Below, in pieces: positions 1 through 64,000 of a stretch of 64,000 bases of DNA. The stretch spans positions 372,001 to 436,000 of the forward strand of contig OX638348.1 in assembly GCA_951813085.1 (NCBI GenBank), written 5' to 3'. The position numbers were made by a program, and so were the translations under genes. The notes under the pieces are model-generated. The model saw only the letters and a list, made by a program, of their open reading frames with translations. It was not told where the DNA came from and did not search any database. The stretch's first letter is position 1; each line of letters begins with the position of its first letter. This DNA comes from an uncultured Opitutaceae bacterium. GTDB lineage: Bacteria; Verrucomicrobiota; Verrucomicrobiia; Opitutales; Opitutaceae.

Positions 1-2
1 AT

Positions 3-1208
3 ATGGCGCAGTCGCCTTTGCTGACAAATGCCAATGCGGATGACCGATTGAGGGAGGATGCCCTGGAAATCCTTGCGGATGCGCTCGATGCCGATGCGTC
101 GATTGGGTATGCCTACGGGGACGCCCTGCTTTCAACGAGAGAGAATGAGCGATTTGATGAGGTTGTAGATCGCTCTGTTTATCGTTCGCAGGACTATTTC
201 GGTCCTGACTTGCTATTGCATCAGTTCATTGGCCACCAACCCATGTGGCGCCGCGATCTACATGACCGCGTTGGAAGATTCGATGAGAGCATGACGGCCG
301 CGGGCGACTACGAGTTCATGGTTCGCTGCGCCAGCGTAGCGCGGGGTAAACATGTGGGGGACGCAATCGGGACGCTATTGAAACGCAGCGATTCAATCAC
401 CTTTAGGGATGGTTCGATGAACGTCGAGGTGAACGCGTTGAAGAAGCGGTTTCGAACCTCCGAGAAGGCGCTTGAGCTTTATAGGATGGAAGGAATTGAC
501 CTGGGTAAGGAAGGCGCGATTGAGGCCTGCTTGTTGCACTTGGGCAATCGAGCATTGCTTTACTTTTCGCAATGGGGCGGGGGACGTCCGGATGCGGACT
601 TTGAATTCGCGAAGCAGTGCTACGATTGGGTATTGAAGTCCGATACGAGCGGAGCGATCAATCAGCGTATAAAGGACTGGGCTCGCCAAAACCGGGAGGC
701 AGCATGCGAGTTGGCGGGTGAGGGCTGTGAATCGATCAATAACCGGACCCGACTCGTCGATCCTGATCTGGAAGCTCCTACAGCATGGGTCGGTATTCAA
801 GATCCTATGTATGCTTACCAAGTAGATGAACGATCAAGTGAGTTTGGCATGGGCTGTCGAATTCTTGAATTTGACTTGTTAGCCTACTGGGAATCCTTAT
901 CCGGTTTTTCGATCAATGGCGCTCTCAAGTCCGATTCAATGCGTGGGGAGATCTCTGTGTGGGGGGCGTGCAAACGTGGCGAACTCATCGCAAGATTTCT
1001 ACGGATTCATGGGGTTGAAGTCGCTCGATTTATAGATAGCGATGCGAGCAAATCTGGCAAAGAGCTTAGCGGAATACCCATCGTGGCGCCCGATTCTCTC
1101 CCCAAGGACCAATCGGGACAACGCATTATTTCCGGGGTTAGCGACCAACAAGCTCCCCTGCTGAGGGAGCAGCTATCTCAATTGGGATGGATCGATCAAT
1201 TGATTTAG
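3..1208 (+). CDS. Glycosyltransferase family 2 (5'-truncated by window edge)
   Basis: This is the C-terminal part of a GT-A fold glycosyltransferase; the N-terminal nucleotide-binding half lies outside the window. The first visible residues contain NANADDRL, the metal-binding DxD region typical of GT2 enzymes. The methionine at base 3 is therefore probably internal and not the start. An acceptor-side motif, GDYEFMVRCA, lies about 100 residues in. The last ~90 residues form a Rossmann-like segment (VWGACKRGELIARFL, then FIDSD) like the terminal domains of some sugar-modifying enzymes that sense or bind a nucleotide. The next gene, another GT2 enzyme, follows after 10 bases, so the two are probably co-transcribed in cell-surface glycan synthesis. 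Donor and acceptor cannot be read from the sequence. Confidence 0.8.
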   Translation: MAQSPLLTNANADDRLREDALEILADALDADASIGYAYGDALLSTRENERFDEVVDRSVYRSQDYFGPDLLLHQFIGHQPMWRRDLHDRVGRFDESMTAAGDYEFMVRCASVARGKHVGDAIGTLLKRSDSITFRDGSMNVEVNALKKRFRTSEKALELYRMEGIDLGKEGAIEACLLHLGNRALLYFSQWGGGRPDADFEFAKQCYDWVLKSDTSGAINQRIKDWARQNREAACELAGEGCESINNRTRLVDPDLEAPTAWVGIQDPMYAYQVDERSSEFGMGCRILEFDLLAYWESLSGFSINGALKSDSMRGEISVWGACKRGELIARFLRIHGVEVARFIDSDASKSGKELSGIPIVAPDSLPKDQSGQRIISGVSDQQAPLLREQLSQLGWIDQLI

Positions 1209-1218
1209 AAAATATTGT

Positions 1219-2394
1219 ATGAGCGTAACGAATACAACGGTGATCATTTGCGCACGAAATGCGGAACGCACAATTTCACGGGCGATTGATTCAGCGTTAG
1301 CGCAAGGATCCCCTCCGATATTGTTGGTTGACGACTATTCGGAGGACGCAACCGCGCGTATCGCGTTGGAGGTGGGAGGAAAGGCTATTTCGGTCGTTCG
1401 GCCTAGCGAGAAGCTAGGACTGGGCAATGCTCGAAACGTGGGGATTCACAATGTGAAAACCAAATACGCGGTTTGGCTCGATGCGGACGATATGCTGTTG
1501 CCGGGCAGGTTGGATTCGCTCGAGGCGAGCTTAGCCTCGGGCGCCGATGTGGTATTCGATGCGGCTGAGCTCGTCGACGGATCGACCCAGGAATCAATTC
1601 GTCAATTGCCGATGCCAGAGTTTATGTTGGAGCCCGGAGGAATCGTAAGGCTCTTCGAGCGCAATTACTTGCCGGGACCGGCCTGGCCGGGTGTACGCGT
1701 CGCGTTTGCCAGGGATCTCGGATACGATACGGAGCTGCCGACCGGGGAGGATATCGATTTCAATCTAAGAGCGATCGCAGCGGGAGGACGTTTCCGTCTA
1801 CTCGCTCAAACGGGCTATCGCCAATTCCATTATCCCGATAGCCTTTCCCGCGATTTAGAGCTTCAGAGAAGCGCGGTGAGAACTGTACTGGAAAAGCACA
1901 GCTACGAGCAGGTTCGCCGTCTTTTCGCCAACGCGGGCCATAAGCCGCGGATTGCTGATTGGGCCCTATGCTCGATGGCGCTATTTCGGAGCGATTTTGG
2001 AAGTGCGGTGACGTTTGCAAGGGAAGCCTACCCGCCCGAGTCAGTGGAGGAGGCGATTATTGACCCAAACGGCCCCTTGCCGATGACCGAAGGCTGGAGG
2101 CAGGCGTTTTTCATGGGAACACTAGACCTATTGCTAGGAGGCAGCGATTCTGAACGATGGCTGGACCGAGCGGAGTCACTTCGACAAACTCCGGAAGGGG
2201 CGAATAATCTTGGAGTCGCGTTTGGGCGGCGCGGCGATGCATTTGAGGCGAACGTCCATTTCGAGAGAGCGTTGGCTCGCTTTCCCGGATATCGAGATGC
2301 GCTCCTGAACTCTCGCAGCGCGGTCGGTAGCTTTCACGTGACTACGCATCCGTTGCGTTGGTTCGCCTCTCGAAGCGAATATAGTGCGGATTGA
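1219..2394 (+). CDS. Glycosyltransferase family 2 with C-terminal TPR-like region
   Basis: The N-terminus is a GT2 GT-A domain: TVIICARNAERTISRAI opens the fold, LLVDDYSEDAT is the nucleotide-binding acidic loop, and WLDADDMLLPGR is the DxD metal site near residue 90. EDIDFNLRAIAAGGRF near residue 180 matches the acceptor/base region. The last ~120 residues (NNLGVAFGRRGDAFEANVHFERALARFPGYRDAL) resemble tetratricopeptide repeats. It directly follows another glycosyltransferase and precedes a sugar cytidylyltransferase, so a role in lipopolysaccharide, capsule or glycoprotein glycan assembly is likely. The specific sugar is not known. Confidence 0.85.
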   Translation: MSVTNTTVIICARNAERTISRAIDSALAQGSPPILLVDDYSEDATARIALEVGGKAISVVRPSEKLGLGNARNVGIHNVKTKYAVWLDADDMLLPGRLDSLEASLASGADVVFDAAELVDGSTQESIRQLPMPEFMLEPGGIVRLFERNYLPGPAWPGVRVAFARDLGYDTELPTGEDIDFNLRAIAAGGRFRLLAQTGYRQFHYPDSLSRDLELQRSAVRTVLEKHSYEQVRRLFANAGHKPRIADWALCSMALFRSDFGSAVTFAREAYPPESVEEAIIDPNGPLPMTEGWRQAFFMGTLDLLLGGSDSERWLDRAESLRQTPEGANNLGVAFGRRGDAFEANVHFERALARFPGYRDALLNSRSAVGSFHVTTHPLRWFASRSEYSAD

Positions 2395-2467
2395 ATTTAA
2401 GAAATTGTAGGTCAATTACTTATGTTTCTTTTGGCATAATTGGCCCACTAACTGCTCAACAGAGTCG

Positions 2468-2479
2468 AATTTCGAAATT
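2468..2479. promoter_or_regulatory. Perfect 12-bp palindrome in the glycan-gene spacer
   Basis: AATTTCGAAATT is a perfect palindrome in the 175-bp AT-rich spacer between the second glycosyltransferase and the cytidylyltransferase gene. A regulator operator is possible, but no matching regulator lies nearby and the palindrome could be chance. Confidence 0.25.
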
Positions 2480-2569
2480 TGACTATGTTTACCCAGTTCC
2501 AGACGAATTCGGCGTGGAATAGCGGCATTATTTGCCGTCTGCGTCGATTGAGCGCATATTGAATCCATC

Positions 2570-3181
2570 ATGCATGTTGTTGGATCCATAATCGCGCGGC
2601 TTGGAAGCAAGCGGCTTCCGTATAAGAATCTGTTGCCTTTCGACGGGCGACCGCTCGTTGGTTTGGGCATAGAGATTCTGCGCAAGGCTACCCGCGTGGA
2701 CCAAATAGTCGTTTCGACGGAGAGCGAGCTCATCGCGCGCGTTGCCCTCGATTTCGGAGCCACCGTGCTCGCTCGACCCGAATCCTTGGCGCAGGACGAT
2801 GTCCCATCCATACCGGTCTTTCAGCACCTGGTTGAACGCTATCCGTGCGACGTGCACGTGAATTTTAATATCAACTTCCCGCTTTGCCACCCATCTGTGA
2901 TCGATCAAGCAGTGGAGTTAGCGGCCGAGAATGGGGAAGCCCTCTCGAATCCCTATGCCGCTTGGGCCCAGACGAAGACGTGCTTAGAGGAGTATGGGGA
3001 CCCCGTCAACATAGCGGCCCATGATAGCGAATTCGATGCTCCCTTGGCAGGAGAAATAGACATTCACGCTATCGAGGACCTCATCGCAACCTATCGCTTG
3101 AAGCAAGGGGACGCCCCAGAGGGATTGCCGAACTCCTTTCAGGTCGAAACCGCTCAAGCTAGTCCTTCTGAAAGTCGATAA
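2570..3181 (+). CDS. CMP-sugar cytidylyltransferase (NeuA/KdsB-like)
   Basis: Enzymes of this family activate an acidic sugar (sialic-acid-like or Kdo-like) as its CMP derivative for glycan synthesis. The N-terminus carries the family signature, here IIARLGSKRLPYKNLLPFDG, where the Arg, Ser and Lys residues bind CTP. IVVSTESELIARVA and ARPESLAQDD are the expected second and third strands. NFNINFPLCHPSVID replaces the usual QPTSP-type motif. EIDIHAIEDL near the end is the conserved metal-binding terminal Asp region. At 203 residues it is slightly shorter than the usual ~225. The start at 2570 puts the CTP loop at the normal position. Two upstream glycosyltransferases give the context. The exact sugar is undetermined. 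Confidence 0.75.
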   Translation: MHVVGSIIARLGSKRLPYKNLLPFDGRPLVGLGIEILRKATRVDQIVVSTESELIARVALDFGATVLARPESLAQDDVPSIPVFQHLVERYPCDVHVNFNINFPLCHPSVIDQAVELAAENGEALSNPYAAWAQTKTCLEEYGDPVNIAAHDSEFDAPLAGEIDIHAIEDLIATYRLKQGDAPEGLPNSFQVETAQASPSESR

Positions 3182-3227
3182 TCAATAAGCGGGAGTACCT
3201 ACGCGTAAACAGAGGAAAATACTCTAT

Positions 3228-4805
3228 ATGACTCCATTCAAATTTAGATCCTATTCTAAGACCGCCAAAGCTATGTTGGCGGCCACTGCATTGGCGGCTG
3301 CGCTTGGCTCGTCCGTGATGCAGAGCGCAGACAAGAAGACGAGGCAGCATATCACTCCAACGTCGGGTCGCACAGTTCCTGCCAGCGCCTTAGCCGAAAA
3401 AGCGGCCAAGGAGGAGGAAAGGCAAAAGCGAGAGGATGCGGCTCAGCTGGAAGCGAAGAAGGCCATGGAGCGCGAAGCAGCGAAACGCATTGCAGCTGAA
3501 AAGCGGGAATCTCGCCTTGCTGCGAAGCAGGAGCTCGAGAGAGAGGCTGAATTGAAACGGCTACGTCGTATGGAACAGCTTGCCAAGGAAAAGCTGCAAA
3601 AGCAGATGGCTGAGGAAAAGCGCCGCGCGGATCGCATTCTGGCGAAGGAGCTCCAGGAGGAGGAACGCCGCGCTGAGAAAGAGCTCGAGGCTCGAATGGC
3701 GCTTGAGGCCAAGGAGGCCGAGGCTCGGTTGCGAGAGCAGCTAGAAGCGGAGGAACGAGCGAAGGAAATTGCCTTGCAAGCGAAGATAGATGAGGAACGC
3801 CGTCTCGCCAACGAAGCCTTGCAAGAGCGTCTAGCGAAAGAGGAAGAAACCAAATTTCAGAAAATTGATGAGCGGCTTAAAACGATAGAGCTCGAATCGC
3901 AATCGAAGCTGGAGAAACGCCTGTCCGACGAATCGGATCTTGCCCAAAAGAAGCTGGAAAAGCAAATGGCGGACGATGCGAAAGCGGCTCGGAAGGAAAT
4001 GGAAAAGCGCCTGGACGAGCGCGAACGCCTAGCGAAAGCGGAAATGGAGGCTCAAATCGAGAAAGAGAGCCGTCTCGCTCGAGAATCGCTTGAGGAGGAA
4101 TTTGCAGCGAAAGCGCGAAACGATAAGAGGGCCCTGCAGGAAGCGTTGGAAAACGAAGAGCAGAAGGAGCTTGCGTCGATCGAGAACCGTTTGAGCGATG
4201 AAACCGCGAAATTATCCGAGAAGAAGCGAATCGAAAATGAGAAGCGAGCTCGGGAACTTGCGGAAAAGTCCCGCAAGCGTTCCAAGAAAGACGCGGCGAA
4301 AGCGCTGAGAGCGCCATCAGCGCCGGGCGTGTTTACGAGTCGATATCAAGCTCAGGACGAAAGCAAGCGCCCCTCCGTTTGGGGAACATTCCGACGAGCC
4401 CCACGCCAATTGCTTGCCGGAATAGGCAGCTTATCAATTCCAAGGAAAGAGGAATATCCTGGATATCCTGTATTTAGGGCGCCACCTCCACTGCGATTCT
4501 CGGACGAAAGCGCATTGACGAAGCATGCGCCTTCTCCGGCATTGCCTGAGTTCTCGATGGTCGCTCCGGGATATGGCTCTCGCGTCGTAGAGAATGAATT
4601 GAGCAATGAAGAGATGCGCCGGAACGAACGGCTCAATCAGATTGTTGTAGACCTTGAACCTTATACAGTTGTGTCAGGAAAAATCGATACAACGATTCCC
4701 CGGGAACACGAAGACCGAAATCGATTCAACATCGAAGAGACCGAAGGTTCAGTGGTACGTCCCGAGGAAGTTCTAATTTTCTTCGAGAATGATAGGGAGG
4801 ATTGA
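3228..4805 (+). CDS. Exported long charged coiled-coil protein, unknown function
   Basis: This 525-residue protein is not recognised. Residues ~12-32 form a basic N-region plus a hydrophobic stretch (MLAATALAAALGSS), a signal peptide or membrane anchor. Residues ~55-365 are almost entirely Glu, Lys, Arg, Ala and Leu, with recurring units of about 22 residues such as KKLEKQMADDAKAARKEMEKRL. This predicts a very long single helix or coiled coil of tens of nanometres. Residues ~370-525 are different: Pro- and aromatic-rich with several Tyr-Pro motifs, ending in an acidic tail. The layout (short anchor, long helix, small end domain) recalls TolA in shape but no TolA domain is visible. A TPR exported protein follows 94 bp downstream. 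It could span the periplasm or have a structural role. Confidence 0.7.
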   Translation: MTPFKFRSYSKTAKAMLAATALAAALGSSVMQSADKKTRQHITPTSGRTVPASALAEKAAKEEERQKREDAAQLEAKKAMEREAAKRIAAEKRESRLAAKQELEREAELKRLRRMEQLAKEKLQKQMAEEKRRADRILAKELQEEERRAEKELEARMALEAKEAEARLREQLEAEERAKEIALQAKIDEERRLANEALQERLAKEEETKFQKIDERLKTIELESQSKLEKRLSDESDLAQKKLEKQMADDAKAARKEMEKRLDERERLAKAEMEAQIEKESRLARESLEEEFAAKARNDKRALQEALENEEQKELASIENRLSDETAKLSEKKRIENEKRARELAEKSRKRSKKDAAKALRAPSAPGVFTSRYQAQDESKRPSVWGTFRRAPRQLLAGIGSLSIPRKEEYPGYPVFRAPPPLRFSDESALTKHAPSPALPEFSMVAPGYGSRVVENELSNEEMRRNERLNQIVVDLEPYTVVSGKIDTTIPREHEDRNRFNIEETEGSVVRPEEVLIFFENDRED

Positions 4806-4899
4806 GGACGATCGTTCCCTTTTCGCCAGCGGTTCCCAATCAAGCCCCGCCGGCTCAGAGCGACGCGACCTATGAACGGCAATAGATAACATTAATAGT

Positions 4900-5610
4900 A
4901 TGAAACTTTCGGATACAAAAACTAAAACGCTCAATTATGTTTTCCTAGCTTGCTTCTTATTCCCAAGCAGCGCGTTGTTCGGGGCTGAGGAGGAGTCTCC
5001 AGAGGAGGATGTGCCGGAAGCGGAAGAAGCGATTGAAAAAGAGAGCGATGTCATCCTGGTAATTGAACCCAAGAAGAAGATCGATCCGGAGCGTGCCGGG
5101 GTAGAGATTCTCAAATATCTCGAATTGGGCCGTTCGCTTTGGGAAGGCGGAGATCACATCATGGCGGAGAAGTACTTCGCAGCTGCGCTTGGAGTGCCGA
5201 TAGAAGCGGACGAGAAGGAGCAAGTGCTCTTTGAGATGGGGGAAATGTATCGAGATTCCGGAATGCTTCCAAAAGCGGCGGCAGCGTTTGAGCGGCTCAT
5301 TCAAGAGTTTGGGCAAAGCGGGCAATTGCCGTCCGTGTTTATGGAGTTAGGTTACCTCTATCGAAAGATGGGTGGTCTGGAAGTCGCCATAAACAACTTC
5401 TATATGGTGCTCAATTCTACGTTGAATATTTCCATCGATCAGGTCGAGGAAGCCCGCGCTCTGGTCATGAAGCTCATGATGCTCGATCATGAAAACGAGC
5501 GTTTGCTCCTGAAGACGACCTTGCCTCCAAAGATGAAGCAGGCTTTCGGCAAGGCGGCTGCGGGGCAGGTAGCGAAGACCTACAGCAAGTATGGCAACAA
5601 GTCTGGGTAG
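4900..5610 (+). CDS. Exported TPR-repeat protein
   Basis: The N-terminus has a signal-peptide-like stretch (NYVFLACFLFPSSALFGAEE), then an acidic linker rich in Glu and Pro. Residues ~65-190 contain consecutive tetratricopeptide-like helix pairs: LGRSLWEGGDHIMAEKYFAAAL, ILFEMGEMYRDSG-type units, AAAFERLIQEFG and MELGYLYRKMGGLEVAINNFY. The protein is therefore probably a periplasmic or outer-membrane-associated scaffold that binds other proteins. It follows the long coiled-coil protein on the same strand, and both appear exported, so a shared envelope complex is plausible. BamD/YbgF-type TPR proteins are the closest analogy by layout, but no lipobox is present and orthology is not claimed. Confidence 0.7.
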   Translation: MKLSDTKTKTLNYVFLACFLFPSSALFGAEEESPEEDVPEAEEAIEKESDVILVIEPKKKIDPERAGVEILKYLELGRSLWEGGDHIMAEKYFAAALGVPIEADEKEQVLFEMGEMYRDSGMLPKAAAAFERLIQEFGQSGQLPSVFMELGYLYRKMGGLEVAINNFYMVLNSTLNISIDQVEEARALVMKLMMLDHENERLLLKTTLPPKMKQAFGKAAAGQVAKTYSKYGNKSG

Positions 5611-5616
5611 ACTCGG

Positions 5617-5991
5617 TTAGGCTACGGTTTCCAGCGGAGATTCCGCAGCGCCTTCAACGAGCTTCACAAGCTCCTTGATGTTGAAGGGCTTTCCGAGGGT
5701 AGCTATAAGGTTGCTGTACTTGAGATGAGCGGCTTCCTCGATGAATCCAGAAAGGATGATGAATTTCGTCTTGATGTTCTGCCAGCCCGACAGGAATTCC
5801 AGCACCATTTCGCCGGACAGACGAGGCATTTTCAGATCGAGCAATACGACATCGAATTGATGGTTGGGATCTGAAAGAACGGACACGGCATTGTGCCCAT
5901 CGCAAAGCACGGAAACTTCGTGCTCTTCGCCAAATACAGTAAATAGCAAGAGCCGGATTGCGGGATCGTCGTCGACAATTAGGATTTTCAT
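5617..5991 (-). CDS. Single-domain response regulator (CheY-like receiver)
   Basis: A complete 124-residue receiver domain with no output domain. The acidic pocket is Asp7-Asp9, the phosphoacceptor is Asp52 in VVLLDLKMP, the switch hydroxyl is Ser81 (ILSGF) and the conserved Lys is Lys101 (LGKPF). It would be phosphorylated by a histidine kinase, none of which is encoded in the window. It lies at the far end of a minus-strand cluster that includes cheR, cheW, cheD and an HDOD gene. It is the only one of the three receiver domains here that is intact. Confidence 0.92.
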   Translation of the reverse strand: MKILIVDDDPAIRLLLFTVFGEEHEVSVLCDGHNAVSVLSDPNHQFDVVLLDLKMPRLSGEMVLEFLSGWQNIKTKFIILSGFIEEAAHLKYSNLIATLGKPFNIKELVKLVEGAAESPLETVA

Positions 5992-6101
5992 AGCCTGTGG
6001 GAGTTAATCAGCGCTCGGGTTATCTCGTTTTAATCGGATAATTCAGGCGCTTTTGAGGATCAATAGGGACTAGGAGTGCCCTTTAGCGAAGGGTTTACAG
6101 G

Positions 6102-6987
6102 TTAGCTGTTCCCGAGCGTGCAAGGCTTGTTGGCGGATAGCGCGGTCGAGGTCATAGGTTCAGGCATTTCAAAGAGCGTGTGGTTGATCTTGCCATAGAA
6201 TTGCCTGAGCTCTGCCTCCATCAATCGCGTGGTTTCCCGAACCGTTTGAATGTCGCTGGCTTCGATCCAGTATTTTTCTGTGATCGTCTGAAGGAATTCG
6301 ATCTTTTCAGAGAGCGTTTAGGCTATCTTGCAGCATTTGCGAATCTGCCGCCGGGTACGGGTTGCTCTGCGTAAGGGTGGGGGCGGATCCGAGCGATTGC
6401 TTCAACGGCTGAGTGACGGGTTCTGATTGGAGGGCGCTCTCACTCGAGAGGTCCTTTACCGCATCCAGCAAGTTCCGATAGTTGAAAGGCTTAGGGAAGA
6501 TTTTGCTAGCGCCGAGACGATTGAACTGCTTCTCGGATTCCGGATTGAGGTAACCCGTTAGAACGATCACGGGGACTTCCGGATGGGCTTCCTTGATCGC
6601 AGCGATCACTTCCAGGCCATCTCGCTTGGGAAGGTGGTAGTCGAGTATAACCAGGTCCGCGTTGATCGCGTCTATTTTCGCCTCGATGCCGAAAAGGGCG
6701 CCGTTGTCCGAAAGGGACGTATAGACATTCCTCCCCTGCCTCGTATATACGCCGATGCTGTAGGCTGAAGCTGTCCAGATCTTAGAGGGGGCGCCAGCTC
6801 TGGATATGTACCCGCTATGGGTTCTCAAGGGCTGCGCGGCAGGCACCGTCAAGCCCTCGTCCCAATAGACGTCGATGGGCCTGCTCTTGGGATCCTTGTG
6901 CTCTTCCCCAATGTATATGAACCCGTTATTCAGCTCCTTGCCATTGGCGTCATTGAATTGGGGGTATTCTCTAATTGCTTCCGACAT
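6102..6987 (-). pseudogene. Chimera: phage tailspike head-binding domain fused to half a response regulator, then frameshifted
   Basis: Residues 1 to ~97 read as a P22-tailspike-type head-binding domain: PQFNDANGKELNNGFIYIG, PIDVYWDEGLTVPAAQPL, GYISRAGAPSKIWTASAYSI and YTRQGRNVY. From about residue 100 the frame becomes a receiver domain that lacks its first ~45 residues and Asp-Asp pocket but keeps Asp116 (LVILDYHLPKRDG), Thr144 and Lys166. The frame stops at 6307 after DSLNAL. A good coding continuation lies in another frame (SEKIEFLQTITEKYW to a stop at 6102), reached if the CT run at about 6312-6318 were one CT unit longer. I read this as a response regulator with a helical C-terminal extension, broken by a phage insertion and by a repeat slip. 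It cannot be phosphorylated normally. Confidence 0.75.
6680..6693 (+). repeat. Left inverted repeat of the phage-like insertion
   Basis: GCCTCGATGCCGAA on the plus strand is matched in inverted orientation at 8785-8799 (TTCGGGCATCGAGGC), with a single extra G in the right copy. It overlaps the exact point where the tailspike domain turns into a receiver domain. Confidence 0.45.
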
Positions 6988-6995
6988 GATGATCC

Positions 6996-7226
6996 CTATT
7001 GCGCCGCTTGCGCTTCCTCTATCTTACTTTCAATCTTTGGAATTTCATCAGTCACGGTCTTCCCGAGCCTGCGGATATCCTCGATGCTCCTGGCGTTTAG
7101 GAGCTTCACCCTTCTGCTCCATATCTCTCCAAGCGCAGACTTAGCGATATCGTCGCGGCCCCCGAACAAGCCGGAAATCGGCATATCAGAGAGATCGACA
7201 GCCCCTATCGTTTTTTGCTTGGACAT
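6996..7226 (-). CDS. Small hypothetical protein of the phage-like insertion
   Basis: A 76-residue soluble protein, not recognised. It has mixed charge, with a central SEDIRRLG-like helix and a C-terminal helix rich in Glu, Lys and Ala (EIPKIESKIEEAQAAQ). It ends 8 bases upstream of the tailspike-fusion start and overlaps the end of the upstream membrane-protein gene by 41 bases, compact spacing typical of phage late genes. A role as a tail or structural accessory protein is possible but has no motif support. Confidence 0.5.
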   Translation of the reverse strand: MSKQKTIGAVDLSDMPISGLFGGRDDIAKSALGEIWSRRVKLLNARSIEDIRRLGKTVTDEIPKIESKIEEAQAAQ

Positions 7227-7449
7227 CTTTACAAGCTCTGCGGGCGGCGCCCATGGCGGGGCGACGCTTTCCTCCCCTTACGAAGGCCAAAATAAAGCCA
7301 GTAAGCATGAAATGAATGCAAATGCCATAAGACCTTGGGAGAAGAGGGAGAACCTCTACTATCGCAAGGAGCAGTAGGAAAAGTAGGTAAGCTCCAACGT
7401 ATAATAAAACTACGGCCAGAACTATTCCGAGTGCTATCTCAATTATCAT
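7186..7449 (-). CDS. Small membrane protein of the phage-like insertion
   Basis: An 87-residue protein. Residues ~2-35 are strongly hydrophobic (long runs of Leu, Val, Ile and Ala) and a second hydrophobic stretch (CIHFMLTGFILAFV) follows, giving one hairpin or two membrane segments. The tail is basic (RGGKRRPAMGAARRACK). This profile suits a holin-like or other small phage membrane protein, but no family signature is visible. It overlaps the downstream 76-residue gene and follows the regulator-like gene by 12 bases. Confidence 0.45.
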   Translation of the reverse strand: MIIEIALGIVLAVVLLYVGAYLLFLLLLAIVEVLPLLPRSYGICIHFMLTGFILAFVRGGKRRPAMGAARRACKDVQAKNDRGCRSL

Positions 7450-7461
7450 TGTAGGGATATT

Positions 7462-7830
7462 CTACTTGGTGAACCCGTGCTTTTTCAACGCTTTCTTGAA
7501 GCTCGGGCTTAGTTGGTTCTCGTTTGGGTCGGAGTAGTCCCCGCCCGCGAAATTGATAAGGATAGCCGCAAGGAGCTTCTTTTGGTCAGCGCCTTCGCAT
7601 TGTTTGGCTACGTCGTCGGCTACGAATGGGGTGAACTGTTTTGCTAGGTTAACTAGGCAGTCACCATTTTGAAAGCTGGGTAAATCAGTAATGTCTCCGC
7701 CTTCTATTACGGTATTTAGAAGGCCTTGAACATACTTGGACTTACCTTCTGGAAATTTTCCAAGGTATTCCCATTGAGGGGGATACAGACTCATCGAGCC
7801 TGATACGGCCTTTTCTTTGTGTGATTTCAA
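7462..7830 (-). CDS. Putative ribbon-helix-helix-type protein, leftward operon of insertion
   Basis: A 122-residue protein whose N-terminus (SMSLYPPQWEYLGKF, then EGKSKYVQGLL) has the strand-helix-helix pattern of ribbon-helix-helix regulators. It resembles the N-terminus of the divergent gene at 7921 (SISLPGTWWEAI, then DGRSKYIKGLV). The C-terminal ~75 residues look like a separate helical domain ending in SPSFKKALKKHGFTK. Two starts are possible: TTG at 7830, which keeps an alignable KAxxxS lead, or ATG at 7794. It heads the leftward operon, and repeats in the shared promoter region suggest that one or both proteins autoregulate. Confidence 0.5.
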   Translation of the reverse strand: MKSHKEKAVSGSMSLYPPQWEYLGKFPEGKSKYVQGLLNTVIEGGDITDLPSFQNGDCLVNLAKQFTPFVADDVAKQCEGADQKKLLAAILINFAGGDYSDPNENQLSPSFKKALKKHGFTK

Positions 7831-7848
7831 ATACTAGTTTTTTAATAA

Positions 7849-7909
7849 GTTACCAAATTTATAAATTTTGTCATTGACTAAAAGTTACCAAGATTAAAAA
7901 CTTTACCAA
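7849..7909. promoter_or_regulatory. Divergent control region with three TTACCAA boxes
   Basis: An AT-rich intergenic region holds GTTACCAA at 7849-7856 and 7884-7891 and TTTACCAA at 7902-7909, all in the same orientation. The start-to-start spacings are 35 and 18 bases, close to multiples of one period. A -35-like TTGACT lies at 7874-7879 and an AT-rich -10-like segment near 7895-7902, so the boxes overlap a likely rightward promoter. The region sits between two divergent genes with ribbon-helix-helix-like N-termini, as expected of an immunity-type switch. Iterons of a replication origin are the alternative. Confidence 0.5.
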
Positions 7910-7920
7910 ACATAACAATT

Positions 7921-8166
7921 ATGACTGATAAAGCAGAGCCTAATTCGATTTCATTACCTGGTACATGGTGGGAGGCTATTGATCAAAATTTTGATGGGCG
8001 TTCTAAGTATATAAAGGGCCTGGTTGGACCAGATCTCGCTTCTAAGAATCTTATAGAAGGTGAGTCTAATGAGGAGCGTTTGATTCTTTCTGAACTAAAA
8101 AGGGCAGAAATCAGCATAGTTGAGCTCGGCAAGAAAGCCTTGAGGGAGAAGGGAGCCATCGCATGA
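7921..8166 (+). CDS. Putative ribbon-helix-helix regulator, rightward operon of insertion
   Basis: An 81-residue protein. Residues ~9-36 (SISLPGTWWEAIDQN, then GRSKYIKGLV) match the strand-helix-turn-helix plan of ribbon-helix-helix DNA-binding proteins and resemble the divergent gene product. The C-terminal half is a charged helix (ERLILSELKRAEISIVELGKKAL). No Shine-Dalgarno sequence is visible before the ATG, so the mRNA may be leaderless or nearly so. The stop overlaps the next start in an ATGA arrangement. A repressor or Cro-like role is inferred. Confidence 0.55.
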   Translation: MTDKAEPNSISLPGTWWEAIDQNFDGRSKYIKGLVGPDLASKNLIEGESNEERLILSELKRAEISIVELGKKALREKGAIA

Positions 8167-8546
8167 AGGCCTCTCAACTAGACTTTGTTGATGAACTGGA
8201 ATGGCAGTTCGGTAAGTTCGAGATTCGTCTCAAAAAGGATTTCAGAATGGCTGGTCTCGTAATTTGGATTAAGATGCTGAGAGACGTCCTGAGGGACCTC
8301 AGAGCTCAGCGCAGCAAGTCCTACGAGCAGCTGATGCTCGCTGAAGTGGAGCTGGCTGCGAAGTCCCAGGACCCGGCAGTCATCAAGGCTTTGGAGTACA
8401 TCGGCAATGCGAAATCACTCTTAGCAGTAACAGTAATCTGGGCGGCATCCGCTCTTCTGGCGTCGGACGAAGGGTTCGTCAAGCGCATGGGGAGCAGAGG
8501 TAAGCGGGTGTCGCCCGTTCTTGCAGTAGGGAGGATTGGAGCATGA
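8163..8546 (+). CDS. Hypothetical protein of the insertion's rightward operon
   Basis: A 127-residue protein, not recognised. The first ~70 residues are amphipathic and highly charged, with two Trp-containing helices (LEWQFGKFEIRLKKDF and VIWIKMLRDVLRDLRAQ). Residues ~83-102 are hydrophobic (SLLAVTVIWAASALLA) and could be a membrane segment. The tail is basic. It overlaps both neighbours by four bases (ATGA), which makes a translationally coupled three-gene operon. Confidence 0.45.
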   Translation: MKASQLDFVDELEWQFGKFEIRLKKDFRMAGLVIWIKMLRDVLRDLRAQRSKSYEQLMLAEVELAAKSQDPAVIKALEYIGNAKSLLAVTVIWAASALLASDEGFVKRMGSRGKRVSPVLAVGRIGA

Positions 8547-8770
8547 AGGCATTCCCTAAAGGAGCGGTCAGCGTGAAACTGTCGGAGCTTCCTGAATACC
8601 TGCCATTCCTCAAGGGCTTGCATCGCTCGACCTTATGGGATTACGCGACCAAGGGCCTGATCGATAACTACCGTCGTGGTAGAAGGGTAATAGTTGTACC
8701 CATTGATGAAGTACGTTACCTCAACTACCTTGGACGCATCCGCAACGACAAGGAAAGGGTGGCGGCATGA
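8543..8770 (+). CDS. Small helix-turn-helix protein (excisionase/MerR-like)
   Basis: A 75-residue protein with VKLSELPEYLPFLKGLHRSTLWDYATKGLIDNYRRGRR-like organisation (read in shorter pieces: STLWDYATKGLI, NYRRGRRVIVV). This is the helix-turn-helix plus wing pattern of small excisionase or MerR-type DNA-binding proteins that close with PIDEVRYL. Its ATG overlaps the preceding stop. It is the last gene of the rightward operon, and the insertion ends within about 30 bases of its stop. Without an integrase nearby, an excisionase role is only a possibility. Confidence 0.55.
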   Translation: MKAFPKGAVSVKLSELPEYLPFLKGLHRSTLWDYATKGLIDNYRRGRRVIVVPIDEVRYLNYLGRIRNDKERVAA

Positions 8771-8784
8771 TCTCTGTCCAGCGC

Positions 8785-8799
8785 TTCGGGCATCGAGGC
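8785..8799 (-). repeat. Right inverted repeat of the phage-like insertion
   Basis: TTCGGGCATCGAGGC on the plus strand is the inverted counterpart of 6680-6693. It lies 15 bases past the last gene of the insertion. Confidence 0.45.
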
Positions 8800-8963
8800 T
8801 TGAAGCAATTTATCGTAATTGGGCATGAAGGACAGAGTAGTGAGCCGGATCGCTCATAGTGGAAATCGGCGCAAAACGGGCTATTCTTTAGCGTAGAGTG
8901 CCTATCCCGAGGTCTCTTGTGGCACGTATTTGCCCTGAGGCTATGAGACTGGCTTGCGCGGTA

Positions 8964-9803
8964 TCAATTGGCTCCTGCGATGAGAGCCCGCTTCGCGCTT
9001 TCCAAACGGTCTTTTCCTTCGATAATCGCAACTTCCAGCGACTCGCTGTCGATGCGAAATGCGCTCGGAGTCATTTCAAGCGCCCAAGTGTCTCTCCCGT
9101 CGTTGCATCCCATCGCGCCTGCGGCCCAGTTCGCGACCTGCAGCGCTCCCGCCAGCTCCTTGAATTCCGGCGCGGAATTGGGGGCGTACTGATAACGAAT
9201 CGGGAGGAAAACTTCCTCTGGAAAATCCCACTCTTCCAGCATTTTGGCACCCACTTCCGCGTGATCGAAGCCAAATGCCTCCGATTCGGCCGCGTTAATG
9301 GAAATGCGCTCGGTCTCAACGCGGTCGAATATGTCCGAGTACGATTCTCCGCAGGCGTGATGAAGAGCTAGCTTACCGATGTCGTGAAGGAGCCCGAGAG
9401 TGTAGGGGAGACCGCCAGTGGGAGAGTGGTCCTTGGCAATGATCTCCATCATAAGCGCCACTGCGAGGCTGTGCGTCCAAAGCCCCCCCTTCTTGATTTC
9501 CATGCTAGAAAGCTCGCCATCGAGCAATGCATCGCTCGTGACGGCATTCACGATACGGTACACTTCCTGAATTCCTAGGAGGGCGACGGCCTCGTCGAGC
9601 TCGGTAATGGGGCTTGGTGGCGTGTAGAGGCTGCTATTGGCGAGCCTCAGAACTCCTGATACGATCGATGGGTCCGTCGAAATGAGAGAGACGATGTCGC
9701 CTGCATCCGCATTAGGGTCCTTGGTTATCTTCAACAGCTTAGGGAGAATTTCAGGGGCCGCCGGAAGCGCAACGGTATCACGTATGATTTCTGTCAAGTT
9801 CAT
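8964..9803 (-). CDS. HDOD-domain signalling protein
   Basis: A 279-residue HDOD protein, a non-catalytic relative of HD phosphohydrolases usually found with signalling genes. The start (LPAAPEILPKLLKITKDP) and IVSLISTDPSIVSGVLRLANSSLY are typical of the family, as is ITELDEAVALLGIQEVYRIV. It keeps an HD-like LLHDIGKLALHHA segment near residue 140. The start overlaps the cheD stop by four bases, and cheD in turn overlaps cheW, so all three are translationally coupled. The context suggests it relays or stores a signal for a chemotaxis-like pathway. Its downstream neighbour was displaced by the phage-like insertion. Confidence 0.88.
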   Translation of the reverse strand: MNLTEIIRDTVALPAAPEILPKLLKITKDPNADAGDIVSLISTDPSIVSGVLRLANSSLYTPPSPITELDEAVALLGIQEVYRIVNAVTSDALLDGELSSMEIKKGGLWTHSLAVALMMEIIAKDHSPTGGLPYTLGLLHDIGKLALHHACGESYSDIFDRVETERISINAAESEAFGFDHAEVGAKMLEEWDFPEEVFLPIRYQYAPNSAPEFKELAGALQVANWAAGAMGCNDGRDTWALEMTPSAFRIDSESLEVAIIEGKDRLESAKRALIAGAN

Positions 9804-10321
9804 GCTAGATTGATCGTTGAATGCTTGTTGGCTGTTTTAAGAGTGACGATTCCCGTTTCTATTTCCAAGTGAACCGTTCGATTGTTTACCCCTCCTACAT
9901 CCGCTTTTGGAACTGGGATTGCGAGCGCGTTGACGACCTTCTTGACGGCGATGATATTGCGTTCTCCGATCTTGAACATGTCAGAGCCGTTGATGATGGA
10001 CGCGCCTCCCGCGACGAATGAGCGAATGCGTCTCCGTTCCGCGTTAAGCCCGATCAAGCTCTGAAGCAATAGCGGCACGCCCGTATCTGCGAACATGGCG
10101 GGCTGCGTCGCTGCCTTAGCGGGCGAAAGGTGTGATTCCGGTAGCATAATGTGAATGAGCCCTCCTGCCTTCGCGACGCTGTCGTAAGCGACAACTGAGA
10201 TGCAGGAACCGAGCGCATAGGTGCTAATGGTAACCCCCGAATTGTTCGATACGGCGATCTCGCCCACGCCCACGATCGCGTTTTGCTTGAATATTCCCTG
10301 GGCTGAAGGCGCTCCGCTCAT
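9800..10321 (-). CDS. cheD: CheD chemoreceptor glutamine deamidase
   Basis: CheD converts specific glutamines of chemoreceptors to glutamate and can bind CheC. The family features are present: GVGEIAVSNNSG, then TYALGSCISVVAYD with catalytic Cys40, and AGGLIHIMLPES with catalytic His57. MFADTGVPLLLQ and VAGGASIINGSDMFKIGERN are the conserved central and C-terminal motifs. The 173-residue length is normal. The gene overlaps cheW (10318-10321) and the HDOD gene (9800-9803) by four bases each. No chemoreceptor or cheA is encoded in the window, so its substrates must lie elsewhere or be lost. Confidence 0.93.
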   Translation of the reverse strand: MSGAPSAQGIFKQNAIVGVGEIAVSNNSGVTISTYALGSCISVVAYDSVAKAGGLIHIMLPESHLSPAKAATQPAMFADTGVPLLLQSLIGLNAERRRIRSFVAGGASIINGSDMFKIGERNIIAVKKVVNALAIPVPKADVGGVNNRTVHLEIETGIVTLKTANKHSTINLA

Positions 10322-10911
10322 TCGGTGATTGTTTTTAGGGTCTCCCGCTTCAAGAATCGATCATGAGGTTCGGCTTGCTGGAGCCCCTTCGACTCGGATC
10401 GAACTCTAGGCGACGAATTCTCCGGAGATTTCCGTGGAGACCACTTTTCGATGTCGAGGAGCGTCTTGACGCCATCCTTGACCTTTGCGATTCCGAGACA
10501 GCATTCGTTGCTCAAGGGCGTACCGAAATCGGGAGACGGTTCAACGTCCTCATCTGAGATATTGATAACCTCCTCGACGGCGTCTACAACGATGCCGAGT
10601 AGAGAGCTTATCCCGTCCGCGTTCCGTACGTCCACGACGATGACGCACGTGCGTTCAGTCTCCTCGTCTGCAGGAAGCCCGAATTTCAATCGAAGATCGA
10701 CCACCGGGATCACCTTGCCGCGCAAATTGATTACGCCCTTCACATGGGCGGGCATGTGCGGGACGGAGGTGATCGTTTGCATTCGAATGATCTCGCGGAT
10801 CACCAGAACATCGATTCCGTAAGACTCTTCAGCTAGCAGAAAGGTCAGAAATTTCCCCGATGAAAAGGAACTCGATGACGTATCTTCGATAGGGTTGCTC
10901 TGGTCGCTCAT
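10318..10911 (-). CDS. cheW: CheW-like coupling protein
   Basis: CheW links chemoreceptors to the CheA kinase. After a Ser-rich N-terminal tail the CheW fold begins at FLTFLLAEESYGIDVLVIREIIRM. MPAHVKGVINLRGKVIPVVDLRLKFGLP is the receptor- and kinase-binding core. GIVVDAVEEVINI and CCLGIAKVKDGVKTLLDIEKW complete the domain. The last ~40 residues are a charged extension not present in short CheW proteins. It is translationally coupled to cheD. A 167-bp spacer separates it from the broken REC/HD-GYP gene upstream; TATTAT about 30 bases before its ATG is a possible -10 element. Confidence 0.93.
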   Translation of the reverse strand: MSDQSNPIEDTSSSSFSSGKFLTFLLAEESYGIDVLVIREIIRMQTITSVPHMPAHVKGVINLRGKVIPVVDLRLKFGLPADEETERTCVIVVDVRNADGISSLLGIVVDAVEEVINISDEDVEPSPDFGTPLSNECCLGIAKVKDGVKTLLDIEKWSPRKSPENSSPRVRSESKGLQQAEPHDRFLKRETLKTITE

Positions 10912-11078
10912 GGTTTCCGTGCCTTTTTGCGCTATAATATGGGAATAGGCCTTAGCTTGCTAGATCGACCAGACACAGTCGTACTTTAACCTGATATCGC
11001 CCATGGGTTGACGCGTTTTTTGGAACGGGCATTTCGAGACTCCCACCAAGGTCGGCTCGAGGGGCGAGGAGCTCTTTA

Positions 11079-12182
11079 CTAGCGGAAAACCATCAGCCGC
11101 TGCGTTAGCGGATTCGCGAAGTCGTGTTCCTTGATCTTCTTGATTATCCCATGAGTTAGACGGCGATCCTCGGGGATGAGTAGGAGTCCTGATGGGCTGT
11201 AGATGCCCTTGGCCAGAACCATTCCCGGCTCGAGCTCGGCTAACGTGAGCTCGCGGACTTTCTTGGGCAGGTTCGTCAAGTTGGAGCTCTTCATGAAGAG
11301 CCGCACGGCTTCAGGGTGGAATGCCTTCCCGGATTCGCGGATAATATGCTCCAGCGCTTGATCTCTTGGCAGTGCGCACTCAACGAACCCAACTGCCACA
11401 GCAAGATGGCGAGCTGGGACTGGGATCGTTTCACGGCTGAATCTATCCGGATATCCGCGTCCATCGAACCGCTCTCGATGGGATCGGATCGCGTGGCCCA
11501 CTTCTTCCAAGGTACCGACGAAACCCGCTAGCGTTTGGCCATAGACCGGATAGTGGTGAAGCAGCGTTTTCTCCTGCTCGTCCAAACTGGCGCGATCGTT
11601 CAAGCTCTTGGTAAGCAGATCCCTTGGCAATCCGATCCGGCCTAGATTGTAGAGCCAGGAGCTGACAGTGAGCACTTCGCGCTCCTTTTTCGTGAGCAGA
11701 TCCGAATTCGCGATCTCCTTGCATATGGCGACGACTGCTTTGGTTTGTTCCCCAAGCACGGGGTGGAAAGCTTCGATGAGGCGGAAGCAGATTTCAAGCG
11801 AGTGCTCGAAATTCTCTGCTAAGACCTGGTTCGCGCTTTCGAGGACGCTGGCCTGCTCTTCCAATTCCCGAATTTTCGATTCGAGCGATTCATTCGACGA
11901 AACCAATTTTTCGTTTAGCTCGAGCGTGTCAGCGGAAAGTTTCTCATTGGCCTCGACAGAGCGTACCGCTGGACGGCATTGTCTACAGTGGTAAGCAACT
12001 CTTCGCGTATCCACGGCTTTGCAAGAAATCGAAAAATTTCGCCGCGGTTCACAGCCTCAATTACCGTATTCAACGTTAGAACACCCGTAATCAATATTCG
12101 GGAGGCGTTCGATTGGGTCTCCTTGCATTTGTCGAGAAATTCTAAGCCCGTCATTTCGGGCATTCTCTGATCCGAAATGGGT
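11079..12182 (-). pseudogene. REC - coiled coil - HD-GYP gene, N-terminally deleted and frameshifted
   Basis: Two frames together encode an RpfG-like protein. The upstream frame begins mid-receiver (ISDQRMPEMTGLEFL, then RILITGV and FRFLAKPWIREELL) without the first ~50 residues and acidic pocket. About one base is missing near 11955-11962, after which the reading moves to a frame with a coiled coil (ANEKLSADTLELNEKL onward) and an HD-GYP domain down to 11079. In the HD-GYP domain the catalytic HD pair is replaced (SWLYNLGRIGLP), while HRERFDGRGYP is kept, so cyclic-di-GMP hydrolysis was probably already lost. The start of the remaining receiver is joined directly onto the end of cheR. Confidence 0.75.
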
Positions 12183-13053
12183 GGCTGATTCCCGCCAAGC
12201 TCTCGGCGTGACCTATCAGAAGGAAGCCGCCTGGATACAGGTGCTCGGACAAGCGACCGACGAGTCCCTCCTGAGTTTTCCGATCGAAATATATCATCAC
12301 GTTGCGACACCAGATGCAGTGGAATTTCTCTTTCCATGGCAAAGCGCTCTCAAACAAGTTCAAGCGACTGAAGCTGAGATGATTCCTTAGCTCTGGGCGA
12401 ATCCTGAAACTACCGGCGTTGGCGCCTCTTCCGGTCTGGAAGTATCGCTTTCTTGTCTTAGGATTCACCTGTTGCAGGTGGGCTTCGGTGTAGACGGCTT
12501 TCGACGCGAACCGCAGGACTCGGGTTGATATGTCAGTGCACTCTATGTGCCAGCTCGCTGGGGAATTCATTCCAACGCGCTCTGCCAGACTGATAGCGAC
12601 CGAATAGGGCTCCTCCCCTGTGGAGCATGCGCAGCTCCAAAGTCTCATCGAGCGTGAATCGCCAATCTCGCCCCGCTCGAATGCAGGCAAGATCGAGCTG
12701 TTCAGAAAATTGAAGTGATTCGCCTCCCTAAAGAAAAAGGTGTGGTTGGTTGAGATCGCATCGATCAGGTGATAGAGCTCCTCGCCTGAGCTTCTGTCCT
12801 TCAGCAGCGAGCAGTAGGCGTTGAAGGAACTGATTCCAAGCATTCGAAGCCGCTTTCCAAGACGCGCGGCTACGAGCTCGCGCTTATTGTTGCCTAGATT
12901 GATCCGGGTTTCGCGATAAACGATCTCGCGTATGAACGCGTAGTCTCGGTCAGAGATAGCAGCCTTTCGATCGTAGCCGGTTTCCAAGATCGCTCCGTGC
13001 GATTCCGTTTGAGCGCTCGTCGCTCTACTCTGGCTGGATTTGGCTAGTTTCAT
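12151..13053 (-). CDS. cheR: CheR-type methyltransferase, C-terminus altered by a deletion junction
   Basis: CheR methylates chemoreceptor glutamates using S-adenosylmethionine. ISDRDYAFIREIVYRET starts the N-terminal all-alpha domain. NHTFFFREANHFNFL is the conserved Thr-Phe-Phe-Arg motif, and LWSCACSTGEEPYSVAI is the SAM-binding loop. IECTDIS and IWCRNVMIYFDRKTQ follow as expected. I prefer the start at 13053 (MKLAKSS) to an upstream one at 13146, because it better fits the usual distance to the domain. The normal ending (HAESLAGISHP) runs straight into out-of-frame receiver codons, adding RIRECPK. The last strand is therefore missing, and the enzyme may or may not fold. Confidence 0.8.
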   Translation of the reverse strand: MKLAKSSQSRATSAQTESHGAILETGYDRKAAISDRDYAFIREIVYRETRINLGNNKRELVAARLGKRLRMLGISSFNAYCSLLKDRSSGEELYHLIDAISTNHTFFFREANHFNFLNSSILPAFERGEIGDSRSMRLWSCACSTGEEPYSVAISLAERVGMNSPASWHIECTDISTRVLRFASKAVYTEAHLQQVNPKTRKRYFQTGRGANAGSFRIRPELRNHLSFSRLNLFESALPWKEKFHCIWCRNVMIYFDRKTQEGLVGRLSEHLYPGGFLLIGHAESLAGISHPFRIRECPK

Positions 13054-13249
13054 GAGATGGGTCGCGCAGTAGCGGACTCGACTAGGTCTTAATCGAGTGC
13101 TCCCGCTTAAACTTGAGGCTAGGTATTTTCCATAAATGCGCGTCATAGGGGCCGTTTAAGATTGATGCTAAAACGATCTGCGGGAGGGAATTAAGTGGCA
13201 ATCAGCTTGGGTACCGCTTGATTGTGCGGAACACTCTTTAGCTAAGTCT

Positions 13250-16981
<3,732 letters not shown>

Positions 16982-17233
16982 GACTGACCGCGTCGTCGAT
17001 CTAATTTGATCAAGTCAGCTGAGCGAGATAGAGCGCCGGATCTCCGGATGCTGATTGAATTTGAGATTCCTCAACCTTAACGGTGCCCAATAGGGGTCGT
17101 TTGTGGGCGTTGGCGCATCCAATGCTGTTAAAACGCGATACTTCATACCCCAGTCGTTCGCTATGGACTGGAGATTTTTGCAGGAGCAGAAAATAGAGGT
17201 CGGCGTTAAGGGGTTTTCGTCGGCCTCGCCTGT

Positions 17234-18127
17234 TCAGTCCGAGTCGATCTCCTTGCCGGTGAGGGTCTTGATGAATTTTTTCATAGCTGGCGTGAGAACG
17301 CGGCCTTTCCGATGCAGGATTGCGAGCGGTCGATTGAACCCCGTACCGTTTAGGGTGACCGATGCTAATGTGCCTTGCTTGACTTCTTGGGCGACGGTCG
17401 CCTGCGGAGCGATGGCGATTCCGGCATCGATCTCTACCGCTCTTTTTACGGTTTCGATATTGTCGAACTCCATTACGGGCTCTGTCTCGATCTTGTTATC
17501 GCGAAAGATCTGGTCTACGGCTTTTCGAGTAGGGATGTCCGGATCGAAGCTGATGAATTTGTAGTCGCCGAGCATATCCACGTCGACGGTGGCGTGGCTG
17601 GCAAGAGGGTGTTCGGGATGGCAAATGGCGACGAGCCGATCCTCTCGGAAGGGAATCATCTCGATTTGTCGCGTCTTCACCGGGAAGGCGACGAGACCGA
17701 AATCGACGGAATTGTGCAAAATGTCTTCGTAGACTAAATTGGATCGGCGGTATTCGACCCGGACATTCACCGATGGGTAGTCGGTCAGGAAGGACTTGAT
17801 GAATGGGGGGAGCTCATGGAGTCCGATGCTGTAGATTGTGGATATGCGAATGGTCCCGCTAATGACCTTCTTCATTTCCATCAATTCGCTCATCAATTTC
17901 TCGTAGACATGCAGGATTTCCTTGGCGGTTTGATAGACCCGATTCCCTTCGCGCGTTAATTGGAATTGCTTTTGGCTTCGATCGATGAGGAGGTTGTTGA
18001 AGTGCTTTTCCATCGCTCGCGCTTGCTGGCTAACCGCGGATTGAGTAATGCCATTGAGTCGAGCGGCTTTTGAAAAGCTCTTCGTCTCGACGAGGTCTAC
18101 GAATATCTTGAAATTGTCGACTTGCAT
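17234..18127 (-). CDS. LysR-family transcriptional regulator
   Basis: A 297-residue LysR regulator. The winged helix-turn-helix is at residues ~1-60 (FVDLVETKSFSKAARLNGITQSAVSQQARAMEK), followed by the linker helix. The effector-binding domain runs from about residue 90 (GTIRISTIYSIGLHELPPF) to the end, with AICHPEHPLA and ETVKRAVEIDAGIAIAPQ as typical segments. The second half resembles CysB/CbbR-type regulators, but the ligand cannot be assigned. It is divergent from yggS and the folate operon, with a palindrome-rich spacer between them, so self-regulation and control of the neighbouring operon are both possible. Confidence 0.93.
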   Translation of the reverse strand: MQVDNFKIFVDLVETKSFSKAARLNGITQSAVSQQARAMEKHFNNLLIDRSQKQFQLTREGNRVYQTAKEILHVYEKLMSELMEMKKVISGTIRISTIYSIGLHELPPFIKSFLTDYPSVNVRVEYRRSNLVYEDILHNSVDFGLVAFPVKTRQIEMIPFREDRLVAICHPEHPLASHATVDVDMLGDYKFISFDPDIPTRKAVDQIFRDNKIETEPVMEFDNIETVKRAVEIDAGIAIAPQATVAQEVKQGTLASVTLNGTGFNRPLAILHRKGRVLTPAMKKFIKTLTGKEIDSD

Positions 18128-18145
18128 GGCGGGTCACTAGAATGG

Positions 18146-18181
18146 AATAGCTATTATTGCATCTTATTTTAGATAAAATAA
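18146..18181. promoter_or_regulatory. Palindromic operator candidates between lysR gene and folate operon
   Basis: The 70-bp divergent spacer contains AATAGCTATT (18146-18155), a perfect palindrome, and TTATTTTA-GA-TAAAATAA (18164-18181), a perfect 8-bp inverted repeat. LysR regulators bind such dyads (T-N11-A type), so these are candidate binding sites for the adjacent regulator. The TAAAATA half could also serve as a -10 element for yggS. Confidence 0.5.
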
Positions 18182-18197
18182 AAGAGAAGAATTTTTA

Positions 18198-18899
18198 ATG
18201 TTCATCGACTACGAAAAATTCGAGCAGAACTTGCGCTCCGTTCAGGAATCGATTGAGCGCGTCGAGGCCTTGGCGGGTAAGCCTGCGGGATCGACTCGCT
18301 TGTTGCCCGTTACCAAGAACCATCCTTTGGAGGCGGTGCAGTATGCGCTCCGCGCGGGATTGCCCAATGTCGGAGAGAACCGAGTGCAAGAGGCGCTAGG
18401 CAAGATGGAGGGGGCCGACGAGGCCTTGAATTGGGAACTGATTGGCCCGCTCCAAAGCAACAAGGCCAAGAAAGTAGCGGAACGCTTTTATCGCGTTCAA
18501 TCGGTGGACCGCGCTAAGATTGTCAATGCGCTGCAACGGCATGCCGAGGAAGCCGATCGAACGCTTCGAATCCTATTGCAGATCAATGCGGGCAATGATC
18601 CGGCCAAGTCAGGAGCGCGGTTGGAAGATGCGCCCGCGTTGCTTGATGCGGCGTTAGGACAGTCACACTTGAAGGTAGACGGTCTTATGACGATCGCGCC
18701 GTTGGATGAGAACCCGGAGGCTGCCCGACGATGCTTCGCTGCTCTCAGGGAGTGCCGCGACCGCCTATCGGATCAGTTTGGCGTGGAATTGTCGGAATTG
18801 TCCATGGGTATGAGTGGCGATATAGCCGAAGCGATTGTCGAAGGCAGTACTATGGTGCGTGTTGGAACCGCGCTGTATGGAGAACGCAATTACAAATGA
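18198..18899 (+). CDS. yggS: YggS/PLPBP pyridoxal-phosphate homeostasis protein
   Basis: A 233-residue PLP-binding protein without known catalysis that buffers vitamin B6 and amino-acid pools. RLLPVTKNHPLEAV carries the PLP lysine, VGENRVQEAL and WELIGPLQSNKAKKV are family signatures, and the C-terminal LSMGMSGDIAEAIVEGSTMVRVG holds the phosphate-binding Ser and Arg residues. It is the first gene of the folate operon. Its stop overlaps the Nudix start as ATGA (18896-18899). PLP is the cofactor of PabC downstream, which is one possible reason for the linkage. Confidence 0.95.
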   Translation: MFIDYEKFEQNLRSVQESIERVEALAGKPAGSTRLLPVTKNHPLEAVQYALRAGLPNVGENRVQEALGKMEGADEALNWELIGPLQSNKAKKVAERFYRVQSVDRAKIVNALQRHAEEADRTLRILLQINAGNDPAKSGARLEDAPALLDAALGQSHLKVDGLMTIAPLDENPEAARRCFAALRECRDRLSDQFGVELSELSMGMSGDIAEAIVEGSTMVRVGTALYGERNYK

Positions 18900-19411
18900 G
18901 TCGATATCGCGTAGGTGTACTTTTGTATTTTTACTCTAAGGATGGTCGAATTCTTCTCATCCGCCGCCGTAAGGCTCCCAATTTGGGTCTTTGGTGCGCC
19001 GTAGGAGGCAAGCTTGAGATGAGCGAGGGCGAATCTCCGGCGGAATGCGCGCGGCGCGAGGCCCTCGAAGAGGTCGGCGTCTCTATTGAAGACAGTGACT
19101 TAAGGCTACGTTGCATGCTCTCGGAAAAGGATTACGAGGGGACTGGCCACTGGTTGATGTTCGTCTATGAGATTCGGGATTTGCTGGATACGCTCCCTGC
19201 CGAAATAGACGAAGGGGAGTTCGCTTTTTTCCCAATCTCGGAGTTGGAGTCTCTGGAAATGCCTCCTTTGGATAAGCGTTTGCTATTGGAATGCTTCGCT
19301 AATCCCAGCGCCTCCGAATTTCATTCTATACATGTCGGCGACGCATCTGGAGGGGGCTCCCCGGCCTATGCCATTGAGGAGTCTATCGGAGGAAGCGGCA
19401 ATCCGCTATGA
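18896..19411 (+). CDS. Nudix hydrolase in folate operon
   Basis: A 171-residue Nudix enzyme starting at MSRYRVGVLLYF. I chose this start because it overlaps the yggS stop in ATGA and begins the Nudix fold; an in-frame start at 18731 would lie inside yggS. The Nudix box is GGKLEMSEGESPAECARREALEEVGV, which has the catalytic REALEEVG helix but two extra residues between the first Gly and Glu compared with the standard pattern. Its position between yggS and pabA suggests it may be the dihydroneopterin triphosphate pyrophosphatase missing from many folate pathways. That is inference; 8-oxo-dGTP or other nucleotides are alternatives. The stop overlaps the pabA start by four bases. Confidence 0.85.
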   Translation: MSRYRVGVLLYFYSKDGRILLIRRRKAPNLGLWCAVGGKLEMSEGESPAECARREALEEVGVSIEDSDLRLRCMLSEKDYEGTGHWLMFVYEIRDLLDTLPAEIDEGEFAFFPISELESLEMPPLDKRLLLECFANPSASEFHSIHVGDASGGGSPAYAIEESIGGSGNPL

Positions 19412-19998
19412 TACTGCTAATCGATAACTACGACTCGTTCACCTATAATCTATATCAACGTTTTCTGATGTTGGAGGCGTCGGTGCGGGTCGTTCGAAAC
19501 GATGAGATCGATCTTGAGGAAATAGAGGCGCTCGATCCAGAGATGATCGTCATCTCGCCAGGTCCTGGTCGCCCCGAAAATGCAGGTATTAGCTTGGCTG
19601 TTATCGATCGCTTCAGCCGACGTATCCCGATTTTGGGTATTTGCTTGGGAATGCAAGTGATTGCTCAGGCTTTTTTGGGACGGATCATTCATGCTAGGCA
19701 ACCCGTTCATGGGAAAGTGAGGCCGATTAGTCATAAGGGCTCCGCCTTGTTCGATGGGCTCTCGAATCCACTCAATGTTACGCGCTACCATTCCTTGGTC
19801 GTAGATCGTGAATCCTTGCCTGATTGCTTCACGATCGATGCGGTTTCTGAATCGGGTGAAATTATGGCGCTTGCTCACCAGACGCTCGCGCTGTGGGGCG
19901 TGCAATTCCATCCGGAGGCCCTGCTGACGGATTGCGGATGCGAGCTGCTCGCCAATGCGGTCACGCTTTCTCGCAAGCGTAATAGAACGACGGTATGA
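19408..19998 (+). CDS. pabA: Aminodeoxychorismate synthase glutamine amidotransferase component
   Basis: PabA supplies ammonia from glutamine to PabB. ILLIDNYDSFTYNLYQ and VISPGPGRPENAG open the class I amidotransferase domain. The nucleophile is Cys79 in GICLGMQVIAQAFLG, and the His-Glu pair is in WGVQFHPEALLT. The next gene is clearly pabB and not trpE, so the folate role is favoured over TrpG, although amphibolic use for both pathways cannot be excluded. It overlaps both neighbours by four bases. Confidence 0.93.
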   Translation: MILLIDNYDSFTYNLYQRFLMLEASVRVVRNDEIDLEEIEALDPEMIVISPGPGRPENAGISLAVIDRFSRRIPILGICLGMQVIAQAFLGRIIHARQPVHGKVRPISHKGSALFDGLSNPLNVTRYHSLVVDRESLPDCFTIDAVSESGEIMALAHQTLALWGVQFHPEALLTDCGCELLANAVTLSRKRNRTTV

Positions 19999-21371
19999 TA
20001 GAGGAACGATTGGAATTCGCTCCTCCGCTGAATTGCCTATTTGGAACATTGCGGGAGCGTCCTGGAGCGATATGGCTCGATAGCGGTTTGCAACAGTACG
20101 GTTTGGGAAGGTATTCGATGGTGGTCGTCGATCCCATTAAAGAGATCGTTGTTCGAGGGGATGAGATCGAAGTTCTGGAAAAGGGTGGGAGGCGAGTTGA
20201 GTCGGGGGATCCGATCGAAGCGCTGCGAAGAGAAGCGAAAATAGATTCATCTCCGCGTGATACCGTAAAGCGGCCCCCTTTTTCAGGAGGGGCTGTAGGC
20301 TATGTTTCGTATGATTTCGGACGTCGCTTGAAGCCGGCGACGCTTTCGCGGCGAAACGAATCCTTAGTCCCTGAGGCTCGGTTTGGAGTCTATGATGCGG
20401 CTCTCGTTTGGGATCACGAAACCGGCGAGCTATTCGCGCGCGTTAGCGATCGATCGCTTGAACCGGAGAAAGCTCTTGAGAGAATGAAGGAAATAGTGGC
20501 TCATGCAATCCAGCCGACTAGTCGCTATGAATTTTCCGTGGGGAAGATCGAGTCGAACTTTACGCGTGAATTCTATTTTGACCGCGTAGAGCGAGCCCGT
20601 GACTACATTCGCGATGGGGAGATATATCAGGCGAATATTTCGCAACGCTTTAGCGCCCCTTTCGAAGGGAGCGCATTCGAATTGTATAGAAGACTGAGAG
20701 AGTCGAACCCTGCGCCTTATGCAGCGTATTTGAATTTTTGGGATGAGCAAATCTTGTCCTCTTCGCCAGAGCGATTCATCTGGCATGAAAATGGCGTCGT
20801 GAATACGCGACCGATCAAGGGTACGCGACCGAGGGGCGTGAACGATGCGGAGAACAGGGCCTATCGCGTAGAGTTGGAGCAATCTGAGAAAGATAGAGCG
20901 GAATTGCTAATGATCGTCGATCTGGAACGCAATGACCTGGGCCGCGTGTGCCAACCTGGTTCCATTGAAGTATCCGATTTGTATGGCTTGGAGAATTATG
21001 CGTCCGTGATGCATCAAACCGCTACCGTAAAGGGGGTCTTGCGTTCGGATAGAGATGCATTGGATTGCTTTGAGTCCATGTTCCCGGGAGGTTCCATTAC
21101 GGGTGCACCGAAGATTCGAGCGATGGAAATCATCGACGAGCTTGAATCGGGCGATCGAGGTGTCTATACGGGTTCAATCGGCTATATTGGATTTGATGGG
21201 ACTGCGGATTTCAATATAGCAATTAGAACAATGCGAATTGCCGACAGTGAACTTTCATTCAGCGTAGGAGGGGGTGTGGTCTGGGATAGCAACCCAAAAT
21301 CTGAATACGAGGAAACACTCCACAAGGCCCGGGCCATGTTTGATGCTCTAGGAAGGAAGCGGGATGAATGA
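19995..21371 (+). CDS. pabB: Aminodeoxychorismate synthase component I
   Basis: PabB aminates chorismate to 4-amino-4-deoxychorismate. The 458-residue chorismate-binding domain contains the diagnostic TRPIKGTRPRG, where the lysine distinguishes PabB from anthranilate synthase. It also has IYQANISQRFSAPFEG, ELLMIVDLERNDLGRVC, MFPGGSITGAPKIRAMEII and YTGSIGYIGFDGTADFNIAIRT. It is encoded between pabA and pabC with overlapping ends (it overlaps pabC by 8 bases). Length and motifs are normal. Confidence 0.96.
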   Translation: MIEERLEFAPPLNCLFGTLRERPGAIWLDSGLQQYGLGRYSMVVVDPIKEIVVRGDEIEVLEKGGRRVESGDPIEALRREAKIDSSPRDTVKRPPFSGGAVGYVSYDFGRRLKPATLSRRNESLVPEARFGVYDAALVWDHETGELFARVSDRSLEPEKALERMKEIVAHAIQPTSRYEFSVGKIESNFTREFYFDRVERARDYIRDGEIYQANISQRFSAPFEGSAFELYRRLRESNPAPYAAYLNFWDEQILSSSPERFIWHENGVVNTRPIKGTRPRGVNDAENRAYRVELEQSEKDRAELLMIVDLERNDLGRVCQPGSIEVSDLYGLENYASVMHQTATVKGVLRSDRDALDCFESMFPGGSITGAPKIRAMEIIDELESGDRGVYTGSIGYIGFDGTADFNIAIRTMRIADSELSFSVGGGVVWDSNPKSEYEETLHKARAMFDALGRKRDE

Positions 21372-22200
21372 AATGATCATAAATGGAGAACGTGCCTCGG
21401 GCGACCAAGTTTCCTTGGGTGTGCGGAGTGAAACGTTCGCCTATGGTTTCGGAATTTTTGAAACTATAAAATTCAAGGACGGGAAGGCTTGCTTTTTACG
21501 AGAGCACCTTTCTCGTTTGAAACGAGCCGCGACTCGGGCAAGCCTGGGTATCCCTTTTTCGGATCGCGAGCTTTGGGAACAGTCTATTTCCTTGTTTGAA
21601 GCGAATGGACTGGTAGATGGCGTATTCAAGATCGTGGTTACTAGCGATGGGTCAAATAGCGCGTTTTTGATGTTCATTAGGAATGTCGGTGGGACCCACT
21701 CGCAGGAGCCCGAACGTCTCAGAATTTCTGCTGTTACCAAAGCATCGACTGCGTTTACAACCCGGCACAAAACGCTCAATTACATGGAGAACCTGCTGGA
21801 GTTGAAAGCGGCCCAGGCTCGCGGATTCGACGAGTGCGTATTTTGCAATGAGAGAAATGAGCTAACGGAGTGCGCTACTGCCAATCTCTTCTTTTTCAAG
21901 GAGGGCGTATTGAAAACGCCAGCGCAGGATTGCGGTCTATTAGAAGGCGTCATCCGAGGGCGTGTAATTCGCATCGCAGGTGAAATGGGGATGCGGGTAG
22001 AGGAAGGGGCGTTTCCGCCTGAGGAATTGCTTCAAGCCGACGAGGTGTTCATTTCAAGTTCTGGAAAGGGAATCGCGAGCGTGGCGAGCGTGGATTATGG
22101 CCAGACTTTCGCATTCCCTCAGATTCGATCAAAGCAGGTGGCTCGTTTGGTGGAAGCGCTTGAAATAGCGGAAAGCGATAGCTTGAAGTACTCTCCCTGA
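21364..22200 (+). CDS. pabC: 4-amino-4-deoxychorismate lyase (class IV PLP enzyme)
   Basis: PabC releases pyruvate from aminodeoxychorismate to give p-aminobenzoate. The class IV aminotransferase fold is visible: ETFAYGFGIFETIKFKDG near the N-terminus, KTLNYMENLLELKAAQARG with the PLP lysine, and TECATANLFFFKEG and CGLLEGVIRGRVI as cofactor-binding motifs. The position right after pabAB supports PabC over branched-chain or D-amino-acid aminotransferase. The start overlaps pabB. Confidence 0.93.
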   Translation: MNEMIINGERASGDQVSLGVRSETFAYGFGIFETIKFKDGKACFLREHLSRLKRAATRASLGIPFSDRELWEQSISLFEANGLVDGVFKIVVTSDGSNSAFLMFIRNVGGTHSQEPERLRISAVTKASTAFTTRHKTLNYMENLLELKAAQARGFDECVFCNERNELTECATANLFFFKEGVLKTPAQDCGLLEGVIRGRVIRIAGEMGMRVEEGAFPPEELLQADEVFISSSGKGIASVASVDYGQTFAFPQIRSKQVARLVEALEIAESDSLKYSP

Positions 22201-22202
22201 CG

Positions 22203-23036
22203 ATGGCGGCCTTATTGAAATTGGGAGACCTCAGTTGGCCGGTTGGCGCTCGTACGGGCGTGTTCGGTGTACTGAATATCACTCCGGACAGTTTTTCGGA
22301 TGGGGGACAGTTCTTCGATTTGGAAGGGGCGGTAGAATGCGGTAAGCAGCTTGTCGTCGATGGCGCTGACGTCGTCGACGTCGGAGGTGAATCGACGCGT
22401 CCTGGCTACGAGGCGGTGACGGAAGATGAGGAGATCGCGCGTGTAGTTCCGGTGATTGAGTCGTTAGTATCGTTCGAGGCGTTCCCTCCGATATCCGTTG
22501 ATACGACGAAGCCAGAAGTGGCTCGGGCGGCGATTCACGCCGGGGCGACAATCGTGAACGACATATGGGGATTCATGAAAGAGCCGGCTCTCGCTTCGAT
22601 TGTTGCGGAATCCAAGGTGTCGTGCGTCCTGATGCACAATGCGCGCGGAGGTTGGCTCAAGGATGATACGATCGATTCGATTCTCGCGTATTGGGACGAA
22701 TCGATTTCAATTTGCGAGCGCGAGGGCGTTCCTGAGGATCGAATATTGCTAGATCCGGGTATCGGATTTACCGATACGCGTGATCAGGATCTGTCGATTC
22801 TCCGTGAGCTTGGGCGGCTTCGCGCATTTGGTTTTCCCTTGTTGTTGGGAACGTCGCGGAAACGCATTGTTGGGGAATTTATGGCGTTGCCAATTGCAGA
22901 ACGTTTTGAGACGACGCTAGCGACTACGGCATTGGCGGTTGAGTCCGGTGTCGACTTTGTTCGCGTCCATGATGTAAAGGGAAATGCAAGAGTCGCGGCG
23001 ATGGCGGATCTCATATGTAGGAGAGCAGATGGATAG
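22203..23036 (+). CDS. folP: Dihydropteroate synthase
   Basis: FolP joins p-aminobenzoate to dihydropterin pyrophosphate and is the sulfonamide target. The signatures are GVLNITPDSFSDGG, VDVGGESTRPGYEAV, SVDTTKPEVARAAIHAGATIVNDIWG, ILLDPGIGF, LLLGTSRKRIVG and the terminal VRVHDVKGN. At 277 residues the length is normal. It starts two bases after the pabC stop and overlaps folB by eight bases. Confidence 0.97.
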   Translation: MAALLKLGDLSWPVGARTGVFGVLNITPDSFSDGGQFFDLEGAVECGKQLVVDGADVVDVGGESTRPGYEAVTEDEEIARVVPVIESLVSFEAFPPISVDTTKPEVARAAIHAGATIVNDIWGFMKEPALASIVAESKVSCVLMHNARGGWLKDDTIDSILAYWDESISICEREGVPEDRILLDPGIGFTDTRDQDLSILRELGRLRAFGFPLLLGTSRKRIVGEFMALPIAERFETTLATTALAVESGVDFVRVHDVKGNARVAAMADLICRRADG

Positions 23037-23394
23037 GATAAAACTGAATCGCATAGAACTGACCGGCTCGATTGGAGCGCTGGATGTTGAAAAAACCAGC
23101 TCGCAACGGTACTGGGTTTCCATTGAAATCAGGGTGGATCTGTCCGTGGCTGGAAAGAGCGATCGGTTGGAAGACACCATCGACTACGCAGACGTATTCG
23201 CTATGAGTGAATCTCTTATGAGGGAGTCGAATTGCGATTTAATTGAAACCTATGCCGATCGACTAGCGAGAGCGGTTCTAGAACGGCATGAAATCGCGAT
23301 TGAGGTGGTGATAGAGGTCTTAAAGCCAGATGCGCCAATCGATGGAAATTTTGAATCTGTCGGTATCGAAATAACGAGGACGCGAGGTGGCTGA
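23029..23394 (+). CDS. folB: Dihydroneopterin aldolase
   Basis: FolB cleaves dihydroneopterin to hydroxymethyl-dihydropterin and glycolaldehyde. The 121-residue protein starts at MDRIKLNRIELTGSIGALDVEK, within the last codons of folP. A start further upstream at 22984 would only add residues from the folP overlap. TIDYADVFAMSESLM and LIETYADRLARAVLE match the conserved middle of the family, and EVLKPDAPIDGNFESVGIEITR its end. The usual Tyr/Glu substrate region near residue 15-20 is diverged (GSIGALDVEK in place of GYHGVLPEE). The operon position makes the assignment strong. Confidence 0.88.
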   Translation: MDRIKLNRIELTGSIGALDVEKTSSQRYWVSIEIRVDLSVAGKSDRLEDTIDYADVFAMSESLMRESNCDLIETYADRLARAVLERHEIAIEVVIEVLKPDAPIDGNFESVGIEITRTRGG

Positions 23395-24235
23395 CGTAGT
23401 TTTAGGATTGGGAAGCAATTTAGGCGATCGCTCAGGATTTTTGAAAGCGGGCGTCAGGGAGATTGGCGATTTGGATACGACCCAGGTTCGCGCAGTTTCT
23501 TCCATTTATCGAACGGATCCAGTAGGACCCATCGATCAAGGCGATTTTTTCAATATAGCGGTCCGTGCCGAAACGGACCTCTCTCCCACCGAGTTGCTGT
23601 CTGCAACGTTAGAGATCGAGCAAGCCAATGGCCGATCACGTTCTGAGCGGTGGGGTCCGAGAACGTTGGATATCGATATTCTCACATACGATTCCCTGAA
23701 GCTGACCTCGGAGGAGCTAACGATTCCCCATCCTCGCGCTCGAGAGCGAGCGTTTGTTTTGGCTCCATTGAGCGAGCTTGATCCTACGTTGCGCCTTGAA
23801 GGCGAACCTGTGAACGCACTTTTAAGAGAGCTGGGGGATCCTGGTGTGGATCGTTTGATTCCATTTCGGAAGTGCCAAACCGTGGGGATTGTCGGAGCCA
23901 GTTTCAATGCGGGACGGTACTCGAATAGAGCCCAAAGGCTGCTGATGGAAAAGGGACATTCCGTTGTTCCGGTGTCCGCTCGAGATGAGGATATTCTCGG
24001 TGTTCCGCGCTATCGCCGATTGAGGGATTTCGGAGGTTCGATTGATACCGTAACCCTTTATCTCTCGCCCCCGCAACAGAGGGATATCTTGGACGATTTG
24101 CTAGAGGCAGAACCAGGTCGGGTAATATTCAACCCAGGGACGGAGTCACTCGAAACGCAAAGAACGCTTGCAGAGAATCGAATACCCTTTGAAGCCGCCT
24201 GTACTCTCGTTATGCTGCAAACGGGTCAATTTTGA
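23387..24235 (+). CDS. folK: HPPK (FolK) fused to a C-terminal CoA-binding domain
   Basis: Residues 1 to ~160 are hydroxymethyl-dihydropterin pyrophosphokinase: VLGLGSNLGDRSGFL, SSIYRTDPVGPIDQGDFFNIAV, RWGPRTLDIDILTYD and PHPRARERAFVLAPLSEL. Residues ~165-282 are a second Rossmann-like domain of the CoA_binding_2/YccU type: TVGIVGASFNAGRYSNRAQRLLMEKGHSVVPVS, DTVTLYLSPPQQ and VIFNPGTESLETQRTLAENRI. The open frame is continuous with no sign of a frameshift between them. The start is GTG at 23387, eight bases inside folB, and is followed immediately by ADVVLGLGSN. This fusion is unusual; FolK is normally single-domain or fused to FolB or FolP. The operon ends here. Confidence 0.93.
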   Translation: MADVVLGLGSNLGDRSGFLKAGVREIGDLDTTQVRAVSSIYRTDPVGPIDQGDFFNIAVRAETDLSPTELLSATLEIEQANGRSRSERWGPRTLDIDILTYDSLKLTSEELTIPHPRARERAFVLAPLSELDPTLRLEGEPVNALLRELGDPGVDRLIPFRKCQTVGIVGASFNAGRYSNRAQRLLMEKGHSVVPVSARDEDILGVPRYRRLRDFGGSIDTVTLYLSPPQQRDILDDLLEAEPGRVIFNPGTESLETQRTLAENRIPFEAACTLVMLQTGQF

Positions 24236-24361
24236 ATGGCGTCGCTGGCAAAATCAGCGCTTTGGCTGTACCTTAGCGTTGCTCGCGACTGCTCGAGGTA
24301 ATTAGACGAAAGCAGCTTTCGGTGGCGAATAGTACCTGGATGAATCGAAAATAAAACCTGC

Positions 24362-24877
24362 GTGGAGACGTCTGAAACAACTGATTGGAAAGCTTTTTTC
24401 GACCACTACGGATCTAAGATGCTGCTATTCGCTAAACAGTTTGCACGTAACCAAGAGGATGCGGAAGATATTGTCCAAGAAGCATTTAAACGCTTTTGGA
24501 AATCGGACTGCCGAAACGATGAGAATACCGTTTCCCTCTTGTTTGGGAGCGTTCGTTGGGCTGCTCTCGACTTTCTGCGTAGAAATGAGCGCCGTCGAAA
24601 ACGAGAGGAAACTGCGGCTGCCTCTGACTTCGCTTTGCGGGACTGCCACCTGTTCGAGTATGGGATCGAAAAGGAAGAGTTAGCGCTTCGCGTACAGAAT
24701 GCGCTCGAGAAGCTGCCGGATGCTCAAAGGCAGATCGTGACGCTGAAAATTTTGGGGGAACTCACCTATGAGCAAATTGGCGAGACCTTGGGAATTTCTC
24801 CCAATACTGCGTCATCGCGGTACCGGTACGCTCTAGGAGCGCTGAAACGAAAACTAGGGAATGAAAGCTATGCTTAA
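24362..24877 (+). CDS. ECF-family RNA polymerase sigma factor
   Basis: A 171-residue sigma factor of the extracytoplasmic function type. Region 2 contains LFAKQFARNQEDAEDIVQEAFKRFW with the -10 recognition helix and RWAALDFLRRNERRRKR. Region 4 contains LEKLPDAQRQIVTLKILGELTYEQIGETLGISPNTASSRYRYALGALK with its helix-turn-helix. I use the GTG start at 24362. The next gene overlaps by 17 bases and encodes a single-span membrane protein, the usual sigma/anti-sigma arrangement. Target genes cannot be read. Confidence 0.93.
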   Translation: METSETTDWKAFFDHYGSKMLLFAKQFARNQEDAEDIVQEAFKRFWKSDCRNDENTVSLLFGSVRWAALDFLRRNERRRKREETAAASDFALRDCHLFEYGIEKEELALRVQNALEKLPDAQRQIVTLKILGELTYEQIGETLGISPNTASSRYRYALGALKRKLGNESYA

Positions 24878-25355
24878 TCAAGAAGAGAAAGAATTCGAGC
24901 GCCTCCTGGCGAGCCTCCGTCCGAAAGCGCCCAGGAAGGAGTTTCATGATCGCCTAAATGTTGAAATGGATGATGGCGCCGTGTCCATTAGCTGGCCTGT
25001 CCGCCCTGGAGCATTCATTGCAGGCGCATCTATTCTCGCGGCGTCGTTCGTCGTTGTTTTTTACTTGAGCCGTAGTGAACCTGCCTCACCCGCTCTCCCT
25101 GTCGAGTCGCTTGAGCAGGCTGTTTCGGGACCCACGGCGCCTCAATTGGACGGGTATCGGCTGGTCGAGGAGAACAGCGAATTGATCGAGCTCAACCAAG
25201 GCCCGATATATCTCGACGAAGAGGGCCAATCGGTCAGGGAGGTGAGCCTTCGGTACCTGGACACGAGGATTTTGAAGAATCCGAATGACGATACCGAGAT
25301 CAAGATGCAATCCCATCGGGAGGAGTCGCACATCATTCCCGCTTCTGAGGAGTGA
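24861..25355 (+). CDS. Single-span membrane protein, probable partner of the ECF sigma factor
   Basis: A 164-residue protein with a cytoplasmic N-terminus of ~45 residues (EEKEFERLLASLRPKAPRKEFHDRL), one membrane segment at ~50-70 (GAFIAGASILAASFVVVFYL) and a periplasmic domain with YRLVEENSELIELNQGPIY. It overlaps the sigma gene, as anti-sigma factors do, but lacks the His-Cys-Cys zinc anti-sigma motif. An anti-sigma or sigma-associated sensory role is inferred from position and topology. The short motif PRKEFHDRL resembles the start of anti-sigma-like proteins of PVC bacteria. Confidence 0.65.
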   Translation: MKAMLNQEEKEFERLLASLRPKAPRKEFHDRLNVEMDDGAVSISWPVRPGAFIAGASILAASFVVVFYLSRSEPASPALPVESLEQAVSGPTAPQLDGYRLVEENSELIELNQGPIYLDEEGQSVREVSLRYLDTRILKNPNDDTEIKMQSHREESHIIPASEE

Positions 25356-25385
25356 AGAGGCAGGTGTTGCTTGCAAAGATTGCGT

Positions 25386-25859
25386 CTAGTCGGCGATGAC
25401 CCAATAGTAGCGGCCATCGGCAATTTTGCGAAATTGCCCTGAAGATAAGCTGCCATCGTCTATGATCGCATCCGCCTTCAGTATGTCCTCTTCAAGGAGG
25501 GTGGGAGAGTCGACGCCAACGCCGGAAGTGATTCCGCTATCGAATTGCTCGAAGTCCCAGTTGCCACCCATGGGGGTTTTAGTTTCGAAGAACCGTTCTG
25601 AAAAATAGCCGGCCATTTCAGATGGAGATACGCCTGAGGACGTGTCGGGTGGCCAAAGTCCTGATTCCATTATGTAAGTTTCCGTGGCGGCGGATAGGGT
25701 GCGGATGTCTCGAGCGAAAGATGCTGCTCTTGAGTTTCGCGTTACCTTCAAGAAAGTCGGGACAGCCATGGCTGCCATGAGTCCAATGACCGAAACGGCA
25801 ATGAGAAGCTCGATAATGGTAAATCCACGCTTTGATCTTCGTTTTTGAGGATTGTTCAT
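25386..25859 (-). CDS. Type II/IV pilin-like protein with prepilin motif
   Basis: After a short basic leader (NPQKRRSKRG) comes the class III signal GFTIIELLIAVSVIGLMAAMAVP, cleaved after Gly and methylated at Phe, with the conserved Glu5. The rest (~130 residues) is a globular pseudopilin domain with TLSAATETYIMESGLWPPD and GGNWDFEQ, resembling GspG/PilE-type proteins of Verrucomicrobiota, and a closing RYYWVIAD. The start at 25859 gives a normal short leader; an upstream in-frame start at 25910 adds 17 polar residues. It lies alone, convergent with the sigma operon. It needs a prepilin peptidase and assembly proteins, and the pilMNOQ operon at 57.6-62 kb is damaged. Confidence 0.88.
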   Translation of the reverse strand: MNNPQKRRSKRGFTIIELLIAVSVIGLMAAMAVPTFLKVTRNSRAASFARDIRTLSAATETYIMESGLWPPDTSSGVSPSEMAGYFSERFFETKTPMGGNWDFEQFDSGITSGVGVDSPTLLEEDILKADAIIDDGSLSSGQFRKIADGRYYWVIAD

Positions 25860-26099
25860 GCGATTGGTTTCGGTTTTTCGATCAGGCTTTCTGGTTGGGT
25901 TGCAGCGCAATTGTGGCGTCGTTTCTTAGTTACGGTTGAATTCGGGGATACGCTTAGAGTAAATTGGGCGGATTGCGGTAAAAAGGGATATTCGCGCCAG
26001 GAGCGCTCAACCGATATAGGCGCCAACCTCTAGGTTCCCTAGGAGCTAGTCCTGCTGTAGGATGCAGCGCTATCCGCACCCGCTGAGAATTGGAATCGG

Positions 26100-27926
26100 C
26101 TATAGCGACTCCTTTAGCGTTTCCAACTCCTCCCATCGAGCGAATATTCTCTCGGATTCGTTCTCCAGATTGGCGAGTTCTACCTTCGCGGACTCTGCGT
26201 AGCCTGGATTCTCTTTATAGGTCTGCGGGCTTGCCAGCTTATCAGCGATCTCGGCCTTGCGAGCATCGATGCGCTCAATCTCCGATGGAATCGAATCCAG
26301 CTCCGCTTGCTCGCTCTTAGTGAATTTGCGGGGTCTGATTTTCCAATTCGATCGAGTTGATTTCTTCTTTGGCGAGCGGCCTGAGTCGAGCGGCTTGGAT
26401 TCATTGAGCCAATCGTCGTAGCCCCCATTGAACTCGCGAGCGATTCCGCCTTTTTGGATTATAACGAGGTTGGTAACCGTATTTTCTAGAAAGGCTCTAT
26501 CGTGGCTCACGAGAATGAGCGTTCCGGGAAACTCGGTGACTCGTTCTTCCAGCAATTCAAGCGTCTCCATATCGAGGTCGTTGGTGGGCTCGTCGAGAAC
26601 GATCAGGTTGGCGGGCTTGGTGAATAGCTTGGCGAGCAGGAGGCGGTTGCGTTCCCCTCCAGACAAGGTCTTGATCGATGCTCTCGCTTGCTCAGGCGTG
26701 AATAGGAAGTCCTGCAGATAGGAGATTACGTGGCGACTGCGTCCGTTTATGGAAAGGGATTCGTTTCCGTCGCCTATATTTTCGAATAGTGTAGTTTCAT
26801 CGTCGAGCTGCTCTCGCAGCTGGTCGAAGTAGGCAATCTCGAGCTTCGTTCCATGCTCGATGGTTCCCGAGAATGGGGCGATCTGCCCTAGCAAGACTTT
26901 GATCAAAGTCGACTTTCCGGAACCGTTCGGCCCCACAATACCGATTCGATCACCCCTCATGATTTCCAGCGAAAAGGGTTTCAGCGCCTCGAAATCCCCA
27001 AGTCTTACATTCACGCCCTCCGCAGAGATGACTTTTCGGCCCGATTGCTCGGCATTGCTTAGGTTGAGCGACGCCTTGCCCTGACGCGTTCGGCGGTCCG
27101 CCCTTTCGGCTCTTAATTGCTTGAGGGCTCGTACTCGACCTTCATTCCTGGTCCGCCTGGCCTTGATTCCCTGGCGGAGCCATGCCTCTTCCTTAGATAG
27201 CTTTTTGTCGAATGCCGATTGATTCCTAGCCTCTGCTTCCAGCAATTCCGCCTTTCGAATCAGATAGGTGTCGTAGTCGCAGTTGAAACTGCGAAGCGCG
27301 GCCAGATCAACTTCTACGATTCGCGTCGATAGGGCGCGGATAAAGGAGCGATCATGAGTCACGAAAATGAGAGCCATGTCTCCCTTTTTCAGGAATTCCT
27401 CCAACCATTGAATCGATTCGATATCCATGTGATTCGTCGGCTCGTCGAGCGCCAGGATCGCCGGTTCTCCAACGATTGCTTTTCCCAAAAGGACGCGACG
27501 CTTCATCCCCCCGGAAAGCGATTCGAATTCAGATTGCAAGTCCAGTTCCAGTTCATCCGCGATTCGTTGCTCCATTTTCCATTGAAGCTCGGTATCGAGG
27601 CTATCGACGGACTCTCCTTCCCGAACGCTGCGAAGCATTGAACCAGTTTCTCCGAACCCGCTGGCGATCACGTCGAACACGGCGCCTGCCGTATCGCTTG
27701 GAATGTCTTGTTGAAGCGTCGCGGCGAATCCGCCGTTGGGAAATGAGACGGAGCCTGAATTCAATCCGTGGTCGCCGTTGATCGCCTTGAGCAGTGTCGA
27801 CTTGCCTGAGCCGTTTCTTCCCAGCACGCAAACCCGCTCTCCCTTTTCGATGTGCAACGAAACGCTCTCAAGCACGGGAGGGCCGCTAAAACGGATCGTA
27901 ACGTCTGTTAGGCTTACAACGGGCAT
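26100..27926 (-). CDS. ABC-F ATPase, Uup-like
   Basis: A 608-residue soluble tandem ATPase with no membrane segments, the ABC-F layout of ribosome-associated proteins. Domain 1 has Walker A (LGRNGSGKSTLL), signature SLSGGMKRRVLLG and Walker B LALDEPTNHMD. The inter-domain linker (~220-310) is rich in Arg and Glu. Domain 2 has GPNGSGKSTLI, TLSGGERNRLLLA and IVLDEPTNDLD. A C-terminal ~90-residue extension predicted as coiled coil (SEIERIDARKAEIADKL, then ELANLENESERIFARWEEL) is typical of Uup. A second ABC-F gene with a different tail lies at 42148-44112. Confidence 0.92.
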   Translation of the reverse strand: MPVVSLTDVTIRFSGPPVLESVSLHIEKGERVCVLGRNGSGKSTLLKAINGDHGLNSGSVSFPNGGFAATLQQDIPSDTAGAVFDVIASGFGETGSMLRSVREGESVDSLDTELQWKMEQRIADELELDLQSEFESLSGGMKRRVLLGKAIVGEPAILALDEPTNHMDIESIQWLEEFLKKGDMALIFVTHDRSFIRALSTRIVEVDLAALRSFNCDYDTYLIRKAELLEAEARNQSAFDKKLSKEEAWLRQGIKARRTRNEGRVRALKQLRAERADRRTRQGKASLNLSNAEQSGRKVISAEGVNVRLGDFEALKPFSLEIMRGDRIGIVGPNGSGKSTLIKVLLGQIAPFSGTIEHGTKLEIAYFDQLREQLDDETTLFENIGDGNESLSINGRSRHVISYLQDFLFTPEQARASIKTLSGGERNRLLLAKLFTKPANLIVLDEPTNDLDMETLELLEERVTEFPGTLILVSHDRAFLENTVTNLVIIQKGGIAREFNGGYDDWLNESKPLDSGRSPKKKSTRSNWKIRPRKFTKSEQAELDSIPSEIERIDARKAEIADKLASPQTYKENPGYAESAKVELANLENESERIFARWEELETLKESL

Positions 27927-28075
27927 AGAAGTCGAACATGTGATCGCTTTCGCCTATGATTGCAATTCCTTGAATGCTTCTAGGAGCGAATTTCTTAGTA
28001 TCAAGGATCTATCTTTAGCTTGAAAGGCGATGAACGCTCGATCACTGGTAAAAGGTCTCCCAAAAACCTCGCTCC

Positions 28076-30007
28076 ATGGCTTCTACACTTCACACAGGTA
28101 TCTCCGGAAAGAATCTCGCGGAGATGTACCGTATGGCCGCGGAAGAGTACGAAGATCTCCCCGCGTTCGCAACTCGAGTGAAAAGCGGGGTATTCAAACC
28201 TATCAGCTATAGGGACCTGTACGATTACGGCCTTTATCTCGGAACGGCTTTGATCGAGCTCGGAGTTAAGGCTCGAGACCACGTCGCGTTGATTTCCGAC
28301 AATCGAGTTGAATGGAATATTGTGGATTATGGCGTGCTGTTAGCAGGCGCTGCCGATGTCCCTAGAGGGACTGATGTGACGAATCAGGAAATTGAATACA
28401 TTCTGAATCATTCAGACAGCGAAATCGTATTCGTGGAAAACCGACGCCTGCTGGATCGCGTTATTTCGTTGATGCCGAAAATGGAGTCCGTTCGGCACCT
28501 CGTGTTGATGGATATGAAAGCCTCCCCGCCTGACGGGACGCTTTCGCTTTCGGGCTTAGCAGAGCGTGGTCGATCATTGCGTGAGGCCGGTGATCGTCAA
28601 ATCGAAGAGCGAATGGATGGAATCGAGTCTAGCGATCTCTTCACCGTAATTTATACATCGGGTACGACAGGGACTCCGAAGGGAGTAATGCTTACTCATG
28701 CGAATATGGCGTCGCAGGTACGGAATCTTCCGTTTCCGTTGAATAGAGACGATCGCCTATTATCCATCCTACCGGTATGGCACAGCTATGAGCGGATTTT
28801 TCACATGATTGCGATTAGCAATGGCTGCTGTACCTATTTCACGAGTCTCCGGAGCTTGGCGGATGACTTGAAAACAGTTAAGCCGACGATCATGGCGTCC
28901 GCTCCCCGCCTCTGGGAGAACCTCTATTTGAGGATCATGAAAAATGTACGGGAGTCGCATTGGATTCGTCGGGCGCTCTTTCATTCCGCATACTTTTGTT
29001 CTCGCATGGTGAAAGGCTCAGCCTTTTTCCTTCAAGGCAAGCGAATCGACTTGAACGGGCGCAATGCGATTCAATCCTTAGGCTTGGGTATTGTCCATCT
29101 ATTGAGGGCGTTGTTTTTCTTGCCTCCCTATGTGGCGTTGAACGCGGTTGTATTGGAAAAATTGAGGCTTGTCGTGGGCGGCAGATTCAGGGGTACGGTG
29201 TCGGGTGGTGGAGCCCTGCAGCCGCACGTAGACGAGTTCTTCAATTATATCGGGATACCCGTATTGGAGGGATACGGCCTCACGGAGACTGCTCCGGTTA
29301 TCGCTGTTCGCACGTTTCCCAAGCTTGTAATTGGCACTGTAGGGCCCCTGTACAACGAGACGGAAGTTCGAGTTGTAGATTTGAATACGAACGAGGTGTT
29401 GTACCCAAATTCTAGGAATCGAAAAGAGGGCCGCGGCCTCAAAGGGGAGATTCACGTAAAAGGGCCGCAAGTGATGAAGGGATATTACAAGAACGCGGAA
29501 AATTCCGAACGCGCTCTCAAGGAAGGTTGGTTCAATACGGGCGACATCGGCATATACACCCATGATGATTGCCTGAAAATCGTGGGTCGCTCCAAGGATA
29601 CGATCGTTCTGCTTAATGGGGAGAATATCGAGCCTATCCCGATAGAAGCAAAAGTTTGCGAGTCACCTCTCGTAGATCAGTGCATGGTGGTTGGCCAGGA
29701 TCAAAAGCAGCTAGCCGCATTGATCGTCCCCTCATTAGAAGGCTTTGGAGACCAAGGGATCGAAGCGGAGAGCGTGGCTGAGCTGGCTGTTGCTGAAGGC
29801 GTTCTGGATCGGGTGTCAGTGGAGGTGAGACGCATGATCAGCAAGGAGAATGGATTCAAGGCATTCGAGCGCATTCACGATGTCGCTTTGCTCCCCAATG
29901 CCTTCGAGGTTGGCGAAGAAATGACGAATACGTTTAAGATCAAGCGCCACGTCGTCAACGAAGCCTATGGGGACGTGATCAATGGCCTATTCAGCGAAAG
30001 CGACTAG
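28076..30007 (+). CDS. Long-chain acyl-CoA synthetase (AMP-forming)
   Basis: The enzyme activates fatty acids with ATP and CoA. The adenylate-forming core is clear: TVIYTSGTTGTPKGVMLTHAN (P-loop), SILPVWHSYER, EGYGLTETAPV and GEIHVKGPQVMKGYYKN. GWFNTGDIGIYTHDDCLKIVGRSKDTIVLLNGENIEP is the hinge and C-terminal subdomain start, and FKIKRHVV carries the terminal lysine region. At 643 residues it fits the bacterial FadD15/ACSL type, which has a ~90-residue insertion seen here between residues 290 and 380. It stands alone, divergent from the ABC-F gene. Confidence 0.94.
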   Translation: MASTLHTGISGKNLAEMYRMAAEEYEDLPAFATRVKSGVFKPISYRDLYDYGLYLGTALIELGVKARDHVALISDNRVEWNIVDYGVLLAGAADVPRGTDVTNQEIEYILNHSDSEIVFVENRRLLDRVISLMPKMESVRHLVLMDMKASPPDGTLSLSGLAERGRSLREAGDRQIEERMDGIESSDLFTVIYTSGTTGTPKGVMLTHANMASQVRNLPFPLNRDDRLLSILPVWHSYERIFHMIAISNGCCTYFTSLRSLADDLKTVKPTIMASAPRLWENLYLRIMKNVRESHWIRRALFHSAYFCSRMVKGSAFFLQGKRIDLNGRNAIQSLGLGIVHLLRALFFLPPYVALNAVVLEKLRLVVGGRFRGTVSGGGALQPHVDEFFNYIGIPVLEGYGLTETAPVIAVRTFPKLVIGTVGPLYNETEVRVVDLNTNEVLYPNSRNRKEGRGLKGEIHVKGPQVMKGYYKNAENSERALKEGWFNTGDIGIYTHDDCLKIVGRSKDTIVLLNGENIEPIPIEAKVCESPLVDQCMVVGQDQKQLAALIVPSLEGFGDQGIEAESVAELAVAEGVLDRVSVEVRRMISKENGFKAFERIHDVALLPNAFEVGEEMTNTFKIKRHVVNEAYGDVINGLFSESD

Positions 30008-30013
30008 GACGTT

Positions 30014-30469
30014 CTAGCGCAACAATTCGCACTTGTTGTGCCTAACGAAATACAAAGCGGCTGCATTTAGCAGCAGATACGTCCCGATTGTCGCGGTTCC
30101 GTCGAAATTGTCTATTAGCATTAAGCTGTATCCAATAGATACGTACGTCAGACTCATTAGAGCTAACGCATACTTAGTCTTGATGCCCAGCAAAAGGGCC
30201 GCTCCCACTAGAATTTCAAAATAGGCGATTCCGTGCAAATAGGGCATATAGGGTATCGCAGGAAGATTCGTGTTCGTAGCGAAATTGTCCGTTTGTCCCG
30301 CTACGAATCCTTCATACAAGTTTGAAAAAGAATATCCGTCCTTGTTGAATTTTCCGAGTCCAGCTGTGAGGAATTTTAAGGCGAGAAACAGTCTGAGGGA
30401 GAGAAATGCCCAAGTTTCTGCGGACCAGTAGAGAAATGAGCCACTTTTCTGATTGGGTTTCTTTGGCAT
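30014..30469 (-). CDS. DoxX-family membrane protein
   Basis: A 151-residue protein with four hydrophobic segments: SLRLFLALKFLTAGLGKF, GIAYFEILVGAALLLGI, YALALMSLTYVSIGYSLML and TYLLLNAAALYFV. The RLFLALKFLTAGLGKF start and the FEILVGAALLLG helix are typical of DoxX/DoxD-like proteins. The family is widespread and poorly defined, with links to thiol or redox stress. It follows a sodium symporter gene on the same strand, with a perfect hairpin between them. Confidence 0.78.
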   Translation of the reverse strand: MPKKPNQKSGSFLYWSAETWAFLSLRLFLALKFLTAGLGKFNKDGYSFSNLYEGFVAGQTDNFATNTNLPAIPYMPYLHGIAYFEILVGAALLLGIKTKYALALMSLTYVSIGYSLMLIDNFDGTATIGTYLLLNAAALYFVRHNKCELLR

Positions 30470-30501
30470 GATTGCGATGGGTTTTTGGGTTGGGGGATTG
30501 A

Positions 30502-30525
30502 GGCCAAGCGGAGGAAGGCTTGGCC
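30502..30525 (-). terminator. Perfect 8-bp hairpin between symporter and DoxX genes
   Basis: GGCCAAGC and GCTTGGCC form a perfect 8-bp stem with an 8-base loop, 5 bases after the symporter stop (minus strand). No T-run follows, so it is either a weak terminator, an mRNA 3'-end stabilizer or a processing hairpin between two cistrons. Confidence 0.4.
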
Positions 30526-30530
30526 AATAG

Positions 30531-31466
30531 CTATGGCTTTAGCCAGCCAGCCGTGAAAAGCTCTTCTTTGACAGCGTCATTCTCGAACCGGAACCATTCT
30601 TTTCTGGTGGATCGTTGAATTAGATACGTCACGATTGCGGAGGTATTGACGATGAAGAACGAGTAGAGAAGGGCGGGCCATAGAATGTCGCCGGACACCT
30701 GAGCGCTGAAGCTTAGCGTAATGATCGCAAACGCGAGTGGGCCGTTTTGGATACCGGTTTCAAGGGAAACGGTTCGGCTCTTGCGCTTGTCCATACCGAG
30801 TACGCGGCTGAAGTAGTATCCGAACAAAAAGCCTCCGAGTCCGAGGAAAATGCTAGCGACGAGAATGAAAGGGCTCGTCTCTTCGGGATTGAGCATCCTG
30901 TCGATATTGCGTGGGAGCCAGCTGATAATCAGAAAGATTATCACCACGATGCCAAGGGCGCCCCCGGTTTCTTCCATATTCTTTCCCCATCGATCGCTTT
31001 TGGATTTAAGGTACATTCCACCTGCTACTGGAAGGAGGCAGATCAGCAAGGATCCGATCACTTTTGCCAGGTCGATTTGTATCAGGTCGCTTGTAAACGG
31101 CCCCGCGTAGATGCTCAAAAGGATCGGCATTGCTAAGAGAGCGACGGTCGTGGTCAAAGTGCTCAGCGATATGCTCAAGGCGAGATCGCCTTTCGCGAAA
31201 TAGTTGAAGAGGCTAGAGGTTGTGCCGGAAGGGCAGCAGGCGACGATTATGAGCCCGATTGCCACCGGATCCGAGAAATTGAACAGCTTCGCCATTCCAA
31301 ATGCGAGGGCGGGCATGATCAGGTATTGTGACAGGAAGCCAACCAAGGCGGGTTTGGGATGCTTGGCAGCTTCCTTGAAGTCCTTTATTGAGAGCGTGCA
31401 ACCTAGGCCGAACATAATGACAAAGGTCATTAAAATGAGGAGATTCGATTCGGTAGGGGTGAGCAT
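30531..31466 (-). CDS. Bile acid:sodium symporter (BASS) family transporter
   Basis: A membrane protein of about 311 residues with roughly nine to ten hydrophobic helices. Family motifs include LMTFVIMFGLGCTLSIKDFKE, YLIMPALAFGMAKLF, VACCPSGTTSSLFNYFAKGDLALSISLSTL (the sodium-site crossover region) and SLETGIQNGPLAFAIITL (the second crossover with ExxxQN). These define the BASS/SBF superfamily. I chose the start at 31466 (MLTPTESNLL) because the longer frame to 31541 adds a polar segment not found in the family. The substrate is unknown; bacterial members carry bile acids, pantoate, sulfonates or other organic anions. Confidence 0.92.
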   Translation of the reverse strand: MLTPTESNLLILMTFVIMFGLGCTLSIKDFKEAAKHPKPALVGFLSQYLIMPALAFGMAKLFNFSDPVAIGLIIVACCPSGTTSSLFNYFAKGDLALSISLSTLTTTVALLAMPILLSIYAGPFTSDLIQIDLAKVIGSLLICLLPVAGGMYLKSKSDRWGKNMEETGGALGIVVIIFLIISWLPRNIDRMLNPEETSPFILVASIFLGLGGFLFGYYFSRVLGMDKRKSRTVSLETGIQNGPLAFAIITLSFSAQVSGDILWPALLYSFFIVNTSAIVTYLIQRSTRKEWFRFENDAVKEELFTAGWLKP

Positions 31467-31580
31467 TGAGAGCGAATTTAGTGGGCGAGCTGCTTCAGGC
31501 CAGTCTATAGTGGAACCTCCCCTGACGACCGAGCGAGTCAAATTTAACTCGCCTTGCCTCTGCGCCGATAGGATTAGCGG

Positions 31581-32060
31581 ATGCGTAGTCTCTTTACAGT
31601 CGCGGTTTTTGCGTTGGTCGGTTCCTTAGCGTTTGCTCGCTTGCCGGAATTCGAGCCTACCGAGGAGCAGATTTCCGATCATCGAGATGCCATTTTCAAG
31701 ATCGCTCGCGACTTTATCGTAGAGACGTTCAACGTGATCCCAATTGAAGAGGGCCAATTCAACCCGGTCCGATTCAATTCCACCGGAGTATGGGGCGATT
31801 TTCATAGCCGGATCAAGGAACTAGGCGATGACCGGTACGAGGTTCAAGGCTGGCTTCTTGGCAAGGGATATGAAGGGCAGGCGACGGTATGGTCGGTTGT
31901 GCTGACGCATCCATTGGAAGATCCCGACGCTTGGATGTACCGGCGCATCGATGATGTTGCGATCAATGAACCGGAGATTACGTCTTGGCGATTCGGCGGG
32001 TACCGAAGCGTTCCCTACGAGGCGGAATACTCCGATGGATTCTTGAACGGGGATTCGTAG
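31581..32060 (+). CDS. Exported hypothetical protein
   Basis: A 159-residue protein with a clear signal peptide (RSLFTVAVFALVGSLAFA, probable cleavage after AFA). The mature part contains QISDHRDAIFKIARDFIVETFN and RIKELGDDRYEVQGWLLGKGYEGQATVWSVVLTH, an alpha/beta layout with tryptophans, and an acidic tail. No known family is recognised. It lies alone between the symporter (divergent) and the amidase (convergent). A periplasmic or secreted location is likely. Confidence 0.65.
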   Translation: MRSLFTVAVFALVGSLAFARLPEFEPTEEQISDHRDAIFKIARDFIVETFNVIPIEEGQFNPVRFNSTGVWGDFHSRIKELGDDRYEVQGWLLGKGYEGQATVWSVVLTHPLEDPDAWMYRRIDDVAINEPEITSWRFGGYRSVPYEAEYSDGFLNGDS

Positions 32061-32078
32061 GATTTCGGTCGATTGGGC

Positions 32079-32957
32079 TCAGCGTACCATTCGCTTCAAT
32101 TGCTCAGTCGGAAACAGTTTCCCTGGACACAAAGTGTGGTTCGGGTGCATGAGCTTGTGCGTGGTTATGTTTTTCGCCGGTACTCCGGTCTTGCGGCGCA
32201 AGTAGTCGATCAGGGCATCGAGTTGTTCCATTTGCTTGGCCTTAGGGCGAGATCTCTCGAAATTGCCGATTAGGCAGATGCCGATGGAGACTTGATTGTG
32301 CGCCCAGAGCTTCATGTGACCTCCGTGCAATTGCTTTTTCCAGCGATTGCCAATGTATACGTCGCCATTTCTTGTGCCGCGCGTTCCGTTTTCGATCACA
32401 AAGTGGTAGGCGAGACCGTTTTCCATATTGCGCTCTTCCTTGTGGACCCGGGCGATATTCACCGCTCGATCCGCTGTCGTCCCGCTATGGTGGATGACGA
32501 TGCTCTTCCACTGGCCACCTTTGACAGCGATCTTGTCTAGGGCATTGCGAACGCTAGATGACAAGCGCATATACTTGGGTGCTGACGTGCCGGACTTGGT
32601 TGGGATTCGTATCGTTTGTCCAGCGGACACTTTATTCAAATTACGGATACCATTGTATGCTCCGAGTTCACGTGTATTCAATCCATACTGGCTAGCGATC
32701 GAAGACAAGCTCTCGCCCTTCTTGATTTTGTATTCAATAAAGTGCATCGCGGAACCTGGAATTTCCAGTTTTTGACCCACTCGAATTACGTCGGCGTCCT
32801 TGATGTTGTTCGCTTTCACTATGTCCGCCTTGGCTACGCTGTAGGCCTTCGCGATCGTAGTGAGCGTTTCCCCTTTCTTAACGACGTGCACGGCTCCTTG
32901 AAGGCTCGACGTGAGAGCCAACGCTATGAGCAGAAAGAGGGTCCAAGGAAGATTCAT
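32079..32957 (-). CDS. LysM-containing N-acetylmuramoyl-L-alanine amidase
   Basis: Cell-wall hydrolase. The start at 32957 gives a signal peptide (MNLPWTLFLLIALALTSSLQG). Two LysM repeats follow: VHVVKKGETLTTIAKAYSV with VGQKLEIP, and EYKIKKGESLSSIASQYGL with AGQTIRIP; they bind peptidoglycan. Residues ~150-292 form an Amidase_2 domain, with SIVIHHSGT holding the first zinc His, VIENG, and THKLMHPNHTLCPGKLFP holding the distal zinc ligands. It removes stem peptides from glycan strands in the periplasm. The gene starts 12 bases after the SET-domain gene, so the two are probably co-transcribed. Confidence 0.93.
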   Translation of the reverse strand: MNLPWTLFLLIALALTSSLQGAVHVVKKGETLTTIAKAYSVAKADIVKANNIKDADVIRVGQKLEIPGSAMHFIEYKIKKGESLSSIASQYGLNTRELGAYNGIRNLNKVSAGQTIRIPTKSGTSAPKYMRLSSSVRNALDKIAVKGGQWKSIVIHHSGTTADRAVNIARVHKEERNMENGLAYHFVIENGTRGTRNGDVYIGNRWKKQLHGGHMKLWAHNQVSIGICLIGNFERSRPKAKQMEQLDALIDYLRRKTGVPAKNITTHKLMHPNHTLCPGKLFPTEQLKRMVR

Positions 32958-32968
32958 GAAGCGATCAA

Positions 32969-33547
32969 TCACAACTTGGCGGTGCACTCCTTGAGAATCT
33001 TACGGAGCTTTTTCCGGTCTTCCTTTCGAACAATGTAACCGATACAGTTGTCCGTGCCGCAGCGACAGGGATGCTCTTCCCAGTGTTCCAACGCGTATCC
33101 GTAATTAAATGTCAATTCTTCTCCTTTTTTAATATCTCGGAGCGCGACGAACCATATCTCGCCATCATCGTCTTGAGCCTCGCAGTTGGGCCTGCAGGAA
33201 TGATTGGCGAGTCGCGCTATATTCCAGTCGAAGTTTCCGTCGAGGTCGCGCTTGCCATCAAGGTCGAAAATATAGACCGAACCCTCATTCGATTCACGCG
33301 CCACGTCGTATTGGTCAATCCCTCGCAGCGTCGATTCCTTCTTCGGCACAAGCTCGCCCAGATACTGTATGAAGTAGGTGTCCTTGGGAATTTTCTTTGC
33401 CGCGAAAAGCCCTTCGTTGTGGATGGACGATGAGGCAGTAGTTACATAGGGGAAGTCGGGGGGATTTCCGTCTTTGTCCAGTCCGACGAAAATGCGTTTC
33501 CCTGACTTCCGGGACGTCTTTTTCTGGTCTTTGCTTTTCTTTGCCAT
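32969..33547 (-). CDS. SET-domain protein lysine methyltransferase
   Basis: A 192-residue compact SET protein, a eukaryotic-type lysine methyltransferase family scattered among bacteria. The order is complete: SIHNEGLFAAKKIPKDTYFIQYLGE (SET-N), IARLANHSCRPNCEAQ (the NHSC cofactor knot), VALRDIKKGEELTFNYGY (catalytic Tyr) and a post-SET segment HPCRCGTDNCIGYIV with three cysteines that, together with the NHSC Cys, can bind zinc. The N-terminal 20 residues are Lys-rich. The substrate is unknown; histone-like, ribosomal or secreted targets are all conceivable. It shares a transcript with the LysM amidase. Confidence 0.93.
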   Translation of the reverse strand: MAKKSKDQKKTSRKSGKRIFVGLDKDGNPPDFPYVTTASSSIHNEGLFAAKKIPKDTYFIQYLGELVPKKESTLRGIDQYDVARESNEGSVYIFDLDGKRDLDGNFDWNIARLANHSCRPNCEAQDDDGEIWFVALRDIKKGEELTFNYGYALEHWEEHPCRCGTDNCIGYIVRKEDRKKLRKILKECTAKL

Positions 33548-33859
33548 GAGGCGGAAATTCGGGTGTCTGGCAATCCGAGTCTTTGTAGCAAAGCCGTACG
33601 GTCAATGCCATTGAATGCAATCCATTTCTGGGTGGCGCTGTCTCCATGGACAATCGTGATACTTTTTTAAAAATTCATAGCCAATTTGAGAGTAATTCCA
33701 GCCGTGCAGTCGTTCGCTAGAATTTGCGCTCGCGGGCGTGAAAACGGAAGAGCGACCTGCAGCGGCTATCTCGAGCTTGCGATACGCAGTTGGATTTGTT
33801 CAACTACTGCCCATTGTTGGGGAACGCGACGCGATCCAGCAGGGTCAAACGATGCTATC
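33548..33859. other. Divergent intergenic region without a recognised gene
   Basis: This is 312 bp between the SET gene (minus) and a small membrane protein gene (plus). It contains a short AT-rich stretch near 33661-33690 (TTTTTTAAAAATTCATAG) that could hold promoters. No RNA gene or repeat is seen. An in-frame extension of the plus-strand gene from 33686 exists but reads as non-coding. Confidence 0.4.
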
Positions 33860-34315
33860 ATGAAATTTCAGCCTAGAAATCCAAACCGCTTCAACGAGAA
33901 GCGAGAGGTCTGGAGGAGCAAGCTCGATAAGCCTATCGGACCCGGGATGATCATTACCTTGGTGCCCACGCTCTTGATGTGCGTATTCCTGGTTATGGCG
34001 GCTCCTTACCTGAAGAGTATCACCTTGAAGTTTTTCGAACTGGATAAGGAGCATGTAATCGTTCTGATCGAGCTTGGCGAGGAGGAGGAATCCCTTGGTC
34101 CACCCCCGCCGCCACCGAATCCGGATGCTGCGATTGCGGAGATCTACCAGAGGCGATTCGACAAGGAAGGCTTCGATTGGAGAGCGCGTCCCGAAATTGA
34201 AATTCCGGAGGAAACGCGCGCCGAAATCGTAAAGGAGGTTAAACCGGTCGAGGTTGACCTGCTGCTTAGCCCGACGACTCCTGCGATTACCGTGGAGACG
34301 CTGGAAATCGAGTAG
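33860..34315 (+). CDS. Small single-span membrane protein with Pro-rich linker
   Basis: A protein of about 151 residues with a basic N-terminus (NPNRFNEKREVWRSKLDKP), one hydrophobic segment (GMIITLVPTLLMCVFLVMAAPYL), an acidic stretch and a run of six prolines (LGPPPPPPNPDA). The tail is Glu- and Val-rich (EIPEETRAEIVKEVKPVEVD). The plan resembles TonB- or TolA-like energy transducers in outline, but no TonB C-terminal domain is present. Function unknown. I chose the ATG at 33860 because it puts the membrane segment ~28 residues from the start. Confidence 0.55.
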   Translation: MKFQPRNPNRFNEKREVWRSKLDKPIGPGMIITLVPTLLMCVFLVMAAPYLKSITLKFFELDKEHVIVLIELGEEEESLGPPPPPPNPDAAIAEIYQRRFDKEGFDWRARPEIEIPEETRAEIVKEVKPVEVDLLLSPTTPAITVETLEIE

Positions 34316-34334
34316 GTCCTAGCCTAGCCTGCGC

Positions 34335-35177
34335 TTATACGAGATTGTGATCCCCTTGCAGGGTAGCCTCAGCCTGTTGAAGGCAGTCGCTTACATCGGT
34401 TACCAGGTTCCAGAGCGTTTGTTCGCCTTCTCCGAGCAGATTGAGAACGAGGAGATCCGGACCTTTTTCTTGATCAGGGAGCTCGTCGGATTCTCTAATG
34501 ACGCCAGTGATCCACTTCGAGAGGTTCAGCAGGCAGGCCATTTTTCCAGTCGTAATGCAGTCGAGCGGCGAAAACTGGAACCGGATTGGATCCGTGAAAT
34601 TGTCCGGGAATCCCCATGCGCGGAAGAGCGTGTAGCTGAGGCCGGAGCTACCGAAGCTTTTCAGTCTTGAATTCAATCTGCCGAATGGATCGGTTAAGGG
34701 TCCGGCGAGCTCGTCTCCATGGGCTTCGCTAATGGCGGAGGCGAGGGAATGGAGCAAGCCGATCGAGTAGGCCTCGTGCGGATCGAGCTTGTGCTTCGCG
34801 GCGAGGCTTTCCATGCAGACAGCGCAAGTAATGGATCGTTTCCAAGCTTCGGGCGTGTAGTTTGCCGCTTCTTCAAATTCGTCGTAGTACTGGTATGCAT
34901 ATATGCCTAGCAGATCGTACATCCGCTCGAATCCCACGGCAGTCGCTGCTTGTTCGATGCTCGAGTAGCCGCCTTTCCTGGCGTTCGAAAGCTGATTGGC
35001 TTCACGCATGATTCGAGTCGCAAGCAGCGGCTCGAGTCGAATGAGCGCAATGATCTCGTCAGGATTGATATTGCCCTCTGTGACAAGGGATTTGAGGCTA
35101 TTCGAAATTAGAGGTGCGGGAGTCAACGTCTCAAACCGATTTTGAAGCCGATCGACGGTGGTATTGATTCGTTCCAT
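34335..35177 (-). CDS. HDOD-domain protein (degenerate)
   Basis: A 280-residue HDOD protein. LTPAPLISNSLKSLVTEGNINPDEIIALIRLEPLLATRIMREANQL is the family N-terminal pattern, and SSIEQAATAVGFERMYDLLG follows. The HD pair is lost: the segment reads SIGLLHSLASAISEAHG, with His-Ser in place of His-Asp. It is the second of three HDOD proteins in the window and is adjacent to the third on the same strand. It is probably a signalling adaptor without hydrolase activity. Confidence 0.8.
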   Translation of the reverse strand: MERINTTVDRLQNRFETLTPAPLISNSLKSLVTEGNINPDEIIALIRLEPLLATRIMREANQLSNARKGGYSSIEQAATAVGFERMYDLLGIYAYQYYDEFEEAANYTPEAWKRSITCAVCMESLAAKHKLDPHEAYSIGLLHSLASAISEAHGDELAGPLTDPFGRLNSRLKSFGSSGLSYTLFRAWGFPDNFTDPIRFQFSPLDCITTGKMACLLNLSKWITGVIRESDELPDQEKGPDLLVLNLLGEGEQTLWNLVTDVSDCLQQAEATLQGDHNLV

Positions 35178-35366
35178 GCCCTGTTATTCGCCCGATCGTT
35201 TTAGCAATGCAGGATAGAATTGGTAATCGAATCTATGGGTTGGGAAATTGGCCTAGTAGAAAGCTCAGCTCGGGTGGCTAAACTCCTCTAAGGCAAGGAC
35301 AAGATTCAGCTTAGTCTCTCTGTGCGCATTGGGACGCATTTGCGCTGAAGCGGGCGATGGGGCGGC

Positions 35367-36941
35367 CTAGGAATGGGACTGATCGCTCTCGTGTCCCGTC
35401 CTGAGCTCGTTGAGCTTGAACCGCAATTCTTTCAGTCGTCTGTGATCGTTGGCCTCGAGATGAATAGATCCTTCGTCAAGGGCTCCGAATAGGATTGCGT
35501 ATGGCCGGTCTGCGTCGACTACGGGAAGGAGAAGGATCGAATGCGATTGGCCGTATTGCTCTATCCAATCAGGAATGACTGATCGGATTTTTCCGGCTCC
35601 GACATCCTGTATCAGAATATCCTCTTTGCGCTCGATGCATATGCTGAAAATATCTCGCTTGTGGATTGAGGCGATCGGGCGATTCCGGATGCATTTGAGG
35701 AGGTCTCCGTTTCCAAATCGAGGCGAATAGGAATCGGGATCGCTTTCTTCCGGAACAAAGACGAGGCAATTGGAAAGCCCAAGGCTATCCTGGATGCAGT
35801 CTGCTACGGCTTGAAAGGGACCGGAAAGATCCGCCGAATCGCCATTGAGATTAGTCTCTAGGGAAGCGGAGGCTTTTTGGAAGCATTCCTCGGCAAACCG
35901 CTCGCGCTCGCGCTCGGACATCCGTGAAACGGGTCGATCTTGATCCAAGGGTGCTTCTGGGGCCGAAATACGAGATCCGGCGGGTTTATCTGGCAGCTTT
36001 TCACCTAGCACTCGCGCTTGAATGTTTGCGACTGCGGGAATGTTAACCCAGCTTGAGCCGAGATCGCGGCTGACGAGCTGGAGATCGCGGCTGACGAGCT
36101 CGAGAGAATCCTGGACGTCATCAATTTCGAAATCGAGGATTTCCGAGTACTGGCCGATGCGCTGTTCCAAGGCGTCGGCGAAATGCTCGGGATCGATGGA
36201 ATCGTCGAATGCCAATTCGCTAATCCCTACGGAGAAATCGGAAAGGGCGAGCAAGGTCTCATTCGTTGTCCGGGCAGGCTTTTCGCGGAGTTCTGGGGGT
36301 AGGGGTCGCATCGCGAACATGATGCTCTTGGTGAGATTCGACCGATCCAGGATACGGCTGCCTAAGTTCAAGTGCGTGAGACCGAAAACTTGCGAAAAGG
36401 CTTCTTCCTGTGGATTCAGGCAGGAAAGGGCTCGAGCTTCGCGATAGGAGTCCACTAGGAAGGTTGAGAGCAAGAGTCTCCCGTAGTTTCTGAGGCTGGC
36501 GCAAACGAAGGTGAGGTCTGGATCCAATCCGGAATCTCTTTTTTCCGTGAGCCGTTGGGCGAGGAGTCCGCTGCATACGGCCAGCGATGCGCTCTCGCGC
36601 TGTTCGAAACTATTTTGGGCTGCGCTTGCGTTTTCAATTAGCAATATAGAGATCGCCAGATTGCGTGCCTTCTCGAAACCGATGGTATGAATTGCCTCTG
36701 GAATCGTGCATATGGACGGGCCCATAGGATTGAATCCCATGGTATTTGCCGCGCTGATCACTTTTTCCGTAATCGTGGGATCTCGCCCGATCAACTGTGA
36801 TAGTTCAGTTGTAGAGATCGAAAAGGCTTTAGAGGCCAACTCCTGGATTATCCGTACGATTTCGCTAATCGCGGTAGTTTTTTCCTCTTCGAGGGCCGTT
36901 TCGATGCTTCGAATCGTCTTTCTGGCGAGCGCGCTGTTCAT
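35367..36941 (-). CDS. HDOD domain fused to C-terminal GAF-like domain
   Basis: A 524-residue protein. Residues ~20-230 are an HDOD domain (ELSQLIGRDPTITEKVISAANTMGFNP, EAIHTIGFEKARNLAISILL, then GRLLLSTFLVDSYREA) that lacks the HD metal pair. Residues ~260-330 form a helical linker holding a 7-residue tandem duplication (LELVSRD/LQLVSRD). Residues ~370-510 look like a GAF sensor (AVADCIQDSLGLSNCLVFVPEE, SILLLPVVDADRPYAILFGALDEG). HDOD-GAF signalling proteins are known, but the ligand and partner are not. Neighbours are another HDOD gene downstream and the divergent RNase Y gene. Confidence 0.8.
   Translation of the reverse strand: MNSALARKTIRSIETALEEEKTTAISEIVRIIQELASKAFSISTTELSQLIGRDPTITEKVISAANTMGFNPMGPSICTIPEAIHTIGFEKARNLAISILLIENASAAQNSFEQRESASLAVCSGLLAQRLTEKRDSGLDPDLTFVCASLRNYGRLLLSTFLVDSYREARALSCLNPQEEAFSQVFGLTHLNLGSRILDRSNLTKSIMFAMRPLPPELREKPARTTNETLLALSDFSVGISELAFDDSIDPEHFADALEQRIGQYSEILDFEIDDVQDSLELVSRDLQLVSRDLGSSWVNIPAVANIQARVLGEKLPDKPAGSRISAPEAPLDQDRPVSRMSERERERFAEECFQKASASLETNLNGDSADLSGPFQAVADCIQDSLGLSNCLVFVPEESDPDSYSPRFGNGDLLKCIRNRPIASIHKRDIFSICIERKEDILIQDVGAGKIRSVIPDWIEQYGQSHSILLLPVVDADRPYAILFGALDEGSIHLEANDHRRLKELRFKLNELRTGHESDQSHS
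36060..36101. repeat. 21-bp tandem duplication inside the HDOD-GAF gene
   Basis: GAGATCGCGGCTGACGAGCT occurs twice in direct succession, with units differing only at the last base. Being a multiple of three, it keeps the frame and duplicates seven residues (LELVSRD/LQLVSRD) in the linker. It is a likely length-variable spot. Confidence 0.8.
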
Positions 36942-37164
36942 TGAAGGCGGGAACGAATGGTGACAACCCTAAGTAAATCGGTCTAGATTCCTCTAGGTGG
37001 ACTTTTAAATACGCGGATTTGGGTGCATTGGGTGGAAACGCCTATAGGCGAGCGAGTTAGGCTGATTTCGAATTCGAGCGTTGATTTATTTGAACGAGCG
37101 CTTTTGGGTAGATCGATACGCGAGACCCCCAGCGTTTTTGGGGCTCGCTATTTTTGTTATTGAA

Positions 37165-38697
37165 ATGGACGTAACTTCTTCATCGGTTTTGGCGCTACTG
37201 GCCGGGTTCGGAATTGCATTCGTTGCCAGCTGGATCGTTACAAAACACGCTCGCGTTCGAGCGAGCCATGATGCCGATTCTCTCCTTCAAATTGCCAAGC
37301 GAGAGGCGGATGTGACGGCTAAAGAGATGCGATCGAAGCTGGAGCTCGAGTTGGAGGAGCGAAGAAGCGAAATCGGCAGGGAAGCGAAACGCATGGAGAT
37401 GGAGATCGAAGTGAGGCTCAACGAGATCAAGTCCCATGAGGAAAGCCTGGCAGCTCTGGACCACGAGCTCCGACTTAGGGAGAAGAATATTGAGGACGAG
37501 CTGAAAGAGGCGCGGGAAAGCAGGCAAAGCCTCAAGGAAATGTCGAGCGACGTCCGCAGGACAATGGCGAATTTGGCCTCCATGGACGTAGAGGAGATTA
37601 AGACCGAGTTGAGGGCCCAGGTCGAAATCGAATGCAATGACGAGCTAGTACGCATGCGGAGAGATCTCCTTGAGCGATCTGAAGCGGATATCGCGCGAGA
37701 GGCGAAGCGTACGCTTTTGGCTGCTATGCAGCGAATTTCCAGTAAGCCGAATAGCGAGATCAGCGCTGTGATCGTACAATTGCCCAACGATGATATGAAA
37801 GGCCGTATCATTGGCCGAGAAGGGCGGAATATAAAGTGCTTCGAGACCGCTACGGGTACGACGCTGCTGATCGACGAATCCCCTCAGATGGTGCTTATTT
37901 CATCCTTCGACCCGGTTAGACGCGAGGTTGCTCGAACGGCCTTGGAGCGTCTGGTCAAGGACGGGAGGATACATCCTGCGACGATCGAGGAATTCGTTGG
38001 CGAGGCTCGGGTCGATGTGGATCAGATCGTGGAAAATGCAGGCGACGCTGCAATTAGCCAATTGAAGATATCCCGATTGCATCCAGAGATTATCACTGTC
38101 TTAGGGAAATTGAAATTTCGAACCTCCTATTCACAGAACGTCCTCGAGCATTCTGTGGAAGTCGGACAGCTTTGCTCGATAATCGCTTCAGAGCTTGGGC
38201 TAGACCCGAATGTCGCCAAGCGAGCGGGTTTGCTTCACGACATCGGCAAAGCGATCGATGGTGAGTACGAAGGTAGCCATGCGATGGTGGGCGCGGATTT
38301 CGTCAAGGCGCGCGAAGAGAACGACGTGGTCGTCAATGCAGTGGCCGCTCATCACGAAGAAGTGCCATCGGAGACGCTCTATGCGGGAATTGTGATTCTG
38401 GCTGATACGATTTCAGCTGTTCGTCCCGGCGCTCGGGCTGAATCGATCGCCGCTTATATCGACAGGCTCAAGTCCCTTGAAACGCTTGCCCTGTCATTCC
38501 CAGGAGTGAAATCTGCCTACGCGATTCAGGCGGGGAGAGAAGTTCGAGTTGTTGTGGATCCCTCTAGGATCAATGATCAAGAAGCGCAGGCGCTATCGAA
38601 AAGTATGCGTGAAAAGATCGAAGGGGAACTCGAGTATCCCAGCACGATTCGAATTACGATTATTCGTGAACAACGCTATACCGAGACCGCAACATAG
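37165..38697 (+). CDS. rny: Ribonuclease Y
   Basis: RNase Y is a membrane-anchored endoribonuclease that starts bulk mRNA decay. The order is complete: N-terminal membrane segment (SSVLALLAGFGIAFVASWIV), long coiled coil (~35-190), and a KH domain (DMKGRIIGREGRNIKCFETATGTTLLIDESP). The HD domain follows, with LEHSVEVGQL and RAGLLHDIGKAIDGEYEGSHAMVGADF, the metal-binding residues in HDIGK. The start at 37165 (MDVTSS) places the membrane anchor right at the N-terminus as usual; an upstream TTG at 37081 would add an atypical lead. At 510 residues the size is normal. Confidence 0.96.
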   Translation: MDVTSSSVLALLAGFGIAFVASWIVTKHARVRASHDADSLLQIAKREADVTAKEMRSKLELELEERRSEIGREAKRMEMEIEVRLNEIKSHEESLAALDHELRLREKNIEDELKEARESRQSLKEMSSDVRRTMANLASMDVEEIKTELRAQVEIECNDELVRMRRDLLERSEADIAREAKRTLLAAMQRISSKPNSEISAVIVQLPNDDMKGRIIGREGRNIKCFETATGTTLLIDESPQMVLISSFDPVRREVARTALERLVKDGRIHPATIEEFVGEARVDVDQIVENAGDAAISQLKISRLHPEIITVLGKLKFRTSYSQNVLEHSVEVGQLCSIIASELGLDPNVAKRAGLLHDIGKAIDGEYEGSHAMVGADFVKAREENDVVVNAVAAHHEEVPSETLYAGIVILADTISAVRPGARAESIAAYIDRLKSLETLALSFPGVKSAYAIQAGREVRVVVDPSRINDQEAQALSKSMREKIEGELEYPSTIRITIIREQRYTETAT

Positions 38698-38724
38698 GGA
38701 TTAATCGTTCAATTCGATGCGGCA

Positions 38725-39234
38725 TTATTCGTCGAGCGCTTTTTCGAGCCAGCAAACGTCGTAGAATTTGCCGAACTTGAAGCCGACTTCATTGTAAATT
38801 CCAATCTCACGAAATCCAAGTTTTCGGTGGAGCGCGATCGATCCGGCATTGGGTAAGGTGACACCGCCGTAGGCGCGATGGATGTCAGCCGATTTCAATC
38901 TCTCGAAGAGCGCTTCGTAGAGCGCAGTTCCCAGCCCTTGCCCATGGAAATCCTTGTCGATATAGATACTCGTCTCGACTGAGGATCCGTAGGCGGCCCG
39001 TTCCCTAAATCGACTGCTCGTCGCGTAGCCAACGACGACACTGTCTCTTTCGGCGACAAGAAGTTGATACTTGCCTGATCCACGGTATTTAGAAAACCAA
39101 GACGACTTTCGCTCTTCCACGGAATGCGGAGTCACGTCGAAACTGATTGGCGTGTGCAAGATATAGTAATTGTAGATGTCCGTTAGCCGCGGGAGGTCTT
39201 CTATTCGACCTTGTCGAATTTCCAGGCTGTTCAT
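38725..39234 (-). CDS. GNAT acetyltransferase, phosphinothricin/methionine-sulfoximine type
   Basis: A 169-residue N-acetyltransferase. IRQGRIEDLPRLTDIYNYYILHTPISFD is the recognisable start of the PAT/MnaT group, YIDKDFHGQGLGTALYEALFERL is the acetyl-CoA pyrophosphate loop (here HGQGLGTAL), and VTLPNAGSIALHRKLGFREIGIYNEVGFKFGKFYDVCWLEK is the typical end. Members acetylate methionine sulfoximine or phosphinothricin and related amino acids. The native substrate is not known. Confidence 0.92.
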   Translation of the reverse strand: MNSLEIRQGRIEDLPRLTDIYNYYILHTPISFDVTPHSVEERKSSWFSKYRGSGKYQLLVAERDSVVVGYATSSRFRERAAYGSSVETSIYIDKDFHGQGLGTALYEALFERLKSADIHRAYGGVTLPNAGSIALHRKLGFREIGIYNEVGFKFGKFYDVCWLEKALDE

Positions 39235-39280
39235 TAGTTCTCTCCGTTGGTTGCGAGCACCCGTAGACTCCAGGGCCTCT

Positions 39281-39721
39281 CTAGAGGGCGGCGCTTCCTA
39301 TGGCGGTTTTAAGCCGAGCGATTTGTTCGCTCAATGTGGCGTCGAGTTTCGTGGACATCGTCTTGTTCTGATCATGGCCTGCTCCATGTATCTTCGCAGC
39401 AATTATCTTTAGAGTGTCGATTATCGGCTTCGCTTCCGTTGGCGATTGGGATTCGAGCGATTCCAGCGCCTTAGTGAGAGCGATTTCGATATAGTGCATT
39501 TCTACATAGGCTTCGCTTTGGGTTGCTAGAGACATCTCGTTCGCTAGCAGATCCAAATGATCAAGGAGGGCAGCCACGTCCATGCTGCCGATGCTGATGG
39601 TTTCATAAGGCTTCGTTTCACGGTCGACATCGTGGATGTCCATCGATGACCCGCCGCAACCTAGAATGAGGACGAGGAATGGGAGAGAGTAGATGAGGGC
39701 GATCGCCTGCGCTTTTGTCAT
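39281..39721 (-). CDS. Small putative lipoprotein
   Basis: A 146-residue protein with a lipoprotein signal (SLPFLVLILGCGGSS; lipobox LILGC, mature Cys near residue 22). The mature part is helical, with a repeated acidic pattern (LLDHLDLLANEMSLATQSEAYVEMHYIEIALTKALESLES), suggesting a four-helix bundle. The family is unknown. It sits between the GNAT and HisN-like genes on the same strand. Confidence 0.7.
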   Translation of the reverse strand: MTKAQAIALIYSLPFLVLILGCGGSSMDIHDVDRETKPYETISIGSMDVAALLDHLDLLANEMSLATQSEAYVEMHYIEIALTKALESLESQSPTEAKPIIDTLKIIAAKIHGAGHDQNKTMSTKLDATLSEQIARLKTAIGSAAL

Positions 39722-39749
39722 GGGAGCGTATCCGTTAGTTAGCTTTGCG

Positions 39750-40514
39750 TTAGGAATTGAGAATGCGTACTACGTCTTCGTGAATATTCGCGCTGGCGGC
39801 GATGATTGAATCTCCAAGCGCGGGATTCGAGCCGTGCCAATCGGTAATAATGGCTCCTGATCCTCTGACAATTGGGACGAGGGCCATGATGTCCCAAGGG
39901 TTCATTTTGGGATCGACCATGATTTCAGCGTTTCCTGAGGCGACCAAGTAGTAGCCGTAGCAATCGCCCCAAGTGCGTGTGAATCGCGTGCGTTCCTCTA
40001 AGGAGTTAAACGCATCGGCTCGATTGGTCTTTGTGAATGAGGCGCGATCGGTCGTTAAGAGTATCGATTCTTCGATTGGCTTTCCGCGTGACGCGACTGC
40101 GGGAGACCCATTGATCGCAGTAGCCTGACTGTCGCTGCTGATCCGTTTTCCAAGCGCGGGGAAATTGATGCAGCCAAATACGGGATCTCCTTCTACAAGG
40201 AGAGCGATCATCGTTCCAAAGAGAGGGCAACCGGCTGTAAAGCTCTTGGTCCCATCGATCGGATCGATCACCCATTGGAAGGCCGCGCTCGCGTTGATGT
40301 CGTCATATTCCTCGCCTTTGATTCCGTGATCTGGATAAAGCGTCTCAATCGCTTCGCGAATGATCCGTTCCGCTTCCTTGTCCGCGACCGTTACGGGCGT
40401 GTCGTCGCTTTTGGTTTCAATCGCTAAGTCAGGGCTCTCGTAGTGCGACAAGATCGTCTTTTGCGTTTCGGCGCACAACTTTCGCGTGAACTCGTCAAAT
40501 TCGTCAAATTGCAT
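39750..40514 (-). CDS. hisN: Inositol-monophosphatase-family enzyme, likely histidinol-phosphatase
   Basis: A 254-residue metal-dependent phosphatase. GIKGEEYDD, WVIDPIDGTKSFTAGCPLFGTMIALL (the DPIDGT metal site) and the C-terminal NPWDIMALVPIVRGSGAIITDWHG are the inositol-monophosphatase-family motifs. WGDCYGYYLVASGNAEIMVDP fits the HisN subgroup, which removes phosphate from histidinol phosphate in histidine synthesis. Other members act on inositol phosphate, fructose-1,6-bisphosphate or PAP, and no other his genes are nearby, so the specific symbol is likely but not certain. Confidence 0.85.
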   Translation of the reverse strand: MQFDEFDEFTRKLCAETQKTILSHYESPDLAIETKSDDTPVTVADKEAERIIREAIETLYPDHGIKGEEYDDINASAAFQWVIDPIDGTKSFTAGCPLFGTMIALLVEGDPVFGCINFPALGKRISSDSQATAINGSPAVASRGKPIEESILLTTDRASFTKTNRADAFNSLEERTRFTRTWGDCYGYYLVASGNAEIMVDPKMNPWDIMALVPIVRGSGAIITDWHGSNPALGDSIIAASANIHEDVVRILNS

Positions 40515-40575
40515 GGTTAAGGAAATCTTAGATTGCGCGGAAGGAATCTTAGGTTAAAGCTTTTAACCGGAAAAG

Positions 40576-41247
40576 ATGGAACTCTATTGGGAAGAGGTGC
40601 CGATCCATGTGATCGATTTCGAAGGCGGGCCACAGTGTGGAATCGTCGAGTTCGGCGTGGTCACGATCAAGGGGTACTCCATCGAATCCATGGCGACGCG
40701 ACTCTGTCGCCCAAAAGCTCGAATCCCGAAGAACGAGCAAGCGGTGCATGGGATTTCCTCGTCTGAGGTGGATGCAGCTCTTCCGTTTCAGGAGGAATGG
40801 GACCGGTTCGCGCGCTTACGCGAAACGGGGCCGCTTTCAGCTCATTTCGCTTCGGCCGAAAACACTATGCTGAAGTCGGTTTTTTCTTATCCCCGCTCCT
40901 CGCCATCTTGGTTAGACGACGGAAAAGAGATTGTCAATTGGGGGCCTTGGCTTGATACGGGAGTGTTGTATCGAGAATTAGGTGACAATAAAAGCTCGCT
41001 TAAATTGGAAGACTTAATACAGCGATATGACTTGCAGGGAGATCTGGACGCTCTGGGTCGAACGCGTTGCCCGAAAGGGCGGCAAGGTTATCATTGCGCC
41101 CTGTATGATACGATTGCTTCAGCGTTGCTCCTGACATTCTATTGCCGTGAATTTTGCGATGAGCGCATGTTGGTCGGTCAATTAATTGCCCTCAGTCAAG
41201 GTAGCGCGGTGAAGCGGCAAAAGGTTGAGCAACGAGAGTTGTTCTAG
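40576..41247 (+). CDS. DnaQ-like 3'-5' exonuclease
   Basis: A 223-residue protein with the DEDDh exonuclease core. HVIDFEGGPQCG supplies the first Asp14-Glu16 pair, VHGISSSEV is the conserved Exo I follow-on, LSAHFASAENTMLKSVF is Exo II-like, and RQGYHCALYDTIASALLL is Exo III with His and Asp spaced as in DEDDh enzymes. It probably removes 3' nucleotides from DNA or RNA. The tail is short and basic. It lacks the polymerase-associated domains of the replicative epsilon subunit. Confidence 0.88.
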   Translation: MELYWEEVPIHVIDFEGGPQCGIVEFGVVTIKGYSIESMATRLCRPKARIPKNEQAVHGISSSEVDAALPFQEEWDRFARLRETGPLSAHFASAENTMLKSVFSYPRSSPSWLDDGKEIVNWGPWLDTGVLYRELGDNKSSLKLEDLIQRYDLQGDLDALGRTRCPKGRQGYHCALYDTIASALLLTFYCREFCDERMLVGQLIALSQGSAVKRQKVEQRELF

Positions 41248-41267
41248 CAAGTTGCCTAAACTTCGAG

Positions 41268-42141
41268 ATGAGCGAGCTTGAGTGTGTTATCGATGCGAAG
41301 TCGATTTTGGGAGAAGGGGTTTTTTGGAATGAACGGGATGATTGTATCTATTGGGTGGATATAGATGAATGTCGCATTCATCGGTACAGTACTATATCCG
41401 GCGAAAACGTTTCGCGCGATCTCGCGCAAGAAAATCGGAACAATCGCGCCGACTGTTTCAGGCAGCTTCGTGATTGGATTGGAGGATGGGGTCTATGGAT
41501 ATGACTTCGATTCGAATGCTTCGGACAAGTGGTGCGACCCGATGCAGGGATGCTCGGAGAATCGCTTTAATGACGGGAAAGCAGGACCTGATGGGCGATT
41601 TTATATTGGAAGCATGGGACCGGATAGGTTGCGGGGTTTGTATCGCGTCGACGAGGATAGGTCCTGGACCCGGATTGAAACGGATATCACCTGCTCAAAT
41701 GGACTGGTTTGGAGCTTAGACCATCGAACGTTTTACTATATCGATTCTCCTACTCGCCAGATTGTAGCCTATGATTTCGATTGCGAGTCTGGTTCAATCA
41801 GCGGACGCCGCATAGTCGTAGAATGCGTCCCATCGCACGGATTTCCAGATGGAATGACGATTGATTCTGATGGTATGCTCTGGGTCGCCCATTGGCAGGG
41901 TTTTTGCGTACGACGTTGGAATCCAGATACTGGCGAAGAAATTGATAGGATTGAATTGCCTGTTGAGCGAGTCACTTCCTGCGCTTTCGGAGGTTCTGAC
42001 TTGCGCGATCTATACATCACAACGGCTAGCGTAGAAATGTCGCTGCAAGATTGGGAAAGCTATCCCCAATCTGGCGGTCTCTTTCGGAAGCGGCTCGAAA
42101 TATCTGGGGTCCCAAGCTATCGGTACAATAATCAAACCTAA
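41268..42141 (+). pseudogene. SMP-30/gluconolactonase-family gene, single frameshift
   Basis: The beta-propeller lactonase family is recognised in two frames. Frame one (41268 to about 41430) reads SILGEGVFWNERDDCIYWVDI, then IHRYSTISGENVSRDLAQ. The continuation (IGTIAPTVSGSFVIGLEDGVY onward to 42141) is shifted by +1. The break is in the GAAAATC run at about 41430-41434; removing one A restores DLAQEIGTIAPTVSG. The downstream part is fully conserved: CSENRFNDGKAGPDGRFYIGSM with metal and substrate Asn/Asp, NGLVWSLDHRTFYYIDSPT and FPDGMTIDSDGMLWVAHWQG. Either a recent pseudogene or a homopolymer error. Confidence 0.8.
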
Positions 42142-42147
42142 GAGAGG

Positions 42148-44112
42148 CTATTTGCTAGCGATCTGCTCCAGCTCTTTTTCCTTTTCTCCGATCTGATCGG
42201 AAAGGCGGCTCCATTTCTCATATGCGTTCTCTAGCGAAATGCGATCGCGTTCATGAGTTGCGATCGCGTCTTTAGCCTCGCTGGTTTTGAAAAACTCGGG
42301 ATCCAGCATTTTCGCTTCGAGAATCGACTGGCTTTCCTCTAAAGCGGCGATTCGGGCTTCCAGTTCCCCAGCTTTCTTTTTCAAAGGGCTCAGCTCCGAG
42401 ACGAGAGCAGCTCGTTTCTGACGTCGCTCTTTCGGCGAGAGACTGTTCTTGCTCGATTTTGAGCGTGATTTCTCGCTGATCTGAGAGGTTTCTTCCCCAT
42501 GAGTATTTTGTTGCTCAATATGTCTTATATAGCCGGATACATTCCCGGGGAAAAGCGATAGGCCATCTTTGCGTATTTCCAGAGTTTTCGTTACAATACT
42601 ATCCACGAACGCTCGATTGTGAGAAACGATGAGGAAGGCCCCTTCAAAGTTGCTGAGCGCTCGTTGCAGCGCGTCTTGAGAGCGCATATCTAGATGATTT
42701 GTGGGCTCATCCAATATTAGGAAATTGGCTCGTTGGGTTAGGATCTTTGCAAGCGCGAGTCGATTTCTTTCGCCACCGGATAGGACCTTGGTCTTTTTGA
42801 ATACATCGTCTCCTTGAAAGAGAAAGGCTCCAAGCGCGGTACGCAACTCGGTCGTAGTTTGCCCTGTGTCAGATAATTCCAAAGTCTCTAGAACGCTGTG
42901 GCTGGGATCTAGTTCCTCTGCTTGATGCTGGGCGAAATAGGAAATCACAGTGTTGTGTCCCACCTTTCGATTCCCGCTTTGGAACGGCTCGACCTCAGCC
43001 ATGACGCGGGCTAGGGTTGACTTGCCCGCACCATTGACGCCGACCACAGCGATCCTATCGCCTCGTTCAATGCGAATGGTAGCGTTTTCGATCACTTTCA
43101 GATCCCCGTAGGACTTGCACAGATTCTCAAGCTCCATGATTGTTTGCCCGCTTCGAGGAGCCGGGGGAAATGAAAAGGCGATAGAGTTCTCGTCGCTCTC
43201 GATTTCGATTCGCTCTACCTTGTCGAGCGCTTTGATGCGGCTTTGAACCTGACTCGCCTTGGAGGCCTTGTAGCGGAACTTATCGATGAACCGTTCAGTA
43301 CGTTCAATTTCCTTTTGCTGATTCTTGAACGAGCGGAGGCGCTGTTCTTTTCGAATCTTGCTTTGCGTCTTGAAATAGGAGTAGCCCCCTTGATAGACAT
43401 TAAGGTTGCCTTGGGCGAGCTCGAAGGTTTGCGAGCAAAGCTCGTCCAGGAATGCGCGATCGTGCGAGACCATGAGGATAGCGCCCTGGTATCGCTTGAG
43501 ATAGTTTTCGAGCCAGCGTTGCGAAACGATATCCAGATGGTTGGTTGGTTCATCCAGAAGGAGAAGGGAAGGGGAAGCGAGCAAAAGCTTCGCTAGGGCG
43601 ATGCGCATTTGCCAACCTCCACTGAATTCGCTTGTTTGGCGATCCATATCGACTTGCTCGAATCCTAGTCCGTGTAGGACAGACTCGATTCGAGAGGGCA
43701 GCTTGTCAGCGTCGTAATTTTCGAGTTCACGCTCCCAAGCTCCAATGAGCTCTAGGGTTTCATTGTAGTCGTTCGATGCAGTATCCATCGACTGGATTCG
43801 ATTGCTGGCTGCCTCGATTTTCGCGTTTAGAGAAATTACATCCTCGAATGCGCTTTCGGCTTCGCGATAAAGCGTTTTGCCAGCGGCGACGATTCCATCC
43901 TGAGGCAAGTATCCGATCGTAACATACTTGGCTTTGTCGATGGAGCCACCATCCAGTTCCTCCTGGTCGGCGAGAATCTTGAGCAAAGTCGTTTTTCCAG
44001 CCCCGTTCGAACCGACAAGGCCGATTCTGTCTTTCGTTCCGATACTCGCAGTTTCATCACGGAAAATGTATCGCTCGCCATATTGGAGAGTGAGATTTCG
44101 CAATTGGATCAT
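42148..44112 (-). CDS. ABC-F ATPase, YheS/EttA-like with charged C-terminal coiled coil
   Basis: A 654-residue tandem-ATPase ABC-F protein that likely acts on the ribosome. Domain 1: LVGSNGAGKTTLLKIL, SEFSGGWQMRIALAKLLL, LLLDEPTNHLD. The linker between domains is Arg/Lys-rich (KEIERTERFIDKFRYKASKASQVQSRIKAL), which contacts tRNA or rRNA in this family. Domain 2: VVGVNGAGKSTLARVM, VLSGGERNRLALAKIL, LILDEPTNHLD. The C-terminal ~110 residues are coiled coil. I use the start MIQLRNLTLQYG at 44112 because it overlaps the sufU stop as ATGA. A longer in-frame start would invade sufU by 36 more bases. Confidence 0.93.
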   Translation of the reverse strand: MIQLRNLTLQYGERYIFRDETASIGTKDRIGLVGSNGAGKTTLLKILADQEELDGGSIDKAKYVTIGYLPQDGIVAAGKTLYREAESAFEDVISLNAKIEAASNRIQSMDTASNDYNETLELIGAWERELENYDADKLPSRIESVLHGLGFEQVDMDRQTSEFSGGWQMRIALAKLLLASPSLLLLDEPTNHLDIVSQRWLENYLKRYQGAILMVSHDRAFLDELCSQTFELAQGNLNVYQGGYSYFKTQSKIRKEQRLRSFKNQQKEIERTERFIDKFRYKASKASQVQSRIKALDKVERIEIESDENSIAFSFPPAPRSGQTIMELENLCKSYGDLKVIENATIRIERGDRIAVVGVNGAGKSTLARVMAEVEPFQSGNRKVGHNTVISYFAQHQAEELDPSHSVLETLELSDTGQTTTELRTALGAFLFQGDDVFKKTKVLSGGERNRLALAKILTQRANFLILDEPTNHLDMRSQDALQRALSNFEGAFLIVSHNRAFVDSIVTKTLEIRKDGLSLFPGNVSGYIRHIEQQNTHGEETSQISEKSRSKSSKNSLSPKERRQKRAALVSELSPLKKKAGELEARIAALEESQSILEAKMLDPEFFKTSEAKDAIATHERDRISLENAYEKWSRLSDQIGEKEKELEQIASK

Positions 44113-44543
44113 TGCTTGTTGGAGATCGCTTCTCGAAGCGCTTCCCACGGCAGTGTTGCGCAGCGAATACGGCTAGGGAAGGATTTCACGCCTTCCAGCG
44201 CGTGGAGCTCGTCATTCTCTAGCAAGGGCAACGGCGTGTTCGCTTGGTTAAAAGCTTCTGCTAACGTTGCGGCAAATGCGTCGCTTTCGCCCAACGTCAT
44301 ACCCTCGACTCGAAATGTCAGCATTGAAGCGGATGCCATACAGATCGAGCAGCATTGGGCTTCGAAACGCGCTGATTCTATGCGGTCGCCTCGAGTTGCA
44401 ATGTAAAGTGTGATTTGGTCGCCGCAAAGCGGATTCTTGAGACACGCGGAATGGTCAGGATCCTCGATCTCGCCGCGATTGCGCGGATCGCGACTATGCT
44501 TGAGCAACGTGTCGCGATAGAGAGCCTTAAGATCCGAGTTCAT
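44109..44543 (-). CDS. sufU: SufU-type iron-sulfur scaffold / sulfur-transfer protein
   Basis: A 144-residue SufU protein. The metal ligands are Cys40 (NPLCGDQ), Cys65 (QCCSICMASASM) and Cys128 (IRCATLPWEAL), matching the zinc-binding cysteines of SufU, which accepts sulfur from SufS. An extra Cys64 and Cys68 flank the second ligand. The gene follows sufS by six bases and overlaps the ABC-F start. SufBCD are not in the window. Confidence 0.94.
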   Translation of the reverse strand: MNSDLKALYRDTLLKHSRDPRNRGEIEDPDHSACLKNPLCGDQITLYIATRGDRIESARFEAQCCSICMASASMLTFRVEGMTLGESDAFAATLAEAFNQANTPLPLLENDELHALEGVKSFPSRIRCATLPWEALREAISNKQ

Positions 44544-44549
44544 CCGTCC

Positions 44550-45797
44550 CTAACCGAATAGCTGATTCACTTTTGCGAGTCCTGCTACCAGCGCGTCTAT
44601 ATCCTCGGGCGTATTGTACAAAGCGATCGATGCCCGGGCGGTAGCAGATATGCCGAAACGACCCATCAGAGGTTCGCAGCAGTGATGGCCCGAGCGAATT
44701 GCAATGCCTTCCGTATCGAGTATCGTGCCGATATCGTGCGCGTGGGCGGACTCCATTACGAAAGATACGGCTCCGGATCGATTTGTAGGCTCACCGATTA
44801 AACGGACCCCTGGGGCGGCTTTGAGCCTATCAGCGGCGTATGTGATCAATTGCGACTCGTATTCGTGAATGACGTCGCGTCCGATCGCCTCGATGTAGTC
44901 AATGGCGGCGGCGAGACCGATTCCTCCCGCGATGTGCGGTGTGCCTGCTTCGAATCGGGACGGAGGTTTCTTGAAAGTCGTTTTGTCGAAGGTAACATGC
45001 GCGATCATATCGCCCCCTCCTTGGTACGGTCGCATTTGGTCGAGGCGCGAACGTTTTCCGTAGAGAGCGCCGATGCCAGTTGGCATGAACATTTTGTGTC
45101 CGGAGAAGACAAGGAAATCGCAGTCCAGCGCCTGGAGATTGACGGTCATGTGCTGGACCGATTGAGCGGCATCAATTAGAATAGGGATATCTTTTGCTTT
45201 TGCGGCTTCGATAATGACCTCGATCGGGTTTACCGTACCGATCGCGTTCGAAACGTGCACAAGACCCGCCAGCTTGGTCCGGGGACCCATCAGGGAAAGG
45301 TAGGCGTCAACGTCAAGATCGCCATTGTCGAAAATCGGCGCGACTTTCAGCTGCGCTCCGGTCCGTTCGCAAAGAAGTTGCCAAGGTACGATGTTGGCGT
45401 GGTGTTCGAGGCAGGAAATGAGAATTTCGTCTCCAGGTTGCAATATCGGCTCGAGAAAGGAGTGAGCGACGAGATTGATCGATTCGGTCGCCCCTCGGGT
45501 GAAAACGATTTCGGACTCGTCGTTTGCGTTCAAGTAGCGGGCAAGCTTGCCTCGCGCTGCTTCGTAGGCCGCTGTCGCTTCCGTGCTCAGGAGATGTACG
45601 CCTCGGTGGATATTAGCGTTCTCGTGAGAATAGTAGTGCGATATGGCGTCGATTACTGGCTGCGGCTTCTGAGTAGACGCTGCGTTGTCCAGATATACGA
45701 TGGGCTTGCCGTTGACCGTCCGTTTCAAGATAGGAAACGCGTCGCGAGCTTTTTTTAGGCTTTCGGGAACTTGTGGTGGTGAATGCGGTTCGCTCAT
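44550..45797 (-). CDS. sufS: Cysteine desulfurase, SufS type
   Basis: The enzyme takes sulfur from cysteine for Fe-S cluster assembly using PLP. YLDNAASTQKPQPVIDAI, NIHRGVHLLSTEATAAYE, SCLEHHANIVPW, IDAAQSVQHM and FSGHKMFMPTGIGALYG (PLP Lys235) are all typical. The sulfur-accepting Cys373 lies in RSGHHCCEPLM, adjacent to another cysteine. At 415 residues it is a group II (SufS) enzyme. It leads the operon sufS-sufU-ABC-F. Confidence 0.96.
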   Translation of the reverse strand: MSEPHSPPQVPESLKKARDAFPILKRTVNGKPIVYLDNAASTQKPQPVIDAISHYYSHENANIHRGVHLLSTEATAAYEAARGKLARYLNANDESEIVFTRGATESINLVAHSFLEPILQPGDEILISCLEHHANIVPWQLLCERTGAQLKVAPIFDNGDLDVDAYLSLMGPRTKLAGLVHVSNAIGTVNPIEVIIEAAKAKDIPILIDAAQSVQHMTVNLQALDCDFLVFSGHKMFMPTGIGALYGKRSRLDQMRPYQGGGDMIAHVTFDKTTFKKPPSRFEAGTPHIAGGIGLAAAIDYIEAIGRDVIHEYESQLITYAADRLKAAPGVRLIGEPTNRSGAVSFVMESAHAHDIGTILDTEGIAIRSGHHCCEPLMGRFGISATARASIALYNTPEDIDALVAGLAKVNQLFG

Positions 45798-45974
45798 CGG
45801 ATTGCGTGGGTAGCAATAGAGGTGAAAGCAAAGCGATGGTCTGTGTCGATTTAATTTGGCGTCATGTCGGTGCCGTTCCGAACCTCTCGGCTTCTGGGAT
45901 TGAGGCCATTCTTAGGCTTGAGTTTATCGAAGGCTGAGCTTGCTTAAGCGGATATCGGTAATCATATACCCGAA

Positions 45975-47171
45975 ATGCCCTTTAACGGTCTCGGACTTTC
46001 AGATTCATTAATAAAAGCGATTGAGGAGCTCGGTTTCGAGAAGCCTACCCCAGTCCAAGAGAAATCCATTCCCTTGATTCTAGAAGGCAAGGACATCATT
46101 GCGTCTGCCCAGACGGGTACGGGAAAGACGGCTGCTTTTGGATTGCCGACGCTCGATCGGCTCGAGCCAGGCAAGCGAATTCAATGCCTCATTTTGGAAC
46201 CTACTCGCGAATTGGCGCAGCAGGTGGAGGAAGCGTTGCAAAGCTATTCCAAGCATCTGAAAACGCGAGTCGGCGTGGTATACGGAGGCGTGAAGTACGG
46301 ACGTCAGCGCCAGATGCTGGAAAAGGGGGTCGACATATTGGTGGCTACCCCGGGACGCCTTCTTGACCACATCGGGCAAGGAGCAATTTCTCTGGGGAAC
46401 GTGCAAGTACTCATTTTGGACGAGGTGGATCGAATGTTGGATATGGGATTCCTTCCTGACGTGAGCCGGCTGATCAAGATGTGCCCAAAAGATCGTCAGA
46501 CGCTTTTCTTCTCAGCAACGCTTCCGAAGGCGATTCAAACCATGATGAAATGGGTTCTCAAGGATCCCGAAGTGATCGAAATCAGCAGGAATCGTTCTGC
46601 CGCAGAGACAGTTACCCACGCGTTTTATCCAGTCGTTGAGCAGCAGAAGTACAAGCTTCTGATCGAGCTGCTTGAACGCACGCACTACGAAAGCGTGCTC
46701 ATCTTCACTCGGACCAAGCTAAATGCAGATTTGATCTCCAGGCGATTGGAACGGCTCAACCACTCCGTGGCTGTGCTGCATTCCGATCGAGCTCAAGGGG
46801 AGCGAACGGCAGCCTTGCAAGGGTTCAAGTCAGGCAAATTCGAAGTGCTGGTCGCGACAGATATAGCCGCTCGAGGCCTCGATATCGCTGGCGTCACTCA
46901 CGTAATCAACTACGATGTCCCTCTCAATGCAGAGGACTACGTGCACCGCATCGGACGTACCGGCCGCGCGGAACGAGAAGGCGACGCCTTTACTTTGCTC
47001 ATGGAAGACGAGCTTAAGAATGCGGCGGCTATCGAGCACTTCGTTGGCCAGAAGATCGATCGAAAGAAGATCGAGGGATTTCCTTACATGTATTCGGCTC
47101 TGTTCGATTCGGAGGAGAAGAATGCGGCTCGCAAAGCGAAGAGCCGCGCCTATGGCCGGCTTTCGCGATAG
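45975..47171 (+). CDS. DEAD-box RNA helicase, RhlE-like
   Basis: A 398-residue two-domain RNA helicase. Q motif: FEKPTPVQEKSIPLIL; motif I: AQTGTGKTAAFGLP; Ia: PTRELAQQ; II: DEVDRMLDMGF; III: SATLPK; IV-VI: FTRTKLNADLI, ATDIAARGLDIAGV and HRIGRTGRAEREGDA. The tail after the core is short (~30 residues) and basic, as in RhlE and unlike long-tailed DeaD. It remodels RNA, probably in ribosome biogenesis or RNA decay, which RNase Y and the ABC-F genes nearby also serve. Confidence 0.94.
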   Translation: MPFNGLGLSDSLIKAIEELGFEKPTPVQEKSIPLILEGKDIIASAQTGTGKTAAFGLPTLDRLEPGKRIQCLILEPTRELAQQVEEALQSYSKHLKTRVGVVYGGVKYGRQRQMLEKGVDILVATPGRLLDHIGQGAISLGNVQVLILDEVDRMLDMGFLPDVSRLIKMCPKDRQTLFFSATLPKAIQTMMKWVLKDPEVIEISRNRSAAETVTHAFYPVVEQQKYKLLIELLERTHYESVLIFTRTKLNADLISRRLERLNHSVAVLHSDRAQGERTAALQGFKSGKFEVLVATDIAARGLDIAGVTHVINYDVPLNAEDYVHRIGRTGRAEREGDAFTLLMEDELKNAAAIEHFVGQKIDRKKIEGFPYMYSALFDSEEKNAARKAKSRAYGRLSR

Positions 47172-47264
47172 AGCTCTTCCTCGGTTGCAAGCGCATCTGG
47201 GAACTTGAAGCGGGATGGGTTCGAGGATTCGAATTTTTCCGAAGAGGGGACTTGTGGACTAGAA

Positions 47265-47298
47265 ACAAAAAAGCCTCTCCCGCAGGGCGAGAGAGGCT
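47265..47298 (-). terminator. Rho-independent terminator of the porin-like gene
   Basis: On the minus strand GCCTCTC...GAGAGGC form a 7-bp stem (GCCTCTCTCGCCCTGCGGGAGAGGC with further internal pairing), followed by TTTTTTG. It lies ~35 bases after the stop of the barrel gene that ends at 47332. Confidence 0.85.
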
Positions 47299-47331
47299 GT
47301 AAATTGTTGGTTGGTTCTACGTTCTCAGATC

Positions 47332-48288
47332 TTAGAATGTGAAGATCGTCTCGAAAGCGATCATTCTATCAGTACCTTCGGAACCGTAGTCTGTCTCGCT
47401 AATTTCGAGGAGCATTCCGAGATTGTCGTGTATTGTCCAGTTAGGGCTGATGGTGAACTTTGTAGCGGTGTCGCCGCCTTTGAAGTCTTGAGTATCTTCG
47501 CTGACACGTCCTGTAATTCCGAAATTGTCAGTGATGCCCATGTTCGCCATCAAAAGCCATTGGGAGCCTTCATTGCGGCCAAAGTTCTCAACTCCGAAGT
47601 CGTATTGGCTGAGCTCGACTGCATAGGTCATGTTCTCGATCTCGTAGGACGCCCAAAAGTTGATGAGATCCCTGTCTGCGAGAGTATTACCCATGGAGTC
47701 TCTTGCCGCGCCGAGTTGAATGGTTAGTCCGTCAACAGGGAATAGAGCGATCTTCGCTTCAACGCCATAGTTGCTGTCCTCGATGGAACCATCTGGGGCG
47801 AAAACTGAGTCGACCAATGACAAGCCGAAGCTCACGAAGTCGTCCGTATAGTTGTACCGTACACCGTTGTGGTGACCAGGCCTTAGGTCGATGATGTCAT
47901 AGGCGGTCGAGTACTGGTAGAGGCCAGTTGGCTCGAACGCTTCAAATCCGAGGTAGCTGCGATACTTACCGGCGTCGATGCTGGATCCATCGCCGAAGTC
48001 CCAGTTCAAGAACGCCTGCTCAAGATCGAACTCATCCGTGCCGTTGTCGCCTAGATAGTTCAGGTCAACTTGCCCTGTGAGCTCGTCGAAATTGAAGATG
48101 AAGTCGATTTCCGCCTGATCGAGGTTGTATGACGTGTCTTCCAAACCGGTCCGTTCAGAGTCGGTGTTGACAAGAGACATGTCCAAGAAACCGGAGATGG
48201 TAAGGTTTTCGTTTATTTCGATCTGCGCCTGCAGAGCGGGAGCCGCTAGGAGAAGTCCCGCGAGCAATACTTTGAGTAGTTTGTTCAT
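47332..48288 (-). CDS. Outer-membrane beta-barrel (porin-2-like) protein
   Basis: A 318-residue protein with a signal peptide (KLLKVLLAGLLLAAPALQA). The mature chain alternates polar and hydrophobic residues in strands: ENLTISGFLDMSLVNTD, AEIDFIFNFDELTGQVDLNYLG, VSFGLSLVDSVF and MTYAVELSQYDFG. It ends in a C-terminal Phe (AFETIFTF) as required for Bam insertion. The pattern GFEAFEPTGLYQYSTAYDI and HHNGVRYNYTDDFVSFGLSL resembles the putative porin OmpL-like family (DUF1597/beta-barrel porin-2) common in PVC bacteria. Substrate unknown. It has its own terminator. Confidence 0.83.
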   Translation of the reverse strand: MNKLLKVLLAGLLLAAPALQAQIEINENLTISGFLDMSLVNTDSERTGLEDTSYNLDQAEIDFIFNFDELTGQVDLNYLGDNGTDEFDLEQAFLNWDFGDGSSIDAGKYRSYLGFEAFEPTGLYQYSTAYDIIDLRPGHHNGVRYNYTDDFVSFGLSLVDSVFAPDGSIEDSNYGVEAKIALFPVDGLTIQLGAARDSMGNTLADRDLINFWASYEIENMTYAVELSQYDFGVENFGRNEGSQWLLMANMGITDNFGITGRVSEDTQDFKGGDTATKFTISPNWTIHDNLGMLLEISETDYGSEGTDRMIAFETIFTF

Positions 48289-48665
48289 AGTAGTACTTAT
48301 AGTTAGTGACGTTTGTGCAAATGAGCTTCGGTTACGCTAGCTGGTCGCCAACGTAGCGAAATGTGTGGATTCGTCCGGAAATTAGATGCCGGAATGGTTT
48401 AAGGATCTTGAAATGTTGAATGATTGTTCGAACTGAAAGCTCAAATAGATGTAGGAGATAGGCTTACCGATTAGTAAACCCTGCCCGAAATAGTCTAAAC
48501 AGATGCTAATTGAGCAAGAAGAAAACTGCCGAATCGAAAGAATGAGTAAAAACCCGTACTGATTTTTGTAAAAATGGGGTTATTTTATCGGGAATAATCT
48601 TAATTTCACGCTTCGATTCCTAACGAGTGAGCCTCAGGGCCTAATCCTTTCCCTGATTTCCGATG
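48289..48665. other. 377-bp non-coding region between gyrA 3' end and porin-like gene
   Basis: No gene is supported. It holds the porin promoter on the porin side (AT-rich around 48289-48310). Near 48549-48583 there is a loose inverted repeat, AACCC and GGGTT, with T-rich flanks, that could be a weak gyrA terminator on the minus strand. Confidence 0.4.
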
Positions 48666-51116
48666 CTAGGCCTCCGCGTCCTCCGCCGCTTCTCCGTCCT
48701 CCTCGTCCTCTACTTCGACGATTCGAGCGACTCCTAGAAGGAGATCCCCTTCATTCAAGTTGATGCAACGTACTCCTTTGGTCGCCCGACCAATAACGCT
48801 AATGTCCGCGACTTTCGTGCGTACAGCTTGACCGTTCTTGGTCAGCATCATCATTTCGTCCGAATCGAATACGTTGAGGGCTCCAGAAACTCCCGAGGTT
48901 CGCGCTGCTATTACGCCGCTGCCACCTCGCTTCTGAGCGGGATATTCTTCGAAACGAGTTCGCTTCCCTTGACCATTTAGTCCGCAAATCAAGAGCGTTC
49001 CCTCTGGATTGACGACCTCCATGGCCTTTACCTCGTCACCTTCGCCGAGTCGCACGCCGCGTACGCCTCGGGTGGCGCGACCTTGATCTCTCAAGTCGGT
49101 TTCCTGAAAACGAATCGCTTTACCCTTCAAGGTGACAATAACGAGATCGTCTTCGCCCCCCGTTAACTTGGCGGAAATTAAGTCGTCTCCCTCGTCGATA
49201 TTGATTCCAATGATTCCCCCTTTACGAAAGTTCTTGTAGTCGATCAGGTTGGTCTTCTTCACCACGCCATTCTTCGTGCACATCACAAGGTGGCTTGTAT
49301 CCACTATTTCCTTGAGGCAAATCATTGCGGCGATTTTTTCGCCTTCCTGCAGCTGAAATACGCGAGCGATGGATCGGCCTTTAGAAGTGCGTGAACCTTC
49401 GGGAATTTCGTATACTTTTTCCACATACACGCGTCCGTTGTTCATAACGAAGAATATGTAGTCGTGCGTATTGGCGGTAAAAATGTGCTCAATGAAGTCC
49501 TCCTCATAGGTGTTGCCTCCTTGAACGCCTTTGCCGCCGCGCTTTTGGGTACGGTATTCGCTATCGCTTGTGCGTTTGATGAATCCTTTGTGGGAAACGG
49601 TTATAAAGCATCCTTCGCGGGGAGTCATATCCGCTTTTGATATGTCTCCTTCGTAAGGAACGATTTCACAGCGACGCGGCGAGCTGTACTTCTCCCTGAG
49701 TTCGAGCAATTCCGTTTTGATGAGGTCGAGCAGTTTCTGCTCGCTCTCTAGAATACTGCGAAGTTCTTCGATCAGCTTGATCAGCTCTGCATACTCTTCC
49801 TCGATCTTCTCTCGCTCCATTCCAGTGAGCTGGTAAAGTCGTAGATCGAGGATGGCCGCGACTTGCCGATCGGAGAGCGGGTACTTCCCTTGCAAGCGTT
49901 CCTTGGCTTCGTCGCGATTCGCTGACGAGCGGATGATCTTGATGAAGTCGTCGAGGTTATCGAGAGCGATCTTGTAGCCTTCGAGAATGTGAGCTCGGTC
50001 TTCCGCTTTCTTGAGTCGAAAAGCGGTTCGTCGGTAGACCACGTCGCGTCGGTGATCAATATAGCAATTGATCAGCTCCTTGATATTCATCTGCTTCGGG
50101 CGGCGATTGTCGAGCGCGAGCAGATTTACGCCGAAGCTGCTTTCCAAAGCAGTCTTCTTGAAGAGTTTGGACATTATGACCTCGGGAAATTCTCCGCGCT
50201 TGAGTTCAATGACAATTCGAGTATTCTCGTCGGACTCGTCCCGCAAATCGCTGATGCCCTCAATCTCCTTCGACCCGACCAGCTCCGCGATCTTTGTCAC
50301 AAGGGTTGCCCGGTTTACATTGTACGGAATTTCGGATACAACGAGCCTATCGCGATCGCCATCCATCTCTTCTTTTCGCACGATTCCACGCATCCGCACG
50401 ATTCCTCGACCGGTCCGCATGTATTCATCGATCCCTTTCCGACCCACAATTTGTCCATCGGTTGGAAAGTCCGGGCCTTGAATGTACGTCGCCAAAGCAT
50501 CGATGTCGATATTTGGATTGTCGATTTGGGCGCAAATTCCGTCAACGAGCTCGTCCAGATTGTGTGGGGGAATATTGGTGGCCATGCCCACGGCGATACC
50601 CGTGGAGCCATTCATGAGCAAATTGGGCAATCCCGCGGGTAGCACGTCTGGTTCGGTGGTGCTCTCTTTGTAGTTGGCGACGAAGTCGACCGTGTCCTCA
50701 TCGAGGTAGCGCAACAGATCTTCCGCTACATTGGTGAGCCGACACTCGGTATAGCGATAGGCTGCGGGCGAATCGCCGTCGACCGACCCGAAATTGCCTT
50801 GCGGATCGATCAGAGGGTATCGCATCACCCATTTTTGAGCCATACGAACGAGCGTGTCGTATACTGAGGAATCGCCGTGAGGGTGATAATTCTTTAGGAC
50901 TTCCCCAACCACACCGGCGCATTTATCGAAAGAGCGATTGTGCAAGAGGCCTTCCCTAAGCATCGCGTAGAGAATGCGTCGTTGCACGGGCTTGAGGCCG
51001 TCTCGGGCGTCTGGCAGCGCCCGGCTAACGATTACCGACATCGAATAATCGATGTACGCAGTTGACATGATGTCAGTGATGCTGGCAGGCGTGATGCGTT
51101 CGGAAATTTGATCCAT
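48666..51116 (-). CDS. gyrA: DNA gyrase subunit A
   Basis: GyrA breaks and rejoins DNA in negative supercoiling. The catalytic tyrosine is Tyr122 in AAYRYTECRL. The quinolone-resistance region reads HGDSSVYDTLVRMAQ with Ser83 and Asp87 in the E. coli wild-type state. The GyrA box of the C-terminal pinwheel is present (QKRGGKGVQ), identifying gyrase and not topoisomerase IV, and beta-pinwheel repeats (GVVKKTNL, GVRGVRLGEGDEV, GVRCINLNEGD) follow. The tail is acidic. At 816 residues it is slightly shorter than the E. coli protein. It lies 40 bases downstream of gyrB. Confidence 0.98.
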   Translation of the reverse strand: MDQISERITPASITDIMSTAYIDYSMSVIVSRALPDARDGLKPVQRRILYAMLREGLLHNRSFDKCAGVVGEVLKNYHPHGDSSVYDTLVRMAQKWVMRYPLIDPQGNFGSVDGDSPAAYRYTECRLTNVAEDLLRYLDEDTVDFVANYKESTTEPDVLPAGLPNLLMNGSTGIAVGMATNIPPHNLDELVDGICAQIDNPNIDIDALATYIQGPDFPTDGQIVGRKGIDEYMRTGRGIVRMRGIVRKEEMDGDRDRLVVSEIPYNVNRATLVTKIAELVGSKEIEGISDLRDESDENTRIVIELKRGEFPEVIMSKLFKKTALESSFGVNLLALDNRRPKQMNIKELINCYIDHRRDVVYRRTAFRLKKAEDRAHILEGYKIALDNLDDFIKIIRSSANRDEAKERLQGKYPLSDRQVAAILDLRLYQLTGMEREKIEEEYAELIKLIEELRSILESEQKLLDLIKTELLELREKYSSPRRCEIVPYEGDISKADMTPREGCFITVSHKGFIKRTSDSEYRTQKRGGKGVQGGNTYEEDFIEHIFTANTHDYIFFVMNNGRVYVEKVYEIPEGSRTSKGRSIARVFQLQEGEKIAAMICLKEIVDTSHLVMCTKNGVVKKTNLIDYKNFRKGGIIGINIDEGDDLISAKLTGGEDDLVIVTLKGKAIRFQETDLRDQGRATRGVRGVRLGEGDEVKAMEVVNPEGTLLICGLNGQGKRTRFEEYPAQKRGGSGVIAARTSGVSGALNVFDSDEMMMLTKNGQAVRTKVADISVIGRATKGVRCINLNEGDLLLGVARIVEVEDEEDGEAAEDAEA

Positions 51117-51156
51117 GCGTATCTAAAAAAGGATTACAGTCTGCGAAATTAAAAAA

Positions 51157-53727
<2,571 letters not shown>

Positions 53728-53747
53728 TCACAACCTTTTTCTATGAT

Positions 53748-53783
53748 AAAAACGCGCCATTGAATCGACTGCTTCAAGGCGCG
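53748..53783 (-). terminator. Hairpin plus T-run upstream of gyrB
   Basis: On the minus strand CGCGCC-TTGAA pairs with TTCAA-GGCGCG around an 8-base loop (stem interrupted by one unpaired A), followed by TTTTT at 53752-53748. It is ~65 bases before the gyrB ATG, in front of the gene and not after it. Either an attenuator in the gyrB leader or a barrier to antisense transcription from the divergent Rrf2-type gene. Confidence 0.6.
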
Positions 53784-53907
53784 CAAGGTCCTTTTTCAGA
53801 TATCTCCAAATAGGAGCTCAGGCTGACTGAATTGTGACTGAATCTTGGCTAGAAATCCGGATTTTACTCGATTGCCCGAATGGGGGGCGCCAGCGTTGAG
53901 CGATCCC

Positions 53908-54321
53908 ATGAAATTGACTGTAAAACTCGAATATGCCTGCCGGGCTTTGGTCCAGCTGGCCAAGCGCTTCGAGCGAGGCGACGTTTCGAGCATTGAAGAT
54001 CTAGCCAATGCGGAGTCGATCCCCCCCAAATACCTTGCTCAGATCCTAGGCGAGCTGAGAAATGGAGGACTGGTGGAGAGCCGGCGTGGCAAGCAGGGCG
54101 GATACCTCCTCGCCCGCGACCCGAAATCGGTTACTCTCTACGATGTAATCGTTTTGGTCGAAGGGGAGGTTTTCGCGGAAATCGGAAGGTCTTCAGGCGA
54201 GTCGGGAAATGCGGTTGCCGCTGCCTGGAACGAACTCCAGGCGCAGCTGGCAAAACAGGCGCGATCCGTATCGCTCGCCGAGCTCGCGGTCAGCGAAACG
54301 CAAGAGATGTACTACATTTAG
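53908..54321 (+). CDS. Rrf2-family transcriptional regulator
   Basis: A 137-residue winged-helix regulator starting at MKLTVKLEYACRALVQLAK; a longer frame from 53845 would add atypical residues. IEDLANAESIPPKYLAQILGELRNGGLVESRRGKQGGYLLARDPKSVTLYDVIVLVEG is the classic Rrf2 layout with helix-turn-helix and wing. The cysteines that bind an Fe-S cluster in IscR or NsrR are missing in the ~90-105 region, so it is probably not an Fe-S sensor. It faces gyrB divergently and precedes the zinc-ribbon protein gene. Confidence 0.92.
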   Translation: MKLTVKLEYACRALVQLAKRFERGDVSSIEDLANAESIPPKYLAQILGELRNGGLVESRRGKQGGYLLARDPKSVTLYDVIVLVEGEVFAEIGRSSGESGNAVAAAWNELQAQLAKQARSVSLAELAVSETQEMYYI

Positions 54322-54383
54322 GCAATTGTTCGCAATGCGCCTTGACGCCTCGCGATTTCCGCCCTCCAATCGAAGTCTAATCT

Positions 54384-55091
54384 ATGCCTACCGATTGCAA
54401 TACAAGCCTTCTGATTCTCCAGGATCGCGATATGAACGTGCAGCGGATCGAGCGCGAACTGGCCGAGTTGCCGGTAGAACGCGCTGCAACTGAAAAGAAG
54501 ATTGCGGACATGAAGGCCGCGATCGAGGCGGGCCGGCAGAGCGTAAAAGAGCTCGAGGTCAAGGGGAAGTCCATCGAGACGGAAATGGGCGAAGTGGAAA
54601 ACCAGGCATTGAAGTACAAGAATCAGCAATTGCTGGTTAAGAAGAACGAAGAGTATCAAGCGCTTACCCATGAGATCGAGTTGACGCAGCAGAAGGTTTC
54701 CGATCTGGAAGAAGCGGAGATCGAACTACTTTACGAATTGGATGAGGCGCGGAAGTCGCAAGCGGCCGACGAAGCGCAGTGGAACGAGAAGATTGAAGTG
54801 GAGACGCGCTTTCTGAGTCGACTCGACGAGAAGGAGGCGAATTTGAAGGGAGAGATCGATGCGGCGAAGGAAGCGCTCGCTCAAGTGGAGTCGGAAATCT
54901 CGAAGCCCGAGCTTTCGACCTATAAGCGTGTATCTCGCGGTCTGAAAATTCCCATTATCGTGGGCCTGAAGGACGCGAAGTGCCAAGGATGCCATATGCG
55001 CGTATCCGCGTCGGTCGAAGTCGAGGTCCGTAAAGGGAATGAAATAACGACTTGCGACAATTGCGGACGGATTCTTTATTGGGACGCCTAG
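54384..55091 (+). CDS. Coiled-coil protein with C-terminal C4 zinc ribbon
   Basis: A 235-residue protein: residues ~10-175 are a long coiled coil (VQRIERELAELPVERAATEKKIADM, then YKNQQLLVKKNEEYQALTHEIEL). Residues ~190-235 form a C4 zinc ribbon with CQGCHMRVSASVEVEVRKGN and TTCDNCGRILYW. This architecture (DUF164/zf-RING_7, CT398/CdsZ-like) is common in Chlamydiae and other bacteria and is linked to sigma-54 or secretion partners in Chlamydia. The exact role here is not known. Its stop codon overlaps the 5' end of rnpB. Confidence 0.88.
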   Translation: MPTDCNTSLLILQDRDMNVQRIERELAELPVERAATEKKIADMKAAIEAGRQSVKELEVKGKSIETEMGEVENQALKYKNQQLLVKKNEEYQALTHEIELTQQKVSDLEEAEIELLYELDEARKSQAADEAQWNEKIEVETRFLSRLDEKEANLKGEIDAAKEALAQVESEISKPELSTYKRVSRGLKIPIIVGLKDAKCQGCHMRVSASVEVEVRKGNEITTCDNCGRILYWDA

Positions 55092-55536
55092 CTTCGGAGC
55101 CACACGTTCGCTCCGCCGTTCTTTAACGATCACAATCAATACAGGCCAGTGGAGAGGAAAGTCCGGACGTCGCAGGGCAGGATTCCTCGTGAAAGCGGGG
55201 AAGGCTCGTTTCAAAGCGAGTCGATGGATAGCGCCACAGAAAATGCACCGCCTCTTTTTGCCGCCGCTTCGGCGCTCAGTTCCCGCAACGGGAAACTGCG
55301 AGGTGGAGGGAGGTAAGGTTGAAAAGGTGGGGTAAGAGCCCACCGCCGTTCCGAGCAATCGGGCGGGCATGGCAAGCCCAATCCGACGCAAGACAAAATA
55401 GGGGGCAGAGCGGCCCGTTTTTCATGCCCCGGGTATGTCGCGCCTTTTTCGAAAGGGTCTCGCAATTGCGGGACAGATAAATGAACGTGGGGACGCTTCG
55501 GCGACCTACAGAATCCGGCTTATCGGCTCCGGAGCT
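55090..55536 (+). ncRNA. rnpB: RNase P RNA (bacterial class A)
   Basis: The universal core sequences are visible: GGAGAGGAAAGTCCGGAC at about 55151-55168, CACAGAAAATGCACC, GGTAAGGTTGAAAAGGTGGGGTAAGAGCCCACC in pieces around 55309-55343, and the 3' ACAGAATCCGGCTTATCGGC (about 55508-55527). The two ends pair to form helix P1: AGCTTCGGAGCC at 55090-55101 with GGCTCCGGAGCT at 55525-55536 (one G-U pair). The ~447-nt length is within the bacterial range. It processes tRNA 5' ends with protein RnpA. The 5' end begins inside the stop codon of the zinc-ribbon gene, so the transcript may be cleaved from that mRNA. Confidence 0.95.
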
Positions 55537-55692
55537 AGAACTTTTTGGCGGTATTAGGATAGCGGAGGGTTGGCATTGCGTTTGCGGCCTGTCCTCAGCC
55601 TTGATGTGGCTGACCCGAGCTTGTAGGGCAACATTGGATAGCTCAGCGGTCCCGTTAAAACGGATTTCGCCGCCGCGATTTCGCCCCTCTAG

Positions 55693-55721
55693 TTGACCGT
55701 GCGATTTATCTCGGCTAAATG
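55693..55721 (+). promoter_or_regulatory. Candidate rpsT promoter
   Basis: TTGACC at 55693-55698 is followed after 17 bases by TAAATG at 55716-55721, a reasonable sigma-70-type -35/-10 pair, 42 bases before the S20 start codon. Confidence 0.4.
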
Positions 55722-55730
55722 CCTTGACAC

Positions 55731-55762
55731 AGGAGGAATTTGACGGAATATCCGGGCCTCCT
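55731..55762 (+). promoter_or_regulatory. Shine-Dalgarno/anti-Shine-Dalgarno hairpin before rpsT
   Basis: AGGAGG at 55731-55736 is a perfect ribosome-binding sequence but lies 26 bases from the ATG. CCTCCT at 55757-55762 touches the ATG and is its exact complement, so the two can form a stem with a small GGA/TCC hairpin inside. Binding of either S20 or the ribosome could switch the structure. This is a candidate translational autoregulation element. Confidence 0.55.
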
Positions 55763-56020
55763 ATGGCAAATACCAAGTCAGCACAGAAGAACCACCGCAA
55801 GACGATTGGGCGTACGCTGCGCAACCGCTCGCAGAAGACGCGCTTGAAGACATTGGCCAAGAAGGTTAAAACGCTCGCCGACGAAGGCGATAAGGAAGCG
55901 CTCAAAGCCGCGGCGACCGCGTATGTCTCCGCGATGGACAAGGCGGCTAAGTCGAAGCTCGTCCACAGCAACAAGGCGAGTCGCACGAAATCCGCCATGG
56001 CCAAGCACATGGTTGCCTAG
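55763..56020 (+). CDS. rpsT: 30S ribosomal protein S20
   Basis: An 85-residue S20 protein beginning MANTKSAQKNHRKT, the standard start for the family. It is almost wholly helical, Lys/Ala-rich and ends in KSAMAKHMVA. It binds the 5' domain and helix 44 of 16S rRNA in early assembly. An in-frame extension to 55724 is present but includes the ribosome-binding hairpin. A strong terminator follows directly. Confidence 0.97.
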   Translation: MANTKSAQKNHRKTIGRTLRNRSQKTRLKTLAKKVKTLADEGDKEALKAAATAYVSAMDKAAKSKLVHSNKASRTKSAMAKHMVA

Positions 56021-56052
56021 CGATATAGAATTTTCCCTCCTCCCATCTATGG

Positions 56053-56086
56053 GCCCCCACGTTTTTGCGATGGGGGCTCTTTTTTT
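56053..56086 (+). terminator. Rho-independent terminator after rpsT
   Basis: GCCCCCA and TGGGGGC form a 7-bp G-C-rich stem with the inner pair extended by CG around a T-rich loop, followed by TCTTTTTTT (56078-56086). It ends only three bases before the start codon of the next gene. Confidence 0.9.
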
Positions 56087-56089
56087 CCA

Positions 56090-56908
56090 ATGTCAGATCC
56101 CGTTCCCTTCATCTCCTTTCCCGAACGCTATCTAGGCGAACGCTCCGTCAAGTTTCCATTGGCGGTGGATCATCCCGGCTATTTCGCGATTGGCAAACCC
56201 GCCGGGATCGCATGTTTCCAGCACGACTGGAACGTGGGGAAACCTGACATTTCCATGGCATTAAGGCGCGAGATTCTCAACGAGAAGCCTCAATTGAGAG
56301 CCTTGGGCCTCGAAGGGCTCTTTCGCATTTACAAGCTCGACACGGAGATCAGTGGATCGCTGCTTTACGCGAAAACGGAGAAATGGGAAGAGATCCTGCG
56401 CAATGCTTTTGGTTCAAGGCAGCTGGTTTTCCGTTACCATTTGCTGGTTTCTACGGAGAGCGAAGAGCGGGAGCTATTCTGCAATTTGCCTATCGCTATC
56501 CATTCGAATGGCAAGCGGATGCTGGTTTCCCACAAGACGGGTAAAAAATGCGAAACGCGCTTTCAATATCTCAGGAGCTATGGGCGGTACCAGCTTTGGG
56601 AGGCGGAGACGCGAGACTTTCGAACGCATCAAATCCGGATTCATGCAGCGGAGAGTGGACTCGCCACCGTTGGGGAGTCGCAGTACGCTCAGGGCGAGCG
56701 AATTTTGCTTTCCATGATTAAGCGTGGGTATCGAAGAGGAAGCGGTCCGGAAAAGCCCCTATACGAGCCGCTTTGCCTCCATTTGGTTTCCGTTGAATTC
56801 GAGATTCCCAATCAGGAACTTCCAGGCGTCTTTGCGCCGCTACCGAAGGGATTCGAGACTCTGCTAAAAAAGCTGGACCTGCACAAAGGCCCGCGGAGAT
56901 CGAGCTAG
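56090..56908 (+). CDS. RluA-family pseudouridine synthase-like protein
   Basis: A 272-residue protein. YFAIGKPAGIACF matches the strand before the catalytic loop (usually NKPAGI). The catalytic motif HRLDxxTSG appears as YKLDTEISG, keeping the essential Asp but changing His-Arg to Tyr-Lys. ETRDFRTHQIRIHAAESGLATVGE and the closing LCLHLVSVEFEIP are typical RluA segments. It may modify rRNA or tRNA uridines with relaxed specificity, or may be a diverged paralog. The ATG lies three bases after a terminator U-run, so it must use a promoter in the stem, be leaderless or start from read-through. Confidence 0.82.
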   Translation: MSDPVPFISFPERYLGERSVKFPLAVDHPGYFAIGKPAGIACFQHDWNVGKPDISMALRREILNEKPQLRALGLEGLFRIYKLDTEISGSLLYAKTEKWEEILRNAFGSRQLVFRYHLLVSTESEERELFCNLPIAIHSNGKRMLVSHKTGKKCETRFQYLRSYGRYQLWEAETRDFRTHQIRIHAAESGLATVGESQYAQGERILLSMIKRGYRRGSGPEKPLYEPLCLHLVSVEFEIPNQELPGVFAPLPKGFETLLKKLDLHKGPRRSS

Positions 56909-57065
56909 GAAGCGATCTAACTGTGAAAAACGGGCGATGGGGAGGCGAACTTTAGGGCGTGAATGGATCTAAAAGTCGTGCGAGATTAGCACAGTTTCTT
57001 CTTTACAGGGAACCGGGCTCGCATCACTTTCTCGGACTTTTCCAAAAATTTGAAGAGAGCAATCT

Positions 57066-57161
57066 ATGGGTAATCTAAAGAAGAAACGCCGTCTTAAGAT
57101 GTCGAAGCACAAGCGCCGCAAGCGCTTGAAGTCAAATCGCCATAAGAAGAAGGCTTGGTAG
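57066..57161 (+). CDS. 31-residue basic mini-protein, AURKAIP1/COX24-domain type
   Basis: The small gene encodes 31 residues beginning [20 protein letters not shown] and ending in RHKKKAW, with about half Lys or Arg. This pattern ([15 protein letters not shown]) matches the bacterial AURKAIP1/COX24-domain proteins, relatives of a mitochondrial small-subunit ribosomal protein found in Bacteroidota, PVC and related phyla. It probably binds rRNA. A GAAGAGAG segment lies just upstream and a terminator ~80 bases downstream. It is monocistronic. Confidence 0.9.
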
Positions 57162-57631
57162 GCAGATTCCGATATGTCGTCAGCAGAGCGCTGGCCTCGC
57201 CCATGAGATTCGCCGCCTAGAGCGCGAACGCTTTTTCGAAAACCCGGACACGAAGTTCCGGGCTTTTTTGTTTTTGAAGCCTCATGTTGGCCTTCTCCTA
57301 ACGGATTCCTTAATGGGAGTCTGCGCCCTCCTAATTCTCTATACTCACGCTCTAAAGCTGTCTTCGCTCAATAGGAATTGAGGCGTCTCAGCCACGATTC
57401 CAGGGGCATGTCGCGCGTTAGTCGCTCATCTCGATTAGGCGCTCTTCACACGAAGGATTAGGGTCTATTATGGGGTTCGCAAGAAACTCTTAGGGTGGAA
57501 AGCGCCCATACGATTTTGGCGGCTCGTATGTTTATACGACGACTTGCCCTTATTGGGCTCAATTATGCCAGTGTGGAGCCGATAGGTCTAGGTATCCCAA
57601 CGGGGTGATTTCTCACCCGGGGAATCCAGAC
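57162..57631. other. Long non-coding spacer before the pilus operon, with competing hairpins
   Basis: No gene is supported in this 470 bp. After the terminator for the mini-protein it contains CATACGA at 57507-57513, TCGTATG at 57524-57530 and ATACGA at 57534-57539, so the central copy can pair with either flank. GGGTGA-TTTC-TCACCC at 57603-57618 forms a perfect 6-bp hairpin 13 bases before the pilM ATG. No c-di-GMP riboswitch core is recognised. Confidence 0.5.
57241..57270 (+). terminator. Rho-independent terminator after the mini-protein gene
   Basis: CCCGGA (57243-57248) and TCCGGG (57257-57262) form a stem with an 8-base loop, followed by CTTTTTTG. Confidence 0.85.
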
Positions 57632-58665
57632 ATGATTTCCTCCAGTAAAAAAGATTACATCGTAGAGTATCGTCCCTCCTCTATTAGGATGGCTCGGGTA
57701 AGCTCGTTCACGTCCCCGATTACAGTCGAGGCGATCGAAGAAATAGCTCTCGAAGGTGAACCGGATGCGATTGCTAGCGCATTCGAAAATTCAGCGGCGC
57801 TAAATCGAATGGGTATTTGAATGGCTCTTGCATAGTCTACCCGGAGCGTCGGGTCATCCGGCAAGTGTTGATCGATGCCCCCCGAGGCAAGGAGACCGAA
57901 TTCATTTTTAACTTGTTGCACGACGAAATTGAAAATGCTCCCGCAGAGCTTTCCGCCCATTGCCTCTCTCCGGAATCGGGCAAAGAAGTGGATCCCACAG
58001 AGTTTAACCGGAAGGACGTCGTGGGCTGCGGCGTGCCCAATCCTGATATCGCGGACCTGCAATCGCGTATGCTTGATCACGCGATATACCCCAGACGAGT
58101 TGAGCTCGGTACCATAGGTGTCATTGGCGCCCTTCAAGAAGCCCTGGTTTGGCAAGAGTCGAAGGTGTCTGCTCTTTTTCTCGAGCTAGAAGATCGAGTC
58201 GCCAACGCCGTGATAATCGGTCCCAAGGGGATAGAGATGTCGCGCAAGGTGGAAGCGGGTACGTTGGACATCGCGGAAGCCCTCAAAGAAGAGCTCAGCC
58301 TCAAGGATATGGATGCGGCGTTCAGGCTGCTGTCATCCAAGGATTTCGACCTCAGCTCTATATCGAGAAAGATCCTCAGGAAACTTTTGCGCGAGCTTCA
58401 GTCCTCGATTGGTTTCTATGAAGTCCAAACAGGTCAATCGGTCAGCTGGATCCATACGTCTTCGAGATCAGTGTCGATGGATTGGCTCGAGGAGAGCATT
58501 GGGAGCTTCTTGAACTTGGAATCGTTTCAGCTCGAAATGGAGGCGTGGCTCGAATCGAGCGGGGTCAGTTTCGCAAGCGAAGAACTTAGCGGAAAGATCG
58601 ATCTTTCATGGATTGGCCTCTTCTCAACCCTTTGCTCTTTCAATCGGGAGGTTGCGGCTGCGTGA
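57632..58665 (+). pseudogene. pilM: pilM-like pilus assembly gene, frameshifted
   Basis: PilM is an actin-like cytoplasmic ATP-binding protein of the type IV pilus or type II secretion platform. The first frame (MISSSKKDYIVEYRPSSIRMARVSS) ends at a stop at 57820. A continuous coding frame (FSGAKSNGYLNGSCIVYPERRVIRQVL to FNREVAAA) continues at -1 from about 57780. One missing base near GCGCATTCG (57777-57783) explains this: adding one base restores a single protein. The later part has the expected LDHAIYPRRVELGTIGVIGAL and LFLELEDRVANAVIIG. The start ATG at 57632 follows GGGGA. PilM is disrupted unless the base is a sequencing error. Confidence 0.8.
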
Positions 58666-59280
58666 AGAAAAAAGAAAAGAAAGTCGAAGAAGTCGTAGAG
58701 CTGAATTGGCGTCCTGATTTCAGGGACCGCGATTCGCTCCCGGACATTAAAACCGTTCGTACGAGTTTCTTCCTGTCTGCGCTAGCCATAACGATAGCCG
58801 TCATGAGCCTGATTCATGTAGGGTTTTACGAATACACGATCTACGCTTCTGGCAATAAGATAGAGAAGAGCAAAGCAGGGGTTGCGTCACGCCAAGGTTT
58901 GCATGTTAAGGCCATTGGCATGAACAACAAGTTCATTGATAGTGAAAGACGTATTGAAGAAATTTATACGTTTGAGAAAGATCAAATGGTTGCTAGCGAT
59001 CTTATCCTAGACGTAGGTCGAAGCTTGCTGCCGGGCATGTCCCTTTCAAGCGTCGAGTACAATGAGCACCGCACAGTGCTCCATGGCTATGTCGTCGCGA
59101 GCGAGGAGACCGGATTCTCTCCTGAAAGAGTATGTGGAGAAGCTGCGGAACGTAGATACGCTTAAAGAAAGATATACGGACTTCACTCAAATCTCGGTAG
59201 AGCGCCAGCCCGATACAGACCAAATTAAATTCCACCTGGAAGCTACGAACCCTGAGGAGAAGGCGAAGAAGAAATCGTAA
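58662..59280 (+). pseudogene. pilN: pilN-like inner-membrane pilus gene, frameshifted
   Basis: A PilN/GspL-type bitopic protein starting with GTG at 58662, overlapping pilM by four bases (GTGA) with a GGAGG site upstream. Residues ~35-60 form the membrane segment (TSFFLSALAITIAVMSLIHV), followed by a coiled-coil and ferredoxin-like region. The frame goes off at about 59100-59115 (EETGFSPERV, stop 59165), while the +1 frame gives SLLKEYVEKLRNVDTLKERYTDFTQ to the end at 59280. One extra base in GAGACCGGATTC explains it. The restored protein would be about 205 residues. Confidence 0.8.
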
Positions 59281-59282
59281 CG

Positions 59283-59873
59283 ATGAGCATTGAGCCCATA
59301 GTAGAGGTCATCAGGAAAAACTTCACGATCGCTATATCCACGATCGTGATAGCTGCATGCATGACTGTGTACCTGATGCACCTTGGAAAGAAGTCGGATT
59401 TAGACTCTGAGATTGAGCAATTGGATATTCGAATCTCCACGATGCTGAAGAACATCAAGAACAGCGCGGGGCTAGAAGAGGATGTCGAGAGAGTAGAGCA
59501 GCAAATCGGAGAGCTCGACTTGCGAATGTTCCACTCGCAAGAGCTGGCGACTAATTACAACTACTTCTTCAATATCGAGGCTGCAAGCGATGTCGAGCTT
59601 AGCGGTTTGAAGCAAGTTGGGATCGCAGAGGAAACGGTCGATCCCAGAAAGCGTCGAATGCCGAAGCCAGTTGTCAATGCGTATGTAAAAATTAGGTACC
59701 ATATGAAAGCTACGGGCAAGTATGGCGAACTCGTTAATTTTATGAGGAAGCTAGAAGGCGGCCCGTCTTTTTATCGACTAGAGAAATTCAAAATATCAAG
59801 ACCGTCCACTGCTGGCGACGAAACGCTCTCGATGGATGTATCCTTCTTGATGCTAGGAAAGGAGGCTTCGTAG
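59283..59873 (+). CDS. pilO: PilO-like inner-membrane pilus protein
   Basis: A 196-residue protein with a membrane segment at ~14-34 (FTIAISTIVIAACMTVYLMHLG), a coiled coil (SEIEQLDIRISTMLKNIKNS) and a periplasmic domain (KYGELVNFMRKLEGGPSFYRLEKFKIS), the PilO/GspM plan. It forms a heterodimer with PilN in the pilus platform. The frame is intact, starting two bases after pilN. Its stop is followed by the pilP-like gene. Confidence 0.82.
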   Translation: MSIEPIVEVIRKNFTIAISTIVIAACMTVYLMHLGKKSDLDSEIEQLDIRISTMLKNIKNSAGLEEDVERVEQQIGELDLRMFHSQELATNYNYFFNIEAASDVELSGLKQVGIAEETVDPRKRRMPKPVVNAYVKIRYHMKATGKYGELVNFMRKLEGGPSFYRLEKFKISRPSTAGDETLSMDVSFLMLGKEAS

Positions 59874-59879
59874 TTCCCT

Positions 59880-60350
59880 ATAAAATTTAGAATAGCAACC
59901 TATTTAGTAGTCCTTTTTGCGGCGGCGATTTTCGTTTCTAGCGTGGAAGCGGTTGTTAAAGCTGCGGAAGAGCGAAAAGAGAAGATTGAAATAGCCGACA
60001 AGCTCCTGGCTAAAAAAGTCGTTTTGCCAGAGGTGGAACAGATTGCGAAAATTGGAGATCCCTTTGGCGTTGCGGTGGCCGAGATTGCCGCTGTGGAAGA
60101 GGGAGTTGTGGATGAGTCGCTAGCTGCGGACGAGCTGATACCGCTCCTTGCGAAGAATGTGAATCCGACCGATATCTTCGCCATCGGGGAAGAGTACTTC
60201 CTTATGTTTAAGGAGGAGAAAGTGAAAATCGGTGGAATAATACCGGTACTGTATAAGAACAAAGAATACAATTTAGAAATCACTAGCGTACTTCGAAATG
60301 CCTATAGCTTGCGTTTAGAAGATGCTGAATTGGAGATTAAACTAAAGTAG
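59880..60350 (+). pseudogene. PilP/GspC-like gene without a recognisable start codon
   Basis: The frame reads a good signal peptide (IPIKFRIATYLVVLFAAAIFVSS, then VEAVVKAAEERK), but the preceding in-frame codons are TAG-TTC-CCT-ATA; there is no ATG, GTG or TTG before the signal. The strong GGAAAGGAGG site ends at about 59863, pointing to a start at 59874-59880. A GTG at 59943 would remove the signal peptide. The mature domain (AKIGDPFGV, MFKEEKVKIGGIIPVLYKNKEYNLEITSV) resembles the pilus or secretion GspC/PilP beta domain. Either the start was lost by substitution or an ATA start is used. Confidence 0.55.
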
Positions 60351-60356
60351 AGAGAT

Positions 60357-62042
60357 ATGAACACTGCACTAAGATTAATGATTAACACTATCTTGTTTGC
60401 GTGCCTGCAGTTTGCGGCGCTCGGACAGGTCGGTCAGTCAGATGTCAATACGGACCCTCCGAGTCCGTCTGACGTTGGCAGGCAGTTCGACGATTCCGTC
60501 CTTCGAGGCGAATCCGAGTCGAACCAAAGCGAGGAAGCGGGGAGCGGATTAAGCGCCTCGCCACTGAGTAATGAACTTTCGTTGGGTGAAACGGATATGA
60601 TATCAGTCGATTTTCCGAATGAGGAAATTCGTACCGTACTACGGAATGTAGCGGATCTGTATATGCTGAATATCGTGATTCCAGAAGATCTGCAAGGTAC
60701 GACCTCCATCAAGTTGAGGGACGTTTCTTGGAGACAGATTTTCGAAGTCGTTCTGGGGCCGATTGGCTACACGTACGTCGAGGAAGGAAATATCATTCAG
60801 ATCATCTCGAACGATACTCTGAATTTCGAGCCGCCTGTTACCGACATATTCATGTTGAACTATGCGGAAGCGAACGATATCGTCGGCACGATTACGAGCA
60901 TGGTGGATACCGAGAAGGGTGGCCGCGTTCAGATCGATGCGCGTACCAATGGATTGATCGTTACGGAGCGCCAGTCACGCATGTCTAGCATTCGCTAGGT
61001 TATCGAGCGCTTGGATAAGCCAACGTTGCAGGTGTTGATAGAAACGTGCTTTGTCGAGGTAACTAATTCCGATGTATCCAAGATTGGAATGAAGTGGAAT
61101 AGCCTTGAGGAATTTGAAGTTACTGCGACTAATTTGAATCGTACGTACAACGATTTAGACACCCGAGTTGGTAACAACAATCGCGGTACAGAGAACAACA
61201 CCGAAAGCAACTTCGGTACGGTTGATCTCGCGGTAGGCGATTCTTCAGTTTCCGGCGATCCGGGAACGCGCAGTGGTCAGTTCATAAACAACTTGACGGG
61301 TCAAACCTTGCTGGATGCCACTACGAATTCTACGTCGAGTGTACAGCAGGACGCTGTCCGCAATTTGACGTCTTTTGTTCATGGGGGAGATCTGCAAAAG
61401 ACTACCAGTGCTGTGTTTAGCGCGACCCAAATCGGCTACGTCTTCAGCGCTCTCAAAACGCAAGGAAATAGCCGCTTGGTATCACACCCAACTGTGGTGA
61501 CCTTGAACAACCAAGAAGCGGAGATCGCGATTGGCGAGCAGTTCCCAATTCCGAACTACCAGCACAACGAGGAGCGTGGATCTTTCGAAGTAAGCGGATT
61601 CGAGTACAAGGATATCGGGGTTATCTTGAAAGTTAAGCCATCCGTAAATAACGAAGGCTTAATTACGATGAAGGTTAATCCACAGGTGAGCAGCCGTACC
61701 GGCGAACGCGAATTTGGTGGAGCCAGTGGCACGAGCATTCCAATCATCTCGACTCGCAGAACCACGACCCAAATTTCATTGAAAGATGGATACACAATGG
61801 GTCTTGGAGGTCTTCTGCAAGCTAGCGAGATTGAAACGAATACTCGGGTACCGCTATTGAGCAAGATCCCTGGTTTAGGAGCCGCATTCCGTCACAAGGA
61901 AAAGGACGGCGAAAAGATGAACCTATTGATCTTTATCACAGCCAAGATCTTGTCTAGCGAAGATGCCGATTTCGAAGACGTGTTCACTCAAGAGAGAATG
62001 GACGAAGTTGGAATCGATTCTGATTCGATTCGCAACCAATAG
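60357..62042 (+). pseudogene. pilQ: PilQ/GspD secretin with internal amber stop
   Basis: The secretin forms the outer-membrane channel of the pilus. Residues 1-22 are a signal peptide (LMINTILFACLQFAALGQ). ISVDFPNEEIRTVLRNVADLYMLNIVI is the N1/secretin-TonB short domain. At codon 214 (60996-60998) the frame hits TAG exactly where SIRxVIERLDKPTLQV is expected in the family. The frame continues unbroken for 347 codons with FSALKTQGNSRLVSHPTVVTLNNQEAEIAIGEQFPI, VILKVKPSVNNEGLITMKVNPQVS, VPLLSKIPGLGAAFRHKEK and LLIFITAKIL, all classic secretin motifs. A single-base nonsense change from CAG, AAG or GAG would explain it. Confidence 0.85.
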
Positions 62043-62069
62043 TCGATTCTCGGCAAATTAGTTTTTTCG

Positions 62070-62100
62070 GGCCTCTTCTCTTTGAGAAGAGGCCTTTTTT
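62070..62100 (+). terminator. Strong terminator of the pilus operon
   Basis: GGCCTCTTCTC and GAGAAGAGGCC form a perfect 11-bp stem with a three-T loop, followed by TTTTTT at 62095-62100. Confidence 0.95.
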
Positions 62101-62114
62101 CGGATTGGGGGATG

Positions 62115-62534
62115 TTACTCTCCGATTATGGTGATAGCGATTGAACGCGTGTGCGGCTGGTCTCTGTGCTCCCATAGAAAGAGCCCTTGCCAGGTTCCCA
62201 AGGCGAGCGCGCCATTCGAGAATGGAATGTTCTCTGAACTCCGAGTAAGAGCCATTTTTATATGGCTAGGCATGTCGTCGGGTCCCTCGTAGGTGTGGGT
62301 GAAATTGGGATCGTCTTCGGGAACGAGCCGGCGGAGATAGTCCTCGAGATCGCGCCGCGCGGAGGGATCCGCGTTTTCCATAAGGACCAAGCTGCAGCTC
62401 GTATGCTTGCAAAATACGGTAACTTGACCCCTGACGAGACCGGACTGATTGAGGGCGTCGCGAACTTGGTCGGTTATGTCGTAGGTGCGTTGCCCCTGCG
62501 TCCTCAGCTGCGTTTCGGACTGCGCGATTTTCAT
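62115..62534 (-). CDS. YjbQ-family (UPF0047) protein
   Basis: A 139-residue protein. TYDITDQVRDALNQSGLVRGQVTVFCKHTSCSLVLMENADPS, then FTHTYEGPDDMPSHIKMALTRSS and LALGTWQGLFLWEHRDQPHTRSIAITIIGE in pieces, match the YjbQ family throughout, including the HTSC and DMPSHIK motifs that line a metal or phosphate site. Members weakly make thiamine phosphate in vitro; the physiological role is open. It is translated downstream of the HtrA-like gene with a two-base gap. Confidence 0.93.
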   Translation of the reverse strand: MKIAQSETQLRTQGQRTYDITDQVRDALNQSGLVRGQVTVFCKHTSCSLVLMENADPSARRDLEDYLRRLVPEDDPNFTHTYEGPDDMPSHIKMALTRSSENIPFSNGALALGTWQGLFLWEHRDQPHTRSIAITIIGE

Positions 62535-62536
62535 AG

Positions 62537-63595
62537 CTATCGACTGGTATTGCGGGCGCCCGCGCCGCTCGATTCAGGAGCATGGTCTTCTTGAGGCTCG
62601 AGCAAAATAGCGAAGTCCAGCTCCTTGTCGTCCCGTTTCACCTTGAACAGGAGAAAGGCGCCTGGGTCCTCGAAGAAGATGCTATCTCGGAGGTCGTTCA
62701 GGTTCTCGATCGCGTTTCCGTTCAGGCTGACGATCTGGTCCGATGGAAGCAGACCCCCTTTCTCCGCTGGACTTCCTGGAACGATGCTCTTGACTACGAC
62801 GCGCTTGGAAAGGTTGTAGCTATCGGCTTTCTCCTCGAACTCGATTGGAAGCACGCTGTAGCGCACTTTCTGATTCGTTTCCAATTGGTTGACGATTCGA
62901 GCCAAGGCTCTTGCGGGAATGATATAGGAAGATTCTACCTCGGGGAGCGTAGCCATCACGATGCCCATGAGTTCATTGTCGGCATCGAATGCCGGGGATC
63001 CTCCCTCGGCAGGTCCGATTGAAATGCTGAGCCGCGTGTATGTGAGCGGGAATACCACTTCGGCAAAATGGCTCTCGAAGCCAGTTACGAGACCGAACTT
63101 CGGTGTGGGGTTGAAATCGAGCGGACTCGTGATCGCGAATGCGAGGGCGCCAATTTCTTGACGCTCCTTTGCGGCGTCCAACGGAATATAGTCGAATGAA
63201 TCCGGCAGATTGATGACTTGCAGGAGAGCTACATTGGTACGCGCATCCGAACCGACGACATCTGCGAGGTAGGAGATGCCTTTTTGCTCAATCCAAACTC
63301 GAGTCGTCTCGTTTGGGGGCAGGTGGCTGGTGAGAACCTGACCATTTTCGCTGATGAAGAATCCCGAGAATACGCGCAGAACGACTTTAGGTTCGCCATC
63401 TGCTACGGGTTCCTCCGTGGCGACCTTTACTCGGACTATCGATTCATAGTGTTCCTTGTATACCGTTTGAATGGCGCTTTGCAGCGAAGTTACGGAAGCT
63501 TCCGACGTAACGACGGCTAAAGTTGCTAGCAGCGTTGCTGCAATCAGAACGCACGCACGCGCCGATTTAGCGCGGTTGGTGAACCAGTTCCCCAT
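62537..63595 (-). CDS. HtrA/DegP-like pseudoprotease with C-terminal PDZ domain
   Basis: A 352-residue exported protein (signal segment ARACVLIAATLLATLAVV). The trypsin-like fold follows the DegP order, but the triad positions have changed: VLTSHLPPN in place of TNAHVV (His91 shifted), ARTNVALLQV in place of SDIALI (Asp to Asn121), and PAEGGSPAFDADNELMGIV in place of GNSGGP (Ser to Glu197). A normal PDZ domain follows at ~260-330 (VVVKSIVPGSPAEKGGLLPSDQIVSLNGNAI). It is therefore likely a protein-binding or chaperone-like relative without protease activity. It is adjacent to the membrane protein at the window edge. Confidence 0.82.
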   Translation of the reverse strand: MGNWFTNRAKSARACVLIAATLLATLAVVTSEASVTSLQSAIQTVYKEHYESIVRVKVATEEPVADGEPKVVLRVFSGFFISENGQVLTSHLPPNETTRVWIEQKGISYLADVVGSDARTNVALLQVINLPDSFDYIPLDAAKERQEIGALAFAITSPLDFNPTPKFGLVTGFESHFAEVVFPLTYTRLSISIGPAEGGSPAFDADNELMGIVMATLPEVESSYIIPARALARIVNQLETNQKVRYSVLPIEFEEKADSYNLSKRVVVKSIVPGSPAEKGGLLPSDQIVSLNGNAIENLNDLRDSIFFEDPGAFLLFKVKRDDKELDFAILLEPQEDHAPESSGAGARNTSR

Positions 63596-63598
63596 CGG

Positions 63599-64000
63599 CT
63601 AAAAATCAATTCCAGTACGGATGACTTTAGCTCCGAGGCTTGTATCGGAGACGCCCGATCCAGCGGTAAACTGCTTTGGTTCCGCTATAATTTGATAGCT
63701 AACGGGAACGGCGCCTTTGGTAAGCGCATTCACTTCGTAGTAAGGAGCTGCGTCGAATTTTGGGATCTCAAGATCGGTCACCTCATTTGAAACGGGTTGG
63801 CGATCAACTATGAAAATTGGAGTTTCCGCAAAATGCGGCTCTTCCGTGGCTTCCATTTCGGAAACGGGGCCAGAAGCGACGCTATCCGCTGGATTCATCG
63901 AGAAGAACTCTGTTTTCGAGATCGTGAAGATTCCCAATGCGAAAATGCTTAGGGTCGCCGTTGCTGCCGCAGACTTTCGCGCGATGAGCAGCGCCAGCTT
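63599..64000 (-). CDS. Small membrane-anchored hypothetical protein (5' end outside window)
   Basis: The frame is open to the window edge and encodes KLALLIARKSAAATATLSIF at its visible start, followed by ALGIFTISKTEFFSMNPADS. The first part is one hydrophobic membrane segment. The rest (SEMEATEEPHFAETPIFIVDRQPVS, then PKFDAAPYYEVNAL) is acidic and soluble with a final GAKVIRTGIDF. An internal TTG at 63937 is a poor start because it would cut the membrane segment in half. It ends three bases before the HtrA-like pseudoprotease gene, so the two probably form an operon. Family unknown. Confidence 0.55.
   Translation of the reverse strand, partial: KLALLIARKSAAATATLSIFALGIFTISKTEFFSMNPADSVASGPVSEMEATEEPHFAETPIFIVDRQPVSNEVTDLEIPKFDAAPYYEVNALTKGAVPVSYQIIAEPKQFTAGSGVSDTSLGAKVIRTGIDF

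Follow-up and report, generated by a model that had tools for sequence, protein, structure and literature searches.

Candidatus Didemnitutus mandela is an Opitutaceae symbiont of tunicates whose genome, at 2.68 Mb, is more reduced than the one considered here; its description mentions LPS and amino-acid genes (PMC5698493). Candidatus Synoicihabitans palmerolidicus, from an Antarctic ascidian, is known from a 4.30 Mb Opitutaceae MAG in which many pseudogenes are suspected, but ongoing genome reduction was not seen by its authors (PMC8636102). Candidatus Thermopylae lasonolidus, a member of the Verrucomicrobia from a sponge, is similar in size (~5 Mb), shows early-stage reduction with ~16% putative pseudogenes, and is without chemotaxis genes when compared with a free-living relative; it differs in that this closest free-living relative is Pedosphaera (PMC9600693). 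The term "pili" was not found in the portions of these three accounts that were searched. Here we analyze a window of 64,000 nucleotides (positions 372,001 to 436,000 of contig OX638348.1) from an uncultured Opitutaceae bacterium whose genome, G000, is a single contig of 4.85 Mb. The window contains a pilMNOPQ operon that, judging from the gene sequences, is very probably a group of pseudogenes of recent origin, carried by a lineage that no longer makes type IV pili. The evidence is best read as a real and recent inactivation of these pili at an early stage of genome erosion.

The operon has the order pilM-N-O-P-Q with a PilQ-type secretin, and gene order and lengths agree with those of relatives (Table 1). 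The best NCBIfam match of PilQ from the relative G009 was IV_pilus_PilQ (TIGR02515, E = 4e-72; 243.5 bits, which is below the cut-off of 284). PilM, PilN, PilO, and PilP gave no curated family match above cut-off, and their names rest on order, size, and place; a weak Med9 match on PilO was judged to be due to chance. Lesions were called by frameshift-aware alignment against the intact proteins of G009, which bore out the initial annotation gene by gene. The base reported as missing from pilM near 57780 corresponds to a single -1 frameshift at ~57782 (79% identity over 344 aa), and the extra base reported in pilN near 59110 corresponds to a single +1 frameshift at ~59109-59112 (80% identity over 205 aa). 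The in-frame TAG reported in pilQ is present in the assembly and absent in relatives; it separates an N-terminal half matching Secretin_N/STN from a C-terminal half matching Secretin (PF00263, E = 9.5e-48). The pilP gene, said to have no start codon, carries ATA where relatives have a start codon (the G009 orthologue, of 157 aa, begins with ATG) and has no inner lesion. Among the four, this lesion is the weakest, because ATA, although very rarely used, is listed as a possible start in the NCBI table, and because a Shine-Dalgarno-like AGGAGG is retained upstream. As had been noted, pilO is clean. Each damaged gene of the operon thus carries only one lesion.

Table 1. Features of the window, with their positions and condition
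Feature	Position	Strand	Details
Response regulator gene	6111..6711	-	frameshifted near 6309
Receiver-HD-GYP (NosR-like family) gene beside cheR/cheW/cheD	11079..12337	-	frameshift at ~11956-11957
Small basic protein gene	57066..57158	+	left neighbour of operon
pilM	57632..58665	+	broken; ATG at 57632; first frame runs to TGA 57818-57820; remainder 57781-58665 in other frame
pilN	58662..59280	+	broken; start GTG 58662 overlaps pilM stop; initial frame ends at 59165; homologous tail out of frame
pilO	59283..59873	+	intact, 196 aa; no lesion vs G009
pilP	59880..60350	+	start codon lost, rest of frame open; first ATG/GTG/TTG is codon 22 (GTG 59943)
pilQ (secretin)	60357..62042	+	broken; in-frame TAG 60996-60998; halves otherwise share one frame; 88% identity with G009 PilQ
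UPF0047 gene	62115..62534	-	right neighbour of operon

The recent loss of pili proposed in the initial annotation gained support from outside the window. There, lesions affect several unlinked pilus loci. Three frameshifts disrupt pilB, which encodes the extension ATPase, and pilC, the platform gene of the type IV pilus, has been deleted, its flanks now meeting near G000:3509.49k; no working partner genes pilB and pilC were found elsewhere in G000, and its pilT genes are still open. An orthologue of pilC at 81-100% was present in seven of the 11 genomes of the genus, a count that includes the query's own genome. Because G004 has no pilC orthologue and G005 no close pilB match, yet pilMNOPQ is open in both, there are either draft-genome gaps or partial losses elsewhere too. 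A second pilus cluster, resembling Amuc_1098-1101, has at least three of four genes broken in G000. Frameshift-aware alignment placed two lesions in the Amuc_1101-like gene, one in the 1100-like gene, and one in the 1099-like gene close to its end (unflagged in the gene tally described below), and the 1098-like secretin gene is interrupted by inserts of 1.5 kb and 1.23 kb. The smaller insert is an IS3-like multicopy repeat, for which the genome has 57 matched stretches.

The damage had been presented as special to the operon. What stood of this claim is a concentration in the pilus loci: in a syntenic comparison with G010, the two pilus regions had five of their eight scored genes broken, compared with 9/196 elsewhere (Fisher p = 3.6e-5). 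The second cluster alone gave 2/4 (p = 0.016), a figure that was not blind, because the block was chosen after its secretin ORF looked short, and whose four scored genes include one non-pilus gene. What did not stand is the restriction to the operon, as decay reaches beyond pili. Within the window, two signalling genes are frameshifted (Table 1), and elsewhere in G000 cheA (called by tblastn against G003 and by ORF ends, not by frameshift-aware alignment), three kinase/receiver genes, argA, sulfatases, and the counterpart of a 1159-aa gene are broken. The loss of secretin-dependent export suggested in the initial annotation is unsupported, because the type II secretion system (T2SS) survives: GspD is intact, and none of the 10 scored genes of the T2SS stretch is broken. 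As stated previously, gyrA is also intact.

The alternative that survives best is that the whole genome is decaying, with pilus genes merely among the dispensable ones and no event specific to pili, and we give this slightly less than an even chance. Besides the broken non-pilus genes and the spread of the IS3-like repeat, it is favored by the overall tally, in which 13 of 204 syntenic genes were broken in G000 and four of 204 in G010 (p = 0.044). The tally took genes of at least 150 aa at 60% identity and 70% coverage with alignment-confirmed lesions, ignoring the first 15% and last 8% of each gene. These rules exclude pilM from the 13, as well as pilP, pilB, and the second secretin; the 5/8 figure re-admits pilM under a less strict rule, by which no gene elsewhere is gained. 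Two of the 13 are doubtful: one of 173 aa, and one of 179 aa that has a stop close to its end. Many matches that looked broken in an early scan were apparently antisense shadow ORFs or upstream start extensions (e.g., a lolD-like ORF) and were not counted. A point against decay is that coverage by ORFs of at least 200 aa, 0.783 in G000, is not below that of G010 (0.767), though it is below that of G009 (0.839). Damage to pilus loci far above background and the sparing of the related T2SS stretch speak against random erosion. Such erosion is nevertheless compatible with recent pilus inactivation, and the sole difference is whether pilus loss was favored or merely tolerated.

We consider it quite improbable that the cell has an undamaged operon and that the lesions are residual mistakes in a single-contig, probably long-read, assembly. 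Two of the four operon lesions are single-base indels, each damaged gene of the operon has one lesion that assembly error could singly produce, and the biosynthetic gene argA also appears frameshifted. G000 is the sole genome of its species here; no same-species record appeared in a scan of genome contigs (best 80 of 110), which may omit very near records. However, polishing errors do not take the form of a nonsense substitution, a gene deletion, or two insertions; the lesions cluster in pilus loci and spare both gyrA and the T2SS stretch; and none of the nine frameshift contexts listed contains a homopolymer longer than 4. The broken genes also carry extra unique replacements: at otherwise invariant sites, the ratio of G000-unique to G009-unique replacements was 67:36 in eight broken genes and 93:102 in 15 controls (odds ratio 2.04, p = 0.005), after piece ends were trimmed and two low-quality control rows, blk_23851 (6:12) and blk_31193 (0:0), were dropped. 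The intact control gspD had a G000-unique excess of its own (23:14). With one G000-unique and six G009-unique replacements at such sites, pilO looks constrained rather than drifting. The other rate tests were weak. The N:S ratio of broken genes was no different on the G000 branch than on the G009 branch (odds ratio 1.11, p = 0.48), and the comparison of broken with control genes was marginal on the G000 branch (p = 0.047), while the G009 branch tended the other way (p = 0.06). These observations are not explained by assembly error on its own, and fragmented pilus genes in single-contig genomes can reflect true decay, not assembly noise.

The initial annotation had proposed a comparison with the operon of relatives. 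Wherever contigs cover it, the operon consists of single open frames in all 10 relatives examined, and the disabling lesions are not shared; pilM and pilN are each in one open frame in the eight relatives whose contigs hold pilM. An in-frame TGA in pilQ of G010 was rejected as a second case of decay, as it lies only four codons from the gene end. Programmed frameshifting or stop-codon readthrough yielding full proteins, which would fit the conserved sequence (79-88% identical) flanking every lesion, is so improbable that we regard it as excluded, because the operon is open in 10/10 relatives where covered, TAG is the ordinary stop of both pilO and pilQ, and different genes carry different kinds of lesion.

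In G006 and G008, which belong to the same genus, the operon is missing exactly between its neighbors, directly after the small basic protein gene; matches to the UPF0047 gene and the small basic protein gene lie 159 bp apart in G006 and 284 bp apart in G008, and both genomes retain pilB relics with TAG. The operon is open as far as covered in eight of the 11 genomes of the genus, reduced to single-lesion pseudogenes in G000, and cleanly absent from two. A gyrA tree requires three changes of operon presence on well-supported branches, and the same operon appears to have been lost separately in at least two near relatives, G006 and G008. Since the genus holds all stages together, from open operon through fresh single-lesion pseudogenes to clean absence, the order and tempo of the loss of a surface machine become measurable, and with host data the genus could test whether host restriction precedes pilus loss.

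Recent inactivation of type IV pili would have the following course. Selection on the operon may have relaxed before, or at, the fixation of the first lesion, probably because of a stable host- or surface-bound life, and drift and IS activity would then have damaged the remainder. In the inner-membrane platform, pilM and pilN are interrupted, as is pilP through the loss of its start; the gene for the outer-membrane secretin, pilQ, is interrupted too. Together with a broken pilB, a deleted pilC, and a second Amuc_1098-1101-type system broken partly by an IS3-like insertion, this would make pilus assembly impossible, and the cells would have lost twitching, adhesion by pili, and DNA uptake driven by pili. 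That pilus loss was selected in the genus, and not merely tolerated, is doubtful, with the independent loss of one operon in three lineages as the evidence in its favor. In G000, both pilus systems and the chemosensory path (cheA and receivers) have failed together, but the closely related T2SS has been retained; if loss was indeed selected, this is the pattern expected where pili are a liability, e.g., as phage receptors or host-recognized surfaces, in host-fixed cells.

The second cluster matches the families of the Amuc_1098 PilQ system of Akkermansia (PMC4960237), from which it differs in that the G000 counterpart is broken. Its intact orthologues in G010 matched NCBIfam models for Amuc_1101 (E = 4e-82), Amuc_1098 (E = 1.3e-115), and Amuc_1100 (E = 7e-21), and because these scores are below the NCBIfam cut-offs, the cluster is only distantly related to those families. 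The insect symbionts of the genus Asaia are alike in that related strains underwent independent, convergent reductions; they belong to another phylum, and pilus genes were not encountered in the part of that account covered (PMC8092202). A literature search based on titles and the starts of abstracts, covering few subscription papers, found no report that members of this group have lost type IV pili. As pilus loss is known in other bacteria, we regard the G000 operon as a clear case caught midway, not as a new mechanism.

The genome carrying the window (G000) is a single contig of 4.85 Mb, is 97% complete, and contains the window at 372001-436000. Among the best 80 of 110 matches in a scan of genome contigs, its nearest named relatives were MAGs labelled Opitutaceae, Opitutales or Verrucomicrobiia, and the closest was IP29b_bin.87 (genome G009, contig L034), at 88% in the PilQ C-terminus. 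Excerpts of PMC9868349 give the source of the IP29b sample as the coral skeleton of Isopora palifera.

L034 has five intact pilM-Q genes, in the same order as in the window and of nearly equal lengths. Alignment to the G009 proteins revealed one frameshift in pilM (near window 57782), another in pilN (near 59109), and, for pilQ, a TAG in frame at position 60996; the interiors of pilO and pilP were free of lesions. The start of pilP lacks ATG, GTG, or TTG; ATA occupies the place of the start codon, with an intact AGGAGG upstream. All four lesions read by the initial annotation were recovered where it had placed them.

The initial annotation had also allowed that relatives might share the frame breaks through programmed recoding. 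In 10 of 10 relatives (eight of the same genus and two of other genera of the family), pilM-Q were found in one open frame wherever covered by the fetched contigs, the ends of which cut G001 (part of pilP, plus pilQ) and G007 (part of pilO, plus pilP and pilQ), and programmed recoding is therefore excluded. The pilQ of G002 is shorter. A TGA in the pilQ of G010 was rejected as a lesion, as it lies only four codons before the gene end.

The pilB gene of G000, which adjoins an open pilT, carries three frameshifts. It is whole in G002, G003, G004, G009, and G010. In G001 and G007 its frame is open but truncated by a contig end, and G005 has no close match. An orthologue of the type IV pilus pilC (81-100%) was found in seven of the 11 genus genomes and not in G000, G004, G006, or G008; in G000 the pilC flanks are joined near 3509.49k with no recognisable remnant between them, so the gene has been deleted. 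PilM, PilN, PilO, and PilP bring the inner-membrane platform into register with the PilQ channel, and PilB powers extension via PilC, with retraction by PilT. Since five of these genes (M, N, P, Q, and B) are broken and pilC is deleted, pilus assembly would be impossible.

A second pilus cluster is related to Akkermansia Amuc_1101, 1100, and 1098 (NCBIfam matches, below cut-offs). Its first three genes carry two, one, and one lesions, respectively, the last lying near the gene end and unflagged in the tally against G010, and its secretin gene is interrupted twice, by a 1.5 kb insert and a 1.23 kb repeat. The repeat, whose copies presumably encode IS3-type OrfA/OrfB, has at least 57 matched stretches including the secretin copy, scattered genome-wide (40 of 54 candidates scored); copies are ~90-99% identical and many are partial.

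No lesions were found in gspD, gspE, gspF, or gspL of G000, and none of the 10 scored genes of the type II secretion stretch is broken; a broken actin-like gene lies directly beside it. gyrA is open in all 11 genus genomes (the G007 copy being partial). By strict rules, 13 of 204 genes were broken in G000 (G010 as reference) versus 4 of 204 in G010 (G000 as reference; p = 0.044); two of the 13 were judged doubtful, and of the four, one was judged a G000-fusion artefact and one an antisense ORF. The pilus regions had 5 of 8 genes broken versus 9 of 196 elsewhere (p = 3.6e-5), a count that includes pilM, although under the strict rules its lesion sits slightly beyond the inner zone. The second cluster alone (2/4 broken, p = 0.016) gives a non-blind test, because the block was chosen after its secretin ORF looked short.

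Damage beyond the pili includes a PAS-histidine kinase-receiver hybrid with three frameshifts; within the window, cheR, cheD, and cheW have open frames. The place in G010 matching cheA spans only ~0.5 kb, too little for the gene. The argA-like lesion would mean either arginine auxotrophy or a sequence error.

Insertions and damaged genes in G000
Feature	Location	Observation
Insert (1.5 kb) in second secretin gene	G000:C1:4097013-4098514 (L128:7014-8514)	Unrelated DNA; one ORF with weak phage-family (PHROG) matches
Repeat (1.23 kb) in second secretin gene	G000:C1:4098908-4100135 (L128:8909-10135)	IS3-like
cheA	G000:C1:356430-358917 (357k)	ORF ends within kinase domain; appears split
Response regulator gene	window 6111-6711	Frameshifted
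Receiver-HD-GYP gene	window 11079-12337	Frameshifted; adjoins cheR/cheW/cheD
argA-like (N-acetylglutamate synthase) gene	G000:C1:4275294-4276596	Appears frameshifted
Two sulfatase genes	G000:C1:4334696-4336193 and 4352544-4354402	Frameshifts or stop
GspF/PilC-like and T2SSF-family genes (two further secretion-like loci)	G000:C1:4406497-4407764; 2355907-2356851	Frameshifted

At sites invariant across all other relatives used, eight broken genes had 67 G000-unique versus 36 G009-unique replacements, and 15 controls had 93 versus 102 (odds ratio 2.04, p = 0.005). On the G000 branch, the broken genes had an N:S of 208:203 and the controls one of 314:394 (p = 0.047); on the G009 branch the tendency was opposite (p = 0.06), and N:S of the broken genes did not differ between the two branches (p = 0.48). 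The intact gspD also has an excess (23:14), and the intact pilO has one G000-unique replacement versus six G009-unique. Selection may thus have been mildly relaxed, which would fit recent loss. We consider it improbable that assembly error produced the lesions in an operon that is really intact, as this explanation fails on the pilC deletion, the insertions in the second secretin, the clustering of lesions, and the replacement excess in broken genes.

G006 and G008 have kept the genes on both sides, and precisely the operon is absent from between them: matches to the small basic protein gene and to the UPF0047 gene stand 159 bp apart in G006 and 284 bp apart in G008. No PilQ-like secretin was found elsewhere in either genome, and short pilB relics with a TAG persist in both. 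In a tree of the single gene gyrA, some branches of which are weak, G006 groups with G003 and G010, while G001 is the partner of G008; all three partners have the operon to the extent that their contigs cover it. The tree requires three changes of operon presence, on well-supported branches, which we read as three probable losses because the other-genus genomes also carry the operon. ORF coverage (ORFs of at least 200 aa) in G006, which is without both pilus secretins, was 0.61 in 60 kb sampled (L292, L296, L231) versus 0.73-0.84 in G000, G010, G009, and G002, which suggests more advanced erosion.

Waves of pseudogenes are already known from host-associated Verrucomicrobia, as excerpts of PMC5698493 and PMC9600693 record, and the pilus decay in G000 is thus a further case of a known phenomenon.
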